Below, one piece after another: positions 1 to 64,000 of a DNA stretch of 64,000 nt. The stretch spans positions 59,645 to 123,644 of the forward strand of contig PBAU01000010.1 in NCBI GenBank assembly GCA_002716355.1. Direction: 5' to 3'. This DNA comes from a bacterium (GTDB lineage: Bacteria > UBP7 > UBA6624). Made by a program: the position numbers and the translations under genes. Within the stretch, counting starts at the first letter, position 1; each line of letters begins with the position of its first letter. Below the pieces are notes generated by a model. That model saw only the letters and a program-made list of their open reading frames with translations, searched no databases and had not been told where the DNA came from.

Positions 1-4
1 AAAA

Positions 5-496
5 TTGATGATTCTCTCGATGTTTTTATATGATTTTGGATTTTTTATCTTTTGCCAAAATAACAAAAAAAATAAAATTTTTAATTTTTACAAAAATAAT
101 AATTTTTCTAACAGGGAAATTAAAACCGTTTATATGCTTTCACATCTTGCATGTCTTGGAGCTACTGGACTTTTCGGAAGTGCATTACTACTCTTAGGAA
201 GCTCATTAGATGCAAAAACATGGATATCTTTTCTTTTATTTAGATCAATATGGGGGCTTTTCGTTTGTGGGTTGTTAGTAAATTTTAAAAAACCAACTTA
301 TGCTTTATGTTTTTCCTTAACCCCAACATTAATCTCTTGCCTGAACTCTTTTAGCTTTTTTTCAATCACCGGAAAGGCCAAATATCTCTTAGGTTCAATA
401 GTTCCTGGAATAGAACCTTTTAACAAATACAACTTTCTAATACTTTTACCTTTAATATTTACTATGATTAGGCTGTTTGGCAAAAAGGAAACATGA
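5..496 (+). CDS. Hypothetical integral membrane protein, possibly 5'-truncated by the window edge
   Basis: I do not recognise this family. The 163-residue product has a hydrophobic N-terminus, a short Lys/Asn-rich stretch (about residues 18-38) and then about four hydrophobic segments (roughly 42-67, 72-92, 98-120 and 140-157), so it is probably an inner-membrane protein. The listed start is TTG at 5, with an in-frame ATG at 8. The frame has no stop before it inside the window, so the true start may lie upstream. Its stop overlaps the start of the next gene as ATGA, which implies translational coupling and perhaps a shared membrane-lipid role. Function is not assignable. Confidence 0.6.
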   Translation: MMILSMFLYDFGFFIFCQNNKKNKIFNFYKNNNFSNREIKTVYMLSHLACLGATGLFGSALLLLGSSLDAKTWISFLLFRSIWGLFVCGLLVNFKKPTYALCFSLTPTLISCLNSFSFFSITGKAKYLLGSIVPGIEPFNKYNFLILLPLIFTMIRLFGKKET

Positions 497-963
497 ATAT
501 ATTCGTTCAAATACTAGCAAATAAAGTTTTTGCAAGTGCATGTTTTGGTTCCCTTTTTGGAACCATTATCAAAATCTTGTTGCAAAAAATAAAAATAAAT
601 GAAAAATCCTCTATCGCTTATGGCGGCATGCCTTCGGGTCATACTTCTTTTTCAATTGCTGGAGCTTGGTCTGTTGGAATCAATTATGGCTTTGAATCAC
701 CTATATTTGGTGTAGCAATGATATGGGCAACACTTGTTATATTTGATGCATTAGGGATAAGAAGGAAAACTGGAGAGCATGCAAAAGCAATAAATAGCTT
801 AATGGGTGATCTTTTTGAAAGGAAAGATGCAGAAACGATTAAAAAAGATTTTCAAGAGCTACAAGAGATACTTGGACATACACCAATCGAAGTCACAGCT
901 GGGGTCATAACAGGTATTGGAACTGCCTACCTAGTGAATCAGTTTTGGCCGTTCTGGAATTAA
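493..963 (+). CDS. Divergent PAP2 family protein (DUF212/YuiD-like)
   Basis: This 156-residue membrane protein matches the divergent PAP2 (DUF212) family. The diagnostic GGMPSGHTS motif lies near residues 44-52, a D-A-x-G-I-R-R segment follows near 93-100, and a LGHTPIEV-type motif sits near 127-134. Classical PAP2 enzymes are lipid or acid phosphatases acting at the membrane. The exact substrate of the divergent family is not established. It overlaps the preceding membrane gene by four bases and converges on rpoC with only 29 bases between them, where no terminator hairpin is visible. Confidence 0.85.
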   Translation: MNIFVQILANKVFASACFGSLFGTIIKILLQKIKINEKSSIAYGGMPSGHTSFSIAGAWSVGINYGFESPIFGVAMIWATLVIFDALGIRRKTGEHAKAINSLMGDLFERKDAETIKKDFQELQEILGHTPIEVTAGVITGIGTAYLVNQFWPFWN

Positions 964-992
964 ATCCTAAAAAAATCTAATAAACAATAATA

Positions 993-3900
993 TTAAGAAG
1001 AGAAACCTTCCAGGTCTTCATCAAGTACACCAGTTCCAAAAGGTACACCTTCAACTTCATAACTAACATCTTCAAAATTTCTAAATCCAGTACCAACAGG
1101 GACCCTTTCACCAACTATAACGTTTTCCTTTAAGCCGTTTAGGAAATCCAATTTTCCTTCTATTGCAGCTTCCATAAGAGCACTTGCTGTCATTTGGAAA
1201 CTAGCAGCAGAAAGGAATGAGCTACTGTTACTTGCTCCCTTCTTTAGACCTACCATAATTTGCTCCCAGCTAATTCTTTTTCCGTCAACCGCTTCAATTC
1301 TTTTATTGATTGATCTTATTTCGTTTATTGGGACCTTGTCATCAGGCATATATGTAGAGTCTCCTCCATCTATAACCTTAACGTATCTAAACATCTCTTT
1401 CAATATAACCTCAAAATGGATATCAAAAATATCTACACCTTGAGACCTATAAACATTTTGAATTTTATCTAAAGCATATGACTGAGCTGAATCGATACCT
1501 TGAGCAGATAATATTTCAATAGGGCTTCTCAAACCACTGCTTATTGGATCAGCAACACTCAGTTCATCTCCAACTCTGACCTCAATATCTCGATTCCTTG
1601 GAATCAAAATATTTACAGAATCAGATGCAGCTTTTGATTTTCTTTTTGTCTTTTTACCTTTTGGAGCTATTGTTACTTCGTAACTATATCTATTACTATC
1701 TATTAGCTCTTTAATATTTGTTATAACTCCAGAAATAGGACTTAAAACAGCTCCTTCTCCCTTGAGGTCAGGCTTAAATCTACTTTGATAAACTTCAAAA
1801 AATATCTCAGCCAAAGGAAGTCCTTGCGTAATATCTGAAACATCAGATCCGGCTACACCTCCAGTATGGAAAGTTCTCATTGTCAACTGCGTTCCAGGCT
1901 CTCCAATTGATTGTGCAGCTATCACGCCAACAGGATCAGCCATACTTACAGGAGCACCTGTTGCCTTGTTGTATCCATAACAACGAGAACAACAACCCCT
2001 TGAAGAATTACATGTAATTGGAGACAATAATTTGACTCCCGTCAAGCCTGACTTAGATATACTGCTCCATGAGTTCTTTTTAGCCGCTTTAATGCTTCTT
2101 TCTCTGATCAAGTCAATTATTTTGTCAACATTATCTTCAGTAATAAGAACTCTTTCCTCGCAAAAAACATTGCCTTTTTCATCATAAATTTTTTCAGCAG
2201 TGTATCTGTGAAGTATCCTTCTCTTAAAAGAACCCCAATCAAAAGGCCCATCTTTTTCTAACCACTTTGGACCAAAGGTATCAAAAGCTGCATTTTCTTC
2301 TTTTTTTGTTTTAAAGTGCGGTCTCTTTGTTATACCTCTAACAGTTCCACAATCCTCTTCCACAATGTAAAGAGAATGAGCAATATCAACAAGCCTTCTT
2401 GTTAAATAACCAGATCTACTGGTTCTTAATGCTGTATCAGTTTGACCCTTTCTTGCACCATGCGTAGAGCTGAAGTATTCATGCACTGACAAACCTTCTT
2501 TAAAATTGCTCTTAATTGGCGAAAGGATCAGCTTACCAGTTGGGTCAGCCATTAGACCTCTCATACCTGCCAATTGTCTTACCTGATCCATTTTCCCTCT
2601 TGCTCCAGAATTAATCATTAACATCAAAGAATTATCTTCAGCTTGCTCTCCAGCTTCTATCAAAAGCTCTGTTATCCTTTCAGTTGCCCTGTTCCAAAGA
2701 GCTTCAATTATGACCTCATGGTCAGTTTTTGTAAATCTTCTATCTTTTAACTTCTTTCCTGAAAGAGGGCTTAAACCATCAGACCATGCTGAAGGATTGT
2801 TATTATCTTTTTTGCTTTTTGGCCTACCTAATTCATTAGGTCTAACAAGTTCTAAACCTTTAGTTCTAGGATTTTTTTCAGCAAAAGTAAGATTTGTCTT
2901 AAGCCTTTGGTTGCACATTCCAGCTAGCTCAGGAGTCAAAATGCCACCATTATAAGCTTCGGAAATCAAGGACTCAACCTCTTCTGCAAGAGAAATGATT
3001 CTTTGTTTCCTTTTAGGTATGATTACATCATCCACTGATAAAGATATGCCAGCAAGGCTAGATTGTCTAAAGCCAAGATCCTTGATGGAGTCGCATATTT
3101 TGATAGCATCAACCTGAGGGCAACTATTCAAAATTCGATTATTGATTTCTCTAAGCTCTTTAATGTAAACAGGCTTGTCAACAAATCCGATTTCTTTTGG
3201 AAGAATTTGATTAAATATAATTCTTCCAACTGTTGTGATGACATAACCAGAACCATTTTTATTTCTCACTAAAACAACATCTCTAACAGATAATGGTGTG
3301 TTTTCTTTATCGTCAATTTTACGTTGAGATTCATATGCCAACCTAGCCTCACTTGGAGAGGTAAAAGAAGCTCTTATCCTTGATATTGGCAAGGTGATCT
3401 TTTCGACATCCTTAGGCCATTTTGACCTAATGTCTTTGATTGTTTCCTGATTCAAAAAACTCCATTTACAGTTAACTTTTTTCTTAAATGGAGAATTTGA
3501 ACTAGACAGATTACGAGTAAAAACATGCCCTATAAAATTTTTCTCTAATTTTTTTGCACTTGAAAGATCATTTCTTGACAATTCAACTTTTTGCTTAGGG
3601 TTGGTTGTCAAGTATGCAAGTCCGAGTATGACATCCTGACTGGGTAAATTAGATGGAGATCCTGTACCAGGAACAAAAGGATTATTTGTAGACAACATAA
3701 GTAATCTAGCTTCGGCTTGAGCACCTTCAGAAAGAGGTAAATGAACAGCCATTTGGTCACCATCAAAATCAGCATTAAATGGCGTACAGACCAATGGGTG
3801 AAGCCTAATCGCAGATTCATCTGTCAAAATAGGCTGAAAAGCTTGTATGCCAAGTCTATGCAAGGTTGGAGCTCTGTTTAACATAACAACTGAAGAGCTA

Positions 3901-5918
3901 ATAAGTTCAGCCAATATATCCCAAACTTTTCTTCTTTCTTTCGCCCCTTTTTGTAAAAGCTCAGATATAGGATCTTTTGAACCAACACCATCAATGAGGC
4001 CTTTTTCTTCAAGTACATTTCTTAATTTAGGCTTGTAAAGCTCTAAAGCAATTTTTTTAGGCAATCCACATTGCCAGAGTTTTAAAGTGGGCCCTGCAAC
4101 AATTACAGCTCGTGCAGAGTAATCAACTCTTTTTCCAAGAAGGTTTTGTCTAAATCTACCTTTTTTACCTCTTAGGGTATCAGTTAAAGACTCGAAAGGT
4201 CTGCCATTAGGGTCTTTGTCTGATTTCTGACTTCTCTGATTGTCGAATAACGCATCTACAGACTGTTGCAAAAGACGTTTTTCATTGTTAACAATTACCT
4301 CAGGTGCACGAATCTTGACCATATTCTTAAGTCTTTTATTTCTAGTTACAACTCTATGATAAAGTTCATTTATATCGCTTGTTGCTTGTCTTCCACCTTC
4401 AAGACTGACTATAGGTCTTAAGTCAGGAGGAATAACAGGAAGTGTTTCAAAAACCATCCACTCCAATCTGTTTGCCTTTATTTCAGCATACCTTCTGCTT
4501 CGAAGAAACTGTTTCATGACTCTTAATCTTTTCTTAACGTCCCTAGCTCGTGTCTTTGTCATTTTTGACAAAGATGAATCAAGTTTTTTAACTATTGCTG
4601 CCAAAGCATCCTCTCCTCCGCTTCCATCTATACGTCTGAGCATCTCTTTGATAGCTCTACCTCCGGTCTCTATTTTAAAAACCTGCTCTGAGGCAATCCC
4701 TCCTCTTTTTTCAATAATTCTGCTTATGTTATCAAGATTTCTTTTTTGGTCACCTGAAAACATAAAGGCAGACTCACTGTCTCCTTCTTTCAAAGGGTCA
4801 TAACCCTCAAGCCCCCAAAATAAATCCAAACCATTTACCAAATGCTCTTGAGACATTATGGATCTTTCTTGAATTTCATTATATTGTTCTATTTCTTTAA
4901 TATTTGCTGTCTGGAAAGGACTGTCGCTCTTTAGAAGCTTCCAGAATAAATCATTCCAATTTTGATCATTTCTTGGATCAATCTTTTCTCCAGAAGGAAG
5001 TTTCAAAACCTCTTTAGAAACCCTTTGTTCAATAATTTTTCCTAAAGTTCTCTGAGTCTTTCCGACTTTAATCTTCAAAAGCTTTAAATGTTCATGATCA
5101 ACTGAACCTGTCAAATTTTGAATAGTTCTAAAGTCAATCTTGCTATCAGCATCTAATATTGACTCTTTAGTTTTTGGGTCAACAAAAGACTCTGCGATCT
5201 GAGAACCTCCAATATCCTCAAAAAGCATTTCAACTGCTTTTTTAGTATGCCAATAATTTGGTCTATTTGTTCTTGACAACAAAAGTTGTATTTCAGCCTC
5301 GACCCAATCCTTCAAGCTGCCACAGTATTCATTCAATCTCATGGACATAACATCTTGTTTCATGGATAGATCAATATTGTCAAGATCAGAAACAGAAATA
5401 TTTAAAACTTTGGCTAAATGTTTTGGATCCTGCCATCTAGAAACACCTTTTGCATTAGGAACCCTGTCTAAAAGATTGCTTTTTTTTGTTTGATCAAGAA
5501 AAACAACAGCATATTTCATATAGTAAACAATTTGCTTTGTCGCTCTTTTAGAAAGACCTAAAACATTTTGTAATACATTTTTAGGTTGTATGCTTAAAAA
5601 CCAAGGATGAACAACAGATGCAGCCAATTTAATAGTACCCATCCATCTTCTTCTTACTCTTTTGTGGGTTACTGCGACTCCACAAACCTCACACTCTAAA
5701 TTATCTCTTCTTATATTTTTATACTTGCCACAATAACACTCAAAACTTATCGTTGGTCCAAATATTTTTTCACAAAATAAGCCATCTGGTTCAGGTCTAC
5801 CGGTTCGATAATTAATAGTTTCTGGCTGTAAAACCTCACCACCCCAACTTTTAATTTTTTCTGGATTTGCTATAGAAATTCTTAAAGCTGAAATTTGTTT
5901 TTTACTCATTTTCTTCAT
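993..5918 (-). CDS. rpoC: DNA-directed RNA polymerase beta' subunit
   Basis: This is the catalytic beta' subunit of RNA polymerase. The N-terminal zinc ribbon ligands are Cys61, Cys63, Cys76 and Cys79. The Mg-binding NADFDGD motif lies near residue 715, and the second Cys cluster (CCSRCYG) sits towards the C-terminal half. At 1641 residues it is longer than the usual ~1200-1400. Much of the excess lies between about residues 145 and 415, before the GGRAIKE segment that normally follows soon after the clamp-proximal region. It overlaps the end of rpoB. Two starts are possible, 5918 and 5909; the GAGGAG ribosome site is better spaced for 5909, giving a product three residues shorter. Confidence 0.98.
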   Translation of the reverse strand: MKKMSKKQISALRISIANPEKIKSWGGEVLQPETINYRTGRPEPDGLFCEKIFGPTISFECYCGKYKNIRRDNLECEVCGVAVTHKRVRRRWMGTIKLAASVVHPWFLSIQPKNVLQNVLGLSKRATKQIVYYMKYAVVFLDQTKKSNLLDRVPNAKGVSRWQDPKHLAKVLNISVSDLDNIDLSMKQDVMSMRLNEYCGSLKDWVEAEIQLLLSRTNRPNYWHTKKAVEMLFEDIGGSQIAESFVDPKTKESILDADSKIDFRTIQNLTGSVDHEHLKLLKIKVGKTQRTLGKIIEQRVSKEVLKLPSGEKIDPRNDQNWNDLFWKLLKSDSPFQTANIKEIEQYNEIQERSIMSQEHLVNGLDLFWGLEGYDPLKEGDSESAFMFSGDQKRNLDNISRIIEKRGGIASEQVFKIETGGRAIKEMLRRIDGSGGEDALAAIVKKLDSSLSKMTKTRARDVKKRLRVMKQFLRSRRYAEIKANRLEWMVFETLPVIPPDLRPIVSLEGGRQATSDINELYHRVVTRNKRLKNMVKIRAPEVIVNNEKRLLQQSVDALFDNQRSQKSDKDPNGRPFESLTDTLRGKKGRFRQNLLGKRVDYSARAVIVAGPTLKLWQCGLPKKIALELYKPKLRNVLEEKGLIDGVGSKDPISELLQKGAKERRKVWDILAELISSSVVMLNRAPTLHRLGIQAFQPILTDESAIRLHPLVCTPFNADFDGDQMAVHLPLSEGAQAEARLLMLSTNNPFVPGTGSPSNLPSQDVILGLAYLTTNPKQKVELSRNDLSSAKKLEKNFIGHVFTRNLSSSNSPFKKKVNCKWSFLNQETIKDIRSKWPKDVEKITLPISRIRASFTSPSEARLAYESQRKIDDKENTPLSVRDVVLVRNKNGSGYVITTVGRIIFNQILPKEIGFVDKPVYIKELREINNRILNSCPQVDAIKICDSIKDLGFRQSSLAGISLSVDDVIIPKRKQRIISLAEEVESLISEAYNGGILTPELAGMCNQRLKTNLTFAEKNPRTKGLELVRPNELGRPKSKKDNNNPSAWSDGLSPLSGKKLKDRRFTKTDHEVIIEALWNRATERITELLIEAGEQAEDNSLMLMINSGARGKMDQVRQLAGMRGLMADPTGKLILSPIKSNFKEGLSVHEYFSSTHGARKGQTDTALRTSRSGYLTRRLVDIAHSLYIVEEDCGTVRGITKRPHFKTKKEENAAFDTFGPKWLEKDGPFDWGSFKRRILHRYTAEKIYDEKGNVFCEERVLITEDNVDKIIDLIRERSIKAAKKNSWSSISKSGLTGVKLLSPITCNSSRGCCSRCYGYNKATGAPVSMADPVGVIAAQSIGEPGTQLTMRTFHTGGVAGSDVSDITQGLPLAEIFFEVYQSRFKPDLKGEGAVLSPISGVITNIKELIDSNRYSYEVTIAPKGKKTKRKSKAASDSVNILIPRNRDIEVRVGDELSVADPISSGLRSPIEILSAQGIDSAQSYALDKIQNVYRSQGVDIFDIHFEVILKEMFRYVKVIDGGDSTYMPDDKVPINEIRSINKRIEAVDGKRISWEQIMVGLKKGASNSSSFLSAASFQMTASALMEAAIEGKLDFLNGLKENVIVGERVPVGTGFRNFEDVSYEVEGVPFGTGVLDEDLEGFSS

Positions 5919-8900
5919 TCTCCTCAGATGTTACTTTTTGCTCAACTTCAGTGTTCGGATCTTCACCCTCTTCTAAACCAGCTTTTGACTCACTTGAATT
6001 TTCATCTTTATCACCTTTGTCTGATATCTCTTCAGAAAATTCATTCTTATCACTATGCTGAAAAAACTCTAAATCTAAACCTAAACCTCTTATTTCTTTA
6101 TCAAGATTGTTAATACTTTCTGGCTTTAATGAAAGATCGATAGCCTCGCCCCTAGTCATTTTTTTATAAGCTAAGTTTCTTCCTTCAATATCGTCACTCT
6201 TGATGGTCAGCATTTCCTGCAAAGCTCTACTTGCGCCGTAAGCTTCCAATGCCCAAACTTCCATTTCTCCAAACCTTTGCCCACCTCCTCTAGCCTTTCC
6301 GCCCAAAGGTTGTTGTGTTATTAATGAGTAAGGACCAATTGACCTAGCATGAACTTTTGCTTCAGCCAAATGATTCAACTTCATTATGCTCATTACTCCG
6401 ACAACAACATCATTTTCCAATTTTGCTCCAGTTTTGCCATCATAAACAACACTCTTTCCATCTCTTCTGAGTCCATTTTTCTCTAACTCATCCTGAATTG
6501 TTTCCATTGAACAACCATTGAAAACAGGAACCTTTGCCCTATTTCCACCATGTTTGCTTGCCCAACCTAAATGCAACTCCATTAATTGTCCAATATTCAT
6601 CCTTGAAGGAACACCTAAAGGATTCAATATGACATCAACAGGAGTTCCGTCTGACAAAAATGGCATGTCTTCTTCAGGTAAGATTGTGCTAACAACACCT
6701 TTGTTCCCATGCCTTCCTGCTAACTTGTCACCAACAGTTAATCTTCTTTTTATTGCAACATAAACATCAACCTTCTGCAAAACACCTGGCCTTAACTCAA
6801 CACCACTATCCTCTTTTGATAATGTGTCAACACGAATAACGACTCCATGTTCGCCTGTAGGCATTCTCAAAGAAGTATTTCTCATATCAGAACCCTTTTG
6901 ATTCATTATTTTCCAAATCAATTTTTCTTCAGGTGTTCTTTCTTTTTCTGGCTTTGGAGTAAGCTTACCAACAAGCAATTGTCCTTGGCTTACCTCAGTA
7001 CCTACTCGCACTATCCCATCTCTTGTTAAGTTTGATAATAAAGAATCATCTTCATTTGGAATATCAGCTGTGATAACCTCTTCTCCTAATCTTGTCCTTC
7101 TTGCAACACATTCAAATTTTTCGATCTGTACACTATCAAGAAGACCAAGCTTAGCAACTCTTTCACTTACAACAATTGAATCTTCAAAATTGTAGCCGTC
7201 TAAACTCATTAAAGCGATAGTTAAATTTTGCCCCAATGCTAATTCACCATTCTTAATACCAGGCCCATCAGTAAGTATTGAATCTTTTTTAACTTTATCC
7301 CCAGATTTAACAACAGGCTTCTGATCAATAACAGTGCTTTGGTTGCTTCTAGCATACCTTCTTAAAGAAAGAACATGTTTTTTTGATTCCTTTCCGCTTC
7401 CATCAACAGCTTGAGCTTTATCATACTCAATTGTTATCTTGCTTCCCTCATCAGGATAATCAGGATCAGGAGAAACGCTTACAACCTTGCCTGAACCTTT
7501 TGCTTTTAAAACATAACCACTTGAATCAGCTGCTGCAGATTCCATTCCGGTAAAAACACGTGCAGGTGATGGATTTAATAATGGACAAGATTGCCTTAAC
7601 ATGTTTGCACCCATTAAAGCTCTTGTTGCATCATCATGCTCCAAAAAAGGTATGAGAGAAGCCGAAACACCTACTAGTTGATCATTGCTGTAATCTAAAT
7701 GTGTTACCTTTGATGAATCAATCCATTGAGGCTCTCTTCTATGTCTTGCGCTAACCCTGAAAGATTCTCCTTGGTTTCTATCCTTGTGGGATGGTCCTGA
7801 AATATTTCCTTTTTGATCTACAAAAACACATGAAGAAGCAACATAGAAGTCTTCTTCTTCTAAAGCGTTAAAAAATTGCACATCTTTTTCCTTTTTCGGA
7901 AATTTAACATTACCATTTTCAACAGGTATATATGGAGTTTCAATAAATCCTTTCTCGTCTATTCTTGCCCATAAAGATAAACTTGTTATCAAGCCAACGT
8001 TTGCACCTTCTGGAGTTTCAATAGGGCAAATTCTGCCATAATGAGTTTTATGAACATCCCTAACTTCAAAACCTGTTCTCTTTCTAGAAAGACCGCCAGG
8101 ACCCATTGCTGAAAGTTTTCTTTTGTGCACAAGTTCTGAAAATGGATTTGTTTGATCTAAGAATTGAACAAGTTCACCAGTGCTAAAGAATCTATCTATT
8201 GGCCTTAAAACTAATTTTGGAACTATCAAAGTTTGTGGTGTTTGTGTTTCGCCATCTTGGGTTCTTGATTTTTCTCTCGCCATTTTAACCATTCCCATTA
8301 AGCCTTTTTTCAGTTCTCCAGCAATCATCTCTCCAACACCCCTAACCCTTCTTATTCCAAGATGATCAATATCATCAGAATCTTCTTCTTCTCTAACCTT
8401 GTTTATCAAAAAGTCAATACCTCTAACAACATCCTGAATCGTTAATCTTTGATGAGACAGTGGAACATCTTCGTTTTGAAAAGTTTGGTTTATTTGATAT
8501 CTTCCGACTTCAGAGAGATCGTAATATTCACCTTCAAAAAATCTTTTCCATATAAAATCAAGAGCCGCTTCGGAAGAAGGCACTTGATCATTAGGCCTGA
8601 AATTCAAATAAATCTCTTTTATGCATTCATCTCTGCTTAGAAGGCCTGAGCTCATCCCATCTTCAAAACATTTCTGAAAAGCCCAAGGCGAATCTTCATC
8701 TTTTCCTACCTTTACATCAGGAAAACTTGAAACCTCTAATTCAACATAAGGCTCTTTTCCATCGTTTGCGGGAAGATATTGAATAGTTTCAACATGATCT
8801 TTTGTTAAGGTCTGACCTTTCTTAACAATGATATTTCCTTCATCATCCTTGATCGAAGATCTTGCTTTCCATCCCTCACAAACTTTAACAAACTGCTTTC

Positions 8901-9636
8901 TGTAGGAAGCAACTTTTTTTCTCTTGTCTATATTTTCTTCACTTTGCTTAGAAGCTTTAGACTCACTAACAAAAACAAGTTCACCAGGGTGTTTCTTGCC
9001 TTTTACAGTCCTGTATTCAAAACCTAAAGCTTTCAAAAATGTTGCAAGATGGAATTTTCTAAACTTGCCTAATCTAATCCAGAATCTATTTCTTGAATCC
9101 AGGTTAAACTCCATCCAATTACCTCTAGAAGGAACAAACTTCGCAACATTGTTTTCGTTTTTTTGATTTACATTTTCTCTTTTAAAAAATATACCAGGAC
9201 TTCTAAGCAATTGAAAAACACAAGTTTTTTCAATTCCATTAATAATAAAAGTAGCGCTTGGGGTCATTTTTGGAACATTTCCAATCCTTAACTCTTGAAC
9301 TTTAAACTCTCCTGTCTCTTCTCTGTAAAGCTGAACTGGAATAGATAAAGAAGTTGCATAAGTTTTTCCTAACTTCCTACAATCCTCTATTGATTCATCA
9401 GGATCATCTAACTTAAAAGAAGGCATCCCTTCTGGAAGAGAAAGTGTGACTTTCTTATCTTCAAAAGTTACAGGGAAAACCTCCCTCATAACTCTATCAA
9501 TACCTATAGTTGTAAAGTACTCGTAACTTTTCTTTTGATGTCGAATCAAATCATGTTTGATTGCATCTGTAAATGTTTCCTGCACTGAAAAATCTTTTAT
9601 TTCAGCAGCAGGAACCCTAGAATCATTTTTTGACAT
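5902..9636 (-). CDS. rpoB: DNA-directed RNA polymerase beta subunit
   Basis: The beta subunit of RNA polymerase, 1244 residues. Visible signatures include the LLRSPGIFF segment in the N-terminal lobe, the rifampicin-region run with SELVHKRKLSAMGPGGLSR, the GDKLAGRHGNKG motif near the active centre and the C-terminal RFGEMEVWALEAYGA block that contacts beta'. About 55 acidic Ser/Glu/Asp-rich residues form a C-terminal tail. It starts after a GAGGGG ribosome site, 67 bases downstream of rplL, and overlaps rpoC. The rplKAJL-rpoBC order is the classical bacterial arrangement. Confidence 0.98.
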   Translation of the reverse strand: MSKNDSRVPAAEIKDFSVQETFTDAIKHDLIRHQKKSYEYFTTIGIDRVMREVFPVTFEDKKVTLSLPEGMPSFKLDDPDESIEDCRKLGKTYATSLSIPVQLYREETGEFKVQELRIGNVPKMTPSATFIINGIEKTCVFQLLRSPGIFFKRENVNQKNENNVAKFVPSRGNWMEFNLDSRNRFWIRLGKFRKFHLATFLKALGFEYRTVKGKKHPGELVFVSESKASKQSEENIDKRKKVASYRKQFVKVCEGWKARSSIKDDEGNIIVKKGQTLTKDHVETIQYLPANDGKEPYVELEVSSFPDVKVGKDEDSPWAFQKCFEDGMSSGLLSRDECIKEIYLNFRPNDQVPSSEAALDFIWKRFFEGEYYDLSEVGRYQINQTFQNEDVPLSHQRLTIQDVVRGIDFLINKVREEEDSDDIDHLGIRRVRGVGEMIAGELKKGLMGMVKMAREKSRTQDGETQTPQTLIVPKLVLRPIDRFFSTGELVQFLDQTNPFSELVHKRKLSAMGPGGLSRKRTGFEVRDVHKTHYGRICPIETPEGANVGLITSLSLWARIDEKGFIETPYIPVENGNVKFPKKEKDVQFFNALEEEDFYVASSCVFVDQKGNISGPSHKDRNQGESFRVSARHRREPQWIDSSKVTHLDYSNDQLVGVSASLIPFLEHDDATRALMGANMLRQSCPLLNPSPARVFTGMESAAADSSGYVLKAKGSGKVVSVSPDPDYPDEGSKITIEYDKAQAVDGSGKESKKHVLSLRRYARSNQSTVIDQKPVVKSGDKVKKDSILTDGPGIKNGELALGQNLTIALMSLDGYNFEDSIVVSERVAKLGLLDSVQIEKFECVARRTRLGEEVITADIPNEDDSLLSNLTRDGIVRVGTEVSQGQLLVGKLTPKPEKERTPEEKLIWKIMNQKGSDMRNTSLRMPTGEHGVVIRVDTLSKEDSGVELRPGVLQKVDVYVAIKRRLTVGDKLAGRHGNKGVVSTILPEEDMPFLSDGTPVDVILNPLGVPSRMNIGQLMELHLGWASKHGGNRAKVPVFNGCSMETIQDELEKNGLRRDGKSVVYDGKTGAKLENDVVVGVMSIMKLNHLAEAKVHARSIGPYSLITQQPLGGKARGGGQRFGEMEVWALEAYGASRALQEMLTIKSDDIEGRNLAYKKMTRGEAIDLSLKPESINNLDKEIRGLGLDLEFFQHSDKNEFSEEISDKGDKDENSSESKAGLEEGEDPNTEVEQKVTSEENEENE

Positions 9637-9703
9637 AGCAAACCCCTCTTATATAACTAACAAACGCAAAAAGCGCAAAAAACTACAATTTTATTAAAAA
9701 TTA

Positions 9704-10075
9704 TTACTCGATCTCAACATCAGCGCCAGCTTCTGCTAATACTGATTTAATTTCCTCAGCTTCAGATTCGGAAATACCTTCTTTAACTGAGACCGGAGCC
9801 TTGTCAACAAGTTCTTTTGCTTCTTTAAGACCAAGTCCTAAAGCACTTTTCACAGCTTTAATAACAGCAATTTTTTGCTGTCCAGCAGCTTTAAGTGTTA
9901 CCTTAACGGTTGACGGTCCTGAGTCACCACCTCCATCATCAGATGCAGCCGGAGCAGCAGCCATTGCCACTGGAGAACCTTGAACATTAAATTTTTCTTT
10001 TAATGCTTCAACTAGCTCTACTAACTCGCTAACCTTCATTTTTTCGATACTTTCAATGAGTTTATCTTTGCTCAT
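9704..10075 (-). CDS. rplL: 50S ribosomal protein L7/L12
   Basis: The stalk protein L7/L12, 123 residues, normal for the family. It has the N-terminal dimerisation helices, an Ala/Gly/Asp-rich hinge (about residues 38-55) and the conserved C-terminal domain with KIAVIKAVK and [11 protein letters not shown]. The C-terminal domain recruits translational GTPases to the ribosome. It lies two bases after rplJ, whose last codons carry the GAGGTGGT ribosome site. Confidence 0.97.
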
Positions 10076-10077
10076 AA

Positions 10078-10635
10078 TTACACCACCTCATTAGATTTAT
10101 TTTTAGCTATTTCATCAAGAGTCCAAACTAAACTGGAAACAATGCCGTCAAGAGTCCAAACCAGTCCGGAAACTGGAGAATCAAGACATCCTACCAATTG
10201 TGCGTAAAGATCCTCAATATTATTTATTTTTGTAAGCTTTGTAAAAGAGTCTGAATCAACAAGACCCCCCTCAAGCAATCCAAATTTAAAATTAAACGAA
10301 TCGTCAGCCTTAAGCCTGTCTACAAACTTTTGTATCACAGGAAAAGGATTTTCCTCATCAACCAAAACGTGTGCTATAGGACCTTTAACTGAAGCCTTGA
10401 ACTCAGACTTCTCTTCATCATTTAAATTTAATTCATCAATAACTCTCCACATAAGTGTGTTTTTTATAACAGAAAAATTACCACCTAATTCACTTATCTC
10501 TCTTCTGAAGATGTTTTCATCTTGTGCAGTTATTGAAGAATTAGAAAATATTCCAAAAAAAGTACTTTCTTTTACTGAAGACACTTTTTCAGAAACTTGA
10601 TTTTTCTTTGCATTTAAAATTTTTGTACTAGCCAT
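10078..10635 (-). CDS. rplJ: 50S ribosomal protein L10
   Basis: L10, 185 residues, anchors L7/L12 dimers to the ribosome. The N-terminal half carries the expected NTLMWRVI-like RNA-binding segment. The C-terminal helix holds two tandem copies of an S/G-LVWTLD module (about residues 157-176), which fit the repeated L12-binding modules of this helix. A matching direct repeat is visible in the DNA near 10110-10165. Its start overlaps the last base of rplA. Confidence 0.95.
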
Positions 10636-11309
10636 TACATTTCAACCTTAACACCTGGTCCCATAGTGAGACTAAGAGATATTTTTTTCATATATGTTCC
10701 TTTTACAGAGGAAGGTCTCATTGATTTAATTGTTGCATGAGCCATTTGAACATTTTCAAGCAAATGACCTTTTTTAAAAGATTTTTTTCCAACTTTCAAA
10801 TGCACATTTCCACCATCATCATTTCTAAAACTTTGCTTACCTTTTAAAAACTCTGAAACAGTGTCTTTCAGATCGGAAGAAACAGTTCCTGCTTTTGGGC
10901 TAGGCATTAAACCTCTTGGGCCTAAAACTCTACCAAGAGGGGCTAAATCTCTCATCATGGAGGGATGAGCTAACAAGACATCAAAATCTAATTTTCCTGA
11001 TTTGATCTCCTCTATAAGATCTTTAGAACCTACCTTTGTAGCTCCAGCAGATTTAGCTTCTTCTGCATTTTTGCCATCAGCAACAACTGCAATAACAGGC
11101 TTATCTCCAGTTCCATGAGGCAAAAGCATAGTTCCTCTAATCTGCTGATCTGCTTGTTTTGGATCTATTGATAATGAAATATGCATATCAACAGATTCAT
11201 CAAATTTAGCAGACTTTGCAGATGCAAGCACACTAAGACCATCTTCTAAAGAAAAAGTTTTCAAGCCTGCTTTCTGTTTGTTTTCTAAACTTCTTTTAGA
11301 TCTTTTCAT
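10635..11309 (-). CDS. rplA: 50S ribosomal protein L1
   Basis: L1, 224 residues, forms the mobile stalk on the E-site side of the ribosome and in many bacteria also represses its own operon. The conserved LGRVLGPRGLMPSPKAGT block near residues 127-144 identifies it. The start overlaps the rplK stop (ATGA) and the stop shares one base with the rplJ start, so the three cistrons are probably translationally coupled. It is close to the family's usual length. Confidence 0.97.
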   Translation of the reverse strand: MKRSKRSLENKQKAGLKTFSLEDGLSVLASAKSAKFDESVDMHISLSIDPKQADQQIRGTMLLPHGTGDKPVIAVVADGKNAEEAKSAGATKVGSKDLIEEIKSGKLDFDVLLAHPSMMRDLAPLGRVLGPRGLMPSPKAGTVSSDLKDTVSEFLKGKQSFRNDDGGNVHLKVGKKSFKKGHLLENVQMAHATIKSMRPSSVKGTYMKKISLSLTMGPGVKVEM

Positions 11310-11893
11310 TCTTCTTCTCCAGCAGGTTCATCACTTGAATCAGCGGCGGCTACAGATTCCTCAGCAGCAGCAGCTTCAGCAGCTTCAGCAGCTTCAGCAG
11401 CTTCAGCAGCTTCTCTTGCAGCAATCTCACCCTGTTTGATCAATTCGATAATCTCCTTATCATCCTTTTTTCCAATAACAACGCCCATTGACCTGGCTGT
11501 ACCTTTAACTATATTCATTGCTGCATCAACATTTCTTGTATTCAATTCCTCAAGCTTTCTTTCAGCGATAGCCTTCACTGATTCTTCGGTTATGGCTCCA
11601 ACTTTTATTCTTAAAGGGTCTGAAGATGCTTTCTCTAAACCAGCAGCTTCTTTTATCAACGCGCTAACAGGAGGCTCAAGGGTTACAAAATCAAAACTAG
11701 CATCACGATAAGCAGTAATTACAACAGGAACAACCTCTCCTTTTCTGTTGCTTGTAGCATTATTAAAAGATTGGCAAAATTGCATTATGTTTATACCTAA
11801 GCTTGAAAGCGTTGGACCAACAGGCGGTGCAGGATTCGCTGCACCTCCAATAATTTGCAATTTTGCTTTTCCTACAACTTTTTTTTGCGCCAT
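11306..11893 (-). CDS. rplK: 50S ribosomal protein L11 with Ala/Glu-rich C-terminal extension
   Basis: L11 sits at the GTPase-associated centre on 23S rRNA. The first ~140 residues are canonical: NPAPPVGPTLSSLGINIMQF with its Pro-Gly hinge, then NVDAAMNIVKGTARSMGVVI. About 50 further residues, absent from typical 142-residue L11, form a tail of Glu-Ala-Ala repeats followed by an acidic Ser/Asp/Glu stretch. The tail is encoded by a nine-base tandem repeat. The gene is one base from nusG and overlaps rplA by four bases. Confidence 0.96.
   Translation of the reverse strand: MAQKKVVGKAKLQIIGGAANPAPPVGPTLSSLGINIMQFCQSFNNATSNRKGEVVPVVITAYRDASFDFVTLEPPVSALIKEAAGLEKASSDPLRIKVGAITEESVKAIAERKLEELNTRNVDAAMNIVKGTARSMGVVIGKKDDKEIIELIKQGEIAAREAAEAAEAAEAAEAAAAEESVAAADSSDEPAGEEE
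11369..11412. repeat. Nine-base tandem repeat (GCTTCAGCA units) in the rplK tail
   Basis: About five near-perfect copies of a nine-base unit, in frame, each encoding Ala-Glu-Ala on the minus strand. Length changes here would add or remove three residues without shifting the frame. Confidence 0.85.
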
Positions 11894-12501
11894 TATGCAG
11901 CCACCATCTTATCTATATCTATTTCAACTCTTGTCTCTTTTCCAAATATAGGAATAGTTACACCAGCTAATCTTTTATCTAAATTAATATCCTGAACCCT
12001 GCCAGTGTAATCCTGAAATGCACCCTCTAAAATTCTGACTAAATCACCTTCAGCAAACTCTACAGAATCAATAATTTGAGCTTCACCAATCTGTTTTAAA
12101 AGTGTTTGAACCTCTTCTTCTGACAAAGGTTGCGGGTGATCCCAACCCCCCATTAAATTAATTACTCCGTAAATGTTATTTACGACAGCTTTTATCTCAT
12201 TCTTAGTACCTGCATCATGGTCCATTTGTATGTAAACATATTTAGGATAAAGCCTTTTCACAACAACCTTTCCTCTTTCTTTCATTGACGTTGCAGGAAC
12301 TTCGACTCTGTGAATAATATTTTCAAGTAAAGCACCTTGTTCTTTATCGAGTTTCTCATAATATTTAATATTTTTAACAGCTTCATCCTGCTCTGGATCC
12401 AATGTTGTTGATTCAACATTTGGAATACCGCAGCTAATCGAGAGTCCAACCTGGATCTCGTAACGATTTACCGTTTCCAATATATACCAATCTCTACTCA
12501 T
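11893..12501 (-). CDS. nusG: Transcription termination/antitermination factor NusG
   Basis: NusG links RNA polymerase to the ribosome or Rho. The NGN domain begins with DWYILETVNRYE and contains RLYPKYVYIQM. The KOW domain follows as FAEGDLVRILEGAFQDYTG and IFGKETRVEI. At 202 residues it is about 20 longer than E. coli NusG, and the extra residues lie between the first strand and the RLYPKYV segment (about residues 20-60). The usual Pro-Gly-Tyr is Pro-Lys-Tyr here. The start overlaps the secE stop as ATGA, and rplK follows directly. Confidence 0.95.
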   Translation of the reverse strand: MSRDWYILETVNRYEIQVGLSISCGIPNVESTTLDPEQDEAVKNIKYYEKLDKEQGALLENIIHRVEVPATSMKERGKVVVKRLYPKYVYIQMDHDAGTKNEIKAVVNNIYGVINLMGGWDHPQPLSEEEVQTLLKQIGEAQIIDSVEFAEGDLVRILEGAFQDYTGRVQDINLDKRLAGVTIPIFGKETRVEIDIDKMVAA

Positions 12502-12671
12502 ACAAGAATGGGAGCGAGAATCTTGCTTAAAATCAAATCAATCAAGCCCAAAAATAATGCAACAATGAAAATAACAAACAGAACGCCTCTAGTTGCATTC
12601 AAAGTCATGCTTCTAGAAGGCCATGAAATTCTCTTCATCTCAGCCTTGAAATCACTAAAATTAAGATTCAT
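12498..12671 (-). CDS. secE: Preprotein translocase subunit SecE
   Basis: A 57-residue single-span SecE, the minimal bacterial form. The amphipathic helix EMKRISWPSR is followed by one hydrophobic segment (about residues 29-48). It stabilises SecY in the general protein-export channel. The gene lies four bases after rpmG, whose end carries an AAGGAGG ribosome site, and overlaps nusG as ATGA. I found it by translating the gap between nusG and tuf. Confidence 0.93.
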   Translation of the reverse strand: MNLNFSDFKAEMKRISWPSRSMTLNATRGVLFVIFIVALFLGLIDLILSKILAPILV

Positions 12672-12675
12672 CACT

Positions 12676-12846
12676 TTAGCCCTTTACCTCCTTGTGTAAA
12701 GTATGTTTTTTTAATCGTGGAGAATACTTCATTAGCTTCATCTTGTCAGGAGTATTTAGCCTGCTCCTAGAGCTTCTGTAATTCCTATCTCCACATTCAG
12801 TGCATTCCAAATAAAAATGCACCCTACGACCATCTTTTTTTGCCAT
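12676..12846 (-). CDS. rpmG: 50S ribosomal protein L33
   Basis: A 56-residue L33 starting MAKKDGRRVHFYLECTECGD. One Cys-x-x-Cys pair is visible near residues 15-18, but the second zinc pair of C+ forms is absent, so this looks like a partly zinc-depleted form. It lies 40 bases after tuf and just before secE, the common rpmG-secE-nusG order. It was found by reading the short gap between tuf and nusG. Confidence 0.93.
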   Translation of the reverse strand: MAKKDGRRVHFYLECTECGDRNYRSSRSRLNTPDKMKLMKYSPRLKKHTLHKEVKG

Positions 12847-12886
12847 ATTATCAAATTATCCTTTGTTAAATAAGATTTATTAAAAA

Positions 12887-14101
12887 CTATTTAATGATCT
12901 CTGTAATAACACCAGTACCTATAGTCTTTCCACCTTCTCTTATAGCGAACCTTAAATTTTGTTCACAAGCAACTGGATAAATCAAAGTAATATGTGCTTC
13001 TACATTATCACCAGGGTTAGCAAATTCAACAGCTGTTCCATTGTTAGGGTCAGCCAAAGAATCTACAGAACCAGTAATATCTCCTGTCCTTACAAAGAAC
13101 TGAGGTCTATAGTTAGATTTAAACGGAGTATGTCTTCCACCTTCCTCTTTCTTTAATATATAAACCTGTGCTTTGAATTCTGTAGCGGTTTTTATAGATT
13201 TAGGTTTGGCTATAACCATGCCTCTTTCTAATTCATCTTTCTTAGTTCCCCTTAAAAGAATACCTGCATTATCACCAGCGATAGCATTACCAAGGTTTTT
13301 ATTGAACATTTCAATACCTGTAGCAACAGTATCCTGATCTCTACCCATTCCTAAACAAGAAACAGCATCACCAATATTCAAAGTTCCTCTTTCAACCCTT
13401 CCAGTACAAACTGTTCCACGACCTTTAATTGAAAAAATATCTTCAATAGGCATGAGGAAATCTTTATCCTGGTCTCTCTCAGGAAGTGGGAAATATTCAT
13501 CAACAGCTTTCATAAGCTCTACGATCTTCTCTTCCCATTCTGGCTTGCCTTCAACAGCACCAAGAGCGCTACCGTAAATGATAGGAGCATTATCGCCATC
13601 GTATCCGTGGTTGTTCAACAAATCTCTAATTGTCATTTCGGTAAGTTCTAACATTTCATCGGCATCATCGCCTTCAGCTGCTTGAACTTTATCAACTTTG
13701 TTTACAAAAACAGCTAAGGCTGGAACATTAACCTGTTTAGAAAGTAAAACGTGTTCAGCTGTCTGCAACATAGGCCCGTCATCACCTGCAACAACAAGGA
13801 TGGCTCCATCCATTTGCGCTGCACCAGTTATCATATTCTTGATATAGTCAGCGTGACCTGGACAATCTATATGCGCATAATGCCTAGTCTCTGTTTCATA
13901 TTCAATATGAGAAACATTGATAGTAACACCTCTCTCTCTTTCTTCAGGTGCCTTATCAATATCTTCAAAAGCAGTTTGCTTAGCAAGACCTTTTGCAGCC
14001 AAAACTTTACTTATTGCTGCTGTTAATGTAGTCTTACCATGGTCAACGTGACCAATCGTCCCAATATTCATGTGGGGTTTATCTCTATTAAAATCTCCCA
14101 T
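12887..14101 (-). CDS. tuf: Elongation factor Tu
   Basis: EF-Tu, 404 residues, delivers aminoacyl-tRNA to the ribosome. The G1 motif GHVDHGKT is at about residues 18-25, switch [10 protein letters not shown] at about 80-87 and NKVD at about 135-138. Domains II and III follow with [13 protein letters not shown] and the C-terminal [12 protein letters not shown]. The [11 protein letters not shown] segment resembles that of several non-proteobacterial phyla. An AGGAGG site lies eight bases before ATG. Three tRNA genes precede it and rpmG follows. Confidence 0.98.
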
Positions 14102-14140
14102 TTTTAATTCCTCCTAAAAAATTAATTTCTTTGTAAAACA

Positions 14141-14212
14141 AGCCCAAGGTCGGATTTGAACCGACGACCTCGTCCTTACCAAGGACGCGCTCTGCCCCTG
14201 AGCTACCTGGGC
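14141..14212 (-). tRNA. tRNA-Thr (anticodon GGT)
   Basis: The reverse complement folds as a full cloverleaf: acceptor GCCCAGG/CTTGGGC, D arm GCTC/GAGC, anticodon stem CGTCC/GGACG with loop TTGGTAA, and T arm GTCGG/CCGAC with TTCAAAT. CCA is not encoded. It is the last of the Tyr-Gly-Thr group just upstream of tuf, an order conserved in many bacteria. Confidence 0.96.
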
Positions 14213-14214
14213 AA

Positions 14215-14288
14215 AGCGAGAGACGGGACTCGAACCCGCGACCCTCAGCTTGGAAGGCTGATGCTCTGCCAAACTGAGCTACTCTCGC
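14215..14288 (-). tRNA. tRNA-Gly (anticodon TCC)
   Basis: Cloverleaf with acceptor GCGAGAG/CTCTCGC, anticodon stem TCAGC/GCTGA, loop CTTCCAA and T arm GCGGG/CCCGT. It is only two bases from tRNA-Thr, so the two are cut from one transcript. CCA is not encoded. Confidence 0.96.
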
Positions 14289-14299
14289 ATTCCAAGCCA

Positions 14300-14382
14300 T
14301 GGAGGGAGAGGGATTCGAACCCCCGTACGCATACGCGAGCGAGTTTACAGCCCGCCTCCTTTGGCCACTCGGACATCCCTCC
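14300..14382 (-). tRNA. tRNA-Tyr (anticodon GTA)
   Basis: Class II tRNA of 82-83 bases with a long variable arm. Acceptor GGAGGGA pairs with TCCCTCC, the loop is CTGTAAA, and the T arm is GGGGG with TTCGAAT. It is the first of the Tyr-Gly-Thr-tuf series. Confidence 0.95.
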
Positions 14383-14441
14383 CAAACAAAATAACCTGTG
14401 TGTGTCATACAAACTAGAGATTCTAGCATTGATTTTGAAAT

Positions 14442-15110
14442 TTACACAAATTTAAGCAATATTAACCATTCACCTTTAACAGTTTCTGGCAAAAGCCTTA
14501 ATATCTTTTGTGGCTTTCCATCAAACCTCTTTTCGTGAATCTTCGATATTTCAGAAAACAGTTGCAGGTCTGCATTAATAAATTTATTCATAATCAAAAT
14601 CAAATCTCTTAACTTGGCGGGGTTAGCAAAGATTAAATGCGTACCTTTTAAATTGGACATTTTTTCCAACCAGTTAAAAATTTTCTTATCGCTTTTCGGA
14701 GGAAATCCCCATATAAAACAAGGTAGAGTTGGCCACCTACTTAAAGAAAGAGCAGATCCCACAGAAGAAGGGCCTGGTAAAGAAAAAACCTTTGCCTTGC
14801 ATTGTATCGCTGTAGAAACAACCTCATAACCAGGATCAGCTATATTTGGAGCTCCTGCATCAGACATTAAACCAATCGTTTTTCCTTGAATGAAAAATTT
14901 TTCTATTCCTTTTTTTGAAATCCCTTTCTTGTTTAAACTCCATTTGACAACCTTATGCTTTCTTGACAGTTTTAAGAAGTAGCTAATTTTTTTATACTTC
15001 GACAAACTTTCAACAAGCAAAATATCACAATTTTCCAATATTTCTTTCAGCCTGAATGAAACATCATCTAAATTACCAATAGGGGTTGATATCACCCATA
15101 AAACCGACAT
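14442..15110 (-). CDS. rsmI: 16S rRNA 2'-O-methyltransferase RsmI-like (tetrapyrrole methylase fold)
   Basis: RsmI methylates the 2'-O of C1402 in 16S rRNA. The product has the family signatures STPIGNLDDVSFR near the start, GLMSDAGAPNIADPGYEVV in the middle and PGPSSVGSALSLS after it. I place the start at ATG 15110, because the longer frame adds 25 unlike residues and runs back into the upstream lpt gene. At 222 residues it is shorter than the usual ~280, and the usual E-D-T-R segment after the first motif is replaced by VESLSKYKK. Methylase function is likely, but the exact target is less certain. Confidence 0.82.
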   Translation of the reverse strand: MSVLWVISTPIGNLDDVSFRLKEILENCDILLVESLSKYKKISYFLKLSRKHKVVKWSLNKKGISKKGIEKFFIQGKTIGLMSDAGAPNIADPGYEVVSTAIQCKAKVFSLPGPSSVGSALSLSRWPTLPCFIWGFPPKSDKKIFNWLEKMSNLKGTHLIFANPAKLRDLILIMNKFINADLQLFSEISKIHEKRFDGKPQKILRLLPETVKGEWLILLKFV

Positions 15111-15129
15111 TAAAAAAATAACCTCATAT

Positions 15130-16254
15130 TTATTTTGAAAAAAGTATAGGGTTCTCTCGCTTGAGAAGCATGAACAAAGATACAACTAAGAACAAAAGAT
15201 TAGGGAACCATGCTGCAACAACAGCAGACAAGCCAATCTTGCTTAAAGCTATACCTATGAGCATCACTACATAATAAAAGAAAATAACCAACATTGACAT
15301 TCCAATTCCCATTCCAGGCCCTACTGATTTTCTTTCAAAAGATGATCCCATTGCAACTCCAAGTAAAGAGAAAATAATTGAGGCAAAAGGAACTGCAATC
15401 TTTAATTCTGTTTGAGTCGCCAGCTTATCAGCCTTTATTGACTCACCTCTTTTTCTTACTTCAGAAACATATTTTTTAGCATTTGAATAATTCATTTCTT
15501 GTACATCTTTTGTTCTAAGTTTTTTAATATTGGTAGGACTCTCTTCAAAAAAAACACGCACCTTGTCTTGTTGCAAGTTTGCAAAGCGGCCAGAACCAAG
15601 ATTAGATAATGTAACCACATTGAGAAGCTCCCAAGAACCATCCTCAGATATATAAAGCCCTTTTTCAGCTAAAAAATATTCTGAAAACATTAATTGATTC
15701 TCTTGATCTTCGTATCTAAACAAATGCAGGTTATTTAAAACATTATTATCTAAATTTTGAGCAATTAAATTCCATTTAATATTGCCAGATGGGTAATAAG
15801 ATTCAAAATTAACATCATTTTCTTGCGCTCTACCCTCTCGATAAATTTCTACAGCTAATTTTTCCATTTTTTCAACTGAGGAAGGTATTACAAATTCATT
15901 TAAAGAAACTGAAAGCAAAAATGAAAAAAAACCAACAACCATAACGCTCAAAGAAATTCTTCTTAAGCTTGAACCTGAAACAAGAGCTGCGCGCAATTCT
16001 CCACTAGAGGAAAGTTGTGAGAAAGTTAATATTGAAGCCAGTAAAATAGTCATAGGTATAGCTACAACAACTGACTGAGGCACACCTAGAGCTAAAAACT
16101 CTGAAACCTGTGCTATTGGAGTTTCCATATCTACAATCATTTTGACTGCTGTTTTAAAAGAAGCAGAAAACAAAACTAAAAAAGTAAAAGTAACAAGGCC
16201 ATATACAAAGAGGCCCCTAATCTGCCTTAACACAAAAATATCTATAAGCTTCAA
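15130..16254 (-). CDS. LPS export ABC transporter permease (LptF/LptG family)
   Basis: A 374-residue YjgP/YjgQ-family permease. The N-terminus is typical (IFVLRQIRGLFVYG), with three membrane segments in the first ~120 residues, a periplasmic beta-jellyroll region (about 130-270) and three more segments at the C-terminus, including IVFSLLGVAMG-like sequence. With LptB it would form the inner-membrane LPS extraction complex. The start is TTG, two bases after the lptB stop. Only one permease gene is present, so whether it is LptF or LptG cannot be decided; the partner must lie elsewhere. Confidence 0.88.
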   Translation of the reverse strand: MKLIDIFVLRQIRGLFVYGLVTFTFLVLFSASFKTAVKMIVDMETPIAQVSEFLALGVPQSVVVAIPMTILLASILTFSQLSSSGELRAALVSGSSLRRISLSVMVVGFFSFLLSVSLNEFVIPSSVEKMEKLAVEIYREGRAQENDVNFESYYPSGNIKWNLIAQNLDNNVLNNLHLFRYEDQENQLMFSEYFLAEKGLYISEDGSWELLNVVTLSNLGSGRFANLQQDKVRVFFEESPTNIKKLRTKDVQEMNYSNAKKYVSEVRKRGESIKADKLATQTELKIAVPFASIIFSLLGVAMGSSFERKSVGPGMGIGMSMLVIFFYYVVMLIGIALSKIGLSAVVAAWFPNLLFLVVSLFMLLKRENPILFSK

Positions 16255-16256
16255 AG

Positions 16257-16970
16257 CTAATTTCCCAAATAAATTTCTTTTGCTTTATTTGATTTTTTAA
16301 TTTCTTCTGGAGTTCCTTCAACCTCTATCTTCCCCTCGTTCATAAGGTATATCCAGTCTGCTATGTTTAGCATTGCAAGATGATTATGATCTGTAATCAA
16401 AACACCTAGGCCTCTTTTTTCCTTCAGGGATATGATGATTTCATGCAATTGTTGAATGTGTAATGGATCCACGCCTGTAAAAGGTTCGTCTAAAAGTATA
16501 AAATCAGGATTATTAGCTATAGACCTAGCAATTTCAACCCTACGTCTTTCACCACCAGAAAGAGCATATCCCAAAGAATTCTTAAGGTGCTCTATTCCCA
16601 TCTCCTCCAATAAAGAATCGACCCTGTCTTTATGTTCTTTTTTTGGTATCTTATTGACTTCTAAAACTAATCTAATGTTTTCCTCTACTGTTAATCTTCT
16701 AAAAACACTTGGGCTTTGATCAAGGTAGCCAATCCCTAATCTAGCCCTTTTATAAACCGGAAGCCTCGAAACATCTTTACCATGCAAAGAAACTTTACCG
16801 GCATCAGGCTTAACAAGTCCGGTAATCATATAAAAAGTAGTTGTTTTACCTGCCCCATTTGGACCCAAAAGGCCAATCGCTTTTCCTTTAGGTATTGAAA
16901 TGCTTACATTATTAACAACAACTCTGCTGCCATACTTTTTAACTAAACCTTCAGATTCAATTTTAGTCAC
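16257..16970 (-). CDS. lptB: LPS export ABC transporter ATP-binding protein LptB
   Basis: A 237-residue ABC ATPase. Walker A GPNGAGKT is at residues 36-43, the Q-loop lies in GYLDQSPSVFRRLTVEENI, the signature is LSGGERRRVEIARSI, and Walker B is FILLDEPFTGVDP with a switch His in ITDHN. The FRRLTVEENI segment is characteristic of LptB rather than of other ABC families. It powers LPS transfer out of the inner membrane and is followed by its permease. Confidence 0.94.
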   Translation of the reverse strand: MTKIESEGLVKKYGSRVVVNNVSISIPKGKAIGLLGPNGAGKTTTFYMITGLVKPDAGKVSLHGKDVSRLPVYKRARLGIGYLDQSPSVFRRLTVEENIRLVLEVNKIPKKEHKDRVDSLLEEMGIEHLKNSLGYALSGGERRRVEIARSIANNPDFILLDEPFTGVDPLHIQQLHEIIISLKEKRGLGVLITDHNHLAMLNIADWIYLMNEGKIEVEGTPEEIKKSNKAKEIYLGN

Positions 16971-17019
16971 AAGTGAAGTATAAATTATTTTTTAACTATG
17001 AGAATAAAGTTAGAAAAGA

Positions 17020-18060
17020 TTAAGAGGTTAAACAATTGAGTTTAGCCATTAATTCTGAATTGACCTCAGAAGTTCCAAGGTTGCCACCTAAATCTGAAGT
17101 ACATTTTTTCTCTTTAAGCATTTCAGTCACTGCTCTGTCCAGGATTAAACCTTCCTTTGTTTTGTTGTTGTTTTTCAAGAGCAAAGCCATGCTTAAAACC
17201 GCAGCAAAAGGATTAGCGACATTTTTGCCTGCATACTTTGGAGCAGATCCATGAACAGGTTCAAAAAGAGAAATCTTTCCAGGGTGAATATTTCCAGACT
17301 CAGCCAAACCAAGTCCACCTACTATCTGAGCTCCTATATCAGAAATAATATCACCAAACATATTTGTAGAAACAAGCACTCCAAAAGACTCAGGTCTTTT
17401 GACCAATTGCATACTGCATGCATCAACATAAAGATGATCTGCTTCAATTTCAGGATAATCTTCAGATATCTCATTAAAAATATCTAACCATAATTGATGC
17501 CCGTGCCTAAGCACATTACTTTTATCAACCATCGTTACACGGTCTCTTGAATCCTTTTTAGCTAATTCAAACGCATAACGAATGATTCTTTCAGTGCCTT
17601 TTCTAGTATATTCACCTCTTTGCCAAGCCATCTCATTTTCTAAACCCTTATTTTCCCATCCACCAATCTGCCTATAAAAACCTTCCGTATTTTCTCTAAC
17701 AATAAGCAAATCAATATCTTCTGATTTTTTCAAGGGAGATAAATCTGGAACCCTACAAATGCATGGTCTTAAATTAACATAGAGATCAAGTTCAAACCTC
17801 AACCTCAAAAGAACCCTGGCAGCAAAATCTATATCTAAGTCATCACCAACCGCACCTAAAAAAATTGCATCAGTTGATAAAATTTTATTCATTTTGGATT
17901 CATCTAAATCATTTCTTGATTCAACCCAATTTTTAGTAGTTAAGTCAGGAAAAGAAATGATGTCAATTTTATTTCCAAGAAGAAATTTAGCCGCATTGAC
18001 GGCAACATCAGTTACTTCTGGGCCAATCCCATCTCCAGGTAAAACAGAAATTTTCAACAT
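17020..18060 (-). CDS. Isocitrate/isopropylmalate dehydrogenase family protein (LeuB-like)
   Basis: A 346-residue beta-decarboxylating dehydrogenase. The N-terminal LPGDGIGPEVT, the substrate-loop RENTEGFY, the TMVDKSNVLRHG segment and NMFGDIISDIGA with HGSAPKYAGKNVANP near the end are clear. The family covers 3-isopropylmalate, isocitrate, homoisocitrate and tartrate dehydrogenases. RENTEGFY is not the bacterial LeuB RELTGGIY form, but DKSNVL resembles LeuB DKANVL. A leucine-pathway role is plausible because leuD-like and leuA-like genes occur at 45815-47544. Substrate remains inferred. Confidence 0.88.
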   Translation of the reverse strand: MLKISVLPGDGIGPEVTDVAVNAAKFLLGNKIDIISFPDLTTKNWVESRNDLDESKMNKILSTDAIFLGAVGDDLDIDFAARVLLRLRFELDLYVNLRPCICRVPDLSPLKKSEDIDLLIVRENTEGFYRQIGGWENKGLENEMAWQRGEYTRKGTERIIRYAFELAKKDSRDRVTMVDKSNVLRHGHQLWLDIFNEISEDYPEIEADHLYVDACSMQLVKRPESFGVLVSTNMFGDIISDIGAQIVGGLGLAESGNIHPGKISLFEPVHGSAPKYAGKNVANPFAAVLSMALLLKNNNKTKEGLILDRAVTEMLKEKKCTSDLGGNLGTSEVNSELMAKLNCLTS

Positions 18061-18063
18061 AAT

Positions 18064-18678
18064 TTAATTTGGTAACTCAGGTGGTTGCCAAGACTCTATT
18101 CTATCAAACCAATCACGTTTAAAAGAGTCTGGCAGCAACAAAACAGCATCAAGAAAGAAATGAAAACGATTTGAATCTATAAAATACAACCTAGATTCAA
18201 TACCTTCAATTACATCATTAAATAATTTCAAACCCTCTTCTGAATTTGGAACAGAATACAAAAAAACCTGACCATCATTTTCAAAAAATAAAAAATCATT
18301 CCTCAATCCAAACTCGATTAAATAAATAACCTCTTCCCAAAGCTTGTCATTTGCTAAAGACATAGAGGAGAACAACTCGTTAATTTCAAAAATATCCTCT
18401 TCAGGAACACCTGAAGGTAAAAAAATCCTTGGATCTTGAGACTTGTTCAAATCTAAATAAGAAAAATTTTTTAAAAGCGACCATGAGTTATTGTCTATTT
18501 TTTTCACATGCAAAGAATCAAAATCACCATTACAACCTATGCAAAAATCAAACAAATAGGATTCCTTAAATACGAAGTGATTAATCAATACTGATTGTTT
18601 TTTTTTGAATTCACTGTCAAAATTTTCAAACCCAAACGAAAACAAAAAAATAAAAATTAATAAAAATTTTTTTCTCAT
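18064..18678 (-). CDS. Hypothetical exported protein
   Basis: I do not recognise this 204-residue protein. It begins with a Lys/Arg-plus-hydrophobic signal peptide (about residues 1-18) and has no cysteine at a lipobox. The rest is a soluble, aromatic-rich domain with a Cys-x-x-Cys pair near residues 46-49. It lies three bases upstream of the dehydrogenase and six after nrnA, so it is probably cotranscribed with both. No function can be assigned. Confidence 0.65.
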   Translation of the reverse strand: MRKKFLLIFIFLFSFGFENFDSEFKKKQSVLINHFVFKESYLFDFCIGCNGDFDSLHVKKIDNNSWSLLKNFSYLDLNKSQDPRIFLPSGVPEEDIFEINELFSSMSLANDKLWEEVIYLIEFGLRNDFLFFENDGQVFLYSVPNSEEGLKLFNDVIEGIESRLYFIDSNRFHFFLDAVLLLPDSFKRDWFDRIESWQPPELPN

Positions 18679-18684
18679 AACTAT

Positions 18685-19641
18685 TTAAAAAATATTTTTT
18701 GCATTGCTTATAACTGAATCAATAATCTGGTCGAGATCACCAAAGCATCTAGCGCCCGAAGCATGAAAATGACCCCCTCCTCCATACCTTTTAGCAACAA
18801 TTCTTGAATCCAGAGCACCTTTTGATCTTAAATTCATTTTAACCAAACCGTTACCCTCTTCCCTGAAAAGAATAAACAAATCTACATTTTTAATTGAATT
18901 GCATTCCTCAGGGATTCCTTCAAAATCAGGAGATGTAACACTGTATCGTTCCCAATCGGAAAATCTTGAATAAGACCATGCAATTTTATTTTCTGCATCA
19001 ATGCTTATCCTTTCCATGATTTTAGTTAAAAGTTTTATTTTCCTTAAAGGCTGTGAAAAATAAACTTGCTCTTTAAGGAATGAAACACTTGCCCCAAGAT
19101 CTATCAAATCAGCTGCTATTTTGAAAGTTTCTGAGCGGCTAGTGTTAAATGTGAAATTTCCAGTATCAGTCATAAGCCCTAATAAAATAGCATCAATCGA
19201 TTCTTGATTCATTTTTAAATTCAACTCTTTAAACAATTTATATATCAGAACAGTTGTTGATGCAGCGTTTTCCTCGACGTAATTAACATCTGCAAAAAAG
19301 GTATTGCTTAAATGATGATCGATATTAACAGTTAAAAATTGATGTCCTAAAAAAGATTGAAACTCTTTATTTAAACGATGGTCAACTGCTATGTCTAAGA
19401 AAACAATCACATCATAATCTTCATCAGGTAATCTTGTTTTTATTTTTTTTATACCTGAAAAAAAGGAATATATATCAGGAATATCATCAATACAAACACA
19501 GGAGGATTTCTTTCCATCCAGAGAATTGATTAAATTGTTAAAAGATATTAAGCTCCCTACCGAATCCCCATCAGGATCCTTATGGGAAAGAATCAAAAAG
19601 TTCTTATTGCTTTCAATTACTTCAATTACTTTTTCAATCAT
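18685..19641 (-). CDS. nrnA: DHH-family phosphoesterase, NrnA-like
   Basis: A 318-residue DHH/DHHA1 phosphoesterase. Manganese-binding motifs are visible as LSHKDPDGDSVGS (about 18-30), FLDIAVDHR, the DHH triad in NIDHHLSN and LMTDTGNFTFNTSR. The DHHA1 domain ends in the GGGGHFHASGAR motif. Family members degrade nano-RNA and 3'-phosphoadenosine phosphate or cyclic dinucleotides. It overlaps the end of rbfA by eight bases, an order (infB-rbfA-nrnA) common in bacteria. Confidence 0.92.
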   Translation of the reverse strand: MIEKVIEVIESNKNFLILSHKDPDGDSVGSLISFNNLINSLDGKKSSCVCIDDIPDIYSFFSGIKKIKTRLPDEDYDVIVFLDIAVDHRLNKEFQSFLGHQFLTVNIDHHLSNTFFADVNYVEENAASTTVLIYKLFKELNLKMNQESIDAILLGLMTDTGNFTFNTSRSETFKIAADLIDLGASVSFLKEQVYFSQPLRKIKLLTKIMERISIDAENKIAWSYSRFSDWERYSVTSPDFEGIPEECNSIKNVDLFILFREEGNGLVKMNLRSKGALDSRIVAKRYGGGGHFHASGARCFGDLDQIIDSVISNAKNIF

Positions 19642-19969
19642 TGGGTAAAGATTTATTTAAAATTTCATTGATCTTGAATGCTTTTTCTACAGTATCGTCC
19701 CAAAAAAAATCTAATTTTGGAATTTTCCTAAGCCTTAAGCCACTTAAGGCTCTCGAGATTATTCGTCTTTTTGCGATATTCATTGTATGCATGATTGTCT
19801 TCTTTTTCTTGCTTGAGCTACTGCTTATATAAACATCTAACTTTCCATAACCTCTTGAAAAATCAATTTTTGTCAAAGTTAAATCAGGAGGTATTCTTGG
19901 ATCGTCTAATTGTGATATCTCTCTTGCGAGAGAGGCTTTAATTGACTTGAAAATACTTAACTGTTTCAT
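19634..19969 (-). CDS. rbfA: 30S ribosome-binding factor A
   Basis: A 111-residue RbfA, which matures the 5' end region of 16S rRNA in the small subunit. The N-terminal helix with REISQLDDPRI, the YISSSSSKKK strand and the final RKIPKLDFFWDDTVEKAF match the family. It overlaps infB (ATGA) upstream and nrnA downstream and is about normal length. Confidence 0.93.
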   Translation of the reverse strand: MKQLSIFKSIKASLAREISQLDDPRIPPDLTLTKIDFSRGYGKLDVYISSSSSKKKKTIMHTMNIAKRRIISRALSGLRLRKIPKLDFFWDDTVEKAFKINEILNKSLPND

Positions 19970-22128
19970 TTTCCAAATACTTCAGATTCAGTTTTCTTTC
20001 TTTTTTCCACCCTGTGCGTAACTAATTCATCACCTGGCTTTAATCCTGGCTTACCTACAACCCTAAAACCACATTCAAACCCTTCCTTTACTTCTTTTAC
20101 GTCTTCTTTAAAACGTCTTAGATTATCAATCCTTCCTTCAAAAATCATATCTCCATCTCTAAATATTCGACACCTTGAACCTCTTGTGATAAAGCCAGAT
20201 TCAACCTTTCCTCCTGCTATTGTTAATCTAGGAGTTTCTCTAAATATCTCCAAAAGCCTCAACCTGCCAGATTCAATCTCCTCTTCATCAGCAGCAATAG
20301 AGTCAACAATTTCGCTTTTAATATTTTCTAACAACTTGTAAATTAAATTATTTACACTGATCTTGATTGATTTTTCTTTAGATAGCTTGGCAGCAGAACC
20401 AGCAATACCAACCTCAAAACCAAGTATTGAAGCTTCGGAAGAATGAGCTAAATCTACATCAGCAGTGGTCACATCACCTACACTCGAACTAATCACAAAA
20501 ACCTTAAATTCTTCTGACTTTAATGCTTCAATCTCTTTCTTAACAGCTTCTAACGCTCCGTAGCTAGAGGCTTTAACTATAAGCTTAAATTCCTTACTTG
20601 AAAACTCTGCAAAAAGAGAATCTATATCAGCTACTCTTTGTTGTGAAGATTTTGATTTTTCTTTCAGCCTGCTTCTTAAAACTTTTTTTGCTGCTTTTTG
20701 ATTTTTAACCTCAATAAACTTTTCTCCAGATGAAGGTATATGGCTTAAACCTGTAATCTCAACTGGCATCCCAGGATGCACATCGTCAAGCTTTTTACCA
20801 TCATAAGAATTTAAACCTCTTACAACAGCAAAATCATCCCGAAACAATAAAACACTCTTTGGCTTCAAAACACCCTGCAAGATAATAGCTGTGCATGTTT
20901 TTCCATTTTGTTTTATCTCAGATTCAATAACAACACCTTGAACCTTAGAAGTGCTATCAGCTTTGAGTTCCAATATATCACTTAATTCAACTATCCCCTC
21001 CAAAAGCAAGTCGACACCTTCTCCGCTTTTTGCACTAATTGGGAATAAAGGTATATCTCCACCAAGTGCAGAAGGATTAATTCCAATTTTTTGCAACTGA
21101 CCTAGAACCTTATTGGGATTTGCTCTGGGGCTATCCATTTTATTTAAAGCAACAACCATTTCTACTTCAGCAGCTTTTATGTGCTCGTAAGCTTCAATGG
21201 TCTGCTCTCTTGGACCTTCGTCAGCAGAAACAACCAGCACTGCAATATCAGTAACCTGCGCTCCTCTTGCTCTCATTGAAGTAAAAGAACTGTGTCCAGG
21301 GGTATCTATAAAAGTGATGTTTCTACCATCTTTTGTTGACGCTAAAGTTGCTCCAATCTTCTGTGTTATAGCACCAAATTCACCAGAAGCAACAGAAGTT
21401 TGCCTAATGTAATCAAGTAAGGTTGTTTTGCCATGATCGACATGGCCCATGACCGTCACAATAGGAACCCTTTCTGTTAAAGACTTTTCATCTATCTTCA
21501 AAACTGGCTCATTCTTTTTATCTTCAATGATTTTTATATGCTCTATATTCCATTTTGTCAATAAAGAAACAATCTGATCTTTGCTTGGTTTGTAATCTAT
21601 ATCCTTATCTTCCATCTCAAAAAATGAAAAAATGTTTGCTATAGGTATACCAAGAAGTTTTGAAATTTCTTTTATCGTCAAACCTAAACTGATTGAATTA
21701 ATCTCTTTTGACCTTTCGCTAACGGCACTTGCTGTCTCGGTAAGCCTCACTGAAAAAGATTTTGCAACCCTTGATCCAAGCTTGGTTGAACTTCTCCTGC
21801 CTCCCAGTTGAGCTTTTCTGGCTTCCTTCTTTCTATTTTCTTTTTTGAAAGAAGGATTACCGATATTTGAACCTGTACCCTTCTGAAAATCTTTATTAGT
21901 TGTTTTTTTGCCTGTTGTGCCTTTAGCAGAATTTTGCGAATCAGGTTTCTGAGTTTTCTTTTTGTCATCCTTAGCTGGTGCCTTCCCAAGATAAGCAAGA
22001 ACTTTATCAGCATCACCATCCTCAATAATGGACATGCTTGTATTTACATTTATTCCAATTTCCTTAGCTTTTAGAACTAACTCTTTCGAGTCTATGTTGA
22101 TTTTTTTTGCTAATTCAAAAACCCTCAT
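19966..22128 (-). CDS. infB: Translation initiation factor IF-2
   Basis: IF-2, 720 residues. It opens with an IF2_N helix ([17 protein letters not shown]), followed by a short Lys/Ser/Gly-rich linker (about 50-120) and a second IF2_N domain. The G domain carries GHVDHGKTT (about residue 230), DTPGHSSF and NKMD. Domains II-IV follow, ending in the initiator-tRNA-binding C2 domain. The linker is shorter than in enterobacterial IF-2 (890 residues). It shares one base with the nusA stop and overlaps rbfA. Confidence 0.97.
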
Positions 22129-23456
22129 TAATCGTCTTCTTCTCCACCCTCTTCTATCAATCCTAAATCATGAAGAAAAGTAACAAGTATTTGGCTTCCC
22201 AATTCACCCAATCCTTCCATTTTCTCTAAATCAGTTTCACTAAATGTAAATAAATCCTTAACTAAATTTATATCATTTTTTTCAAGTGCCTCGAGCAGCC
22301 ATGCTGGAAACTGAAAAGCAGCATCTTTCAATTCTTTTTCTGGTAAAGAGTCAAATGAAGCTGTATCCCATATATCAATTGACCATCCTGTTATCCTTGT
22401 AGCAAGACTAACATTCTCACCTTCACTTCCAATTGCTTTATTTTTTTCATCAACAGGAACGATGACAATGGCTTTTCTTTTCATGTTTGCAGTCTCTTCG
22501 CTGTTTTCTAACGTGAGGTAGTTCAGCAGTCTAACATTTGCAAAATCTACATTAACAGGCCTCATTGAATTTGCAATAAAATGCCTTGGTCTTTCGTCCC
22601 ATTTAACAACATCAATTTTTTCCTGCGAAAGTTCTTTTATAACAGACTGTATCCTTCTTCCACCAGGACCTATACAAGCACCTAACGGCTCTACTGAATC
22701 ACTATAGGAATGGACAGCAACCTTTGCACGATGTCCTGGCTTTCTAACTACTCTTTTAATCTCAATCACACCTTCTGAAACTTCTGGAATATTTTCCTCC
22801 ATCAGCAATCTTAAAAATTCTGGATGAGTTCTGGACAAAAGCAATTGAGGCCTTCCAGATCTATCCTTCGCAACAGAATAAACATAAGCACGAACTCCAC
22901 TTTTTAGTCTCTGTTTTCTTGATTCTCCAAATATTCTTTCTGACTTTCTAAGTATTCCTTCAATCTTTCCAACTTCAACCCATGCAGTATCCCTTATAGC
23001 TTTATATATTTCTCCATACACATTATTACCTTCCATTTCAGCTGCTTTTGCATAAAGGTTATGTTTTTCATATTCAGAAATCTTTTCATCAAGCATAGTT
23101 AAAGCTTTTCTGATTGCAATCCTGCTTAATTTTTGAAAATCTAAAGGATCAGGGTAAAAAGTCCTTATTGGCAAATCTAAACCTTTTTTTCTTATATCCT
23201 CTATAGATATCTCTAGCTCGTCATCTCTAACGCTAGTAACAATTCTCTTCAAAAGGAAAGCTTTAATTGTTCCTCTTATAAGATCAACATCAACCTTAAA
23301 ATTTTCTGGTGCACCTTCTAAACCAAACTCACTTGAATAAGCTGACTCAAACGCCACCTTAAGAGACTCTCTTAGTTCATTCTCATCAATGGCTCTGTTT
23401 TTTAAAATATTGCTTATCTCTTCTTTCAGATCTATAAAATACGTTTTTTGACTCAT
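22128..23456 (-). CDS. nusA: Transcription termination/antitermination protein NusA
   Basis: A 442-residue NusA. It has an N-terminal RNA-polymerase-binding domain, an S1 domain interrupted by SGVRAYVYSVAKDRSGRPQ, and KH domains with the ACIGPGGRRIQSVIKEL motif (about residue 265) and AIGSEGENVSLA. A short C-terminal helix-hairpin-helix tail and an acidic end complete it. The extended S1 loop is somewhat unusual. It sits between rimP and infB as usual. Confidence 0.95.
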   Translation of the reverse strand: MSQKTYFIDLKEEISNILKNRAIDENELRESLKVAFESAYSSEFGLEGAPENFKVDVDLIRGTIKAFLLKRIVTSVRDDELEISIEDIRKKGLDLPIRTFYPDPLDFQKLSRIAIRKALTMLDEKISEYEKHNLYAKAAEMEGNNVYGEIYKAIRDTAWVEVGKIEGILRKSERIFGESRKQRLKSGVRAYVYSVAKDRSGRPQLLLSRTHPEFLRLLMEENIPEVSEGVIEIKRVVRKPGHRAKVAVHSYSDSVEPLGACIGPGGRRIQSVIKELSQEKIDVVKWDERPRHFIANSMRPVNVDFANVRLLNYLTLENSEETANMKRKAIVIVPVDEKNKAIGSEGENVSLATRITGWSIDIWDTASFDSLPEKELKDAAFQFPAWLLEALEKNDINLVKDLFTFSETDLEKMEGLGELGSQILVTFLHDLGLIEEGGEEDD

Positions 23457-23459
23457 AAT

Positions 23460-23885
23460 TTAACTCCTATTTAAACCTTTAACCATTTTTAATGCTTGAA
23501 AAGGGACATAGAAAAAACCATCCTTCATTTCAAAAACCAAACAATTGTTATAGCTTGCTAAAGTTCCAAAAAAAGATTTTGAAACTTTTTCTAATTTAAA
23601 TTCAACCTCCTTTCCATTCCAGCGTTGAAAATGCTTTGTTTTAGTTAAGACAGGTTCAACTCCGGGTGAAGAGACCTCAAGAAGTCCCTTTTCTAATATG
23701 CTTCCAATCTTGGAATTGCTTAAAGATCTAGAAACCTTTGCACAATCATTGACACCTACTCGACCATCTAAAAAAACAGTAAAGCGACGACTGGGGCCTT
23801 GACCCTTGATAGAAACATCCCATATTGTATAGCCCATATTGACTACTTCGGATTCAATATCTCGAATTAAATCATTTTTTTCCAC
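23460..23885 (-). CDS. rimP: Ribosome maturation factor RimP
   Basis: A 141-residue RimP, needed for early 30S assembly. The N-terminal alpha/beta domain has GRVGVNDCAKVSRSLS and LLEVSSPGVEPVLTK, the latter being the family signature, followed by a small C-terminal beta domain. It overlaps the glycosyltransferase upstream by 14 bases and precedes nusA by three. Confidence 0.93.
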   Translation of the reverse strand: MEKNDLIRDIESEVVNMGYTIWDVSIKGQGPSRRFTVFLDGRVGVNDCAKVSRSLSNSKIGSILEKGLLEVSSPGVEPVLTKTKHFQRWNGKEVEFKLEKVSKSFFGTLASYNNCLVFEMKDGFFYVPFQALKMVKGLNRS

Positions 23886-24513
23886 TACTCAACCAACCTT
23901 CAATAACTTCCCAATACATTTTCAACCTTTTGATAATCCCGACAATATATCCGTGTTTTTTCTCTTTTGTAACCTGTCCCACCCCAAACAAATCCGCCTT
24001 ATGAACTTTCCATTTATTCGATTCAGAAAAATTATTTAAAGCGGTTTCAAACCCATAACCTGCAACTTCATCAAAAGGAAAATCAGCAATTTTATCCAGA
24101 AGAACAGCTCTTTGTCCAGATAAACCTGGAGCTATTTTCTGAGCAAAATCAGTACCAACTTTCCCACCCTTAAAAATACCAACAGACATATCACAATTTC
24201 TGCTAATTACAGGTTTAATGATTGAGTCTATATGGTTAGCTTTAAGTCCAACCAAATCTGCATCAACAAACAAAACGCATTCATGCTTAACGCATGCAAG
24301 ACCCATGTGTATAGCTGAAGTTTTTCCAAGATTTTCAGGAAGCGATAAAACAAGAACTCCAGAAATTCTTCTGGAGGCTGCAGCCGTGCCATCTCTTGAT
24401 CCATCATCAACAACAATAATTTGATTTATATTTTCACTGGCTGCCAAAACCTTTAAAACTTTAGAGATTCTTGGTGCTTCATTGTGGGCGGGAACAATTG
24501 CAGAAACCTTCAT
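23872..24513 (-). CDS. Family 2 glycosyltransferase
   Basis: A 213-residue GT-A fold enzyme with SAIVPAHNEAPRI at the start, IIVVDDGSRDGT (about 34-45) and the metal-binding VDADL near residue 83. No membrane anchor is visible. The compact domain resembles dolichol-phosphate mannosyltransferase or glucosyl-phosphoglycerate synthase types, but donor and acceptor cannot be read from the sequence. It overlaps rimP by 14 bases and shares one base with rseP, so it is embedded in a core operon between envelope and translation genes. Confidence 0.88.
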   Translation of the reverse strand: MKVSAIVPAHNEAPRISKVLKVLAASENINQIIVVDDGSRDGTAAASRRISGVLVLSLPENLGKTSAIHMGLACVKHECVLFVDADLVGLKANHIDSIIKPVISRNCDMSVGIFKGGKVGTDFAQKIAPGLSGQRAVLLDKIADFPFDEVAGYGFETALNNFSESNKWKVHKADLFGVGQVTKEKKHGYIVGIIKRLKMYWEVIEGWLSSGKK

Positions 24514-25979
24514 CAGAGCCTCCCTATATCCCTTATTGTTATTATCAAAAATAAGATAATCAATGCATAACCACCGATTGAAAGTAATGATTTTGTTACC
24601 TTTTTAACAGTTTGTTTTTTGGATTTAGGAACGAAATTCTCTATAATTTCAATCATTATCCTTCCTCCATCCAAATTAGGAATAAAAATCAAGAGAAGAT
24701 TTAATATTCCTAAATTTACAGAAAGAAGAGCTAAAAAGGTTAAAGAATTTTCTAAACCCTGCTTTACAACCTGAGAAGAAATTGAAATTATTGCTACAGG
24801 GCCTCCAACATTCTCTAAAGCTTTTTTCTCAAATCTAAATATACTTCCAACAAAACCAAAGATTTGAGCTGCGGCAAATGAAGTATTTGAAAAAGAAATT
24901 TTAAAAAGATCAAAACCTCTAACTTCAGTTCTTTTAGGCATGAATGAAAACAAATTTAAAAGTTCAGATCTTTCAACAAATAAACTATCTTTTTTTCCAT
25001 TTGAATTTTGGTATTGGACTTCTATTTGAGATGAAGAAATGGCTGAAAGATCCTCAAAAAAAGTCATTCCATCAATTGAAAAAACATCTTTTATCGATAA
25101 GTTCTCATCAATATACTCAATCAACTCTGGCCTATCGACAGTGAATACAGTTCTGTCCTTCATGACAATTTTCACATCTTCACTAAGAAGCAAATCAAAA
25201 GTGCTTTGGGTCAGTGGAGCTTCCTCAAGGTTTAAATTACCAATCTTAGATACGGTTATTTTTCCAACATCCTTGCTTAAAAAAATATTGTCTATTTGTG
25301 GTTCAACACGAAAGCTAATTGCTGATTTTCCCAACTGCGGCTCATAATAAATTGGACCGAGCCTTTGTCCAATCCAGTCTAAATCTATACGAATTCTGTC
25401 TGAACTCAATCTTGCCTCTTCCACCTTGGAAAAAAAATCTTTTTCAGAAGGCCATGCAATTGCCTCAATTAATCTTGACTCTGTGGCAACACCACTAACA
25501 ATGGAACCAGCTGGAGCTAAACCAACAATAAATTCATCATCTCTTATTTCATCTATTGTTATTAATCTCTTTGGATCACCGTAAGAAAAGACGACAAGGA
25601 AAAAAATAAAAAAAGCTAAAACCATATTTGCCAAAGGTCCAGCAAAAAGTATAAAAATCTTCTTCAGTAAAGATATCTCATCGAATGATTTTCCCTCAGG
25701 AACAATATTGTCTTTTTCATCTTCATAAACTTCATCATCAATCATCCCTTTGATAAGAACATACCCCCCTAAAGGGATCATGTTAATTTTCCAGAGCGTT
25801 TCTTTGGACTGAAAGCTAAATAAACATTTACCAAAACCAACAGCAAACTCTTGAACCCCAACTCCACATTTTTTTGCAGCAAGATAGTGTCCTAATTCAT
25901 GAATGAAAACAACAATTCCAAATATTAAAATAGCGCCAAAAAGGCTATATATCAAATTTAAATAGACCATATCAACCAA
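24513..25979 (-). CDS. rseP: Site-2 protease RseP-like zinc metalloprotease
   Basis: A 488-residue intramembrane protease. The HELGH active-site motif is at residues 27-31 in the first membrane helix, and the second catalytic motif NLDGGR lies near residue 437 in a late helix. Four membrane segments are apparent. The periplasmic region contains a weak PDZ-like start (PAGSIVSG) rather than two clear PDZ domains. The family cleaves anti-sigma factors and leftover signal peptides. It overlaps cdsA by eight bases, the usual uppS-cdsA-rseP order. Confidence 0.93.
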   Translation of the reverse strand: MVDMVYLNLIYSLFGAILIFGIVVFIHELGHYLAAKKCGVGVQEFAVGFGKCLFSFQSKETLWKINMIPLGGYVLIKGMIDDEVYEDEKDNIVPEGKSFDEISLLKKIFILFAGPLANMVLAFFIFFLVVFSYGDPKRLITIDEIRDDEFIVGLAPAGSIVSGVATESRLIEAIAWPSEKDFFSKVEEARLSSDRIRIDLDWIGQRLGPIYYEPQLGKSAISFRVEPQIDNIFLSKDVGKITVSKIGNLNLEEAPLTQSTFDLLLSEDVKIVMKDRTVFTVDRPELIEYIDENLSIKDVFSIDGMTFFEDLSAISSSQIEVQYQNSNGKKDSLFVERSELLNLFSFMPKRTEVRGFDLFKISFSNTSFAAAQIFGFVGSIFRFEKKALENVGGPVAIISISSQVVKQGLENSLTFLALLSVNLGILNLLLIFIPNLDGGRIMIEIIENFVPKSKKQTVKKVTKSLLSIGGYALIILFLIITIRDIGRL

Positions 25980-26841
25980 TAAAAAATAATTTAATTAAAT
26001 AATAGCTTGCGGGCAAAACGAACAAAAAACTATCCATTCTGTCAAGAATGCCTCCATGGCCTGGTATAGAAGCGCCATAATCTTTCATAAGCTTCTCTCT
26101 CTTCAAAACAGAAAACGCCAAGTCGCCCAGCTGAGCAATAAGCCCTAAAATCAAGCCTGTCAGCCACCAAAAAAATAAATTTTGAAATGTTCCTGTTCCC
26201 ATTCCAGACATATAAGCAAATAAAGTCATGCCAAAAGAAGAGCCGAGAAGACCTCCAACGGTTCCTTCCCACGTTTTTTTACTTACGGTAGAAAGATAAT
26301 TATTTTTTCCAAAATATTTACCTGAAAAAAATGCTGAACTATCATAAGCCCATGCTCCAATCATAGGGACAAAAATTAAATAATTACCCTTTTCAGGAAA
26401 TAAAAAAGAACCTAGAGGATGTAGTTTGAAAACATAAGAAAGAAGACCTGCTGTAAGGAAGATGCCAAAAAATGTTATTGATATTTCAGAAATCTTGTAT
26501 ACAGGTTTACCCTGGAAAGCTCTAACGATATTAGCAATTGAAACCAATAATATATACACTGTAGAAAGCAAGCCTGCACTTTCATAAGTAAAATTCTGAC
26601 TAGTCTCCGCAAGAAAAGCAATGATTATCATTATTGCAGCTAAAGGGTATCCAACAAGATCAAAGGTTCTTCCACCCTCAGCTCTGACAAGTCTATAAAA
26701 TTCCCTCAATCCACTTGCAGCAACCCACATTGTCGCAAGTAGAAGCAAGATACCGCCTTCGTTTAATATCAATATAGTCAATATGCCGAGCGAAAAGCCA
26801 TAAAAAAGCCTTTGTTTGATCTCTGTTTTAAACATTCCCAT
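25972..26841 (-). CDS. cdsA: Phosphatidate cytidylyltransferase
   Basis: CdsA makes CDP-diacylglycerol from CTP and phosphatidic acid in the inner membrane. The 289-residue protein has about eight hydrophobic segments, the SKKTWEGTVGG segment and the family signature QLGDLAFSVLKRE followed by PGHGGILDRMDS near the C-terminus. It overlaps uppS by 14 bases and rseP by eight. Confidence 0.95.
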   Translation of the reverse strand: MGMFKTEIKQRLFYGFSLGILTILILNEGGILLLLATMWVAASGLREFYRLVRAEGGRTFDLVGYPLAAIMIIIAFLAETSQNFTYESAGLLSTVYILLVSIANIVRAFQGKPVYKISEISITFFGIFLTAGLLSYVFKLHPLGSFLFPEKGNYLIFVPMIGAWAYDSSAFFSGKYFGKNNYLSTVSKKTWEGTVGGLLGSSFGMTLFAYMSGMGTGTFQNLFFWWLTGLILGLIAQLGDLAFSVLKREKLMKDYGASIPGHGGILDRMDSFLFVLPASYYLIKLFFIG

Positions 26842-27565
26842 ACCTTCTTTCTCTTAAGTTGAACTCATCAAGGATTCTACAAAACTCATCATTTGAAAAA
26901 TCAGGCCAAAGGGTATCTGTAAAAAATAATTCCGAATACGCTATATCCCATAAAAGAAAATTGGATATTCTTTTTTCTCCACCAGTCCTTAGAAGAAGAT
27001 CAACTTCTGGCAATTCTGAAGAATGCATGTTTTTTTTAAAAAACGAATCATCTAACTGTAAAAAATCAAATTTTTCTTTGTCTCTCGAATCATCCATACG
27101 CTTAGATCTATCTTGAATAAAATCTTTCAAGATTTTGTTGACAGATTCGATGATTTCGTTTTTTCCTGAGTAATTTACACAAACAGATAAATTCAAATCA
27201 GAATTATTTCTTGTTATGTATTCTGCTTTTTCAATTATTTTGATTAAATTTTCTGGCAAGTTCTTTTTGTCTCCTATCATCCTGAACCTTATGCCTTCTT
27301 TTAAAAGCAAAGGCAATTCCTCAGAAAGTGATTTAACCATTAGGCTAAAAAGGCTACTTTTTTCTTTTTCTGGCCTAGCCCAATTTTCAATTGAAAAAGC
27401 ATAAAGAGTTAACCATTTTATTCCTAAATTTCCACTTTTTTTTATTATTGATCTTGCAGTTTCAGCACCTTGCTGATGGCCTTGGAACCTATCCATGCCC
27501 TTGTTTTCTGCCCATCTACCATTGCCATCCATGATAATAGCCACATGATTAGGAACATTTAACAT
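26828..27565 (-). CDS. uppS: Isoprenyl transferase (undecaprenyl diphosphate synthase)
   Basis: A 245-residue cis-prenyltransferase making the C55 carrier for cell-wall and surface glycan synthesis. The N-terminal IIMDGNGRWA motif holds the catalytic Asp, GHQQGAE follows, and LLLRTGGEKRISNFLLWDIAYSE is the conserved C-terminal block. It starts 12 bases after the frr stop. Confidence 0.96.
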   Translation of the reverse strand: MLNVPNHVAIIMDGNGRWAENKGMDRFQGHQQGAETARSIIKKSGNLGIKWLTLYAFSIENWARPEKEKSSLFSLMVKSLSEELPLLLKEGIRFRMIGDKKNLPENLIKIIEKAEYITRNNSDLNLSVCVNYSGKNEIIESVNKILKDFIQDRSKRMDDSRDKEKFDFLQLDDSFFKKNMHSSELPEVDLLLRTGGEKRISNFLLWDIAYSELFFTDTLWPDFSNDEFCRILDEFNLRERRYGNV

Positions 27566-27577
27566 AGATATATCCTA

Positions 27578-28138
27578 TTAATTATTCAGGATACTTTTAT
27601 TTTTAGATTGATAAATCTCTTCAATCCTTTTCTCTAAAGAGATTCTTATATCATCAACTCGATCTTCATTTCTCCTGATCTCATCCTCTCCGAGATCATC
27701 CTTTAAGGCTTGGAGAGATGATCTTGCCTCTCTTCTTAAATTTCTTATCTTTATCTTTGTTTCTTCTGATATCTCTTTAACTCTTTTTGCAAGCTGTATT
27801 CTGGTCTCCTGAGTCAAAGGCGGTAATTTCAAAAATATTCTTCCATCATTATGTGAAACTGAAACGTCTAGATTCTCTCTAATGATTTCTTTTTCGACTT
27901 CTTTCCCTATTGATGAATCAAACAAACTTAACATAACCGTCAAAGCATCCTGGATGGACAAGATGCCTAAATCTTGAAGCTTGAATGAACCTTCCCATGA
28001 AGGGACTTCAATCATTACTTTTTCAAATGCAGACACATTGGCTCTTCCTGCATGCAGTTTCAAATATTCAGAATTAAGGTATTCAATAGCATCCTCTCCT
28101 GAAATTTCAAAAAGTTCAATAATGTCTTCTAATTCCAT
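27578..28138 (-). CDS. frr: Ribosome recycling factor
   Basis: A 186-residue RRF, which splits post-termination ribosomes with EF-G. The long-helix hallmarks are LPPLTQETRIQLAKRVKEISEE and IRNLRREARSSLQ, and the N-terminal part has the LHAGRANVSAFEKVMIEV segment. It lies one base after pyrH, the standard pyrH-frr order. Confidence 0.96.
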   Translation of the reverse strand: MELEDIIELFEISGEDAIEYLNSEYLKLHAGRANVSAFEKVMIEVPSWEGSFKLQDLGILSIQDALTVMLSLFDSSIGKEVEKEIIRENLDVSVSHNDGRIFLKLPPLTQETRIQLAKRVKEISEETKIKIRNLRREARSSLQALKDDLGEDEIRRNEDRVDDIRISLEKRIEEIYQSKNKSILNN

Positions 28139-28139
28139 T

Positions 28140-28853
28140 TTACTTAATCAATGTTCCTATATCTTTTCCTTTAACAGCCTTGTTCAAGGAATCTTTTTCA
28201 AAAATACTAAAAACTCTAATAGGTATTTTATTATCTCTACATATAGATATTGCCGCAGAATCCATTACCTTGTAATTCTCCATCAAAAACCTTTTGTAGG
28301 TTAACGCATCTATATGCTTGGCTTCCGGATTCTTTTTAGGATCATCAGTATAAACACCATTAACAGAAGTTGCTTTGATTAAAATCTCACACTTCAACTC
28401 AGCTGCCCTTAAAGCTGCGGCTGAATCAGTTGTGAAATATGGATTACCAGTACCGCAAGCAAGAATAACGATTCTTCCTTTTTGCAAATGTCTCAATGCT
28501 CTTCTTCTGATAAATGGCTCTGCAAGCTGTCTCATTTCAACTGCAGTCATAACTCTAGTTTCTCTTCCAGCATCTTCTAAAAAAGATTGAAAAATCAATG
28601 CATTCATAACAGTTGCCAGCATTCCAGCACTATCAGCTGATGCACGTTCAACGCCATATTCTGTAGCAGGAGCTCCTCTGAATAAATTTCCTCCACCTAT
28701 AACTAATGCTAATTCACTATTGCTACATGATTCAACAATTCTTTCAGCTAATTTTTTTATTTCAGGAAAATCAAAACCAAAATCAGAATGGCCTTGAAAA
28801 AATTCGCCAGAGAGTTTAAGTAAAACCCTAGATTTTTTGAGAGACTGTGACAC
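28140..28853 (-). CDS. pyrH: Uridylate kinase
   Basis: A 237-residue UMP kinase of the amino-acid kinase fold. Visible are LLKLSGEFF near the start, LVIGGGNLFRG (about 51-61), RADSAGML-like VERASADSAGML, and GTGNPYFTTDSAAALRAAEL. It phosphorylates UMP to UDP. The start chosen overlaps the end of tsf by 26 bases, unusually long for this run; a slightly later start would shorten this, but no better ATG is seen before RVLLKLSG. Confidence 0.95.
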   Translation of the reverse strand: MSQSLKKSRVLLKLSGEFFQGHSDFGFDFPEIKKLAERIVESCSNSELALVIGGGNLFRGAPATEYGVERASADSAGMLATVMNALIFQSFLEDAGRETRVMTAVEMRQLAEPFIRRRALRHLQKGRIVILACGTGNPYFTTDSAAALRAAELKCEILIKATSVNGVYTDDPKKNPEAKHIDALTYKRFLMENYKVMDSAAISICRDNKIPIRVFSIFEKDSLNKAVKGKDIGTLIK

Positions 28854-29448
28854 TTCCTCCAGCTTCCATAAACACGAAAGCTCTCACTTTGATATTTTCT
28901 TTTATTACTGCAACCTGAGCCTCGACAGCTTGCTTAACTGTCATTTTTTCCTCAGGATCTTTGATCCAAATCTGATCCATGAAGCAATGCTCTGCTTTCC
29001 ATTTATTGAAACGTCCATCCGCAATTTTTTGCCTAACACTTTCAGGCTTTCCTTCCTCTTCAGCCTTTTTGAGGAAACCATCAATTAATTCTTTTTTAAA
29101 ATCTTCAGGCAAAGAGCCTTCATCTAGATAATCAGGCTTGTAAGCAACTACATGCTTAGCCAGATCATCAGCAAAAGCTATAAAAGCATCTGTTCTTGCA
29201 ACAAAGTCAGTCTCGCAAGCTAAATCTACAATTGCACAAAGTTTTGGATTTAATGAGTGGACATAAGAGCCAACACGCCCTTCACCTGTTGACCTGCCAT
29301 CTTTTGAGCTTGCTATAGCAGCACCCTGGGCACCTATCCATCTTACAGCTTTTTCGATATCGCTATCATTTTGGATTGCTGCCTTCTTGCATAAAGACAA
29401 ACCAGCGCCAGTCCTTTTCCTGATTTCCATTATCACTGTTTTATCCAT
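28828..29448 (-). CDS. tsf: Elongation factor Ts
   Basis: EF-Ts, 206 residues, exchanges GDP on EF-Tu. The N-terminal UBA-like domain has IRKRTGAGLSLCKKA, and the EF-Tu-contacting ACETDFVARTDAF motif is near residue 78. It is much shorter than the 283-residue E. coli form and lacks most of the second subdomain, as in short EF-Ts of several other phyla. It lies between rpsB and pyrH as usual. Confidence 0.95.
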   Translation of the reverse strand: MDKTVIMEIRKRTGAGLSLCKKAAIQNDSDIEKAVRWIGAQGAAIASSKDGRSTGEGRVGSYVHSLNPKLCAIVDLACETDFVARTDAFIAFADDLAKHVVAYKPDYLDEGSLPEDFKKELIDGFLKKAEEEGKPESVRQKIADGRFNKWKAEHCFMDQIWIKDPEEKMTVKQAVEAQVAVIKENIKVRAFVFMEAGGSVTVSQKI

Positions 29449-29450
29449 AT

Positions 29451-30206
29451 CTAAACCTCTTCTTGATCTTCCAGAGTTTCAATTTCCTCTGCGGGAGTTT
29501 TTTTTGCAGCATGTCCATTTTTGACCGCTTCAGCAATTTTGCCTGCGAGTAATGAAATACTTCCAACAGCATCATCGTTTCCTGGAATTCCAATAGTTAC
29601 ATGATCAGGATTGCTGTTTGAATCAAGTATAGCAATAATAGGTATTCCGGCTTTCTTAGCCTCCAAAATAGCTATTCTGTCATGATTAACATCAGAAACA
29701 AATAAGCATTGTGGTGGGGATTGAAGATTTAAAGCACCACCAAAAACCCTTTTATTTCTGTCGATTTTCGTTTTGTATATACCCTTCTCTCTTTTTGTCA
29801 TCTTTGACATTTTCTCATCAAGCAAGCCTTCTTCAAATTTTCTTAAATTCTCTAAAGTTGAACTGATTTGATCCCAATTTGTCAAAAAGCCACCTGGCCA
29901 TCTTCGTGTTAAATGAGGCATATTGCAATCTTCAGCTATATTCTGAATAGATTCCCTTGCTTGCTTCTTTGTTCCTACAAACAAAATCCTGCCCCCCTCT
30001 TGGACTATGTCCATAACGAGATAATACGCTTCCTCTAATTTGGATATAGTTTTGCTCAAATCAAGAATATGAACACCTTTTCTAACCTGGAAAACATAAG
30101 GTTTCATTTTTGGATTCCACATTGCTTTGGGATGACCAAAATGAACACCTGATTCCAAAAGCTCTCTTCTTGAAATTACTTTTTCACTTGTGTTTTTTTC
30201 TACCAT
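29451..30206 (-). CDS. rpsB: 30S ribosomal protein S2
   Basis: S2, 251 residues. The canonical ELLESGVHFGHPKAMWNPKMKPYVF start, GGRILFVGTKKQA and RRWPGGFLTNW motifs are present, and the C-terminus ends in a short acidic tail. It lies two bases before tsf and is preceded by a 29-base gap after the cytochrome gene. Confidence 0.97.
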   Translation of the reverse strand: MVEKNTSEKVISRRELLESGVHFGHPKAMWNPKMKPYVFQVRKGVHILDLSKTISKLEEAYYLVMDIVQEGGRILFVGTKKQARESIQNIAEDCNMPHLTRRWPGGFLTNWDQISSTLENLRKFEEGLLDEKMSKMTKREKGIYKTKIDRNKRVFGGALNLQSPPQCLFVSDVNHDRIAILEAKKAGIPIIAILDSNSNPDHVTIGIPGNDDAVGSISLLAGKIAEAVKNGHAAKKTPAEEIETLEDQEEV

Positions 30207-30235
30207 AACAAACTAGATATTCTAACGCAATTAAG

Positions 30236-31432
30236 TCAAGGATGTTGTATTTGTGGCCAATAACCCTTAATGCTAAATAATGTTGAATGATCTGGCCTAT
30301 GACAAGAGCTGCATGTTTCAAAACTTGCAACAAGCTTGTTTTTGGATGGTTTAATCGAATGCTGAATTGGGTTTCCCTGATGACAAGCCACACATCCAAC
30401 ATTCACATAAGAATATGAAAGATCTTCATGATTCCAGTTTGTTACATGACAACCTACACAATCTGGACGTAATGTCACATCCCTGTCAACAAGAGTTTCC
30501 CATGCATGAGCATGTTTTGTATCTTTCCAAACATCATAAGAATCTTGATGACAATTCATACAAAATTCAGAATTCAAACTTTCCTCTTTATCTATAGGCA
30601 CCTTGTCTATGAAACCTTTTTTCCTAATAGAAGCTATCATTTCAACAACAGAATTATCATCTTTCCATTTCGAGCTCATATAAATTCTTTCAAAAAACAT
30701 AGAGGAGAGGCTCAAGGATCCAACCTCTTGACCAAAAGGCAATATTGGAGGAGACCAAATATCAGAAAAAATACCTCTATCTTCCTCAGAATCTCCAATT
30801 AAATACATATTTAAGTTATTGCTTTCGCTTATATACTCTGCAATCATTTGATTTGATTCAATAGAGCAATCGCTAATCAATATATGTACATTTTCAGAAC
30901 TTTCAAGATAACCTTTAGGATCTTTGAAATTTTCAACATCTAAACAAAAGCTATTGTCTTTAGGCACATAGGTAAACCTTACCTGATTTTCATTATCGTC
31001 AAAACCAAAAATCACACTTTGCAAATCATTATTACCAGTGTGCAAAAACTTATCTACAATAATGTCATACTCCACATGTTGATCAAAAAAAACATGCATG
31101 ATTTCTGCTGTAACTTCTGGAACCGGATCTTTATGGCTTTCATCATGTTCCCAATTTCCAAGATCAACCCATATTGAATTTTGATATTTTTTCTTAAGGG
31201 AAGCTATTCTTGGCAAACCTCCAGCCATATCTTCTGAACACCCGCAAATATCTATAAACCCCTTGATGTCTTTTGTGAAAAAAATTCTAGGCTCATCCTT
31301 GTCTAAAAATTCAGAATGATCCGCAACTGTTTCTGAATCTGGTAAACCTGTCGAAGATTTCTGAGACTGAAAAAGATCACACCCAGCAAAAAGCAAAAAA
31401 ACAAGAAAAACTGAAAACTTAAACCTCATCAA
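30236..31432 (-). CDS. Tetrahaem cytochrome c lipoprotein with N-terminal phosphoesterase-like region
   Basis: A 398-residue predicted lipoprotein with a lipobox ending at Cys18 (LLFAGC). The middle part starts with FFTKDIKGFIDICGC and GGLPRIASLKKKY, then WVDLGNWEHD. This resembles UshA/metallophosphoesterase-like regions that precede haem domains in environmental multihaem proteins. The last ~110 residues hold four CxxCH haem sites (CMNCH, CVGCH, CVACH, CSSCH), fitting a cytochrome c554-like domain. It is probably periplasmic or surface-bound electron transfer; partners are not visible. It overlaps the thiolase gene by four bases. Confidence 0.85.
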   Translation of the reverse strand: MMRFKFSVFLVFLLFAGCDLFQSQKSSTGLPDSETVADHSEFLDKDEPRIFFTKDIKGFIDICGCSEDMAGGLPRIASLKKKYQNSIWVDLGNWEHDESHKDPVPEVTAEIMHVFFDQHVEYDIIVDKFLHTGNNDLQSVIFGFDDNENQVRFTYVPKDNSFCLDVENFKDPKGYLESSENVHILISDCSIESNQMIAEYISESNNLNMYLIGDSEEDRGIFSDIWSPPILPFGQEVGSLSLSSMFFERIYMSSKWKDDNSVVEMIASIRKKGFIDKVPIDKEESLNSEFCMNCHQDSYDVWKDTKHAHAWETLVDRDVTLRPDCVGCHVTNWNHEDLSYSYVNVGCVACHQGNPIQHSIKPSKNKLVASFETCSSCHRPDHSTLFSIKGYWPQIQHP

Positions 31433-32607
31433 ACCTCAACAATTAAAGATATACCTTGACCTCCACCAATACACATTGAAATAAGCCCCAAGCCTCCACC
31501 ATCTAAAATCTTCAATTGTCTCAAGCATGTTAACGTTAGCCTGGAGCCAGTTGCACCTAATGGATGTCCGATTGCAGTTGCTCCACCCCATGAGTTAGTA
31601 ATGTCTCTATTTAACTTCAAACCCTTTTCAACAGCAATGTATTGAGGAACAAATGCTTCATTTATTTCAACCCTTTTGAGGTCATTAACACTGCAGTCAG
31701 CTACGCTTAAAGCTTTTTCACTACTCGGAACAGGCCCATAACCCATCCTGTCCGGCTTGACGCCTGCATGACCCCAAGAAACCAAACTTCCCATTATTTC
31801 TAAATTTTTTCTTTTGGCTGTATCCTCTGTAGTCATCACTAAAGCACATGCTCCATCAACCACACCACTAGCAGTTCCTGCTGTTACAGTTCCATTTTCC
31901 TTGAAAACAGACCTTAATTTTGCTAATGATTCAAGGTTTGTATTAGCCTTCGGATGCTCATCATTTTCAATAACTTTTGCACGACTACCCTTACCTACTT
32001 CTATTGGTTCTATTTCACCATCAAAATAACCTTGCTTTAAAGCGTTCTGGTATCTCTCTTGTGTTAAAACTGCAAATTCCTCACACTCTTTTCTTGAAAT
32101 TGAAAAATCATCTGCTAGATTCTCTGCCGTTATTGCCATTGGTAATTTACAGTATCCATCTGTCAAACTGTCCCATAAAAAATCTCTCAATTCCAATGAA
32201 CCCCATTTCTGTCCAGATCTAATACCATGCGTGTAATGAAAAGCTCTACTCATTGATTCAGTGCCGCCAACCAAAACCACATCAGCATCTCCTCTTTCCA
32301 ATAAATACGCTCCCTGAACTATAGATTCTGCCCCTGATCCACATAGTCGATTTACTGTAAGAGCCGGCTTTTCGATTGGTATGCCTGAATTTAAAGCAAC
32401 ATGCCTAGCGCAATAATAGGCATTGCTATCAGTTTGCCCCACCATACCAAAGACACAAGCATCAAATTCAGAAGCATCAATGCCAGAATCTTTTATAGCT
32501 GCCTTTGCAGCATGTGAACCAAGATCATTAGCAGGAACCCTTGCTAAACTTTCTAAATAACCTCCAAATGGAGTTCTTTTTCCTCCAACAAAAACAATTT
32601 TACTCAT
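31429..32607 (-). CDS. Acetyl-CoA acetyltransferase (thiolase)
   Basis: A 392-residue thiolase that condenses or cleaves acyl-CoA. The nucleophilic Cys89 lies in NRLCGSGAES, NEAF follows near residue 320, the catalytic His is in GHPLGATGSR, and the second Cys is in SMCIGGGQG. The length and motifs fit biosynthetic acetoacetyl-CoA thiolases, but substrate chain length cannot be fixed. It lies between a Moco oxidoreductase and the cytochrome, not in an obvious fatty-acid operon. Confidence 0.93.
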   Translation of the reverse strand: MSKIVFVGGKRTPFGGYLESLARVPANDLGSHAAKAAIKDSGIDASEFDACVFGMVGQTDSNAYYCARHVALNSGIPIEKPALTVNRLCGSGAESIVQGAYLLERGDADVVLVGGTESMSRAFHYTHGIRSGQKWGSLELRDFLWDSLTDGYCKLPMAITAENLADDFSISRKECEEFAVLTQERYQNALKQGYFDGEIEPIEVGKGSRAKVIENDEHPKANTNLESLAKLRSVFKENGTVTAGTASGVVDGACALVMTTEDTAKRKNLEIMGSLVSWGHAGVKPDRMGYGPVPSSEKALSVADCSVNDLKRVEINEAFVPQYIAVEKGLKLNRDITNSWGGATAIGHPLGATGSRLTLTCLRQLKILDGGGLGLISMCIGGGQGISLIVEV

Positions 32608-32619
32608 GACAATCTCCTT

Positions 32620-33180
32620 TCAAGAGAACCTTTCCTCTAACCAAGGATCTCCCCTATTATGATACCCTCTAGTCTCCCAAAAACCTAATTTTTCCTGAGC
32701 CATAACCTCAATCCCTGTAGCCCACTTAGCGCTTTTCCACAAGTAAAGATGTGGAATTATGAACCTTACAGGCCCACCATTTTCATAAGGTATTTCTTTC
32801 CCATTACGACTCCATACAATTAAACTTGAATCCAAAAAAGCATCTTCTATATTCACATTTGTTGAATAGTCAACTAAGCCATAACACATAATACATTTTG
32901 AATCTTTTTTCAAACCAGCATGGTTCAAAATCTTAGACAAGGGAACACCTTCCCAGTCATTGTCCAAAAGACTCCAATGTGTCACGCAATGCAAATCTGA
33001 ATTCAAACGAACAGGACCCAGTTTACAAAGATCTTCAAAATTTAACTCAACAGGATTTTCAACATTACCAAAAACTCTAATTTTCCAATCTTCCAAGCTC
33101 GCTGAAACACTTGGGGGGTTGATGTCTAACCTGGGCCACTTCTTTACTACAACCTGACCTGGAGGCACTCTAGATTTCAT
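32620..33180 (-). CDS. Sulfite-oxidase-like molybdopterin oxidoreductase
   Basis: A 186-residue protein of the sulfite oxidase Moco-binding superfamily. The conserved Cys that would bind molybdenum is in LHCVTHWS (about residue 63), followed by WEGVPLSKIL and, later, PVRFIIPHLYLWKSAKW. No signal peptide or haem domain is present, so it resembles the small cytoplasmic sulfite-oxidase-like group. Its substrate is unknown. It lies just upstream of the thiolase gene. Confidence 0.88.
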   Translation of the reverse strand: MKSRVPPGQVVVKKWPRLDINPPSVSASLEDWKIRVFGNVENPVELNFEDLCKLGPVRLNSDLHCVTHWSLLDNDWEGVPLSKILNHAGLKKDSKCIMCYGLVDYSTNVNIEDAFLDSSLIVWSRNGKEIPYENGGPVRFIIPHLYLWKSAKWATGIEVMAQEKLGFWETRGYHNRGDPWLEERFS

Positions 33181-33188
33181 CTAATCAA

Positions 33189-33638
33189 CTAATCCTTTTT
33201 CCCATATGCCCTCTCTAAAATGCTAATTGGAGGGTTTACAAGAACAAAATCACCATAATCCAAAGTTGGAATAACTCTTCTTCCAAGAGATACTAAAAGA
33301 ACCTCTTTTAAAGATTTCTCGTGAATGTCTATGTCAAAAGTCTCATAATTTACACTTCTTTGCAATAAATACTTATACAAAACCTTACAGTCTCCACACC
33401 ATTCTGTTGTGTAAACTTTCAGCTCTTTGTTTTTAATACTCTTTGAGTTATTTTTTTCAAAAAAAGAAAGACCATTCATGCTTGGAAAAACACCTACAGG
33501 TCTATTCACATCACCCATAATCGCTAAAGGAAAAAGAATTGGCCATCTTCTTTTCAGTTTTTTAATAGAGGCTCTTAAAATTTTAGAAATATCTTTGCTC
33601 TCCAAGTCAACCTCTTTAATTATGGTGATTTTGTCCAT
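33189..33638 (-). CDS. Glutaredoxin/mycoredoxin-like protein with N-terminal extension
   Basis: A 149-residue protein whose C-terminal ~80 residues form a glutaredoxin-like domain. VYTTEWCGDCKVLY holds a Cys-Gly-Asp-Cys pair as in mycoredoxin-type proteins, followed by the VIPTLDYGDFVL cis-Pro strand. The first ~65 residues are basic and not recognised. It would be a thiol-disulphide reductase. It is the first gene of the long leftward run and has a divergent neighbour 32 bases away. Confidence 0.82.
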   Translation of the reverse strand: MDKITIIKEVDLESKDISKILRASIKKLKRRWPILFPLAIMGDVNRPVGVFPSMNGLSFFEKNNSKSIKNKELKVYTTEWCGDCKVLYKYLLQRSVNYETFDIDIHEKSLKEVLLVSLGRRVIPTLDYGDFVLVNPPISILERAYGKKD

Positions 33639-33670
33639 CTATTAAATCCTACTATGGTTAAAATCTAATT

Positions 33671-35209
33671 ATGCTTTTTCTTGAATATTTTTTCTTAAGC
33701 TGTAATTCTGAAATTGAATTACAAAAAAACTCATCTATAAAAGGAACTGCCACTTGCTTGATCCAAAAAGAAGAAGAAAACGTTGATTTTTATATTTCGG
33801 AAAATTTTGAAATAGAAGAAGTATTTTTTACAAGGGGCGGAACAAGTCTTTATTATGAAAAAAAAGAAATCCAGAATGATTTATCCGGCTGGAGTTTGAT
33901 CTCAATTCCTGAAGGAGAATATGAAATAACAATTGAATATTCAGGTTTTTTTGGCAAAAAACATGACTCTTATAATGAGCTTGATCTCAAAAAAGGCTTG
34001 TTGCCTTTGAGCAAAAATCAAAAAGGATGTTCTAGATTCAGCCTTAAAGGAACAAAAAAAATCATACTCAATTCTGAAAAAAATCAGGATGATTTAATTT
34101 ACTTATGCAATTTAGAAAACAAACTATTTGAAATAAATGAAAATACCATCATGACAGAAGGCCCCGGTTTAAAAATAATATCAAAACAAACAAAAGAAAG
34201 TCACAAAACGTGGATTGAAGCTATCGAGTCATCATTGAAAGAAATTCAACAAAAAACAAATTACAAAAATCCTCAAGAAATCATTCTTTTAGAGGGTCAA
34301 GATTGGTATAGCCAAAAAGGATTAATAATTGTTCCTAAAAATTATCTTCAAAATAAACCTTTATTTTCAGAAATGACTGAACATCTTGTTTACCAATGGG
34401 AAAATGTAGAGAAGCCTGTGCTTGAAAACCCAAAAGGAAGGATTTTAAATTCATATTTAAACAAAAAATTTACACCTATTTCAAGAAGGATCAATGATAG
34501 AGCACATTTACAAAAAACAAATGGCAAGGATGAAATTAAATTCGAAACAGTTATGGCTGAATATACAAACAGAAACAAAGATACATGCGTTGAAGAAAAA
34601 TGGCCACAACTAACAATAACAAAAACAAAAGTAGCAAGACTGAATGATGGTTACGAGCTATCAATTTATACTGACTGGAATGGAAAGTGCAAGAGGAAAC
34701 TAGATGTCATAATATCAAACAGCAATACAGAAAAAAATGAGCAAATCGAAATTCAAAATGGAAGTTCAATTTACAAAGTAATGTTAAAGTGGATTCCTAG
34801 ATATCTAGAAATCGATCCTGGTTTTTGGTTTCCAGGTGAACTTGAAAGAGATTCAAGCATTTCTCTTATTTTTGAATCTCTCAATCTAACTAAATCTGAA
34901 TGGATTCAGCCAAGAAACACAATAAGCTCAATTGGCCCTGGTGGAACTTCATGGCCAAATAAAGAAAAAATAAAACTTCCAGACGGAACAGAAAGATATT
35001 GGACTGAAAAAAGCTATCTGGTCCTAGCTTCAAGCAAAGAGGTTTTCTTGATTTCATCAAAAAAAACCGCTATTCCAAAATTAAATCAAGACGTAATAAA
35101 TTGGGGATGGGTTCTCTTTGAAGATGGGACTCCTGTTAAATGGGGGAACAATACAAAAACAAAAACTTACAAGCTGCCAAAGCCAGAAATATTTTCCTGG
35201 GGAAACTAA
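33671..35209 (+). CDS. Predicted lipoprotein of unknown function
   Basis: I do not recognise this 512-residue protein. A very short signal ends in FFLSC, with Cys11 as the possible lipidation site. The rest looks like a soluble extracytoplasmic protein. A segment near residues 215-240 (GLIIVPKNYL, then MTEHLVYQW) faintly resembles the gluzincin/M1 aminopeptidase region around HELAHQW, but the zinc-binding HExxH is absent. The C-terminal ~170 residues form a distinct beta-rich domain. It is divergent from the glutaredoxin gene and convergent with sod. Confidence 0.7.
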   Translation: MLFLEYFFLSCNSEIELQKNSSIKGTATCLIQKEEENVDFYISENFEIEEVFFTRGGTSLYYEKKEIQNDLSGWSLISIPEGEYEITIEYSGFFGKKHDSYNELDLKKGLLPLSKNQKGCSRFSLKGTKKIILNSEKNQDDLIYLCNLENKLFEINENTIMTEGPGLKIISKQTKESHKTWIEAIESSLKEIQQKTNYKNPQEIILLEGQDWYSQKGLIIVPKNYLQNKPLFSEMTEHLVYQWENVEKPVLENPKGRILNSYLNKKFTPISRRINDRAHLQKTNGKDEIKFETVMAEYTNRNKDTCVEEKWPQLTITKTKVARLNDGYELSIYTDWNGKCKRKLDVIISNSNTEKNEQIEIQNGSSIYKVMLKWIPRYLEIDPGFWFPGELERDSSISLIFESLNLTKSEWIQPRNTISSIGPGGTSWPNKEKIKLPDGTERYWTEKSYLVLASSKEVFLISSKKTAIPKLNQDVINWGWVLFEDGTPVKWGNNTKTKTYKLPKPEIFSWGN

Positions 35210-35213
35210 ATCT

Positions 35214-35333
35214 TTAAAAATTTCCTGAAATCCCGGTAAAGATGAACCATATCCAAAAGACCAACTTAGCAAGCAGGTCCAAAAGAACAGCAGCAACAAC
35301 CAGCCACAATAAAACTAAAGCAATTTTTTTAAT
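35214..35333 (-). CDS. Possible micro-ORF encoding a single-span membrane peptide
   Basis: Downstream of sod, one minus-strand frame encodes about 39 residues: a Lys-Lys start, a hydrophobic span (IALVLLWLVVAAVLLDLLAK) and an aromatic tail ending GNF. The frame has no ATG; ATT at 35333 is the only obvious early start and no ribosome site is clear. It may be a real small membrane protein, or a chance hydrophobic frame in an AT-rich gap. The hydrophobic pattern is the only support. Confidence 0.25.
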   Translation of the reverse strand: MKKIALVLLWLVVAAVLLDLLAKLVFWIWFIFTGISGNF

Positions 35334-35349
35334 AAATTGCCGACATCAG

Positions 35350-35958
35350 TTAGCAGTTTTTGCACCTCTCCTCTACAGCATTCCAGTCAACAACATTCCA
35401 CCAAGCACCTATGTATCCGCCCCTTAGGTTTTGATAGTTAAGATAATATGCATGTTCCCAGACGTCTAAACCCAATATGGGAGTTCCCTCTCCAGTCATC
35501 AATGGATTCTCTTGGTTTGCTGTTGAGGTTATTGAAAGTTTTCCATCTTTGCAGACAAGCCAAGCCCAGCCTGAACCAAATCTTGTCATGGCTGCATTTG
35601 CAAACTCTTCTTTAAACTTGTCAAAAGACCCGAAGGAAGAATCAATCAAATCAGCTAGATTTCCTGAAGGAGACCCTCCTCCATTAGGAGACATGATGGA
35701 CCAAAATAAAGAATGGTTGTAATGTCCTCCTCCATGGTTTCTTACAGCAGTTTTAACTGAATCAGGAAGATTGTTAACCATTTGACAAAGATTGCCCAAT
35801 CCTGCGTTTGCAAGATTTGGCTCTTTCTCCAAAGCAGCATTCAGGCCGTTTACATATGCCTGATGGTGTTTTGTGTGGTGTATCTCCATTGTTTTAGCAT
35901 CTATATGAGGCTCTAAAGCATCATATGAATAATTTAATTCTGGTAAAGAATGACTCAT
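35350..35958 (-). CDS. sodA: Superoxide dismutase, Mn type
   Basis: A 202-residue Fe/Mn superoxide dismutase. The metal ligands lie in [24 protein letters not shown] and [14 protein letters not shown]. The [11 protein letters not shown] glycine run together with Gln in TANQENPL fits the Mn-type active site rather than Fe-type, although cambialistic use is possible. It detoxifies superoxide, implying exposure to oxygen. No export signal is present. The metalloprotease gene lies 18 bases upstream. Confidence 0.94.
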
Positions 35959-35976
35959 TTTTTTCCTCCGTTTTCC

Positions 35977-38574
35977 TTAAAGATCCAAAGCTCTTCTTAT
36001 TTCATAAGCGATATTTGTCATGTGGGCAGCAACCATTGGGTCACTATCTTCAGACATGTTGGTAGCACTTTCGTACATATCGATTAAAGCATCTGTAGAC
36101 AATGCAAGCATGTCAGGACCGCTATTTCCCATCTGAATCAAATAACTTGTCCACAAAGATTGGGAATCTCTATTGAAAGAATTAGCAGCATCAACATTCC
36201 ATAAAGCTTCATGAACCGCTGCAAACACATCACTGATAGAAAGAGAATCTCCTCCATTTGCTTCGTGATACCAGGCTGCATCTCTCATCCTCACTAACCT
36301 AGAACTGTCAAAAAGATACATCAAAGTCATCATCTTTCTGGAAGCAACAGTACTGTGAATGTCAGTATTGAGATCCTGCATAAAACTCCTGCCACCTAAA
36401 CCATAAGCCCTAAATGAATTAACCATATATGGGTAAAAGTCAACAAGCATAGCAGTATCAACTGTCAATGATTCAATAAGAAGATCCAAAGCTCTTTCTT
36501 GCTCTGAGTAAGAAATAAAAGATATTGGTGCAGGAGCACCAGGGTCACCCTTGTGCGCTCTGCTCATATCATGACCACCAAGATATTTTGCAGCAAAAGG
36601 GCCACCTCTTGACATGTCATAAAGAATTTGGCTTACACCGCCTCTTAAGTCAGTCCATTCTTCACCTTCTGAAACAACCCTATCCTCAATTTCGGAAATC
36701 AAACTCTTAGCAAGTTTAATCCTGTCCTCGAAGAATGAAAGTGGATCTGATAAGTCCCAATAATTTGTATAAGGGTCCCATCCAAATGCTGTTGCTGAAT
36801 CCTGATCAGTTGCAAAATGATGGTGGGGGTGAGTATTATCAGAAGCTAATTCCTTTAGCCATTCATGCTGAACACCACTTATCTCGTCTGGCAAATATTT
36901 ATAACCATACTGAACTGCCCAATCATCATAATCTCCAGTAACTGGTGAAGAATAATGTCCTTGGTTGTCTCTATCAGAAGAAACATTTGATTCTGCGTAA
37001 TCCATAACTGAAGAAATAAGTCCATGTTTGGAAGTGTATTCTTTATTGTTTATTTCTTCCCAAGGAATGCCATGACTAGATTTGAAATTATGCCTTAGGC
37101 CTATAGTGTGCCCTACTTCATGCATCGTAACCTCAATTAATGCTTCAGTAATAAAACTATGAGGGATCGGGTCATCAGCACCGATAACTCCATCAGCAAT
37201 CAAAGCGTTTCTCAAAACAATTGGTGAAAAGTTACCTCCTGAAACCGGACTTAACATAGCGCAATACCTTTCCATATCAAAACCTTCAGGAAGATCTCCA
37301 TAACCATATAAGCTCGCCTCAAATTCTTTAAACTTTCCTTCTTTCCCAATTTCTAATATTTCCTCATAATGAGGCAAATTAAATAAAGGGTGAGCTGTAA
37401 CTTCAGCGTCACCTGTCCAAGCTTTTATCCATGAAGCTGTGAAAACAATATCAGCATTGAGTATCTCTCCTGTTCTTGGATCAACATTTGAAGGACCAAT
37501 CGCAAATGTGCTTGCCAAACTAGGAGCCCACGAAACGCTTGAATACCTCGAATCTCCAGCAGAATAATCATCTGGCCAATCTTCATCTCCAGGAAGAACT
37601 GCTTTAACAGCTCCCTTCCATCCAGCAGCCTCAAAAGACTTATTCCATTTCTCAATACCTATTTTGACATACTCTCTCCAATCTTCAGAAACTGTTGGAT
37701 CAACATAATATGTAATTGGTTTGATTGGCTCAAGCATTTCAGCATCAGGATCTTTTGGTTCAAGTCTCCATTTGTTTGCAAGCCTCACCACACCACCATC
37801 AGTCTGCTCTGGATTTACATCCATGTCGTAATACTGAGTATCAAAATAACCTATTCTTTGGTCTGAAGTTCTTGTTGTCATAAGGTCATCAGGAAGCCTC
37901 TGCACTGAAAAATGTACACCTTCCTCGCTACTCCCCATATTGAAAATAATATCAAATTCCATATTGGTTGGATAAACATCTGATCTGTTGACATAGCTTA
38001 AATCCCTATTGAATCCGCGCATGTAACCCAAACCACTATTAATCCAATCACTAACATCTAAAAGATAATGGGTTGTTTCTCCATCTTTTTCCCTCGTTGC
38101 AACAGGCATCATAGCCATCATCCTTGTACCATCAGAAACACCAAGTGCATTTGCATTTGCTAATTTTCCTTCAGGATCCCACCTGTGACTCCAGTTAGGT
38201 TCAACAATGTCTATCCTTCTTCCATCAGGATTCATTCTGAATTCAAAAGACATATCCCCACTCGGCATATGCAAAAGGGAGCGTTGTGCATCAGCATGTG
38301 ATGTAAGCATTATCGCAACCATAGGATGATTAAGCTCAGAAGCTGGAACTTCAAGCATGAATTGACCTCTTCTATCATCGCTTCCAACATAAAGATTCAG
38401 CCAACCTTCTCTCTTCTCTAGACCTTTAGCAGCCTGATCAATAGGGTCAACTGGAGCTTTCTCAACAACTGGTGGCTTTGGTGTAACCCAGCTTCCAGTT
38501 TTCCAATCCCAAACAGGTGCCGCCTCTAAAGAAAAGGCTTTAAATAAAATAGTAATTAAAAAAATATTTCTCAT
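35977..38574 (-). CDS. Secreted zinc-dependent metalloprotease (DUF5117/DUF4953 type)
   Basis: An 865-residue protein with an N-terminal signal peptide. The extended zinc site HEVGHTIGLRH has His485, Glu486, His489 and His495, the HExxHxxGxxH pattern of metzincins. The upstream region has the FMLEVPASELNHPMV, RRIDIVEPNW and YYVDPTVSEDWREYVKIGIEKWN blocks seen in the DUF5117 family found in several environmental phyla. It probably acts in the periplasm or outside the cell on unknown proteins. AAAGGAGG lies just before ATG. It lies 57 bases after the SNF2 gene. Confidence 0.88.
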   Translation of the reverse strand: MRNIFLITILFKAFSLEAAPVWDWKTGSWVTPKPPVVEKAPVDPIDQAAKGLEKREGWLNLYVGSDDRRGQFMLEVPASELNHPMVAIMLTSHADAQRSLLHMPSGDMSFEFRMNPDGRRIDIVEPNWSHRWDPEGKLANANALGVSDGTRMMAMMPVATREKDGETTHYLLDVSDWINSGLGYMRGFNRDLSYVNRSDVYPTNMEFDIIFNMGSSEEGVHFSVQRLPDDLMTTRTSDQRIGYFDTQYYDMDVNPEQTDGGVVRLANKWRLEPKDPDAEMLEPIKPITYYVDPTVSEDWREYVKIGIEKWNKSFEAAGWKGAVKAVLPGDEDWPDDYSAGDSRYSSVSWAPSLASTFAIGPSNVDPRTGEILNADIVFTASWIKAWTGDAEVTAHPLFNLPHYEEILEIGKEGKFKEFEASLYGYGDLPEGFDMERYCAMLSPVSGGNFSPIVLRNALIADGVIGADDPIPHSFITEALIEVTMHEVGHTIGLRHNFKSSHGIPWEEINNKEYTSKHGLISSVMDYAESNVSSDRDNQGHYSSPVTGDYDDWAVQYGYKYLPDEISGVQHEWLKELASDNTHPHHHFATDQDSATAFGWDPYTNYWDLSDPLSFFEDRIKLAKSLISEIEDRVVSEGEEWTDLRGGVSQILYDMSRGGPFAAKYLGGHDMSRAHKGDPGAPAPISFISYSEQERALDLLIESLTVDTAMLVDFYPYMVNSFRAYGLGGRSFMQDLNTDIHSTVASRKMMTLMYLFDSSRLVRMRDAAWYHEANGGDSLSISDVFAAVHEALWNVDAANSFNRDSQSLWTSYLIQMGNSGPDMLALSTDALIDMYESATNMSEDSDPMVAAHMTNIAYEIRRALDL

Positions 38575-38607
38575 GATTCCTCCTTTGGTGCATCAATTGA
38601 TAAGTCT

Positions 38608-38627
38608 GATTATATATATATATAATC
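38608..38627. promoter_or_regulatory. Perfect AT palindrome upstream of the metalloprotease gene
   Basis: A 20-base perfect inverted repeat, GATT then alternating TA then AATC, lies in the 57-base gap after the SNF2 stop and before the metalloprotease. It contains TATAAT on the minus strand, so it could be a -10 element or an operator. No T-run follows, so it is not a typical terminator. Confidence 0.35.
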
Positions 38628-38631
38628 AAAA

Positions 38632-40935
38632 TTAAGAAAGAAGCAAGTCAATTAATTCTTTTTTTGATAAAATTTCAGCATATTCTTTCTTTTCAAAATC
38701 ACAACTTTCTAAAACCTTATGGAATAAATTCTTCTTTCTTTCTAAAATCGATAATATCTTTTCTTCAACAGTATTTTCAGAAACTAGATGTATTGCTAAG
38801 ACAGAATTTTTACTACCTATACGGTGAGCCCTAGCCACTCTTTGAGCAATTTTTGCTGGATTATACAAAAGTTCAAAATTTACAACAAGATCGACAAATT
38901 GTAAATTCAAGCCCGAAGATGCTGCATCAGTTGCTATAAAAATATTAATTTCAGAATCATTTTTAAATTTATCAATGACTTGATCTCTGTTTTTTTGGTT
39001 AAGGGCCCCATGGTAAAAAACAGAATTTATATTTTTTTCACGTAAAAATTCGCCAATTATTTTACCCATCCTGACCCACTGTGTAAAAATAATCATTTTT
39101 TTCCCTGGGCCAATATTTGCACTTTCAATAATTTCAATTAACTCTTTTAGCTTGTTTCCTACGCCCTGCTCCCCTAGCAGCTCTGGACATGTGCAAGCTT
39201 CCCTCATCCTCAAAATACCTTCCAGGGCATTCATTTGACCTTCATCTGACCTGTCTGACTCCCATGATTTATAAACTTTTTTAAAAATTTTTCGATAAAG
39301 TTTTTTTTGGCTAATTGACATTTTGACATAACGAACACTCTCAGTTAATTCAGGCAGCGAATCCAAAACTTCATCTTTTCTTCTTCTCAGAAAAACACCA
39401 TTCATTTTCTTTCTCACTTCATCTATGTTCTTGACCTTAACAACAGAACCAAACCTATCTAAAACCAAATACCTCTTTCTAAAACCAAATGGCGAGGGCC
39501 CAAAGACTGAGGGCTGTATCACCTTCATTATGGTGTAAAGTTCTTCAATTGAATTCTCTAGAGGGGTTCCTGAAAGCCCAAAGCAATACCTGAAAGCATA
39601 CGAACTGATAATCTTGCTTGTTTTTGTTTTCCAGTTTTTTACTCTTTGGCATTCATCCAAAACAATCAAACCATCTTTTACATATTCTTTAACTTCAATA
39701 TCCCTTCTAAGCAATTCATAATTGACTATTTTTATATCAGCTGAAGACTTCCATAACAACTGTCTTTTTTCAGGTTTTCCTCTTACAATTTCAACATTCC
39801 TACCTGTAAATTTGTTAAACTCACTTCTCCATTGAGTCCTTAAGCTTGCCGGCACAACGATCAAAACCTTTAAATCAGGGTCTTTTCTTTTCATCTTTTC
39901 TATAGCCGCAATTGCCTGAACTGTTTTTCCTAAACCCATTTCATCACCCAGCAATGCCCTCTTCCTTATCGACAAAAACAATGCTCCTTTTTCCTGATAA
40001 TCCAAAAGCGGCAAATTGATCATGCTGTTGTCAAATTTCTGATGGATTGCCTCATCATCTGAAGCTAGGATCATTGCTGAAGGATGTATGTTAAATTTGA
40101 CACTCAAAGCTTTAAGCTTTTTAGATAAAATTTTTAAAGACCTAGCTGAAGTTAATAACGAAGATCCATTCAAGAAGGAATCACATATCTCTTTTATATC
40201 ATTTGACATAAACTCCCTTGCCGGAAAAGCTTCAATTTGATTAAAAAACTTAACAGATGGAGCAAAAGAAACCTTGTTTAAAGATGCAATTTTATTAATC
40301 TTCCAAGCTTTCTCACTGACCTCAACCCATGATCCTGCAAATTTCAAAGCCTCGACTAACGGTTTTAAAAATAATGGATCAATTAAAATTTTTGCATTTG
40401 CATAGTCCGATATTACCAAAACATATTTTGACAACAGAGAAGAGTGGTAGTCAATTTGTATCTGATTATTTGATTCAAAAATTTTAACTAAGTTCTTTCT
40501 CTTGAACCTATCTAGAGCTTCTTTTCCGGAGGTGCTATACGTGACAACAACCCCTAAAGACCTCAAATCTAATAAAAATGACCCTAGTTTTAAAGGCTCT
40601 AGTATCCAGCCTTTTGGAGATATTTTTCTTATCAATCTTAAAATCCTTTTATCCTTACCTCTATATCTAAAAATAATGCTTCCATTCTTAGAAGAATCTA
40701 AAATTACTGATTTTTGATTTTTAAAACCTTCAAAAGCCTTTATGCTCTTTTTCTCTACAATCAAAACCCAATCAGCTTTCTTTAAAAAATCTCTAAAATC
40801 CCAAAAAAGATCTAGAACAACCTCATCACCTTGAAGAAATCTTTGGAACTCAGTCAGAAAACTTTTTGGAAGGCTTTTAAAATTTGACACCTTTGCTAAA
40901 TCTTCTGATTGAAAAAAAATTTTAACTTTTTTCAT
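38632..40935 (-). CDS. SNF2-family DEAD/DEAH-box helicase
   Basis: A 767-residue SNF2 ATPase. After ~300 residues of unrecognised N-terminal sequence come Walker A in GDEMGLGKT (about residue 332), motif II VLDECQ (about 427), LSGTPLENS, and the helicase-C motifs ATDAASSGLNLQ and QRVARAHRIGS. Bacterial relatives (HepA/RapA-like or restriction-associated) remodel protein-DNA or RNA polymerase complexes. No nuclease, methylase or defence partner is adjacent, so a housekeeping chromatin or transcription role is more likely than defence. Confidence 0.92.
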   Translation of the reverse strand: MKKVKIFFQSEDLAKVSNFKSLPKSFLTEFQRFLQGDEVVLDLFWDFRDFLKKADWVLIVEKKSIKAFEGFKNQKSVILDSSKNGSIIFRYRGKDKRILRLIRKISPKGWILEPLKLGSFLLDLRSLGVVVTYSTSGKEALDRFKRKNLVKIFESNNQIQIDYHSSLLSKYVLVISDYANAKILIDPLFLKPLVEALKFAGSWVEVSEKAWKINKIASLNKVSFAPSVKFFNQIEAFPAREFMSNDIKEICDSFLNGSSLLTSARSLKILSKKLKALSVKFNIHPSAMILASDDEAIHQKFDNSMINLPLLDYQEKGALFLSIRKRALLGDEMGLGKTVQAIAAIEKMKRKDPDLKVLIVVPASLRTQWRSEFNKFTGRNVEIVRGKPEKRQLLWKSSADIKIVNYELLRRDIEVKEYVKDGLIVLDECQRVKNWKTKTSKIISSYAFRYCFGLSGTPLENSIEELYTIMKVIQPSVFGPSPFGFRKRYLVLDRFGSVVKVKNIDEVRKKMNGVFLRRRKDEVLDSLPELTESVRYVKMSISQKKLYRKIFKKVYKSWESDRSDEGQMNALEGILRMREACTCPELLGEQGVGNKLKELIEIIESANIGPGKKMIIFTQWVRMGKIIGEFLREKNINSVFYHGALNQKNRDQVIDKFKNDSEINIFIATDAASSGLNLQFVDLVVNFELLYNPAKIAQRVARAHRIGSKNSVLAIHLVSENTVEEKILSILERKKNLFHKVLESCDFEKKEYAEILSKKELIDLLLS

Positions 40936-40968
40936 ACTTTATTAAGAATATGATAGATTGTAGTAAAC

Positions 40969-42114
40969 ATGACTTTAAAAATACCCTTTTGGAAGCATTC
41001 TTTAAAAAATATTGATTTTGAAAATGTTAAAAAAGCAATATCGAATAACCATATAACATCTGGTCCAATATCAAAAAATGTTGAAGAAAAAATATCAAAA
41101 TATCTTGATAGCAATTATGCAGTGTTAACCTCCTCATGCACAACGGCATTACAGGTTTCCCTAATGGCCATTGGTCTAAAAAAGAATGACGAAGTGATCA
41201 CCACCCCAATGTCTTTTATAGCAACTTCAAATGCAATAATACTTGCAGGTGGAACTCCTAAATTCGTCGATGTAGACCCTTATACAGGCTTGATGGATTT
41301 AAAAAAACTAAAAAAATCAATTTCAAAAAAAACTAAAGCAATAATTCCAGTTCATCTTTATGGTCAAATGACGAATATAGAAGCAATAAAAAAAATAACA
41401 GCCAATCGTGACATAAAAATCATTGAGGATTCAGCGCATGCATTTGAAGCAAAAATGAATGGCAAATCACCTGGTTCATTTTCATCCTCTTCAGCATTAT
41501 CTTTCTATGCAACAAAAGCAATCACATGCGGAGAAGGTGGATGTTTGGTAACTAATGAAAAAACAATTTACGAAAAAGCAAGAAAAATAATCCTTCATGG
41601 AATGGATAAAGCTCCTGCATCAAGAGGTTCTCGTTTTTATTCTCATTACGATATGCCAAATCTTGGAATGAAATGTAATCTAGATGATGTATCAGCGTCT
41701 TTGCTCATTGACCAAACTGAAGAAAAATGGATTAAAGAAAATCTTCAAAAAAGATGGTTATTGGATTCTAAATACCGTGAAAATCTAAATGGAATTGAAC
41801 ATTTCGGGATAACTCTTCATCCAACTTTGAAAAAAGAAGACTCGCCCTACCTTTTCACGTTAAGAATACCAGAAAAAAGAGATCTTTTCATCAGGCGGCT
41901 AGAAGAAGCCGGAATTGGTATTGCCGTAAATTATAGACCTATACACCTTATGGAATACTATAAAAAAACATTCCATTATAAGAATGGGGATTTTCCAGAA
42001 GCTGAAAAAATCGGCAAGCAAACATTAACTATCCCATCTCATGGAAACCTAAAAGATGATGAAATCAACTATATTTGTCAAAAAATAAAAAAAATAGCAA
42101 GTGAAGTCCTCTAG
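40969..42114 (+). CDS. DegT/DnrJ/EryC1 family sugar aminotransferase
   Basis: A 381-residue PLP-dependent aminotransferase for nucleotide sugars. Motifs are SSCTTALQVSLMA near the N-terminus, TTPMSFIATSNAI, VHLYGQM, EDSAHAFEA with the PLP-contacting Asp, and FYATKAITCGEGG with the PLP lysine in TK (about residue 182). The product is probably a 4- or 3-amino-sugar nucleotide for surface glycans. It starts 33 bases from the divergent SNF2 gene and heads a run with two sugar-modifying genes. Confidence 0.93.
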   Translation: MTLKIPFWKHSLKNIDFENVKKAISNNHITSGPISKNVEEKISKYLDSNYAVLTSSCTTALQVSLMAIGLKKNDEVITTPMSFIATSNAIILAGGTPKFVDVDPYTGLMDLKKLKKSISKKTKAIIPVHLYGQMTNIEAIKKITANRDIKIIEDSAHAFEAKMNGKSPGSFSSSSALSFYATKAITCGEGGCLVTNEKTIYEKARKIILHGMDKAPASRGSRFYSHYDMPNLGMKCNLDDVSASLLIDQTEEKWIKENLQKRWLLDSKYRENLNGIEHFGITLHPTLKKEDSPYLFTLRIPEKRDLFIRRLEEAGIGIAVNYRPIHLMEYYKKTFHYKNGDFPEAEKIGKQTLTIPSHGNLKDDEINYICQKIKKIASEVL

Positions 42115-43354
42115 AAAAAAATTCAAAAATTTTAAAAGTTTTTTTGTGGTTGGCCACTACCTTACACCAGTTTTAAGAAAAACAATTATAGAAATAATTA
42201 ACGAATCAAAAAGATACCTAGAAGGCTCTGAATTAATATTAATCTATTGGTGGCCAGGTGTAGAAAAAAGCGAACTTGCAAAAGAAGCCTCAGAAAAAGG
42301 CATAACTGTCCATGAAATATGGATGGCAGGGCCAATAAATCAGGCAAAAATACATGGTTGGTATAAAAATCTCAATCACTATATCGACACAAACATAAAA
42401 GCTTTTTTAAAAATCCAAAAAATTTTTAGAAAAAATTCAAAATTTAATTGTGCATTAACTATATTCCATACTCCCTGGTACGCAGAATTTCTAGCACTTC
42501 TTGCAGCACGACCAAGAAAGTTAGCAGTTAAATTCTTCACATCCACAGAACCTTTTGTCCCAATTCATAAAAAAATTGCTCTTGCATTAAATTCAATATT
42601 TCTAAATAGGCTCATAGTAAACTCAAATGAAGCTAAAAAATTCGCAATGTCACTTGGACACATTTTTTCAAAAATATCAATTATGAGAAATATTGATATA
42701 GTTGCAAGACAATTTGATAAATACAAATCTGATGGCAATATAGTCAGAAAAGAATTCGGCATAGATGAAAAAGCAATCTTGGTTGGCTCTGTAAGCAGGC
42801 TTGATCCAACAAAAGGTCATAAAACTTTAATCAACTGCTGGAAAAAAGTTCAAGAAAGATTTCCTAAATCAAGATTGCTTATTGTTGGTGGATCAATATA
42901 TGGAGAAAAAGATCCGTATCTAATCCAGCTCAAAAAAATTGTTAAAGATAGCAATCTAGAAGATTCTCTAGACTTTGCTGGTTTAAGGGAGAATGTAAAT
43001 GATTTTTATGCAGCGATGGACATACTTGTACACCCATCTATATTCGATCTATTCCCATTCACAATATTAGAGGCTCAAAGCATGAAAATCCCAGTAATAT
43101 CGACAAAAGTAGGCACCATACCTCAAATGATTTCAAATGGAAAAGAAGGAATCTTGGTTGAAGAGGAAAATGAAAATGAATTAGCTGACGCAATTATTAA
43201 GTTGATAAAAAACAAAAATGAAAGAAAAATCATGGGTGAAAACGGATATAAAAGAAACACAAAAACTTGGACTGCCGAAAGAGCAGCAAAATCATGCATT
43301 AATCTCTACAATGACGTAATTGAAAGAAAATGGACTAAAGATTACGAATGTTAA
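42101..43354 (+). CDS. Family 4 glycosyltransferase
   Basis: A 417-residue GT-B glycosyltransferase. The C-terminal donor domain has VGSVSRLDPTKGHKTLI, LLIVGGSIYGEKDPY and the nucleotide-sugar motif DILVHPSIFDLFPFTILEAQSMKIPVI with its E-x7-E pair. Acceptor is unknown. It starts with GTG inside the end of the aminotransferase gene (14-base overlap), so the two are translationally coupled. Confidence 0.92.
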   Translation: MKSSRKKFKNFKSFFVVGHYLTPVLRKTIIEIINESKRYLEGSELILIYWWPGVEKSELAKEASEKGITVHEIWMAGPINQAKIHGWYKNLNHYIDTNIKAFLKIQKIFRKNSKFNCALTIFHTPWYAEFLALLAARPRKLAVKFFTSTEPFVPIHKKIALALNSIFLNRLIVNSNEAKKFAMSLGHIFSKISIMRNIDIVARQFDKYKSDGNIVRKEFGIDEKAILVGSVSRLDPTKGHKTLINCWKKVQERFPKSRLLIVGGSIYGEKDPYLIQLKKIVKDSNLEDSLDFAGLRENVNDFYAAMDILVHPSIFDLFPFTILEAQSMKIPVISTKVGTIPQMISNGKEGILVEEENENELADAIIKLIKNKNERKIMGENGYKRNTKTWTAERAAKSCINLYNDVIERKWTKDYEC

Positions 43355-44310
43355 AAGAAATCAAAAAAATAGAAGATTTTAAAAATATTGAAAGTTTTGC
43401 AAAAAAAATATTAGCATCGCCTTATAGGTTTATAAAAGAATACCCCTCGCATGTCCACCAAGAACATCTTTTGAAAAAATGGCAAAGTTCAATTGGGTCC
43501 GAAAAAAATCTTTTTTTGGTTTCTGAAGATTCAGTTTGCACGGTAGACCATTCCATATTTGATTCAGAAGCTTTTGGTAAAAAATCAGGAATTCTAAATC
43601 TTTTTCATTCGGTAAAAAAATCCCAAAAAGAATCAGACAAGTTGATCAAGGAAGCAACAAGATGGGCAGATGAAAATAATTTTTCATTCCTGCAAACAAG
43701 AATTGATGCTCAAAACATAGTGGGCATTAGAGCTTTAGAAAATAACAAATTCAATTATGCAGATATAGTTTTAAGAAGCATTTTCACATACGAAGAAGGA
43801 ATTACGCATGAAATTTATGGGATAAAAAGCAAAACCAACGTCAGGCTTGCTGAAAAAAAAGACTTTGAAAAAATATTAAACATAGCAAAAAAAATATTCA
43901 AAAATTCAAGATTTCATAAAGATCCTAATTTTCCTGATGGTTTTGCTGAAAAAATTCATGAATCATGGGTCGAAAAATCTCTAAACCAGGAAAGGGGATT
44001 CTGTTTTGTATCAGAGGAGAATAATTCTTTATGCGGATTTTTTACAGCAGCTTTTGATAATGAAATAAATGAACATAGTTCAGACAAACTCATTAGATTT
44101 GAATTATCAGCAGTCTTACCAATGAGAAGAGCATCAACTATATGGCTTGATCTTTTAAATGCTGTGGTTAGACATGGGTATTCAAAAGGTGGCAAATTTT
44201 TCGAGGGAAGACCTCAGGCTTATAATTACCAAATACTTCAAAGACAAATGAAAGTGCCTCCTAAATATTTAAAAGCGGAAATGGCGCTTCACAGGATGAA
44301 AAATAAATGA
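43348..44310 (+). CDS. GNAT-family protein resembling TDP-amino-sugar acetyltransferase (WecD-like)
   Basis: A 320-residue protein whose C-terminal half resembles GNAT acetyltransferases acting on TDP-fucosamine. The segment KNSRFHKDPNFP with HESWVEKSLNQ (about residues 188-213) is like WecD SRF..D and WVxNSL motifs, and an RRASTIWLDLLN helix fits the acetyl-CoA region. With the aminotransferase and glycosyltransferase it would N-acetylate an amino sugar and transfer it. The N-terminal half is less clear. It overlaps both neighbours. Confidence 0.72.
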   Translation: MLKEIKKIEDFKNIESFAKKILASPYRFIKEYPSHVHQEHLLKKWQSSIGSEKNLFLVSEDSVCTVDHSIFDSEAFGKKSGILNLFHSVKKSQKESDKLIKEATRWADENNFSFLQTRIDAQNIVGIRALENNKFNYADIVLRSIFTYEEGITHEIYGIKSKTNVRLAEKKDFEKILNIAKKIFKNSRFHKDPNFPDGFAEKIHESWVEKSLNQERGFCFVSEENNSLCGFFTAAFDNEINEHSSDKLIRFELSAVLPMRRASTIWLDLLNAVVRHGYSKGGKFFEGRPQAYNYQILQRQMKVPPKYLKAEMALHRMKNK

Positions 44311-45794
44311 AAAAATATGCAATATTATCAGTAACCAACAAAGAAAATTTAGAAAACCTGGGTAAAGAACTTGTAAAAAATAATTTTTTAATATTCTCAA
44401 GTGGGGGAACAAGAAAATATCTAGAAAAACATGGTGTTGATGTTTGCTCTGTCTCTGAATTGACTACATTTCCTGAAATATTAGATGGCAGAGTGAAAAC
44501 ACTTCATCCAAAAGTTTTTGGTGGGATACTTGCAGATGTAACTAATAAAAAACATATAAAAGAAATGAACGAAAATCAAATAAACAGAATTGATATGGTT
44601 GTTGTTAATTTCTATAACTTTTCAGAAGGAAAAAACAAAGAATTCTCTAAAGCGATTGAATCAATAGATATTGGTGGCCCAAGCATGGTTAGAGCTGCAG
44701 CAAAAAATCATCAAAATTGTTTAGTTGTAACAGATCCAAAGGATTATGAAGAAGTTATAAAAAATTTAGATAAAGGTTTTGATTCCGAAATAAGAAAAAG
44801 ATATGCTGCAAAAGCCTTTGAAAAAACTGCAAAACTTGATCTTGACATCTCAGAATGGATGAACAAGGGAGGCAAAGAATCTGAATTTGCTCTAGAAGGA
44901 GAATGGGAAGAATTAAGATATGGTGAAAACCCTCATCAAAAAGCAGCTGTTTTAATTTCAAAAAACCTTAAAAAAGAACAAATACAACATCAAGGAAAAG
45001 AACTTTCTTACAATAATTATCTAGACATTGATGCTGCTCTAAGGATTTGCAAATCTCTCCCTTCTGATGGTTCGGTAGTTGTCAAGCATACAAATCCAAC
45101 TGGAGTTGCACTTAACAATAATTTAAGACAATCAATGGAGGATGCTTGGAATGGAGACCCAAGAGCAGCTTTTGGCTCTGTTATAGCAGTAAAACCAAGA
45201 TTGGACCGAGAAACAGCTAAATATCTGTCTGATTTCTTTGTTGAGGTTATAGTTACACCTTTTGTGGAAAAAGAAGCCCTTGAGATATTAAGCGAAAAGA
45301 AAAATCTAAGAATTATCACAATGCCTCTTCTTGAGCGAGAAAAATGGTCACTAAAAACCTTATCAGGCATAACCCTTCGTCAAGATAATGATAAAAAAAC
45401 TACATCTCCAAAAGATTGGTCTTGGCATGGACCTAAAGCTGACAGTAAAACAGTTTCGGACCTACATTTAGCAAACATTATTGTTAAAGAAATGAAGTCA
45501 AATGCAATATGTCTGGTAAAAAATGGTGTGATGATTGGAGGTGGAGCTGGTAGCACAAGCAGAGTTGGAGCTCTAGAAACTGCACTTTCAGTTTCTGGTA
45601 AAAAATCACATCAATCAGTCATGTCTTCAGATGCTTTTTTTCCCTTCAGAGACTCAATAGATCTAGCTGCCAAGCATGGAGTAAAAGCAATTGTCCAACC
45701 AGGGGGATCAATTAGAGATGATGAAGTTATCCGAGCTTCTGAAGAAAATAATATATCCCTAGCACTGACTGGAACCAGGCATTTTAATCACTAA
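44307..45794 (+). CDS. purH: Bifunctional AICAR transformylase/IMP cyclohydrolase
   Basis: PurH catalyses the last two steps to IMP. The N-terminal cyclohydrolase has FSSGGTRKYL and DGRVKTLHPKVFGGIL (about residues 60-75). The C-terminal transformylase has RYGENPHQKA, LSYNNYLDID, VKHTNPTGVA and the final QPGGSIRDDEVI and ALTGTRHFNH. The 495 residues are slightly shorter than the usual ~520. It overlaps the GNAT gene (ATGA). Confidence 0.96.
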   Translation: MKKYAILSVTNKENLENLGKELVKNNFLIFSSGGTRKYLEKHGVDVCSVSELTTFPEILDGRVKTLHPKVFGGILADVTNKKHIKEMNENQINRIDMVVVNFYNFSEGKNKEFSKAIESIDIGGPSMVRAAAKNHQNCLVVTDPKDYEEVIKNLDKGFDSEIRKRYAAKAFEKTAKLDLDISEWMNKGGKESEFALEGEWEELRYGENPHQKAAVLISKNLKKEQIQHQGKELSYNNYLDIDAALRICKSLPSDGSVVVKHTNPTGVALNNNLRQSMEDAWNGDPRAAFGSVIAVKPRLDRETAKYLSDFFVEVIVTPFVEKEALEILSEKKNLRIITMPLLEREKWSLKTLSGITLRQDNDKKTTSPKDWSWHGPKADSKTVSDLHLANIIVKEMKSNAICLVKNGVMIGGGAGSTSRVGALETALSVSGKKSHQSVMSSDAFFPFRDSIDLAAKHGVKAIVQPGGSIRDDEVIRASEENNISLALTGTRHFNH

Positions 45795-45814
45795 AAATTT
45801 ATATAATATAAACC

Positions 45815-46321
45815 ATGAAAGTTCAAGGAAATGTATTTAAGTTTGAAGATAACATAGATACTGACATCATTATTCCAGCAAGATATTGCTCAAGCTATCA
45901 AAAAGAAGATTTAACTCCACATTGCATGGAGGGTCATCCTGAATGGACAGACGGATCTTTTGCGAAGCAAGTAAAACAAGGTGATATTATTGTTGCAGGT
46001 GAAAATTTTGGTTGTGGATCATCAAGAGAAGTAGCTCCATTATGCATAAAATGGTCTGGGGTATCACTTGTTATAGCAAACTCATTTGCAAGGATTTTTT
46101 ATAGAAATTCAATCAACATAGGGCTTCCAATTCTTGTTTGCAAAGAAATGGTTGAAATTACTGATCACAGCGATGAGATAAAAGCAAATTTAAGAACAGG
46201 TAAAATTACGAATATAACTAAAAACAAAAAATTTTCAGCAGAACCGTTTCCAAAATTTATTGAAGAAATAATTAAATCTGGCGGTTTGATAAACTGGATT
46301 AAAGATCAAGGTTTAACATAA
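45815..46321 (+). CDS. leuD: 3-isopropylmalate dehydratase small subunit (LeuD type 2)
   Basis: A 168-residue LeuD of the short type also seen in archaea. The motifs GNVFKFEDNIDTDIIIPARY, AGENFGCGSSREVAP and the NSFARIFYRNSINIGLP segment bind and orient the substrate next to the [4Fe-4S] site of the LeuC partner. No LeuC gene is in the window. No ribosome site is visible, but TATAAT lies seven bases before ATG, so the message may be leaderless. Homoaconitase small subunit is an alternative. Confidence 0.88.
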   Translation: MKVQGNVFKFEDNIDTDIIIPARYCSSYQKEDLTPHCMEGHPEWTDGSFAKQVKQGDIIVAGENFGCGSSREVAPLCIKWSGVSLVIANSFARIFYRNSINIGLPILVCKEMVEITDHSDEIKANLRTGKITNITKNKKFSAEPFPKFIEEIIKSGGLINWIKDQGLT

Positions 46322-46323
46322 TT

Positions 46324-47544
46324 TTGAAAAAATCAAATAATCTAATTTTTGATTGGAATAAAAAAAACACTAACTTCTTTCCAGAAAAAACTCCTCAACT
46401 TGATGATGAAACATTAAGAGATGGACTACAAAGCCCTTCTGTAAAAACACCCACAATGGAAGAAAAGATAAAAATAATACATCTAATTAATGATTTAGGA
46501 ATTGAATCTGCAAACATCGGGCTTCCTGGGGCTGGAAAACATGTAGAAGATTCAGCCTTAAAATTGGCGCAAGAAATATCTAATCAAAAATTAAACATCT
46601 ATCCGAATTGCGCTGCAAGAACATTAAGAATAGATGTTGAACCTGTGATAAGAATACAACAAAAAACAGGATTAAAAATGGAAGTTAGCACATTTATTGG
46701 ATCCTCCCCTATTAGACAGTATGCAGAAGGCTGGACTATAGATAAAATGCTCAAAGATACTGAAGATTCAGTTTCGTTTGCAATTGAAAATGGATTAGAT
46801 GTAATGTATGTTACCGAAGACACAACAAGAGCAGATCCGGAAGACCTCAAAAAACTTTATAGGGCAGCTATAGAATGCGGTGCAAAACGAGTAACAATCT
46901 GCGACACTGTTGGCCATGCAACCCCCCAGGGAGTAAAGGCCTTGGTGAGCTTTATAAGAAATTTTGTAGACAATATCGAAAATGGGATACAAGTTGATTG
47001 GCATGGCCATAGAGATAGAGGTCTTGATATGCCAAATACATTAGCAGCTATTGAAGCTGGAGCAGACAGAGTTCACGGAACTGCTTTAGGGATCGGAGAA
47101 AGGGTTGGAAACACACCAATAGATCAACTTCTAGTAAATTTTCAACTTCTTGGGTGGATAGACAGGGACCTTTCAAAACTTTCAGAATATGTCAAGACAG
47201 TTAGTGATGCCACAGGTGTTCCAATACCTAAAGGTTATCCAGTAATTGGTGAGGATGCCTTTAGAACAGGAACAGGCGTTCATGCTGCAGCGGTTATCAA
47301 AGCCTTGAAGAAAGGTGACAACTGGCTAGCTGACAGAGTATATAGTGGTGTTCCAGCAGCAAATTTCGGCTTAAAACAAAAAATTGAAATCGGACCAATG
47401 AGCGGAAAATCAAATATCATATTCTGGTTACGGGAAAATGGTTACGAAGAAGACGAAACAATAATTGAAGCTATATTTCAAACAGCAAAAAAATCAAAAA
47501 AAATACTTGCTGAAAAAGAAATTCATAAACTAGCATCTTCATGA
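46324..47544 (+). CDS. LeuA-like 2-isopropylmalate/homocitrate synthase family protein
   Basis: A 406-residue HMGL-like enzyme that condenses acetyl-CoA with a 2-oxo acid. DDETLRDGLQSPSV holds the catalytic Arg and metal Asp (about 26-33), the HGHRDRGLD segment gives the metal histidines, and GTALGIGERVGNTP follows. It lacks the C-terminal LeuA leucine-regulatory domain, so 2-isopropylmalate synthase 2, citramalate or homocitrate synthase are all possible. The start is TTG, three bases after leuD, which favours a leucine-type pathway. Confidence 0.85.
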   Translation: MKKSNNLIFDWNKKNTNFFPEKTPQLDDETLRDGLQSPSVKTPTMEEKIKIIHLINDLGIESANIGLPGAGKHVEDSALKLAQEISNQKLNIYPNCAARTLRIDVEPVIRIQQKTGLKMEVSTFIGSSPIRQYAEGWTIDKMLKDTEDSVSFAIENGLDVMYVTEDTTRADPEDLKKLYRAAIECGAKRVTICDTVGHATPQGVKALVSFIRNFVDNIENGIQVDWHGHRDRGLDMPNTLAAIEAGADRVHGTALGIGERVGNTPIDQLLVNFQLLGWIDRDLSKLSEYVKTVSDATGVPIPKGYPVIGEDAFRTGTGVHAAAVIKALKKGDNWLADRVYSGVPAANFGLKQKIEIGPMSGKSNIIFWLRENGYEEDETIIEAIFQTAKKSKKILAEKEIHKLASS

Positions 47545-48320
47545 TTTTTTTAACACTTTTAATATTCTTTCAAGAAAACCTCATACCCGAAAAATTCAAA
47601 GAGCCATCAGGTTTGGCATATTCCGAAAAAAGAAAAACTATTTTTGTTGTAGGGGATGAAGGCCATATTGCTGAATTAGACAAAGATGGAAAACTTATAA
47701 AAATGAAAAAAATGCCGGGAGACTCTTGCGAACGAGACTTTGAGGCAGTATCAATTGATCCAAGAAACAACAATTTACTAATCATGAGAGAGCCTTTATG
47801 GGAAATAATTTCAGTTAATCCGGAAAGTTTTGAAATTGAATTCACATACAAACTTCCTGGAGCACCATCAAACTGCAAAGATGAAGACTGGGGGCTTGAA
47901 GCGTTAACCGTTATCGGTAATGATGAAGGAAAAGATGGTTGGCTAAAAGTGTTAGCTGGAAAACAAAGGTATCCTGCAGCAATTTATGAATTCTCAATTC
48001 CTCTAGAGGGAAATGAGGATCCGACACTGAATAAAGAGCATAAACTCAAAATTGAATCTATTTCTGACCTATATTACGAAAAAGAAACTAATAATTTATG
48101 GATTTTAGATTCATGGCTAATCCAAAGAATGCTCACTGCAGGTGGTTTTCATGGAAGACTGTTTCTTTTTAAAGATTATAAAAAAATAAAAACTTGGCAT
48201 CTACCTTTCCCTTTATCAGAAGGAATATCATTTACTCCAAGTGGTGATCTCTGGGTAGCAGATGATACAGGCGGGATTTATCTATTTAAAAAATGGAAAG
48301 AAAAAAATCTTAATTTTTAA
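47541..48320 (+). CDS. Secreted beta-propeller, SdiA-regulated/phytase-like family
   Basis: A 259-residue protein with a short hydrophobic N-terminus (possible signal peptide). The blades carry motifs such as FKEPSGLAYSEKRKTIFVVGDEG and CERDFEAVSID, then GLEALTVIG, typical of SdiA-regulated (esterase-like phytase) beta-propellers with an acidic calcium-like patch. Substrate is unknown. It overlaps the LeuA-like gene by four bases and converges on the next gene with an 11-base overlap. Confidence 0.7.
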   Translation: MIFLTLLIFFQENLIPEKFKEPSGLAYSEKRKTIFVVGDEGHIAELDKDGKLIKMKKMPGDSCERDFEAVSIDPRNNNLLIMREPLWEIISVNPESFEIEFTYKLPGAPSNCKDEDWGLEALTVIGNDEGKDGWLKVLAGKQRYPAAIYEFSIPLEGNEDPTLNKEHKLKIESISDLYYEKETNNLWILDSWLIQRMLTAGGFHGRLFLFKDYKKIKTWHLPFPLSEGISFTPSGDLWVADDTGGIYLFKKWKEKNLNF

Positions 48321-48993
48321 AATCTTGAAAATCTAAAAAATTATCCCAAAAAGGAATCAAAATTCTTTCTTTGTCAAAAATCACTTCAAGCATCAGTATC
48401 TGATCAAAACTTATGACTTCAGTCAAAACCAAAAGCCTTTTAGAGTACCAAGGCAACAAAGAATTATCATCCCATAAAAACCTAACAATATTGTTACCCT
48501 TTTGAGCTTGAAGGAAATCGTCATCTTCTTGAGGGATAAAACGTTGTAAAGTTTCACCATTTTTTAAATGAAACTTAACATAAGGCAAAGAATTTTCAAC
48601 AGTATCTTTAGTTTGGTTGTGAATGTTCAAAAGCCAAAGCTGTTTGCCAGATATCAAACTATCACTATCAGACAAAAGTATCAAATCAGCTTCGTAATTC
48701 AAAGACGATGAAAAGCCATAATAAACTTTATCTTTTTGTAAAGTTTGGATATTCTGAATAACAAGATCTTTTAAAGATTCTAAATCTCCATATTTGAACC
48801 AAAGCCATGAATAAGAATAACTCAAAAAAGTACGTTGAGTTGAAGCATTTATTTCATCATTTTGAGATTCGTAATCAGAAAGCATTCTTTTTGAATCTTC
48901 TACTTTTAAATACCAATCTTCAATATCAGCTTTTTCCTGAAAGCTGAACGAATCCCCTAGTATAAAAATTAAAAAAAATAAAAACTTAATCAT
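48310..48993 (-). CDS. Hypothetical exported protein
   Basis: I do not recognise this 227-residue protein. A signal peptide-like N-terminus (about residues 1-18) precedes a soluble, Asp/Leu/Phe-rich domain with an immunoglobulin-like beta pattern in the last ~100 residues (NSLPYVKFHLKNGET, then FLWDDNSLLPWYSKR). Its start overlaps the gatB stop by four bases, so it is expressed with gatAB. It ends within the convergent propeller gene. Confidence 0.65.
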   Translation of the reverse strand: MIKFLFFLIFILGDSFSFQEKADIEDWYLKVEDSKRMLSDYESQNDEINASTQRTFLSYSYSWLWFKYGDLESLKDLVIQNIQTLQKDKVYYGFSSSLNYEADLILLSDSDSLISGKQLWLLNIHNQTKDTVENSLPYVKFHLKNGETLQRFIPQEDDDFLQAQKGNNIVRFLWDDNSLLPWYSKRLLVLTEVISFDQILMLEVIFDKERILIPFWDNFLDFQDFKN

Positions 48994-50378
48994 GTTAATT
49001 TTATATTCTTTTCAATTTCAAGCTTTAGTAATTCAGGATGTGCCCTTCCTTTAGACTTTCTCATCCCCATGCCAACTAACGACTTAATAACAGCAGTTTT
49101 GCCATTTAAATACTTTTCAACAATCCCAGGATTCTGTCTTACTATATCTTCGGCAAGCACTGAAAGATCCTGATCGGATAAATAATTAGAATCTCCGAGT
49201 GCATTTATGAGAGAATCGATATCTGATCCTTTGATGAGCTTAGGTAAGATTTCTTTAGCTATTGCCCTTGTAACTTTCCCAGACTCAACATAACAAATCA
49301 ACTCAGTCATATCTTTTACTTTTGGAGATATCCCCAAAACACTTGAATCGTTTTTCCAAAATGATGACAAGGGTCCAGTTATCCATGCAGCCAATTCCTT
49401 ATTGTTTATACCCTTTGGAAAACTTTGATAATAATTAAAAACTTTATGATTTAAAGAGATGGTTCTTGCCATCTGAAAAGAAACCCCTTTATCCATCATT
49501 ATCTTAACTTTCTGATATGGTGTCAAAACATCAAAAGAGCTTTTGCGAGTTTTAATCATGCTTAAATCTGGATCAGGGAAATAACGATAATCCGAAGCTG
49601 ACTCTTTCACTCTTTGGAGAATGCATTTTTGACTAGACTCATCCCAGCCTTTCGTTACAGAATTAACAACCTCGCCATCTTCAACCTGCTTAACCTGACA
49701 AGCAATCTCCCATTTTATAGCTTTTTCAACTCCACTTATACTGCCTAAATTTTTAATCTCCACTTTGTTTGAGACTCTCCCATCAACAGATACTGAAACG
49801 TTTGGCTCACACCTCATAGCTCCAGTTTCCATTTTTCCAGTTGAAATCTCACACTCTATTAATGATGACCTTAAGCTTCGCAAAAACTCGCCTGCCTCTC
49901 TTGAATTTTTAAAATCAGGCTCTGTAACTATTTCCAACAAAGGGATTCCTGATCTATTAAAGTCCAACAATGAATCCTGACCTTTCACAATTAATTGTGC
50001 AGTATCTTCTTCAACCTGTATCCTTCTTATTCTTGCCTTGCACTCAACACCCTCGCTAAAGAAAAACCATTCTCCATTTTCTCCAATCGGTTTTAAAAAT
50101 TGACTTATCTGATAACCCTTAGGCAAGTCAGGATAAAAATAATTTTTTCTTTCAGCTACACTAAATTCGTTTAAGCTACACTTGAGAAGATGTGCACATC
50201 TTGATGCAAGATCAAAAACATATTTGTTTGGTACTGGTAATGCTCCAGGAAGCCCATAACAAACAGGACAGCAATTCGTATTTGGATCTGAATAAGAACA
50301 AGAACACCTGCAGTACATTTTTGTTTGGCTCATTAATTGAACATGAATCTCTAAACCTATCATTGGATTTAAATTCAT
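48990..50378 (-). CDS. gatB: Asp/Glu-tRNA amidotransferase subunit B
   Basis: GatB of the GatCAB complex, 462 residues. MIGLEIHVQLMSQTKMYCRC starts the catalytic cradle domain with zinc-binding Cys pairs (CRC and CCPVC), followed by ERKNYFYPDLPKGYQISQF and DFNRSGIPLLEIVTEPD. The C-terminal YqeY-like domain binds the tRNA tail. The complex makes Gln-tRNA(Gln) or Asn-tRNA(Asn) from misacylated precursors. It follows gatA by nine bases. Confidence 0.96.
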   Translation of the reverse strand: MNLNPMIGLEIHVQLMSQTKMYCRCSCSYSDPNTNCCPVCYGLPGALPVPNKYVFDLASRCAHLLKCSLNEFSVAERKNYFYPDLPKGYQISQFLKPIGENGEWFFFSEGVECKARIRRIQVEEDTAQLIVKGQDSLLDFNRSGIPLLEIVTEPDFKNSREAGEFLRSLRSSLIECEISTGKMETGAMRCEPNVSVSVDGRVSNKVEIKNLGSISGVEKAIKWEIACQVKQVEDGEVVNSVTKGWDESSQKCILQRVKESASDYRYFPDPDLSMIKTRKSSFDVLTPYQKVKIMMDKGVSFQMARTISLNHKVFNYYQSFPKGINNKELAAWITGPLSSFWKNDSSVLGISPKVKDMTELICYVESGKVTRAIAKEILPKLIKGSDIDSLINALGDSNYLSDQDLSVLAEDIVRQNPGIVEKYLNGKTAVIKSLVGMGMRKSKGRAHPELLKLEIEKNIKLT

Positions 50379-50387
50379 ATCAAATAA

Positions 50388-51689
50388 TCACCTTGTCCAT
50401 TTTGAAAAATTATTTATCCAAAGAGCCTCATTTATTAGATTCTCATCCATATCAACCCCTGAAGATACCTGAAAACCATAAGGAAGTCCTTTATATTTAT
50501 TCCAAGGAATATTAATAGCTGGAACCCCAGCAAGAGATGGAGCTGTTGTAAAAAAATCTTGCCTATACATTGATATTGGATCTTTTTTAGAGTTGATTCC
50601 AAATGCAACAGATGGAGTAGTTGGCGTTAAAAGCAGTCCATCTTTTGACCAGTCATTTAAAGTTGAAGAAAGATGCTTTCTTAAGTGGACGGCTTTTTCA
50701 TACAATCCTTCCTTGTGGCCTTCAGAAAGAACATGACAACCCATTAATATCCTTCTTCTAACCTCCTCGCCGAGAGAATCTTTTCTCCAAACATCTGCAT
50801 GATGGTTGTTTTTTGGTCCAAATCTTATTCCGTCAAATCTAGAAAGATTGGAGCTTACTTCAGCATAACAGATCAAATAATATACAGGGAGAGAGTTTTC
50901 AAAAATATCACATTCAATTTCCTGTATGTCAATATTTTCTTTTGCTAAATCTTTAATTAAGATTTCAAAATCTTCGAAAATGTAAAGTTCAACGATTTTT
51001 GCTAAATCTTTTAATTTTGGAACAAAAACTTTTTTTGGCTTTTTTGATCCAAAAGTAATATTTTCCTTAACATCATAAGAGGTAGAATCATTTCTATCAA
51101 AACCTTTAATCACGTCAAAAACCCAACGAACCTCATTTAAAGTTTTTGAAAAAATTCCTATCACATCCATTGATGACGCCATTGAAATCAAGCCGTACCT
51201 AGAAACACGACCCCATGTTGGCCGAAAGCCAAAAACGCCACAAAAAGATGCGGGATGCCTGACGGAGCCACCTGTATCTGAACCAAGAGCAAAAGGAACA
51301 ATGCCAGCAGCAACAGATGCTGCACTGCCACCCGAACTACCACCACAAACTTTTGTTGGATCCCATGGGTTCAAGGAAGGCCCATAAAAGCTAGTTTCTG
51401 AGCTTGTTCCCATTGCAAACTCATCTAAATTTGTTTTTCCCACCTCGAAACAATCATGTTTTTTGAGCTTGGTTAAAACAGTTGCCTCATAAGGACTAAT
51501 GTAGCCGTCTAAAATCCTAGACGCACAAGTGGTTGGTGTTGTCAAAGTGCAAATATTATCTTTAACAGCAAAGGGGACCGAACTATCTTTTGCCTCGCAA
51601 ACTAAAGATATAAATATATTATTTTTATCCTGTCGCGCAAGGCTTAAAGATTTAGAGAAACTAATAAAATCATTTGGATAGCCCAACAT
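50388..51689 (-). CDS. gatA: Asp/Glu-tRNA amidotransferase subunit A
   Basis: GatA, the glutaminase subunit, 433 residues (somewhat shorter than the usual ~480). The amidase triad is visible as Lys in PFAVKDNICT, cis-Ser in GGSSGGSAASVAAG and catalytic Ser in SDTGGSVRHPASFCG. It releases ammonia from Gln for GatB. No gatC lies beside it. rplT is 15 bases upstream. Confidence 0.95.
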   Translation of the reverse strand: MLGYPNDFISFSKSLSLARQDKNNIFISLVCEAKDSSVPFAVKDNICTLTTPTTCASRILDGYISPYEATVLTKLKKHDCFEVGKTNLDEFAMGTSSETSFYGPSLNPWDPTKVCGGSSGGSAASVAAGIVPFALGSDTGGSVRHPASFCGVFGFRPTWGRVSRYGLISMASSMDVIGIFSKTLNEVRWVFDVIKGFDRNDSTSYDVKENITFGSKKPKKVFVPKLKDLAKIVELYIFEDFEILIKDLAKENIDIQEIECDIFENSLPVYYLICYAEVSSNLSRFDGIRFGPKNNHHADVWRKDSLGEEVRRRILMGCHVLSEGHKEGLYEKAVHLRKHLSSTLNDWSKDGLLLTPTTPSVAFGINSKKDPISMYRQDFFTTAPSLAGVPAINIPWNKYKGLPYGFQVSSGVDMDENLINEALWINNFSKWTR

Positions 51690-51704
51690 ATATGTCAGGG
51701 CTAG

Positions 51705-52055
51705 CTATTTTTTAGAAAGCTCTGAAACTAAAGACTTAAAAGCTTCAGGTTCAATTATTGCAATTTCCGAAAGCATTTTTCTATTAAGCTCTACTTGAGA
51801 TTTTTTCAACATGTTTTGAAATCTTGAATAAGAAACACCGTGTTCCTGTAAGGCTGAAGTTAATCTTGATATCCACAGCCTTCTAAAATTTCTTTTATTG
51901 TTTTTTCTATCCCTGTAAGCGCTTGTGCCAGCATTCAAAAGAACCTCTTTTGCCTTTCTAAACCTTCTAGAGCCTGATGCTCTAAAACCTTTTGCAAGCT
52001 TAAGAACTTTCTTATGTCTTGCTCTTCTTGTCGATCCAGTTTTAACTCTTACCAT
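51705..52055 (-). CDS. rplT: 50S ribosomal protein L20
   Basis: L20, 116 residues, with the long basic N-terminal helix (RARHKKVLKLAKGFRASGSRRF) and the C-terminal LWISRLTSALQEHGVSYSRF domain. It is an early 23S assembly protein and in some bacteria represses the infC-rpmI-rplT operon. It lies one base after rpmI. Confidence 0.97.
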   Translation of the reverse strand: MVRVKTGSTRRARHKKVLKLAKGFRASGSRRFRKAKEVLLNAGTSAYRDRKNNKRNFRRLWISRLTSALQEHGVSYSRFQNMLKKSQVELNRKMLSEIAIIEPEAFKSLVSELSKK

Positions 52056-52056
52056 T

Positions 52057-52287
52057 TTACTTACCTAAATTCCTTAAAATTTTCTTCTTTAACGCACCCT
52101 CTACCCTAGTACCTTGAGAAAGAGATCTCTTTCTTTTGGAGGATTTTTTTCCAGTCTTATGATTCAAGCCGGGAGATTTAGAAATCACTTTGCCAGTTTT
52201 TGTAACTCTAAACCTTTTAGCAATTGCTTTATTTGTTTTTACTTTATTGCTTTTAGTATTTGTTTTTATTTTATTGCTTTTGACCAT
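52057..52287 (-). CDS. rpmI: 50S ribosomal protein L35 with duplicated N-terminal segment
   Basis: L35, 76 residues against the usual ~65. The canonical KTNKAIAKRFRVTKTGK start is preceded by an extra nine-residue unit, so the N-terminus reads KSNKIKTNT then KSNKVKTNK. The rest (LNHKTGKKSSKRKRSL) is normal. It sits between infC and rplT. Confidence 0.94.
   Translation of the reverse strand: MVKSNKIKTNTKSNKVKTNKAIAKRFRVTKTGKVISKSPGLNHKTGKKSSKRKRSLSQGTRVEGALKKKILRNLGK
52228..52281. repeat. 27-base tandem duplication at the 5' end of rpmI
   Basis: Two nine-codon units lie head to tail in rpmI (minus strand 52281-52255 and 52254-52228). They differ at only a few bases and keep the frame, giving KSNKIKTNT and KSNKVKTNK. 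A recent in-frame duplication is the simplest reading. Confidence 0.85.
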
Positions 52288-52288
52288 T

Positions 52289-52846
52289 TTAAGATTTTCC
52301 AGGATTAAACATTAATGTTGCTTGTGTGTTTTCAACTTTTATGTCGGACAAAACAACTCCGAAATCCTTTACTTCCTCCTTAATATATTCAAGTAATTCT
52401 AACCCTCTTGACTTGTGAATCCTCTCTCTCCACTTGCGAAAATGAACTGTAACCTTAACTCTATGACCTTGAGAAAGGAATTTTTTAACTCTTTTTGTCC
52501 TTACTTCCAGGTCTCCCTTGTCTATATTTAGCTTTAAACGAATTTCCTTCAATTGAGACTTAGCAGTAGCATTTTTAGACTTAATAACCTTTTCTTTCCT
52601 TCGCTTTTCATATAAAAACTTACCATAATCTAAAATTTTTGCCACTGGAGGATCGCTGTTTTCAACAGTTAGAACCAAATCAAGCCCACTATTCTTAGAC
52701 TTTTCTAAAGCTGATCGGACGTCCATAACTCCCAAATTCTCACCATTTTCATCTATCACCCTAATGCGTCTAGCTCTTATATCTTCATTTATAAAATGTA
52801 ACCTTTTTGGTTTTTTCTGTGAAGATCCTCTTCTAAAGCGACTCAA
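52289..52846 (-). CDS. infC: Translation initiation factor IF-3
   Basis: IF-3, 185 residues. The N-domain carries FINEDIRARRIRVIDENGENLGV, and the C-domain carries LKEIRLKLNIDKGDLEVRTKRVKKFL and KVTVHFRKWRE. The start is TTG and it overlaps the thrS stop (TTGA). Non-AUG starts are known for infC, where IF-3 discriminates against its own start codon, so autoregulation is plausible. Confidence 0.95.
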   Translation of the reverse strand: MSRFRRGSSQKKPKRLHFINEDIRARRIRVIDENGENLGVMDVRSALEKSKNSGLDLVLTVENSDPPVAKILDYGKFLYEKRRKEKVIKSKNATAKSQLKEIRLKLNIDKGDLEVRTKRVKKFLSQGHRVKVTVHFRKWRERIHKSRGLELLEYIKEEVKDFGVVLSDIKVENTQATLMFNPGKS

Positions 52847-54567
52847 TTAACATTACCTTCTTTTTTTAATTCTTCTATTAGTTCATTTTTGGATACAGAA
52901 CCTCTGTCTCCATCGTCTCTATGCCTTACAGAAACAGACGAAGAATTCATCTCTCTATCCCCAACAACAAACATATAAGGAACTTTATTCAACTCAGCAT
53001 CTCTAATTTTTTTACCTACTTTTTCATTTCTGTCGTCAAGCTTAGCTCTTATCCCTGCTGATTTTAAATCATTCAAAAACTCTCTCCCATAATCAAAATG
53101 CTTTTCTGAAATGGGCACTATTATAGCCTGAGTGGGAGAAAGCCAGAAAGGAAAGTTGCCCGCATAATGCTCAATCAATATGCCAATAAACCTCTCCATT
53201 GAACCGAAAATTGCTCTATGTATAAGAACTGGAACCTCTTCCTCATCATTCGAATTAACATAGCTTAGATTAAATCTATCTGGAAGATTAAAATCGATTT
53301 GCACAGTTGTGCACTGCCAATGCCTACCTAAAGCATCTTCTATTTCAAAATCAAGTTTAGGACCATAAAAAGCACCATCACCTGGAATGTATTCAGCATC
53401 AATTCCTGCTTTTGAAATTGCAGCCTTTAGTGAAGATTCGGCTTTCTCCCATGCTGCATCAGAGCCTATTGATTTGTCAGGACGTCCCTTGAAAAACAAC
53501 TTCCACTTAAAGCCAAATTTAGAGAAAATACTTTCAGCAAAATTCAAAACTTCAATTATTTGATTTTCAAGCTGGTCAAAAGTACAAAATATATGCGCAT
53601 CATCTTGAGTGAAGCCTCTAACTCTAAAAAGACCGTGCATTGTTCCCGCTTTTTCATTTCTGTAAACAGTACCAAATTCCATTAATTTCACCGGTAACTC
53701 TTTATAGCTTCTTCTTTTTCTTGAATAAACCAACATATGACCTGGACAATTCATCGGCTTTATCCCAACACCTGAATCACCTTCATCATCTGGACAGATA
53801 AACATAAAATCTTTAAAATTTGCCAAATGTCCGCTTTTTTCCCAGAGGTTAGTATGTACAATATGAGGTGTTTCAATCTCCCTGTAGCCATCTTTAACAT
53901 GCATTGATCTGGACCATTCCATTAATGAATTTAAAAGTTTTTTACCTTGGGGTAGCCAAAAAACTAAACCGCTACCAGCATCTTGAGAAAATATTTCAAA
54001 AAGATTCAATTTCTGACCAATTCTCCTATGATCTCTTTTTTCAGCCTCTTTCAACTTATCCAAATAAGCTTTTAATTCAGACTTTTTCTCAAAAGATGTT
54101 GCATAAATCCTTTGCAACATAACATTATTTTCATTACCTTTCCAGTATGCTCCTGATGTTGATAGTATTTTGAATTTTCCAATTTGTGATGTTGACGCTA
54201 CATGAGAAGGCTTGCCTTCACAAAGGTCAGTAAACTCACCCTGCTTGTAGAAAGATATTTCTTCTGATTCAGGTATATCCATTACTAATTCTTGCTTAAA
54301 GGGTTGACCTTCCAGCTCTTCTAAAGCTTTCTCTCTGCTTAAAGTAAATTTTTCAAGCTTGTAATCATCTTTAACAATACGATGCATCTCTTCTTCAATC
54401 TTTAAAAAATCATCTTCAGAAAACTCTCTACCAAATAAAAAATCATAGTAAAAGCCATCTTGTATTACAGGTCCTATTCCCAACTTTACATCAGGGAACA
54501 ACCTTAAAACAGCTTGAGCCAAAACATGACTTGCTGTATGTCTCATATTTTCAATTTTATTAATCAT
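52843..54567 (-). CDS. thrS: Threonyl-tRNA synthetase lacking the TGS domain
   Basis: ThrRS, 574 residues. It opens directly with the editing-domain segment MRHTASHVLAQAVLRLFPDVKLGIG, so the ~60-residue N-terminal TGS domain of typical ~640-residue ThrRS is absent. The class II core is intact: MKPMNCPGHMLVY-like zinc Cys, RVRGFTQDDAHIFC (motif 2), and LIHRAIFGSMERFIGILIEH (motif 3), then the anticodon-binding domain. It lies 21 bases after tRNA-Val(GAC) and overlaps infC. Confidence 0.96.
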   Translation of the reverse strand: MINKIENMRHTASHVLAQAVLRLFPDVKLGIGPVIQDGFYYDFLFGREFSEDDFLKIEEEMHRIVKDDYKLEKFTLSREKALEELEGQPFKQELVMDIPESEEISFYKQGEFTDLCEGKPSHVASTSQIGKFKILSTSGAYWKGNENNVMLQRIYATSFEKKSELKAYLDKLKEAEKRDHRRIGQKLNLFEIFSQDAGSGLVFWLPQGKKLLNSLMEWSRSMHVKDGYREIETPHIVHTNLWEKSGHLANFKDFMFICPDDEGDSGVGIKPMNCPGHMLVYSRKRRSYKELPVKLMEFGTVYRNEKAGTMHGLFRVRGFTQDDAHIFCTFDQLENQIIEVLNFAESIFSKFGFKWKLFFKGRPDKSIGSDAAWEKAESSLKAAISKAGIDAEYIPGDGAFYGPKLDFEIEDALGRHWQCTTVQIDFNLPDRFNLSYVNSNDEEEVPVLIHRAIFGSMERFIGILIEHYAGNFPFWLSPTQAIIVPISEKHFDYGREFLNDLKSAGIRAKLDDRNEKVGKKIRDAELNKVPYMFVVGDREMNSSSVSVRHRDDGDRGSVSKNELIEELKKEGNVN

Positions 54568-54588
54568 TAAACAATTAGATTTCCATCA

Positions 54589-54662
54589 TGGGAGATGGTG
54601 GACTTGAACCACCGACCTCTTGAATGTCAATCAAGCGCTCTATCCAGCTGAGCTAATCCCCC
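54589..54662 (-). tRNA. tRNA-Val (anticodon GAC)
   Basis: The cloverleaf has acceptor GGGGGAT/ATCTCCC, anticodon stem CTTGA/TCAAG, loop TTGACAT and T arm GGTGG with TTCAAGT. It is last of a Gly-Cys-Val tRNA trio between cysS and thrS, and CCA is not encoded. Confidence 0.95.
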
Positions 54663-54684
54663 TTTTTTTATTATTCTCAAAATA

Positions 54685-54758
54685 AGGGCGCGGTCGGATT
54701 CGAACCGACGAATATAGGCTTTGCAGGCCCACGCCTTAAACCACTTGGCCACGCGCCC
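54685..54758 (-). tRNA. tRNA-Cys (anticodon GCA)
   Basis: The acceptor is GGGCGCG/CGCGCCC, anticodon stem TGGGC/GCCTA, loop CTGCAAA and T arm GTCGG/CCGAC. Discriminator U matches the usual tRNA-Cys identity. It lies 114 bases downstream of cysS, whose enzyme charges it. Confidence 0.95.
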
Positions 54759-54765
54759 AAGAAAA

Positions 54766-54838
54766 AGCGGAAGACGGGACTTGAACCCGCGACCTCCAGC
54801 TTGGGAAGCTGATGCTCTACCAACTGAGCTACTTCCGC
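54766..54838 (-). tRNA. tRNA-Gly (anticodon CCC)
   Basis: Acceptor GCGGAAG/CTTCCGC, anticodon stem TCAGC/GCTGG, loop TTCCCAA and T arm GCGGG/CCCGT. It starts 33 bases after the end of cysS. It reads GGG codons, alongside tRNA-Gly(TCC) at 14215. Confidence 0.93.
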
Positions 54839-54871
54839 AATAAAAATCAAACATAAAAGCGATCCTATTCA

Positions 54872-56293
54872 TTATTTGATTTTATTCCAAGTTGTACCTG
54901 ATGAAGAATCTTTGATTTGAATACCTAAACCTAACAATTCGTCTCTTATGCAGTCAGCTTTTTTCCAATCCTTATCATCTCTCGCTTTGTTTCTTTCTTC
55001 TATCATTTCTTTAATCTTTTGATTATCTGAGCTATCCTGTTTGACAAAAATCCCCAAAACTTCATTAACTTCAGAAAGAAAAGACTTTGCACTCACTGCA
55101 ATATCATCAAGTCCTTTTTTTCTTGAGTCTTTTACAAGATCCATAACAACAGCAATAGCCTGAGGAACATCTAGATCTTTTTGCATAAAATCTACAAAAG
55201 AATCTTTATACTTTTGCACAAAATCATGATTATGAGAATTTGCTTCTTTGACATCATCTAAATCTTGAACGAAATTATGAAGCCTTTTTAAAGCTGATCG
55301 AGAATCCTTCAAGAGTTCAAAGCTAAAATTTAATGGTTGCCTGTAATGACCTCTTATAAGTGAATATCTTAACTCGGAGCCGTTAAAACCCCTGTTGTAA
55401 ATATCACTTGGAGTATAAGCATTGCCCAAACTTTTTCCCATCTTGCCACCATCTACCAATAAAAACCTACAATGCATCCAATGCCCTGCAAGCTTTTTAC
55501 CAGAAAACGCTTCACTTTGAGCTATTTCGCATTCGTGATGAGGAAAAACTAAATCCTCTCCTCCAGAGTGAATGTCTAACTTATCACCAAAAAGCGAATT
55601 CACCATTGCAGAACATTCAATGTGCCACCCTGGAAATCCATCACATCCTAATTCTGTATCCCATTTCATAAGATGTTTTGGATCAGTTTTCCAAAGAGCA
55701 AAATCTCTAGCATCTCTTTTCTCAGAATTGATATCAATCCTGTGGCCTAAGTCAAGCTTTTCGATTAAGTTCTTTGATAAATTTCCATATTTTTTAAATG
55801 ATTTAACTGAAAAATAGATATTGCCATTAGATTCATATGCATAACCTTTGTCAACAAGTTCACGAATCATCGAAACCATATCGTCAATATGCTTTGTTGC
55901 TTTAGACATATGTGTAGGCTTTTTCATATTCAAAGAATCCATATCACTAAAAAACTGTTTTTCATATCGTGCAACGATATCCCATGGAGAAAGGCCTTTT
56001 TCTTTTGCTTTTTCTTGTATCGGATCAATCTTAAGTGATGAATCATCACTTTCTCTCATGTGTCCAACATCAGTAATATTCATAGCTTGAAAAACTTTCC
56101 AGCCACCCCACTCCAAAGTCCTCCTTAAAACATCCGAAAAAAGAAAAGATCTCCAATTCCCAATGGTAGGACAACTATACAAAGTTGGCCCACAATGATA
56201 CATTCTCACAACACCTTCTTCATGAGTTTTCAAGGGAAAGAGATCAGCTCTTAAGGTATCAAAAAAAATTGGCTTTAGCCAGGGTTTATTCAA
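54872..56293 (-). CDS. cysS: Cysteinyl-tRNA synthetase with altered signature motifs
   Basis: CysRS, 473 residues. The zinc Cys in YHCGPTLYSCPTIGNWR, WHIECSAM and FPHHECEIAQSE ligands are present. The first residue of the usual HIGH-type motif is Thr (TIGN), confirmed as an ACC codon, and the KMSKS loop reads KMGKS (GGKMGKSLGN). The rest of the family architecture, including the C-terminal DALR-type helices, looks normal. It overlaps the zinc-ribbon gene by four bases and is followed by three tRNA genes including tRNA-Cys. Confidence 0.95.
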   Translation of the reverse strand: MNKPWLKPIFFDTLRADLFPLKTHEEGVVRMYHCGPTLYSCPTIGNWRSFLFSDVLRRTLEWGGWKVFQAMNITDVGHMRESDDSSLKIDPIQEKAKEKGLSPWDIVARYEKQFFSDMDSLNMKKPTHMSKATKHIDDMVSMIRELVDKGYAYESNGNIYFSVKSFKKYGNLSKNLIEKLDLGHRIDINSEKRDARDFALWKTDPKHLMKWDTELGCDGFPGWHIECSAMVNSLFGDKLDIHSGGEDLVFPHHECEIAQSEAFSGKKLAGHWMHCRFLLVDGGKMGKSLGNAYTPSDIYNRGFNGSELRYSLIRGHYRQPLNFSFELLKDSRSALKRLHNFVQDLDDVKEANSHNHDFVQKYKDSFVDFMQKDLDVPQAIAVVMDLVKDSRKKGLDDIAVSAKSFLSEVNEVLGIFVKQDSSDNQKIKEMIEERNKARDDKDWKKADCIRDELLGLGIQIKDSSSGTTWNKIK

Positions 56294-57051
56294 TTAGTTA
56301 TCCATCTCCCACAATTTGAACAAACACAAATACAACCTTTTTCTTCAAGCTCCTCTAAACATAACGAAGGTAGTGCAGAGTTACACGCAACACATATAAA
56401 AACAATATTGTCTTCAAAATCTTTATCTTTTCTTGCCTCGGTTAAAACTAAGCCTTTTGATCTTTTTGCCAAATCTATAAATCTAGCAACAACTTTTTCA
56501 TCTAAATCTGAACAAGAGTCTTCAATCTCTTTGCTGATGCTTTTGATATTTTCATCCTTTTGATTAACTATGTCATTAAACTCTTTTTCTCTATTTGCTA
56601 CAGCTTCCTCGATATTTGCTAACCTTTCCCTGTTGTCTCTAATGGATTTTTCAAGATTTTCGATCTGTATGGACCTTCCAGCAAAATCTTTTTCCTTGTC
56701 GTCTTTCTCTTCTCGCTTTTGAATTAAGGACTCAGCAAGTTCCTGAGCGACCCTATGCGAGATATCTTCAGAGCTCATACTTTCAAGCCTTTCAATATCC
56801 TGAACTATCATTTGCAATTCAGATTCAGCTTCAATTAATTCTTTTTTAACCCTGTTGTAAACTTCCTCTCTTCTTTTCAATCTTTGCTCTTCATCCCTTG
56901 CAGATCTTCTCCTCTGGGCTAATCTAAACTCAACAGCTTTATGCTGTTTCTCTTCCTCTAATGATTGAATTTCTAAAGTTTTCTCTTGGATGCTTTTCAA
57001 AGCCTCCAGCTCTTTTTCCTTTAAAACAAAATCTAAACTAAACATAAACAA
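56290..57051 (-). CDS. C4-type zinc-ribbon coiled-coil protein
   Basis: A 253-residue protein, mostly a long Glu/Lys/Arg-rich coiled coil (about residues 10-190), ending in a zinc ribbon with Cys-x-x-Cys pairs (CVACNS, CVCSNCGRW). This matches the zf-RING_7/DUF164 family, whose members are hairpin-like coiled-coil proteins that can touch nucleic acid or the envelope. It is placed right before cysS. Exact role unknown. Confidence 0.82.
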   Translation of the reverse strand: MFMFSLDFVLKEKELEALKSIQEKTLEIQSLEEEKQHKAVEFRLAQRRRSARDEEQRLKRREEVYNRVKKELIEAESELQMIVQDIERLESMSSEDISHRVAQELAESLIQKREEKDDKEKDFAGRSIQIENLEKSIRDNRERLANIEEAVANREKEFNDIVNQKDENIKSISKEIEDSCSDLDEKVVARFIDLAKRSKGLVLTEARKDKDFEDNIVFICVACNSALPSLCLEELEEKGCICVCSNCGRWITN

Positions 57052-57066
57052 TACTCCTTATTATGG

Positions 57067-57140
57067 TGGGGAGAGAGGGACTTGAACCCCCGACCTCCTG
57101 TTTGTAAGACAGGCGCTCTATCCAGCTGAGCTATCCCCCC
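57067..57140 (-). tRNA. tRNA-Val (anticodon TAC)
   Basis: Acceptor GGGGGGA/TCTCCCC (one G-U pair), anticodon stem CCTGT/ACAGG, loop CTTACAA and T arm GGGGG with TTCAAGT. It is 13 bases from the next tRNA and 15 upstream of the zinc-ribbon gene. Confidence 0.95.
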
Positions 57141-57153
57141 CCACTTCTCAGCA

Positions 57154-57226
<73 letters not shown>

Positions 57227-57269
57227 ACGATTTGAGTATCCTATCATAATCGAGATTTAATGTGATACA

Positions 57270-57442
57270 CTAAACTTATTGGGTGGTTTTAACCCATTGG
57301 GTTATACCTTAAAAAGGGAAAATTGTGAGAATCAATTACGGCCCCCGCCACCGTAACTGGCACAAAAAAATATTGCCACTGTTTTGAAGAATGGGAAGGC
57401 AAGATTGTTTCAAACGCCAGTAGTCGGGAGACCTGCCTAAGC
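57270..57442 (+). promoter_or_regulatory. Cobalamin (B12) riboswitch
   Basis: The conserved core blocks occur in order: AAAAAGGGAA (57311-57320), GGCCCCCGCCACCGTAAC (57340-57357), GCCACTG (57375-57381), GGGAAGGC (57393-57400) and the B12 box GTCGGGAGACCTGCC (57423-57437). The box is followed 16 bases later by the ribosome site GGGAGGT (57454-57460). ACCTGCC at 57431-57437 can pair with that site at six of seven positions, so ligand-dependent blocking of translation is plausible. It faces the propeller lipoprotein and BtuF-like gene. Confidence 0.9.
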
Positions 57443-57463
57443 TTAAAAATTACGGGAGGTAAT

Positions 57464-58600
57464 ATGATGAAAAAATTTATCAAAGCAAAAATATTATTAA
57501 TTATTCTTATTTTCTGCTCATGTTCGGGACAAACACCTGAAAATTCCAATAGAGCAAACCTTGTTCTTTTAACAAACGACTGGAGTCTAAATGAAACTAA
57601 CTTTTCTATAAACACAGAAAAAGGAGACTGGCTTGAAAGTTCTGAATATCTTGATATAAATGATACCTTTAGCGCTGATACCGTAGCTAGATCCTTCAAG
57701 GAGAATGAAGCTTGGTTTCTGGACAGGCATAATCATTCAGTTTCAAAAATCAGATTTTCAAAAAATGGCTCCCCCCAGATGGTTTCAAAATGGACATTAG
57801 AAGATAGTCCAAATCCACATGATGTATGGCTTCATAATCAAATTCTTTACATAACACAATATGAAAATGAATCTCTAATTATGCTTGACGAAGAAAACGG
57901 TCAAAAAATAACTGAAATCAACCTCTCAAATGGAGAATTGAGCAGTTGTGCTCAAAATGATGGAAAATCAGAAATGGATCAGATATTCATGAAAAATAAT
58001 AAAATTTACATTTCTATGCAATGTCTTGACACAACAGGTTCCTGGAATCCAGTTACTGAAGGAAAGCTAGCAGTCTTAGACACAAATACAAATTCAATAT
58101 CAGAAATAATAACGTTAAATGACTGCTTCAATCCAGTTGATGCTTCAGAAGGACCTTCTGGTAATTATTTATATTTTTCTTGCGTCAACAATTATGAAGG
58201 TGGAAATGATGGCTCGATAATAAAAATGAATTACGCTAACCACTCCATTCAAAAAATTGCTGATGAATCGTTATTCGGAGGAGACATTGGAGGAATAACA
58301 ATAAAAAATGATGAAAATATATTTGTAACTGTTACCGCTCCGGATTGGAGTCACACATGGGTTTCGAAAGTAAATATAAATGAAAACCAAGCAGAAACAA
58401 TACATCAAAAAAATACACCTTGGCATAACAGGATAGCTTTCAAGAACGAGACCTTGTGGCTTATAGGCAATGAAGGGCTTTACTCTATTTCTGATTGTGG
58501 TTTGTTTTGCACAGATGAACAATTGATAAAATCTTCATCAAAATCAGCTCAACTACTATTTTGGCTTGGAGATCCGATGTTCGGTGGTGGTGGGCATTAA
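57464..58600 (+). CDS. Beta-propeller lipoprotein under B12 riboswitch control (BtuG-like candidate)
   Basis: A 378-residue lipoprotein. The signal ends near Cys18/Cys20 (IFCSCSG) and the rest is a YncE-like propeller with repeated strands such as EAWFLDRHNHSVSKI, DVWLHNQILYITQYENES and NYLYFSCVNNYEGGNDGSI. The combination of cobalamin riboswitch, lipid anchor and propeller matches the architecture of BtuG, the surface B12-capturing lipoprotein that caps BtuB in Bacteroidetes. That homology is inferred, not shown. Start may be ATG 57467, better spaced from GGAGG than 57464. No btuB is in the window. Confidence 0.82.
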   Translation: MMKKFIKAKILLIILIFCSCSGQTPENSNRANLVLLTNDWSLNETNFSINTEKGDWLESSEYLDINDTFSADTVARSFKENEAWFLDRHNHSVSKIRFSKNGSPQMVSKWTLEDSPNPHDVWLHNQILYITQYENESLIMLDEENGQKITEINLSNGELSSCAQNDGKSEMDQIFMKNNKIYISMQCLDTTGSWNPVTEGKLAVLDTNTNSISEIITLNDCFNPVDASEGPSGNYLYFSCVNNYEGGNDGSIIKMNYANHSIQKIADESLFGGDIGGITIKNDENIFVTVTAPDWSHTWVSKVNINENQAETIHQKNTPWHNRIAFKNETLWLIGNEGLYSISDCGLFCTDEQLIKSSSKSAQLLFWLGDPMFGGGGH

Positions 58601-59561
58601 AAAGCTGATACATGCTTTATATGTTTTAATATTACTAATTCCCACCTCCTGCAAAGAAGCAGGTCAAGAACAAATTCAAAAATCTGAGATAAAGGAATGG
58701 AAAATAATATCTTTAGCACCATCAACAACAAGCATGCTTGCAGAGCTTGGCTTGTCTGAACACATTGTTGCAGTAGATTCATTTTCAAAAAAAGGTTCAA
58801 GTTTTTTAGACATTGGTGGACTCATTGATCCGAACTATGAATTAATAACAACAATCAAACCAACGCATATCATTGGCTTGAATAGCCATTCAAAAATCAA
58901 AGAGAAGCTGCATTTCATGAATTCGAAATGGATGTTAAATCCATCAGAAAGCCTTAATGATTATTTTCAAACAATCCAAGAAATAGGTAAAGAATTCAAT
59001 AAAGACCTTGAAGCAGAAAAACATTTGATGGAGATAGAAGAACTTGTAAAATCCTTAAGGGAGCTGATATCCCTAAATACAAATTGCGAATTGCTAAAAT
59101 TTGAATATTGCCAAAATGAAAAAAAAATAATGATGATTATTTCAAGAAAACCTGGTGAAATAACAAACATGTTGGCAGCTGGAAAAGGAACTTTCCTTTC
59201 TGAAATTATTGAAAAACTAGGTGTAAAAAACGCAATAAAGAATCAAGAAAGGGCATTGAATCCTTATTGGCCAAATATAGGTGCTGAAAGCTTAATTGCA
59301 ATAAACCCGGATGAAATATGGGAATTTGGAGAAAAGAGCGATGATCAAAATTTATGTTGCGATATTGATAGTTTTTTTTACCCTTACCTTAAGCTAGAAA
59401 ACATCACAGCTGTAAAAAATAAAAAAATAAAACTATTCCAGGATACCGACTTAACCGTTCCGGGAACAAATATAAAAAAAACATTGATTCGATTTGCAAT
59501 AGAGCTCTATCCTGAAATAAAAGATAATATAAAAATACTAATCAAGCCAGCGAGAAGCTGA
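58584..59561 (+). CDS. btuF: BtuF-like ABC transporter substrate-binding lipoprotein
   Basis: A periplasmic-binding protein of the BtuF/TroA class, about 325 residues. It carries IISLAPSTTSMLAELGL, the IGGLIDPNYELITTIKPTHIIG segment and NPYWPNIGAESLIAINPDEIW, all typical of vitamin B12 and iron-siderophore binders. A short signal ends near PTSCKE. The frame is open from TTG 58566, but a GTG at 58584-58590 within the preceding gene's end is a better start. The riboswitch upstream makes cobalamin the likely ligand. btuC and btuD are not in the window. Confidence 0.85.
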   Translation: MVVGIKKLIHALYVLILLIPTSCKEAGQEQIQKSEIKEWKIISLAPSTTSMLAELGLSEHIVAVDSFSKKGSSFLDIGGLIDPNYELITTIKPTHIIGLNSHSKIKEKLHFMNSKWMLNPSESLNDYFQTIQEIGKEFNKDLEAEKHLMEIEELVKSLRELISLNTNCELLKFEYCQNEKKIMMIISRKPGEITNMLAAGKGTFLSEIIEKLGVKNAIKNQERALNPYWPNIGAESLIAINPDEIWEFGEKSDDQNLCCDIDSFFYPYLKLENITAVKNKKIKLFQDTDLTVPGTNIKKTLIRFAIELYPEIKDNIKILIKPARS

Positions 59562-60890
59562 CCATAATTCAAGTGAATTATCACCTTTGTAACAAAGAAA
59601 ATCGCTACCATTAAAAGCTAACATAAGTGTTGAGCGTGACGCTAAATTTTGATCTTTTTTACCAATTACCTTCAAGCCAAAATGACCTGCTGCTAAGTAA
59701 TTTTGGCCTATGTCCAATAAGGAAAGTACGGAACTCTTCAAATTAATCTTTTTAAAGTTTTTATCTTCAAAATAAACACTTCCATCAACAGTCGAAAATG
59801 CTGAACCTGAAAAACTTAAACCTGCACAGCTCAAATCTTTTTTCTTTTTAGGCATGAAGCTGTTGTTTTTTTCGTAAAGCGTAAATAAGCTTCCATAAAG
59901 ATCAACAAGGTGAATGTTTTTCTCTCCATAAAAAACAATACTGATACCATTTTTTTCCTCAAAAACTACAGTGGGTTTATCATTTTCTACAAGGACTAAG
60001 GAACCTTCCAGAGAGCCTATTAGAAGCTTGTTGTTTTCAAGATCTGCACAAATAGGCTTTATGTTCAATTTAAAATCTGAAATAAGATTCAGGCCCTTGT
60101 CCCATTTTGAAACGAAGCCGTCTGAAGATACTGCAAATAAAAAATTCTTGTTTGAAACAAGTGCGATTATTTTTTTCTTGTGAAAATCTAAAATTCTTGA
60201 TTCGCTTATCTCTTTTTCATGAATGTTTAAAACAGCAATATCACCATTAACCTTTCCCGTAATCCAAAATCCTGAAAAATACGCTACTGCAGTCAAGCCA
60301 GAAAAATCAGAAAAAGCCCTGGGTGATTCACCAACCTCTACGAGGGCGTCATTTACCCATTCTCCATTTAAGTTTTCAGAAACGGCTTGATTGCATAATG
60401 CAATGGTTTTTAAATATTTTTTTTCGCTTAATGCATTTTTAATATCTCTTTTATAGAGTTTCTTTTTTTCTCTTTTTTCGCTTAAAGCCAGGTCTTCTAG
60501 ATGTTGTTTTGCTGATGCGTTGGAACCATCAACAGACAGAATTTCAAGAGCTATCTCTTTTGCCTTTGCAGGCTTAGAGCGCTTTAGCTTATTCATGTTT
60601 TCCAATAATTTTTCTATTTTTTCTTTTTTTAACTTCGTTAAAATTTCTTGGGCCCATTGTATGGATGGAGCCTTTTTAAGAACCTTTAGGACATGGTCAT
60701 AGCAGTCATCCCAACTACCATTTTCCAAAAGTTCCTCACATTTTTCTTTTTGCTCATCTGCCCACATTGCCTTATCTACAGATTCCCTACCACCTTCAAT
60801 AAGCCAAGAACCACAAAAACGACACTTGTAAGCACCTTGCATAATCATCTCTCCACAGTAAGGACAAGGTATTCTTTTTTCGTTACTCAT
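59538..60890 (-). CDS. Zinc-ribbon and WD40-type propeller protein
   Basis: A 450-residue protein. A double-Cys zinc ribbon (CPYCGEMIMQGAYKCRFCG, residues 9-27) opens it. A helical region with TPR-like character (about 40-165) follows, then a WD40/PQQ-like propeller with repeats such as IIALVSNKNFLFAVSSDGFVSKWDKG. No signal peptide is present, so it is cytoplasmic. Its start overlaps the upstream WD40 gene by eight bases, and the two probably work together. Partner and role are unknown. It ends in convergent overlap with the btuF-like gene. Confidence 0.82.
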   Translation of the reverse strand: MSNEKRIPCPYCGEMIMQGAYKCRFCGSWLIEGGRESVDKAMWADEQKEKCEELLENGSWDDCYDHVLKVLKKAPSIQWAQEILTKLKKEKIEKLLENMNKLKRSKPAKAKEIALEILSVDGSNASAKQHLEDLALSEKREKKKLYKRDIKNALSEKKYLKTIALCNQAVSENLNGEWVNDALVEVGESPRAFSDFSGLTAVAYFSGFWITGKVNGDIAVLNIHEKEISESRILDFHKKKIIALVSNKNFLFAVSSDGFVSKWDKGLNLISDFKLNIKPICADLENNKLLIGSLEGSLVLVENDKPTVVFEEKNGISIVFYGEKNIHLVDLYGSLFTLYEKNNSFMPKKKKDLSCAGLSFSGSAFSTVDGSVYFEDKNFKKINLKSSVLSLLDIGQNYLAAGHFGLKVIGKKDQNLASRSTLMLAFNGSDFLCYKGDNSLELWSASRWLD

Positions 60891-63513
60891 TTCTCTCTTC
60901 CATGTTTAAAAAAACCAAATTTTCCTCTGAAACAACAACGAGCATTTCAATATCTAAATAATTCAAAAAGCCTAATGTCCAAATCTTGCCCAAAGAAGGA
61001 TCCCAATTTATCTCAGATAACTGATTGCCATCTGAATCAAAAACAAACACCTTGTCAGTAAATTCAGTTGCAAAAGCAAAGCTACCACTATCATTCACCA
61101 CAACACTTCCAAGCTTGATAGATTTTGGATCTTTTAACATTTTTTTTGCTTTCGGAAAATCCTGAGATGCGTTCCCTATCCACACCTGACCATTTTGATC
61201 AAATGCAAAAATAGTTCCAGAATCATTAAGAAGGACATCTGTAACTGGTTGATTTATTGTCAAATTTCCTACAGCAGATAAACCCATAAGCTCTCCTTTC
61301 ATTACACTGTAAAGGGAAACAATGGAGTTGTTGGGTCCAAAATTATAACCAATAGCAATATGTTCATTATTGTTAACGCTTAACTTGATCTGTCTTGACT
61401 CAAGCCCATCCCAAACAAACTTACTAGAGCCATAGCCCATAACAACCTGGAGGGATCTTGTTTCACTCTCGTGAAAAACACCGAAACCATTATCTGCAAG
61501 ATCAAAAGCATCAAAATACCTTTTGCTTGAAATGATCTTTCTCTTTTCCGATCCGGCCTGAGAGTCCACCCACGCCCCTTTTGAAGAAGCCCAAAAAACT
61601 TCACTTTCAAAATGAACTTTTTGCACTAGTGAGTCGTCAACATCACCATCACCATTCTCTAAATTTGAAAATCTGAATGGTGAAGAAGATAATATACGAT
61701 ATCCACCCCTTACACCTAGCAACAATTCAATATTTTTAAAATCTTCAGATTGTGAAAGCGAATAAACCTGTTCCGGCAAGTTGAAAACATACACGGGAAG
61801 ATTGTCAATTTTAGAAAGTTCATAAAGTTGTGCAAAAATCAAAGCTTCATCTTCTTTCTCTAATAGCAACAAAGGGAAGGCTTTTTCTGAAAAATACCGT
61901 ACCTCTTCAGCAGTTGAGTTTTTTAAAAAATAATCTAAATTATCCTTAAACAAGCTTCCAAATGGTATTTTTTGAGATAGCTCAAACATAACTTCTGCTT
62001 CAAGAAGCCAATCCGGCTTCTCTATCCTAAGCCCACTTAAAAGCAAGGATAACTCTTTTAAAAAATCATCATCATAATCAAGATAAGGGTTGATGTGCAT
62101 GTCTATTTTTGTTGACTCTTTTATTTCGGACAATCTCATTTCGTAAGATTTTTTCAGAAGTAAAGATACCCACGCCAAATCTGGTTTCAAAGGTATTTTT
62201 TTCAACTCTGATATCGATTCTTTGAAATTTCCTGAATCAAATAAAGATTGAATTTTTATCTTTAAAGAAACAAAAGCGTCTTGCTCATAGCTTGCAAGCA
62301 GGTTTGAAACATCTGCACTTTCTGGCCATTCTTGACTTAAATCATTCAACAAGGATGAAGCTCTAACCCAATTTTCCTCTTCTATATAAGACCTTGCTTC
62401 CCTTATTTTGCTTTTTGGCGGAATGCTTGGGTCTTTCAGCAAAAGTGAAGATATCAAGAAAATAACCGCTATCGCACAAATTTGAAAGTATCTATTTTTT
62501 AAAAACTTTTTCTCTTTGATTTGGCTTATGAAAGATACATCACCCCTTCCTTCATCCTTTTTTTCAACTAATAATTCAACTTTTTCTCTTTTTTCTTTTT
62601 TAGGCTTTTTGGCTATTTTGTTTGATTTTGGCTTTTTGCCCCAGCCTAAAACTGTGCCATTTGAAAGCGTTCCAAGCAAAGCAGCACCATCTAAAGACCA
62701 TTCGAAAGAGGTTACTCCTTCGCTTTTTGAAATATTTGACAAATATTTTTTTCTTTTGTTCCAATCTAACAAAATTGCATTTTCATACTTTCTTCCAACG
62801 GCCAAAAGTGAATGTTTTGGAGAAAAAGATAACGATGTTACAGGAGCTTCACAATCAAAATTTTTCAAAAGTGTCCAATCCCCATTTTTCCATATAGAAA
62901 CAGAACCATCATCCGATCCTGTAGCTATTAAAAATCCACCGGAGTGAACAGCTAGAGATGAAATACTATCCCTATGTGCAGGTATTTCTGAAATCAAATT
63001 ACCTCTTATGTCTAAAACATGAAAACTAGGCCTTTCCCCAACTACCAAAAGAGAAGAATCTGGCAACTTTTCCAAACCATGCACACTTCCTATATCTATT
63101 TGCTTTTCCCAAATAGCCTCGCCATCTAAGCCCCAACATCTAACCCTGCCATCCTGGCCTCCAGAAACCAAAAAATTAGAAAAAACAGATAAAGAATAAA
63201 CAAAACCTTTAAAACCGGCTATCTTGCTTAACGTTTCCCCGGTTTCAACATCAACACGCAAAATAGAACCATTGCCTCCAACAAAAAGAGAGCCATCTTC
63301 ATGGAAGAACAAAGACAAAACCATACCTCCAAAACCCCTTATGACTTTCTTTCTAGATCCTGTTGAATAATCCCATATCAAAACACGATCGTCTAAACCA
63401 CCTGTGGCATAAATTTTTCCATTTGGATGAGCTGCAACACAAGCAGCTTCTGCTAGATGTTCTACCAGTTTAAAAGACTTCATAACTCTTACTGGCTCAA
63501 ATACAAGAACCAT
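60883..63513 (-). CDS. Membrane-anchored WD40 repeat protein
   Basis: An 876-residue two-part protein. Residues ~1-290 form a WD40 propeller (repeats such as ATGGLDDRVLIWDYSTGSRK, ATGSDDGSVSIWKNG). A Lys-rich linker and one membrane span (about 345-362) then lead to a helical region with TPR-like segments and a second beta-propeller-like C-terminal half. The N-terminus is probably cytoplasmic and the C-terminal part periplasmic. The start could also be Met11 (MKSFKLVEHL). It overlaps the zinc-ribbon WD40 gene by eight bases. No enzyme motif was found. Confidence 0.82.
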   Translation of the reverse strand: MVLVFEPVRVMKSFKLVEHLAEAACVAAHPNGKIYATGGLDDRVLIWDYSTGSRKKVIRGFGGMVLSLFFHEDGSLFVGGNGSILRVDVETGETLSKIAGFKGFVYSLSVFSNFLVSGGQDGRVRCWGLDGEAIWEKQIDIGSVHGLEKLPDSSLLVVGERPSFHVLDIRGNLISEIPAHRDSISSLAVHSGGFLIATGSDDGSVSIWKNGDWTLLKNFDCEAPVTSLSFSPKHSLLAVGRKYENAILLDWNKRKKYLSNISKSEGVTSFEWSLDGAALLGTLSNGTVLGWGKKPKSNKIAKKPKKEKREKVELLVEKKDEGRGDVSFISQIKEKKFLKNRYFQICAIAVIFLISSLLLKDPSIPPKSKIREARSYIEEENWVRASSLLNDLSQEWPESADVSNLLASYEQDAFVSLKIKIQSLFDSGNFKESISELKKIPLKPDLAWVSLLLKKSYEMRLSEIKESTKIDMHINPYLDYDDDFLKELSLLLSGLRIEKPDWLLEAEVMFELSQKIPFGSLFKDNLDYFLKNSTAEEVRYFSEKAFPLLLLEKEDEALIFAQLYELSKIDNLPVYVFNLPEQVYSLSQSEDFKNIELLLGVRGGYRILSSSPFRFSNLENGDGDVDDSLVQKVHFESEVFWASSKGAWVDSQAGSEKRKIISSKRYFDAFDLADNGFGVFHESETRSLQVVMGYGSSKFVWDGLESRQIKLSVNNNEHIAIGYNFGPNNSIVSLYSVMKGELMGLSAVGNLTINQPVTDVLLNDSGTIFAFDQNGQVWIGNASQDFPKAKKMLKDPKSIKLGSVVVNDSGSFAFATEFTDKVFVFDSDGNQLSEINWDPSLGKIWTLGFLNYLDIEMLVVVSEENLVFLNMEERNE

Positions 63514-63534
63514 TCATTATAGTTAAAATATTAA

Positions 63535-63565
63535 TATAATTCAATTAATTGAATTAAAGGGAGGT
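63535..63565 (+). promoter_or_regulatory. Promoter-like -10, 20-bp palindrome and ribosome site for the Met-rich gene
   Basis: TATAAT is at 63535-63540. A perfect 20-base inverted repeat at 63537-63556 (centred on TTAATTAA-like sequence) partly overlaps it. The strong ribosome site GGGAGGT follows at 63559-63565, before ATG 63572. The palindrome could be an operator controlling this gene and perhaps the divergent WD40 gene. No good -35 was seen. Confidence 0.45.
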
Positions 63566-63571
63566 CTCTTA

Positions 63572-64000
63572 ATGAACACTAAATATCTATGGCTTATAGC
63601 TGGTTTAATCATTTTGGTTTTATCCACCTCAGAGCCAGAAGAAGGCAACAGGATGCAAATGATCCAAATGACAAAACAGGAAGGAAATGACTGGAGTCAA
63701 GAAAGAATGGAAGATTGGCGTGAGGTTGAAATGAAGCGAAGGGAGATGATGGAAAGAGGCAATTGGGACCGAGATGAGATGGGAGACAGGCGCGAGATGG
63801 AAAGAGGCAATTGGGACCGAGATGAGATGGAAAAAGATATTAGAGTTTTTCATTTTGAAACAAGCAACCCTGACGAAGCTAGAAAAAAAATGGCTGAAAT
63901 GATGGAAAGCATTGTAAAAGGCATGGGCAATATGCACATGGAGAAAGGCTGGGACATGAAAGGCAAAGGCATGGAGAAAGGCTGGGACATGAAAGGCAAA
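63572..64000 (+). CDS. Secreted Met/Trp/charge-rich repeat protein, 3' truncated by the window
   Basis: At least 143 residues, open to the window end. The start has a strong ribosome site and a signal-like N-terminus (MNTKYLWLIAGLIILVLSTS). The mature part is unusually rich in Met, Trp, Lys, Glu, Arg and Asp. It contains two MERGNWDRDEM units 16 residues apart and, near the end, repeats of MEKGWDMKGKG. No catalytic motif is visible. Met-rich secreted proteins sometimes bind copper or resist oxidation, but that is only a possibility. The divergent neighbour is the membrane WD40 protein. Confidence 0.8.
   Translation, partial: MNTKYLWLIAGLIILVLSTSEPEEGNRMQMIQMTKQEGNDWSQERMEDWREVEMKRREMMERGNWDRDEMGDRREMERGNWDRDEMEKDIRVFHFETSNPDEARKKMAEMMESIVKGMGNMHMEKGWDMKGKGMEKGWDMKGK
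63749..63830. repeat. Two identical 34-base direct repeats, 48 bases apart
   Basis: Copies at 63749-63782 and 63797-63830 are identical and in frame (offset 16 codons). Each encodes MERGNWDRDEM in the Met-rich gene. Confidence 0.9.
63938..64000. repeat. 33-base tandem repeat running off the window
   Basis: One full 33-base unit (63938-63970) and 30 bases of a second identical copy (63971-64000) encode MEKGWDMKGKG units. The array may continue beyond the window. Confidence 0.9.

Follow-up and report, generated by a model that had tools for sequence, protein, structure and literature searches.

A cobalamin riboswitch precedes genes for a BtuG-like propeller lipoprotein and a BtuF-class binding protein in a diderm lineage with no detected TonB-dependent receptor

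The window analysed here is a 64,000-nucleotide stretch of contig PBAU01000010.1, part of a host genome (G000) of 1.26 Mb in 16 contigs that is 86.6% complete. Near its right end a cobalamin riboswitch aptamer and two genes lie together on the forward strand. A preliminary description, made from the sequence alone, had placed such a riboswitch ahead of the two genes, and comparison with Rfam bears this out: cmscan matches RF00174 at positions 57264–57454 with 86.2 bits against a cut-off of 31.5 (E 7.6e-20), over the full length of the aptamer model (positions 1–189), and this is the single copy detected in the host genome. The first gene (57464–58600), which starts 10 bases after the aptamer, encodes a 378-residue BtuG-like beta-propeller lipoprotein (P0001), with a lipoprotein-type signal, MMKKFIKAKILLIILIFCSC, and a lipobox-like cysteine as judged by eye. 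The second (58584–59561) encodes P0002, a putative lipoprotein of about 325 residues in the BtuF class of substrate-binding proteins (SBPs). Its start overlaps the propeller stop codon, and one of the candidate GTG codons at 58584, 58587 and 58590 is more likely to be used than the TTG at 58566. The gene 3′ of P0002 is oppositely oriented, and 5′ of the riboswitch there are two tRNAs and then more genes on the opposite strand. The arrangement recurs, together with its flanking genes and tRNAs, in G002, a genome from another genus of the host family whose propeller is 34% identical to P0001, and is therefore no chance juxtaposition.

The leader offers some clues to how the switch may act. The L5 loop of the aptamer (GCCCCCG, 57341–57347, placed from the cmscan alignment) contains a CCCG that is complementary in sequence to the CGGG of a P13-L13 hairpin, ATTAC-GGGAG-GTAAT, at 57449–57463 on the same strand. 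This hairpin lies directly 5′ of the propeller start codon, carries the Shine-Dalgarno sequence GGGAGG (57454–57459), and folds with a z-score of −6.6 as an isolated stretch. In the G002 leader the loop is identical and the stem reads GTTTC-GGGAG-GAAAC, with two pairs altered on both sides, a compensatory pattern in this comparison of two sequences; folding of a short stretch of that leader favours a shorter stem in the same place. On the strength of these two sequences an L5-L13 kissing loop is predicted for this riboswitch. In translational switches with B12 bound, such a loop, with the consensus UCCCG, conceals the ribosome site (PMC10653944). No terminator-like site was found on the forward strand between the aptamer and the start codon, and transcriptional control was set aside for that reason. 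Because of the Shine-Dalgarno hairpin, its complementarity to L5 and the absence of a terminator-like site, a translational switch turned off by B12 is most likely the best reading, drawing on two sequences and precedent.

The relationship of P0001 to BtuG, a seven-bladed propeller, emerges only when its wider family is considered. No model in Pfam or NCBIfam matches P0001, and alone or together with its single orthologue it finds no match in the PDB; the link thus depends on a family built by iterative search, in which P0001, the G002 protein and the protein of G016 (the sole genome of its phylum among the 386 searched) gave a three-sequence profile. When a profile of 25 family members is compared with the PDB, nine BtuG-type sequences occupy ranks 1–9 (2e-11 to 1.7e-9), and the next, WD40 proteins, follow at 3e-4. 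Entries 8okv, 8p97/8p98, 8bmx, 8bmy and 3dsm are BtuG structures (PMC10404256); going by Foldseek titles, 8bai is BtuG2, and BT1954, the same surface protein of Bacteroides, accounts for 8bmz and 8bn0; 8puj and 8baz are presumably of this type too. A profile from which the host lineage and P0004 were omitted matches P0001 at 2.6e-35 and no other protein of the window, not even the two neighbouring propeller-like ones. Sequence homology beyond that of generic propellers is thus indicated through the 25 relatives. For P0001 and its orthologue, AlphaFold gave models with mean pLDDT values of 62–63 and pTM values of 0.64 and 0.70; the P0001 model is an all-beta propeller, and for both of these low-confidence models the best Foldseek match is 8okv, BtuG3 with cyanocobalamin. 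Identity to BtuG in the structural alignments is about 11–14%, and in VIA-align BtuG ties with other propellers including WD40 (Z ~21), so that the fold by itself is not BtuG-specific; with pLDDT at 62–63, the P0001 pocket is not comparable with that of BtuG. The proposal that the first gene encodes a BtuG-like lipoprotein therefore agrees with both the family profile and the two modelled folds. It had been suggested in addition that the system might be independent or diverged; since at the sequence level the family profile places BtuG before every other propeller, a diverged relative of BtuG fits better, and an independent origin fits less well.

Members of the propeller family were identified with the three-sequence profile in 35 of the 386 genomes, and a separate riboswitch search places a cobalamin riboswitch upstream of the propeller, on the same strand and 10–6000 bp away, in 32 of these 35. 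Family-bearing genomes contain 1–3 cobalamin riboswitches each in 1–8 Mb, and the linkage is thus beyond chance. The distance between the two is mostly about 2.2–2.8 kb, which is the length of one receptor gene, and 22 of the 27 loci fetched from outside the host family (L014–L040) have a BtuB-like TonB-dependent receptor beside the propeller, as recognised by a receptor profile to which 12 of the 22 positive loci, and G016, supplied their own receptor sequence. The receptor lies 3′ of the propeller in two of the 22 (L029 and L035). In the remaining loci, a gene next to the L031 propeller resembles a receptor N-terminus by eye, no receptor was found within the 1.5 kb flank in L033, L036 and L038, where one could lie farther away, and B12 genes are not evident at L040. 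The family matches in G101, G248 and G266 are the ones with no riboswitch nearby; that in G101 has by appearance a generic propeller neighbourhood and was set aside. These neighbourhoods, with homologues adjoining both B12 riboswitches and BtuB-like receptors, accord with the initial proposal, and the family-invariant residues D72, N117, P118 and D120 are all retained in P0001.

The operon of G016 is complete, in the order riboswitch-btuF-btuC-btuD-receptor-propeller, and the order of the window, with a btuF-like gene after the propeller, is seen in G384, G121, G146, G231 and G152. The loci of G384, G121, G146 and G231 share with the window the propeller family, the gene order and the riboswitch class, but in them a BtuB-like receptor gene separates the riboswitch from the propeller, and in the window none does. 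Most simply, the window locus is read as a riboswitch-btuB-propeller-btuF layout minus btuB. The comparison with BtuG1–3 of Bacteroides thetaiotaomicron (8okv, 8bmx, 8bmy, 3dsm) is similar: there too a propeller lipoprotein lies in a cobalamin-riboswitch transport locus, and these proteins are the best match of the family by sequence profile and of P0001 by fold, whereas P0001 has no btuB either adjacent or detected, and its resemblance is beyond the reach of a single-sequence search.

The host also differs from that of BtuG. The presence of LptF/G at 15130–16254, with an LptB-like ATPase alongside, identifies it as a diderm, and because its phylum is represented solely by its own family among the 386 genomes searched, it is not a Bacteroidete; the preliminary description had called it a diderm and had raised the possibility that it lies outside the Bacteroidetes. 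BtuG has been reported from Bacteroidetes only, with no homologues outside that phylum by BlastP among 313 gut genomes (Wexler et al. 2018, PMC6143338), and the literature searched yielded no account of the propeller from beyond this group. BtuG has been described as a lid on BtuB restricted to Bacteroidetes; here a homologous family is linked to cobalamin riboswitches in organisms beyond that phylum, with one lineage retaining the lid without a detectable gate.

In both genera of the lineage that carry the locus, the riboswitch leads directly into the propeller and btuB is absent from the locus itself. No TonB-dependent receptor was found in any of the three lineage genomes (G000, G001 and G002, 62–87% complete) with Plug, barrel or BtuB-specific profiles, the last at E values up to 1, and these profiles do recover receptors in the comparison genomes that served as positive controls; such a receptor is likely absent from these incomplete genomes. 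We consider it somewhat unlikely that a BtuB is present but was missed, in an assembly gap or through divergence, and forms an ordinary BtuG-BtuB pair encoded apart. The host, at 86.6%, leaves room for a receptor in its missing sequence, and all three genomes encode an ExbB-ExbD-TonB-like unit with no recognised receptor for it to serve, so that a very divergent one could have escaped the profiles; against this, G002 (78% complete) lacks one as well, all three profiles are blank in three genomes, and the gene that adjoins the propeller in other phyla is missing from the locus in both genera. The third protein of that unit has a LysM domain (L062 6744–8868 in G000:C3, with counterparts in G001:C14 and G002:C52). 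Contig G000:C15, with a further set, ExbB-ExbD-ExbD-TonB, and an SdhB-like gene (L059, L061), is Bacteroidota-like by eye and may be bin contamination. Diderm import of B12 with no recognised receptor may not be unique to this lineage, as a cobalamin riboswitch and FecCD permeases also occur in the control genome of Thermus composti, where Plug had no match. The apparent lack of a receptor, which the preliminary description did not include, is the most unusual trait of a system that this description had right in substance.

As no channel partner was detected, the lipoprotein P0001 might face the periplasm and pass cobamide on from a general porin to BtuF rather than act as a surface receptor, and by eye no Bacteroidota-type surface export signal is recognised after the lipobox cysteine; the signal used in the host lineage may differ. 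BtuG itself is surface exposed (PMC6143338), and T9SS type A sorting-domain matches are seen at the C-terminus of the propeller relatives L015, L017, L018, L024, L025, L029, L031 and L037, above the curated cut-off in four of them (L025, L029, L031 and L037), which supports display of the propeller on the surface in those four organisms, as predicted from their sequences. We therefore regard a periplasmic relay as unlikely, and capture at the outer membrane as the better placement.

P0002 is the sole Peripla_BP_2 protein detected in the host genome (Pfam, 2.2e-12), in keeping with its first description as BtuF-like, though it scores 25.8 bits against a cut-off of 234 on the BtuF equivalog and its best curated models are those of heme and iron SBPs (IsdE/FhuD). 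This preference, and the presence of XusB, a siderophore-binding propeller lipoprotein, in the Foldseek list, could be taken to mean that B12 merely regulates the pair, whose imported ligand would be a different one such as heme, cobalt or a siderophore. We think this highly improbable: the btuF of G016, inside a complete riboswitch-led B12 operon, likewise falls below the BtuF cut-off, the propeller family tracks cobalamin riboswitches, and XusB is not among the listed profile matches. Among the fetched loci P0002 is closest to the riboswitch- and propeller-linked SBPs of G121 (3e-21) and G384 (1e-20).

For a cobamide ligand an inner-membrane partner can also be proposed. The host genome has one FecCD permease, with an ATPase beside it and no adjacent binding protein (C5, unlinked to the window operon), which scores best with BtuC models; with one Peripla_BP_2 protein and one FecCD permease lacking an SBP of its own, this BtuC-like permease and ATPase probably pair with P0002, by elimination. 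The resemblance to E. coli BtuF/BtuCD thus extends to the Peripla_BP_2 class and the BtuC-like permease, but P0002 is a probable lipoprotein far under the BtuF cut-off, and the permease and ATPase are unlinked and both below cut-off. G002 has no matches to the Peripla_BP_2 or FecCD families; directly 3′ of its riboswitch-controlled propeller it encodes a DUF6580 membrane protein (L003 2599–3153), a candidate inner-membrane B12 permease. The congeneric genome G001 contains a second, self-contained permease-ATPase-SBP operon (G001:C12, L065 6380–9095), and a cobalamin riboswitch was not found in that genome. The host uses B12: contig C11 carries genes for a fused mutase of the IcmF type, for MeaB and for a B12-binding subunit, and contig C4 has one for a radical SAM protein that binds B12.

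Taken together, these features suggest a B12-repressed cobamide scavenging operon of two genes under one riboswitch. When cobamide is scarce the Shine-Dalgarno sequence would be exposed and P0001 and P0002 translated; when cobamide is bound, L5 would pair with L13, whose loop forms part of that sequence, and translation would cease. P0001 would capture cobamide, most likely at the outer membrane, and P0002 would deliver it to the lone BtuC-like permease and its ATPase, whose genes lie elsewhere, so as to supply AdoCbl-dependent mutases, the IcmF-type enzyme among them. Because no BtuB or other TonB-dependent receptor was detected, cobamide would need some unrecognised channel to pass the outer membrane, the original one presumably lost or replaced. 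We hold the role of P0001 in cobamide capture, taken by itself, with considerable confidence, and the full account of a receptor-free, B12-repressed capture and import operon to be moderately probable. More tentatively, with the balance somewhat against it, the lineage may have kept a B12-controlled BtuG-type lipoprotein after losing all TonB-dependent receptors, B12 crossing the outer membrane by a novel route. If so, the propeller would have some second role, or else large cofactors could get into diderms with no TonB-dependent receptor involved; the system is in any case a diverged relative of the known BtuG kind, set apart in that it persists with no detectable receptor.

In the mutase cluster, two putative outer-membrane barrels with aromatic C-termini and no Pfam match (L067 7159–8166 and 8248–9054, in G000:C11) are encoded immediately upstream of the genes for MeaB and the B12-binding protein and are possible channel candidates; G001, but not G002, has the first of them next to MeaB as well. 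Beyond the last propeller strand, P0001 and its G002 orthologue both end in a tail, GDPxFGGGGH (58568–58597, and L003 2560–2589), which is missing from the aligned relatives and whose terminal histidine could be a ligand or contact residue. At 59538–63513 lie two genes convergent with the B12 operon and syntenic in G002, whose large products contain propeller-like repeats and of which one begins with a zinc ribbon; beyond them, at 63572–64000, is the start of a Met/Asp/Arg-rich repetitive protein (GNWDRDEM and KGWDMKGK repeats) that is cut off at the window edge.
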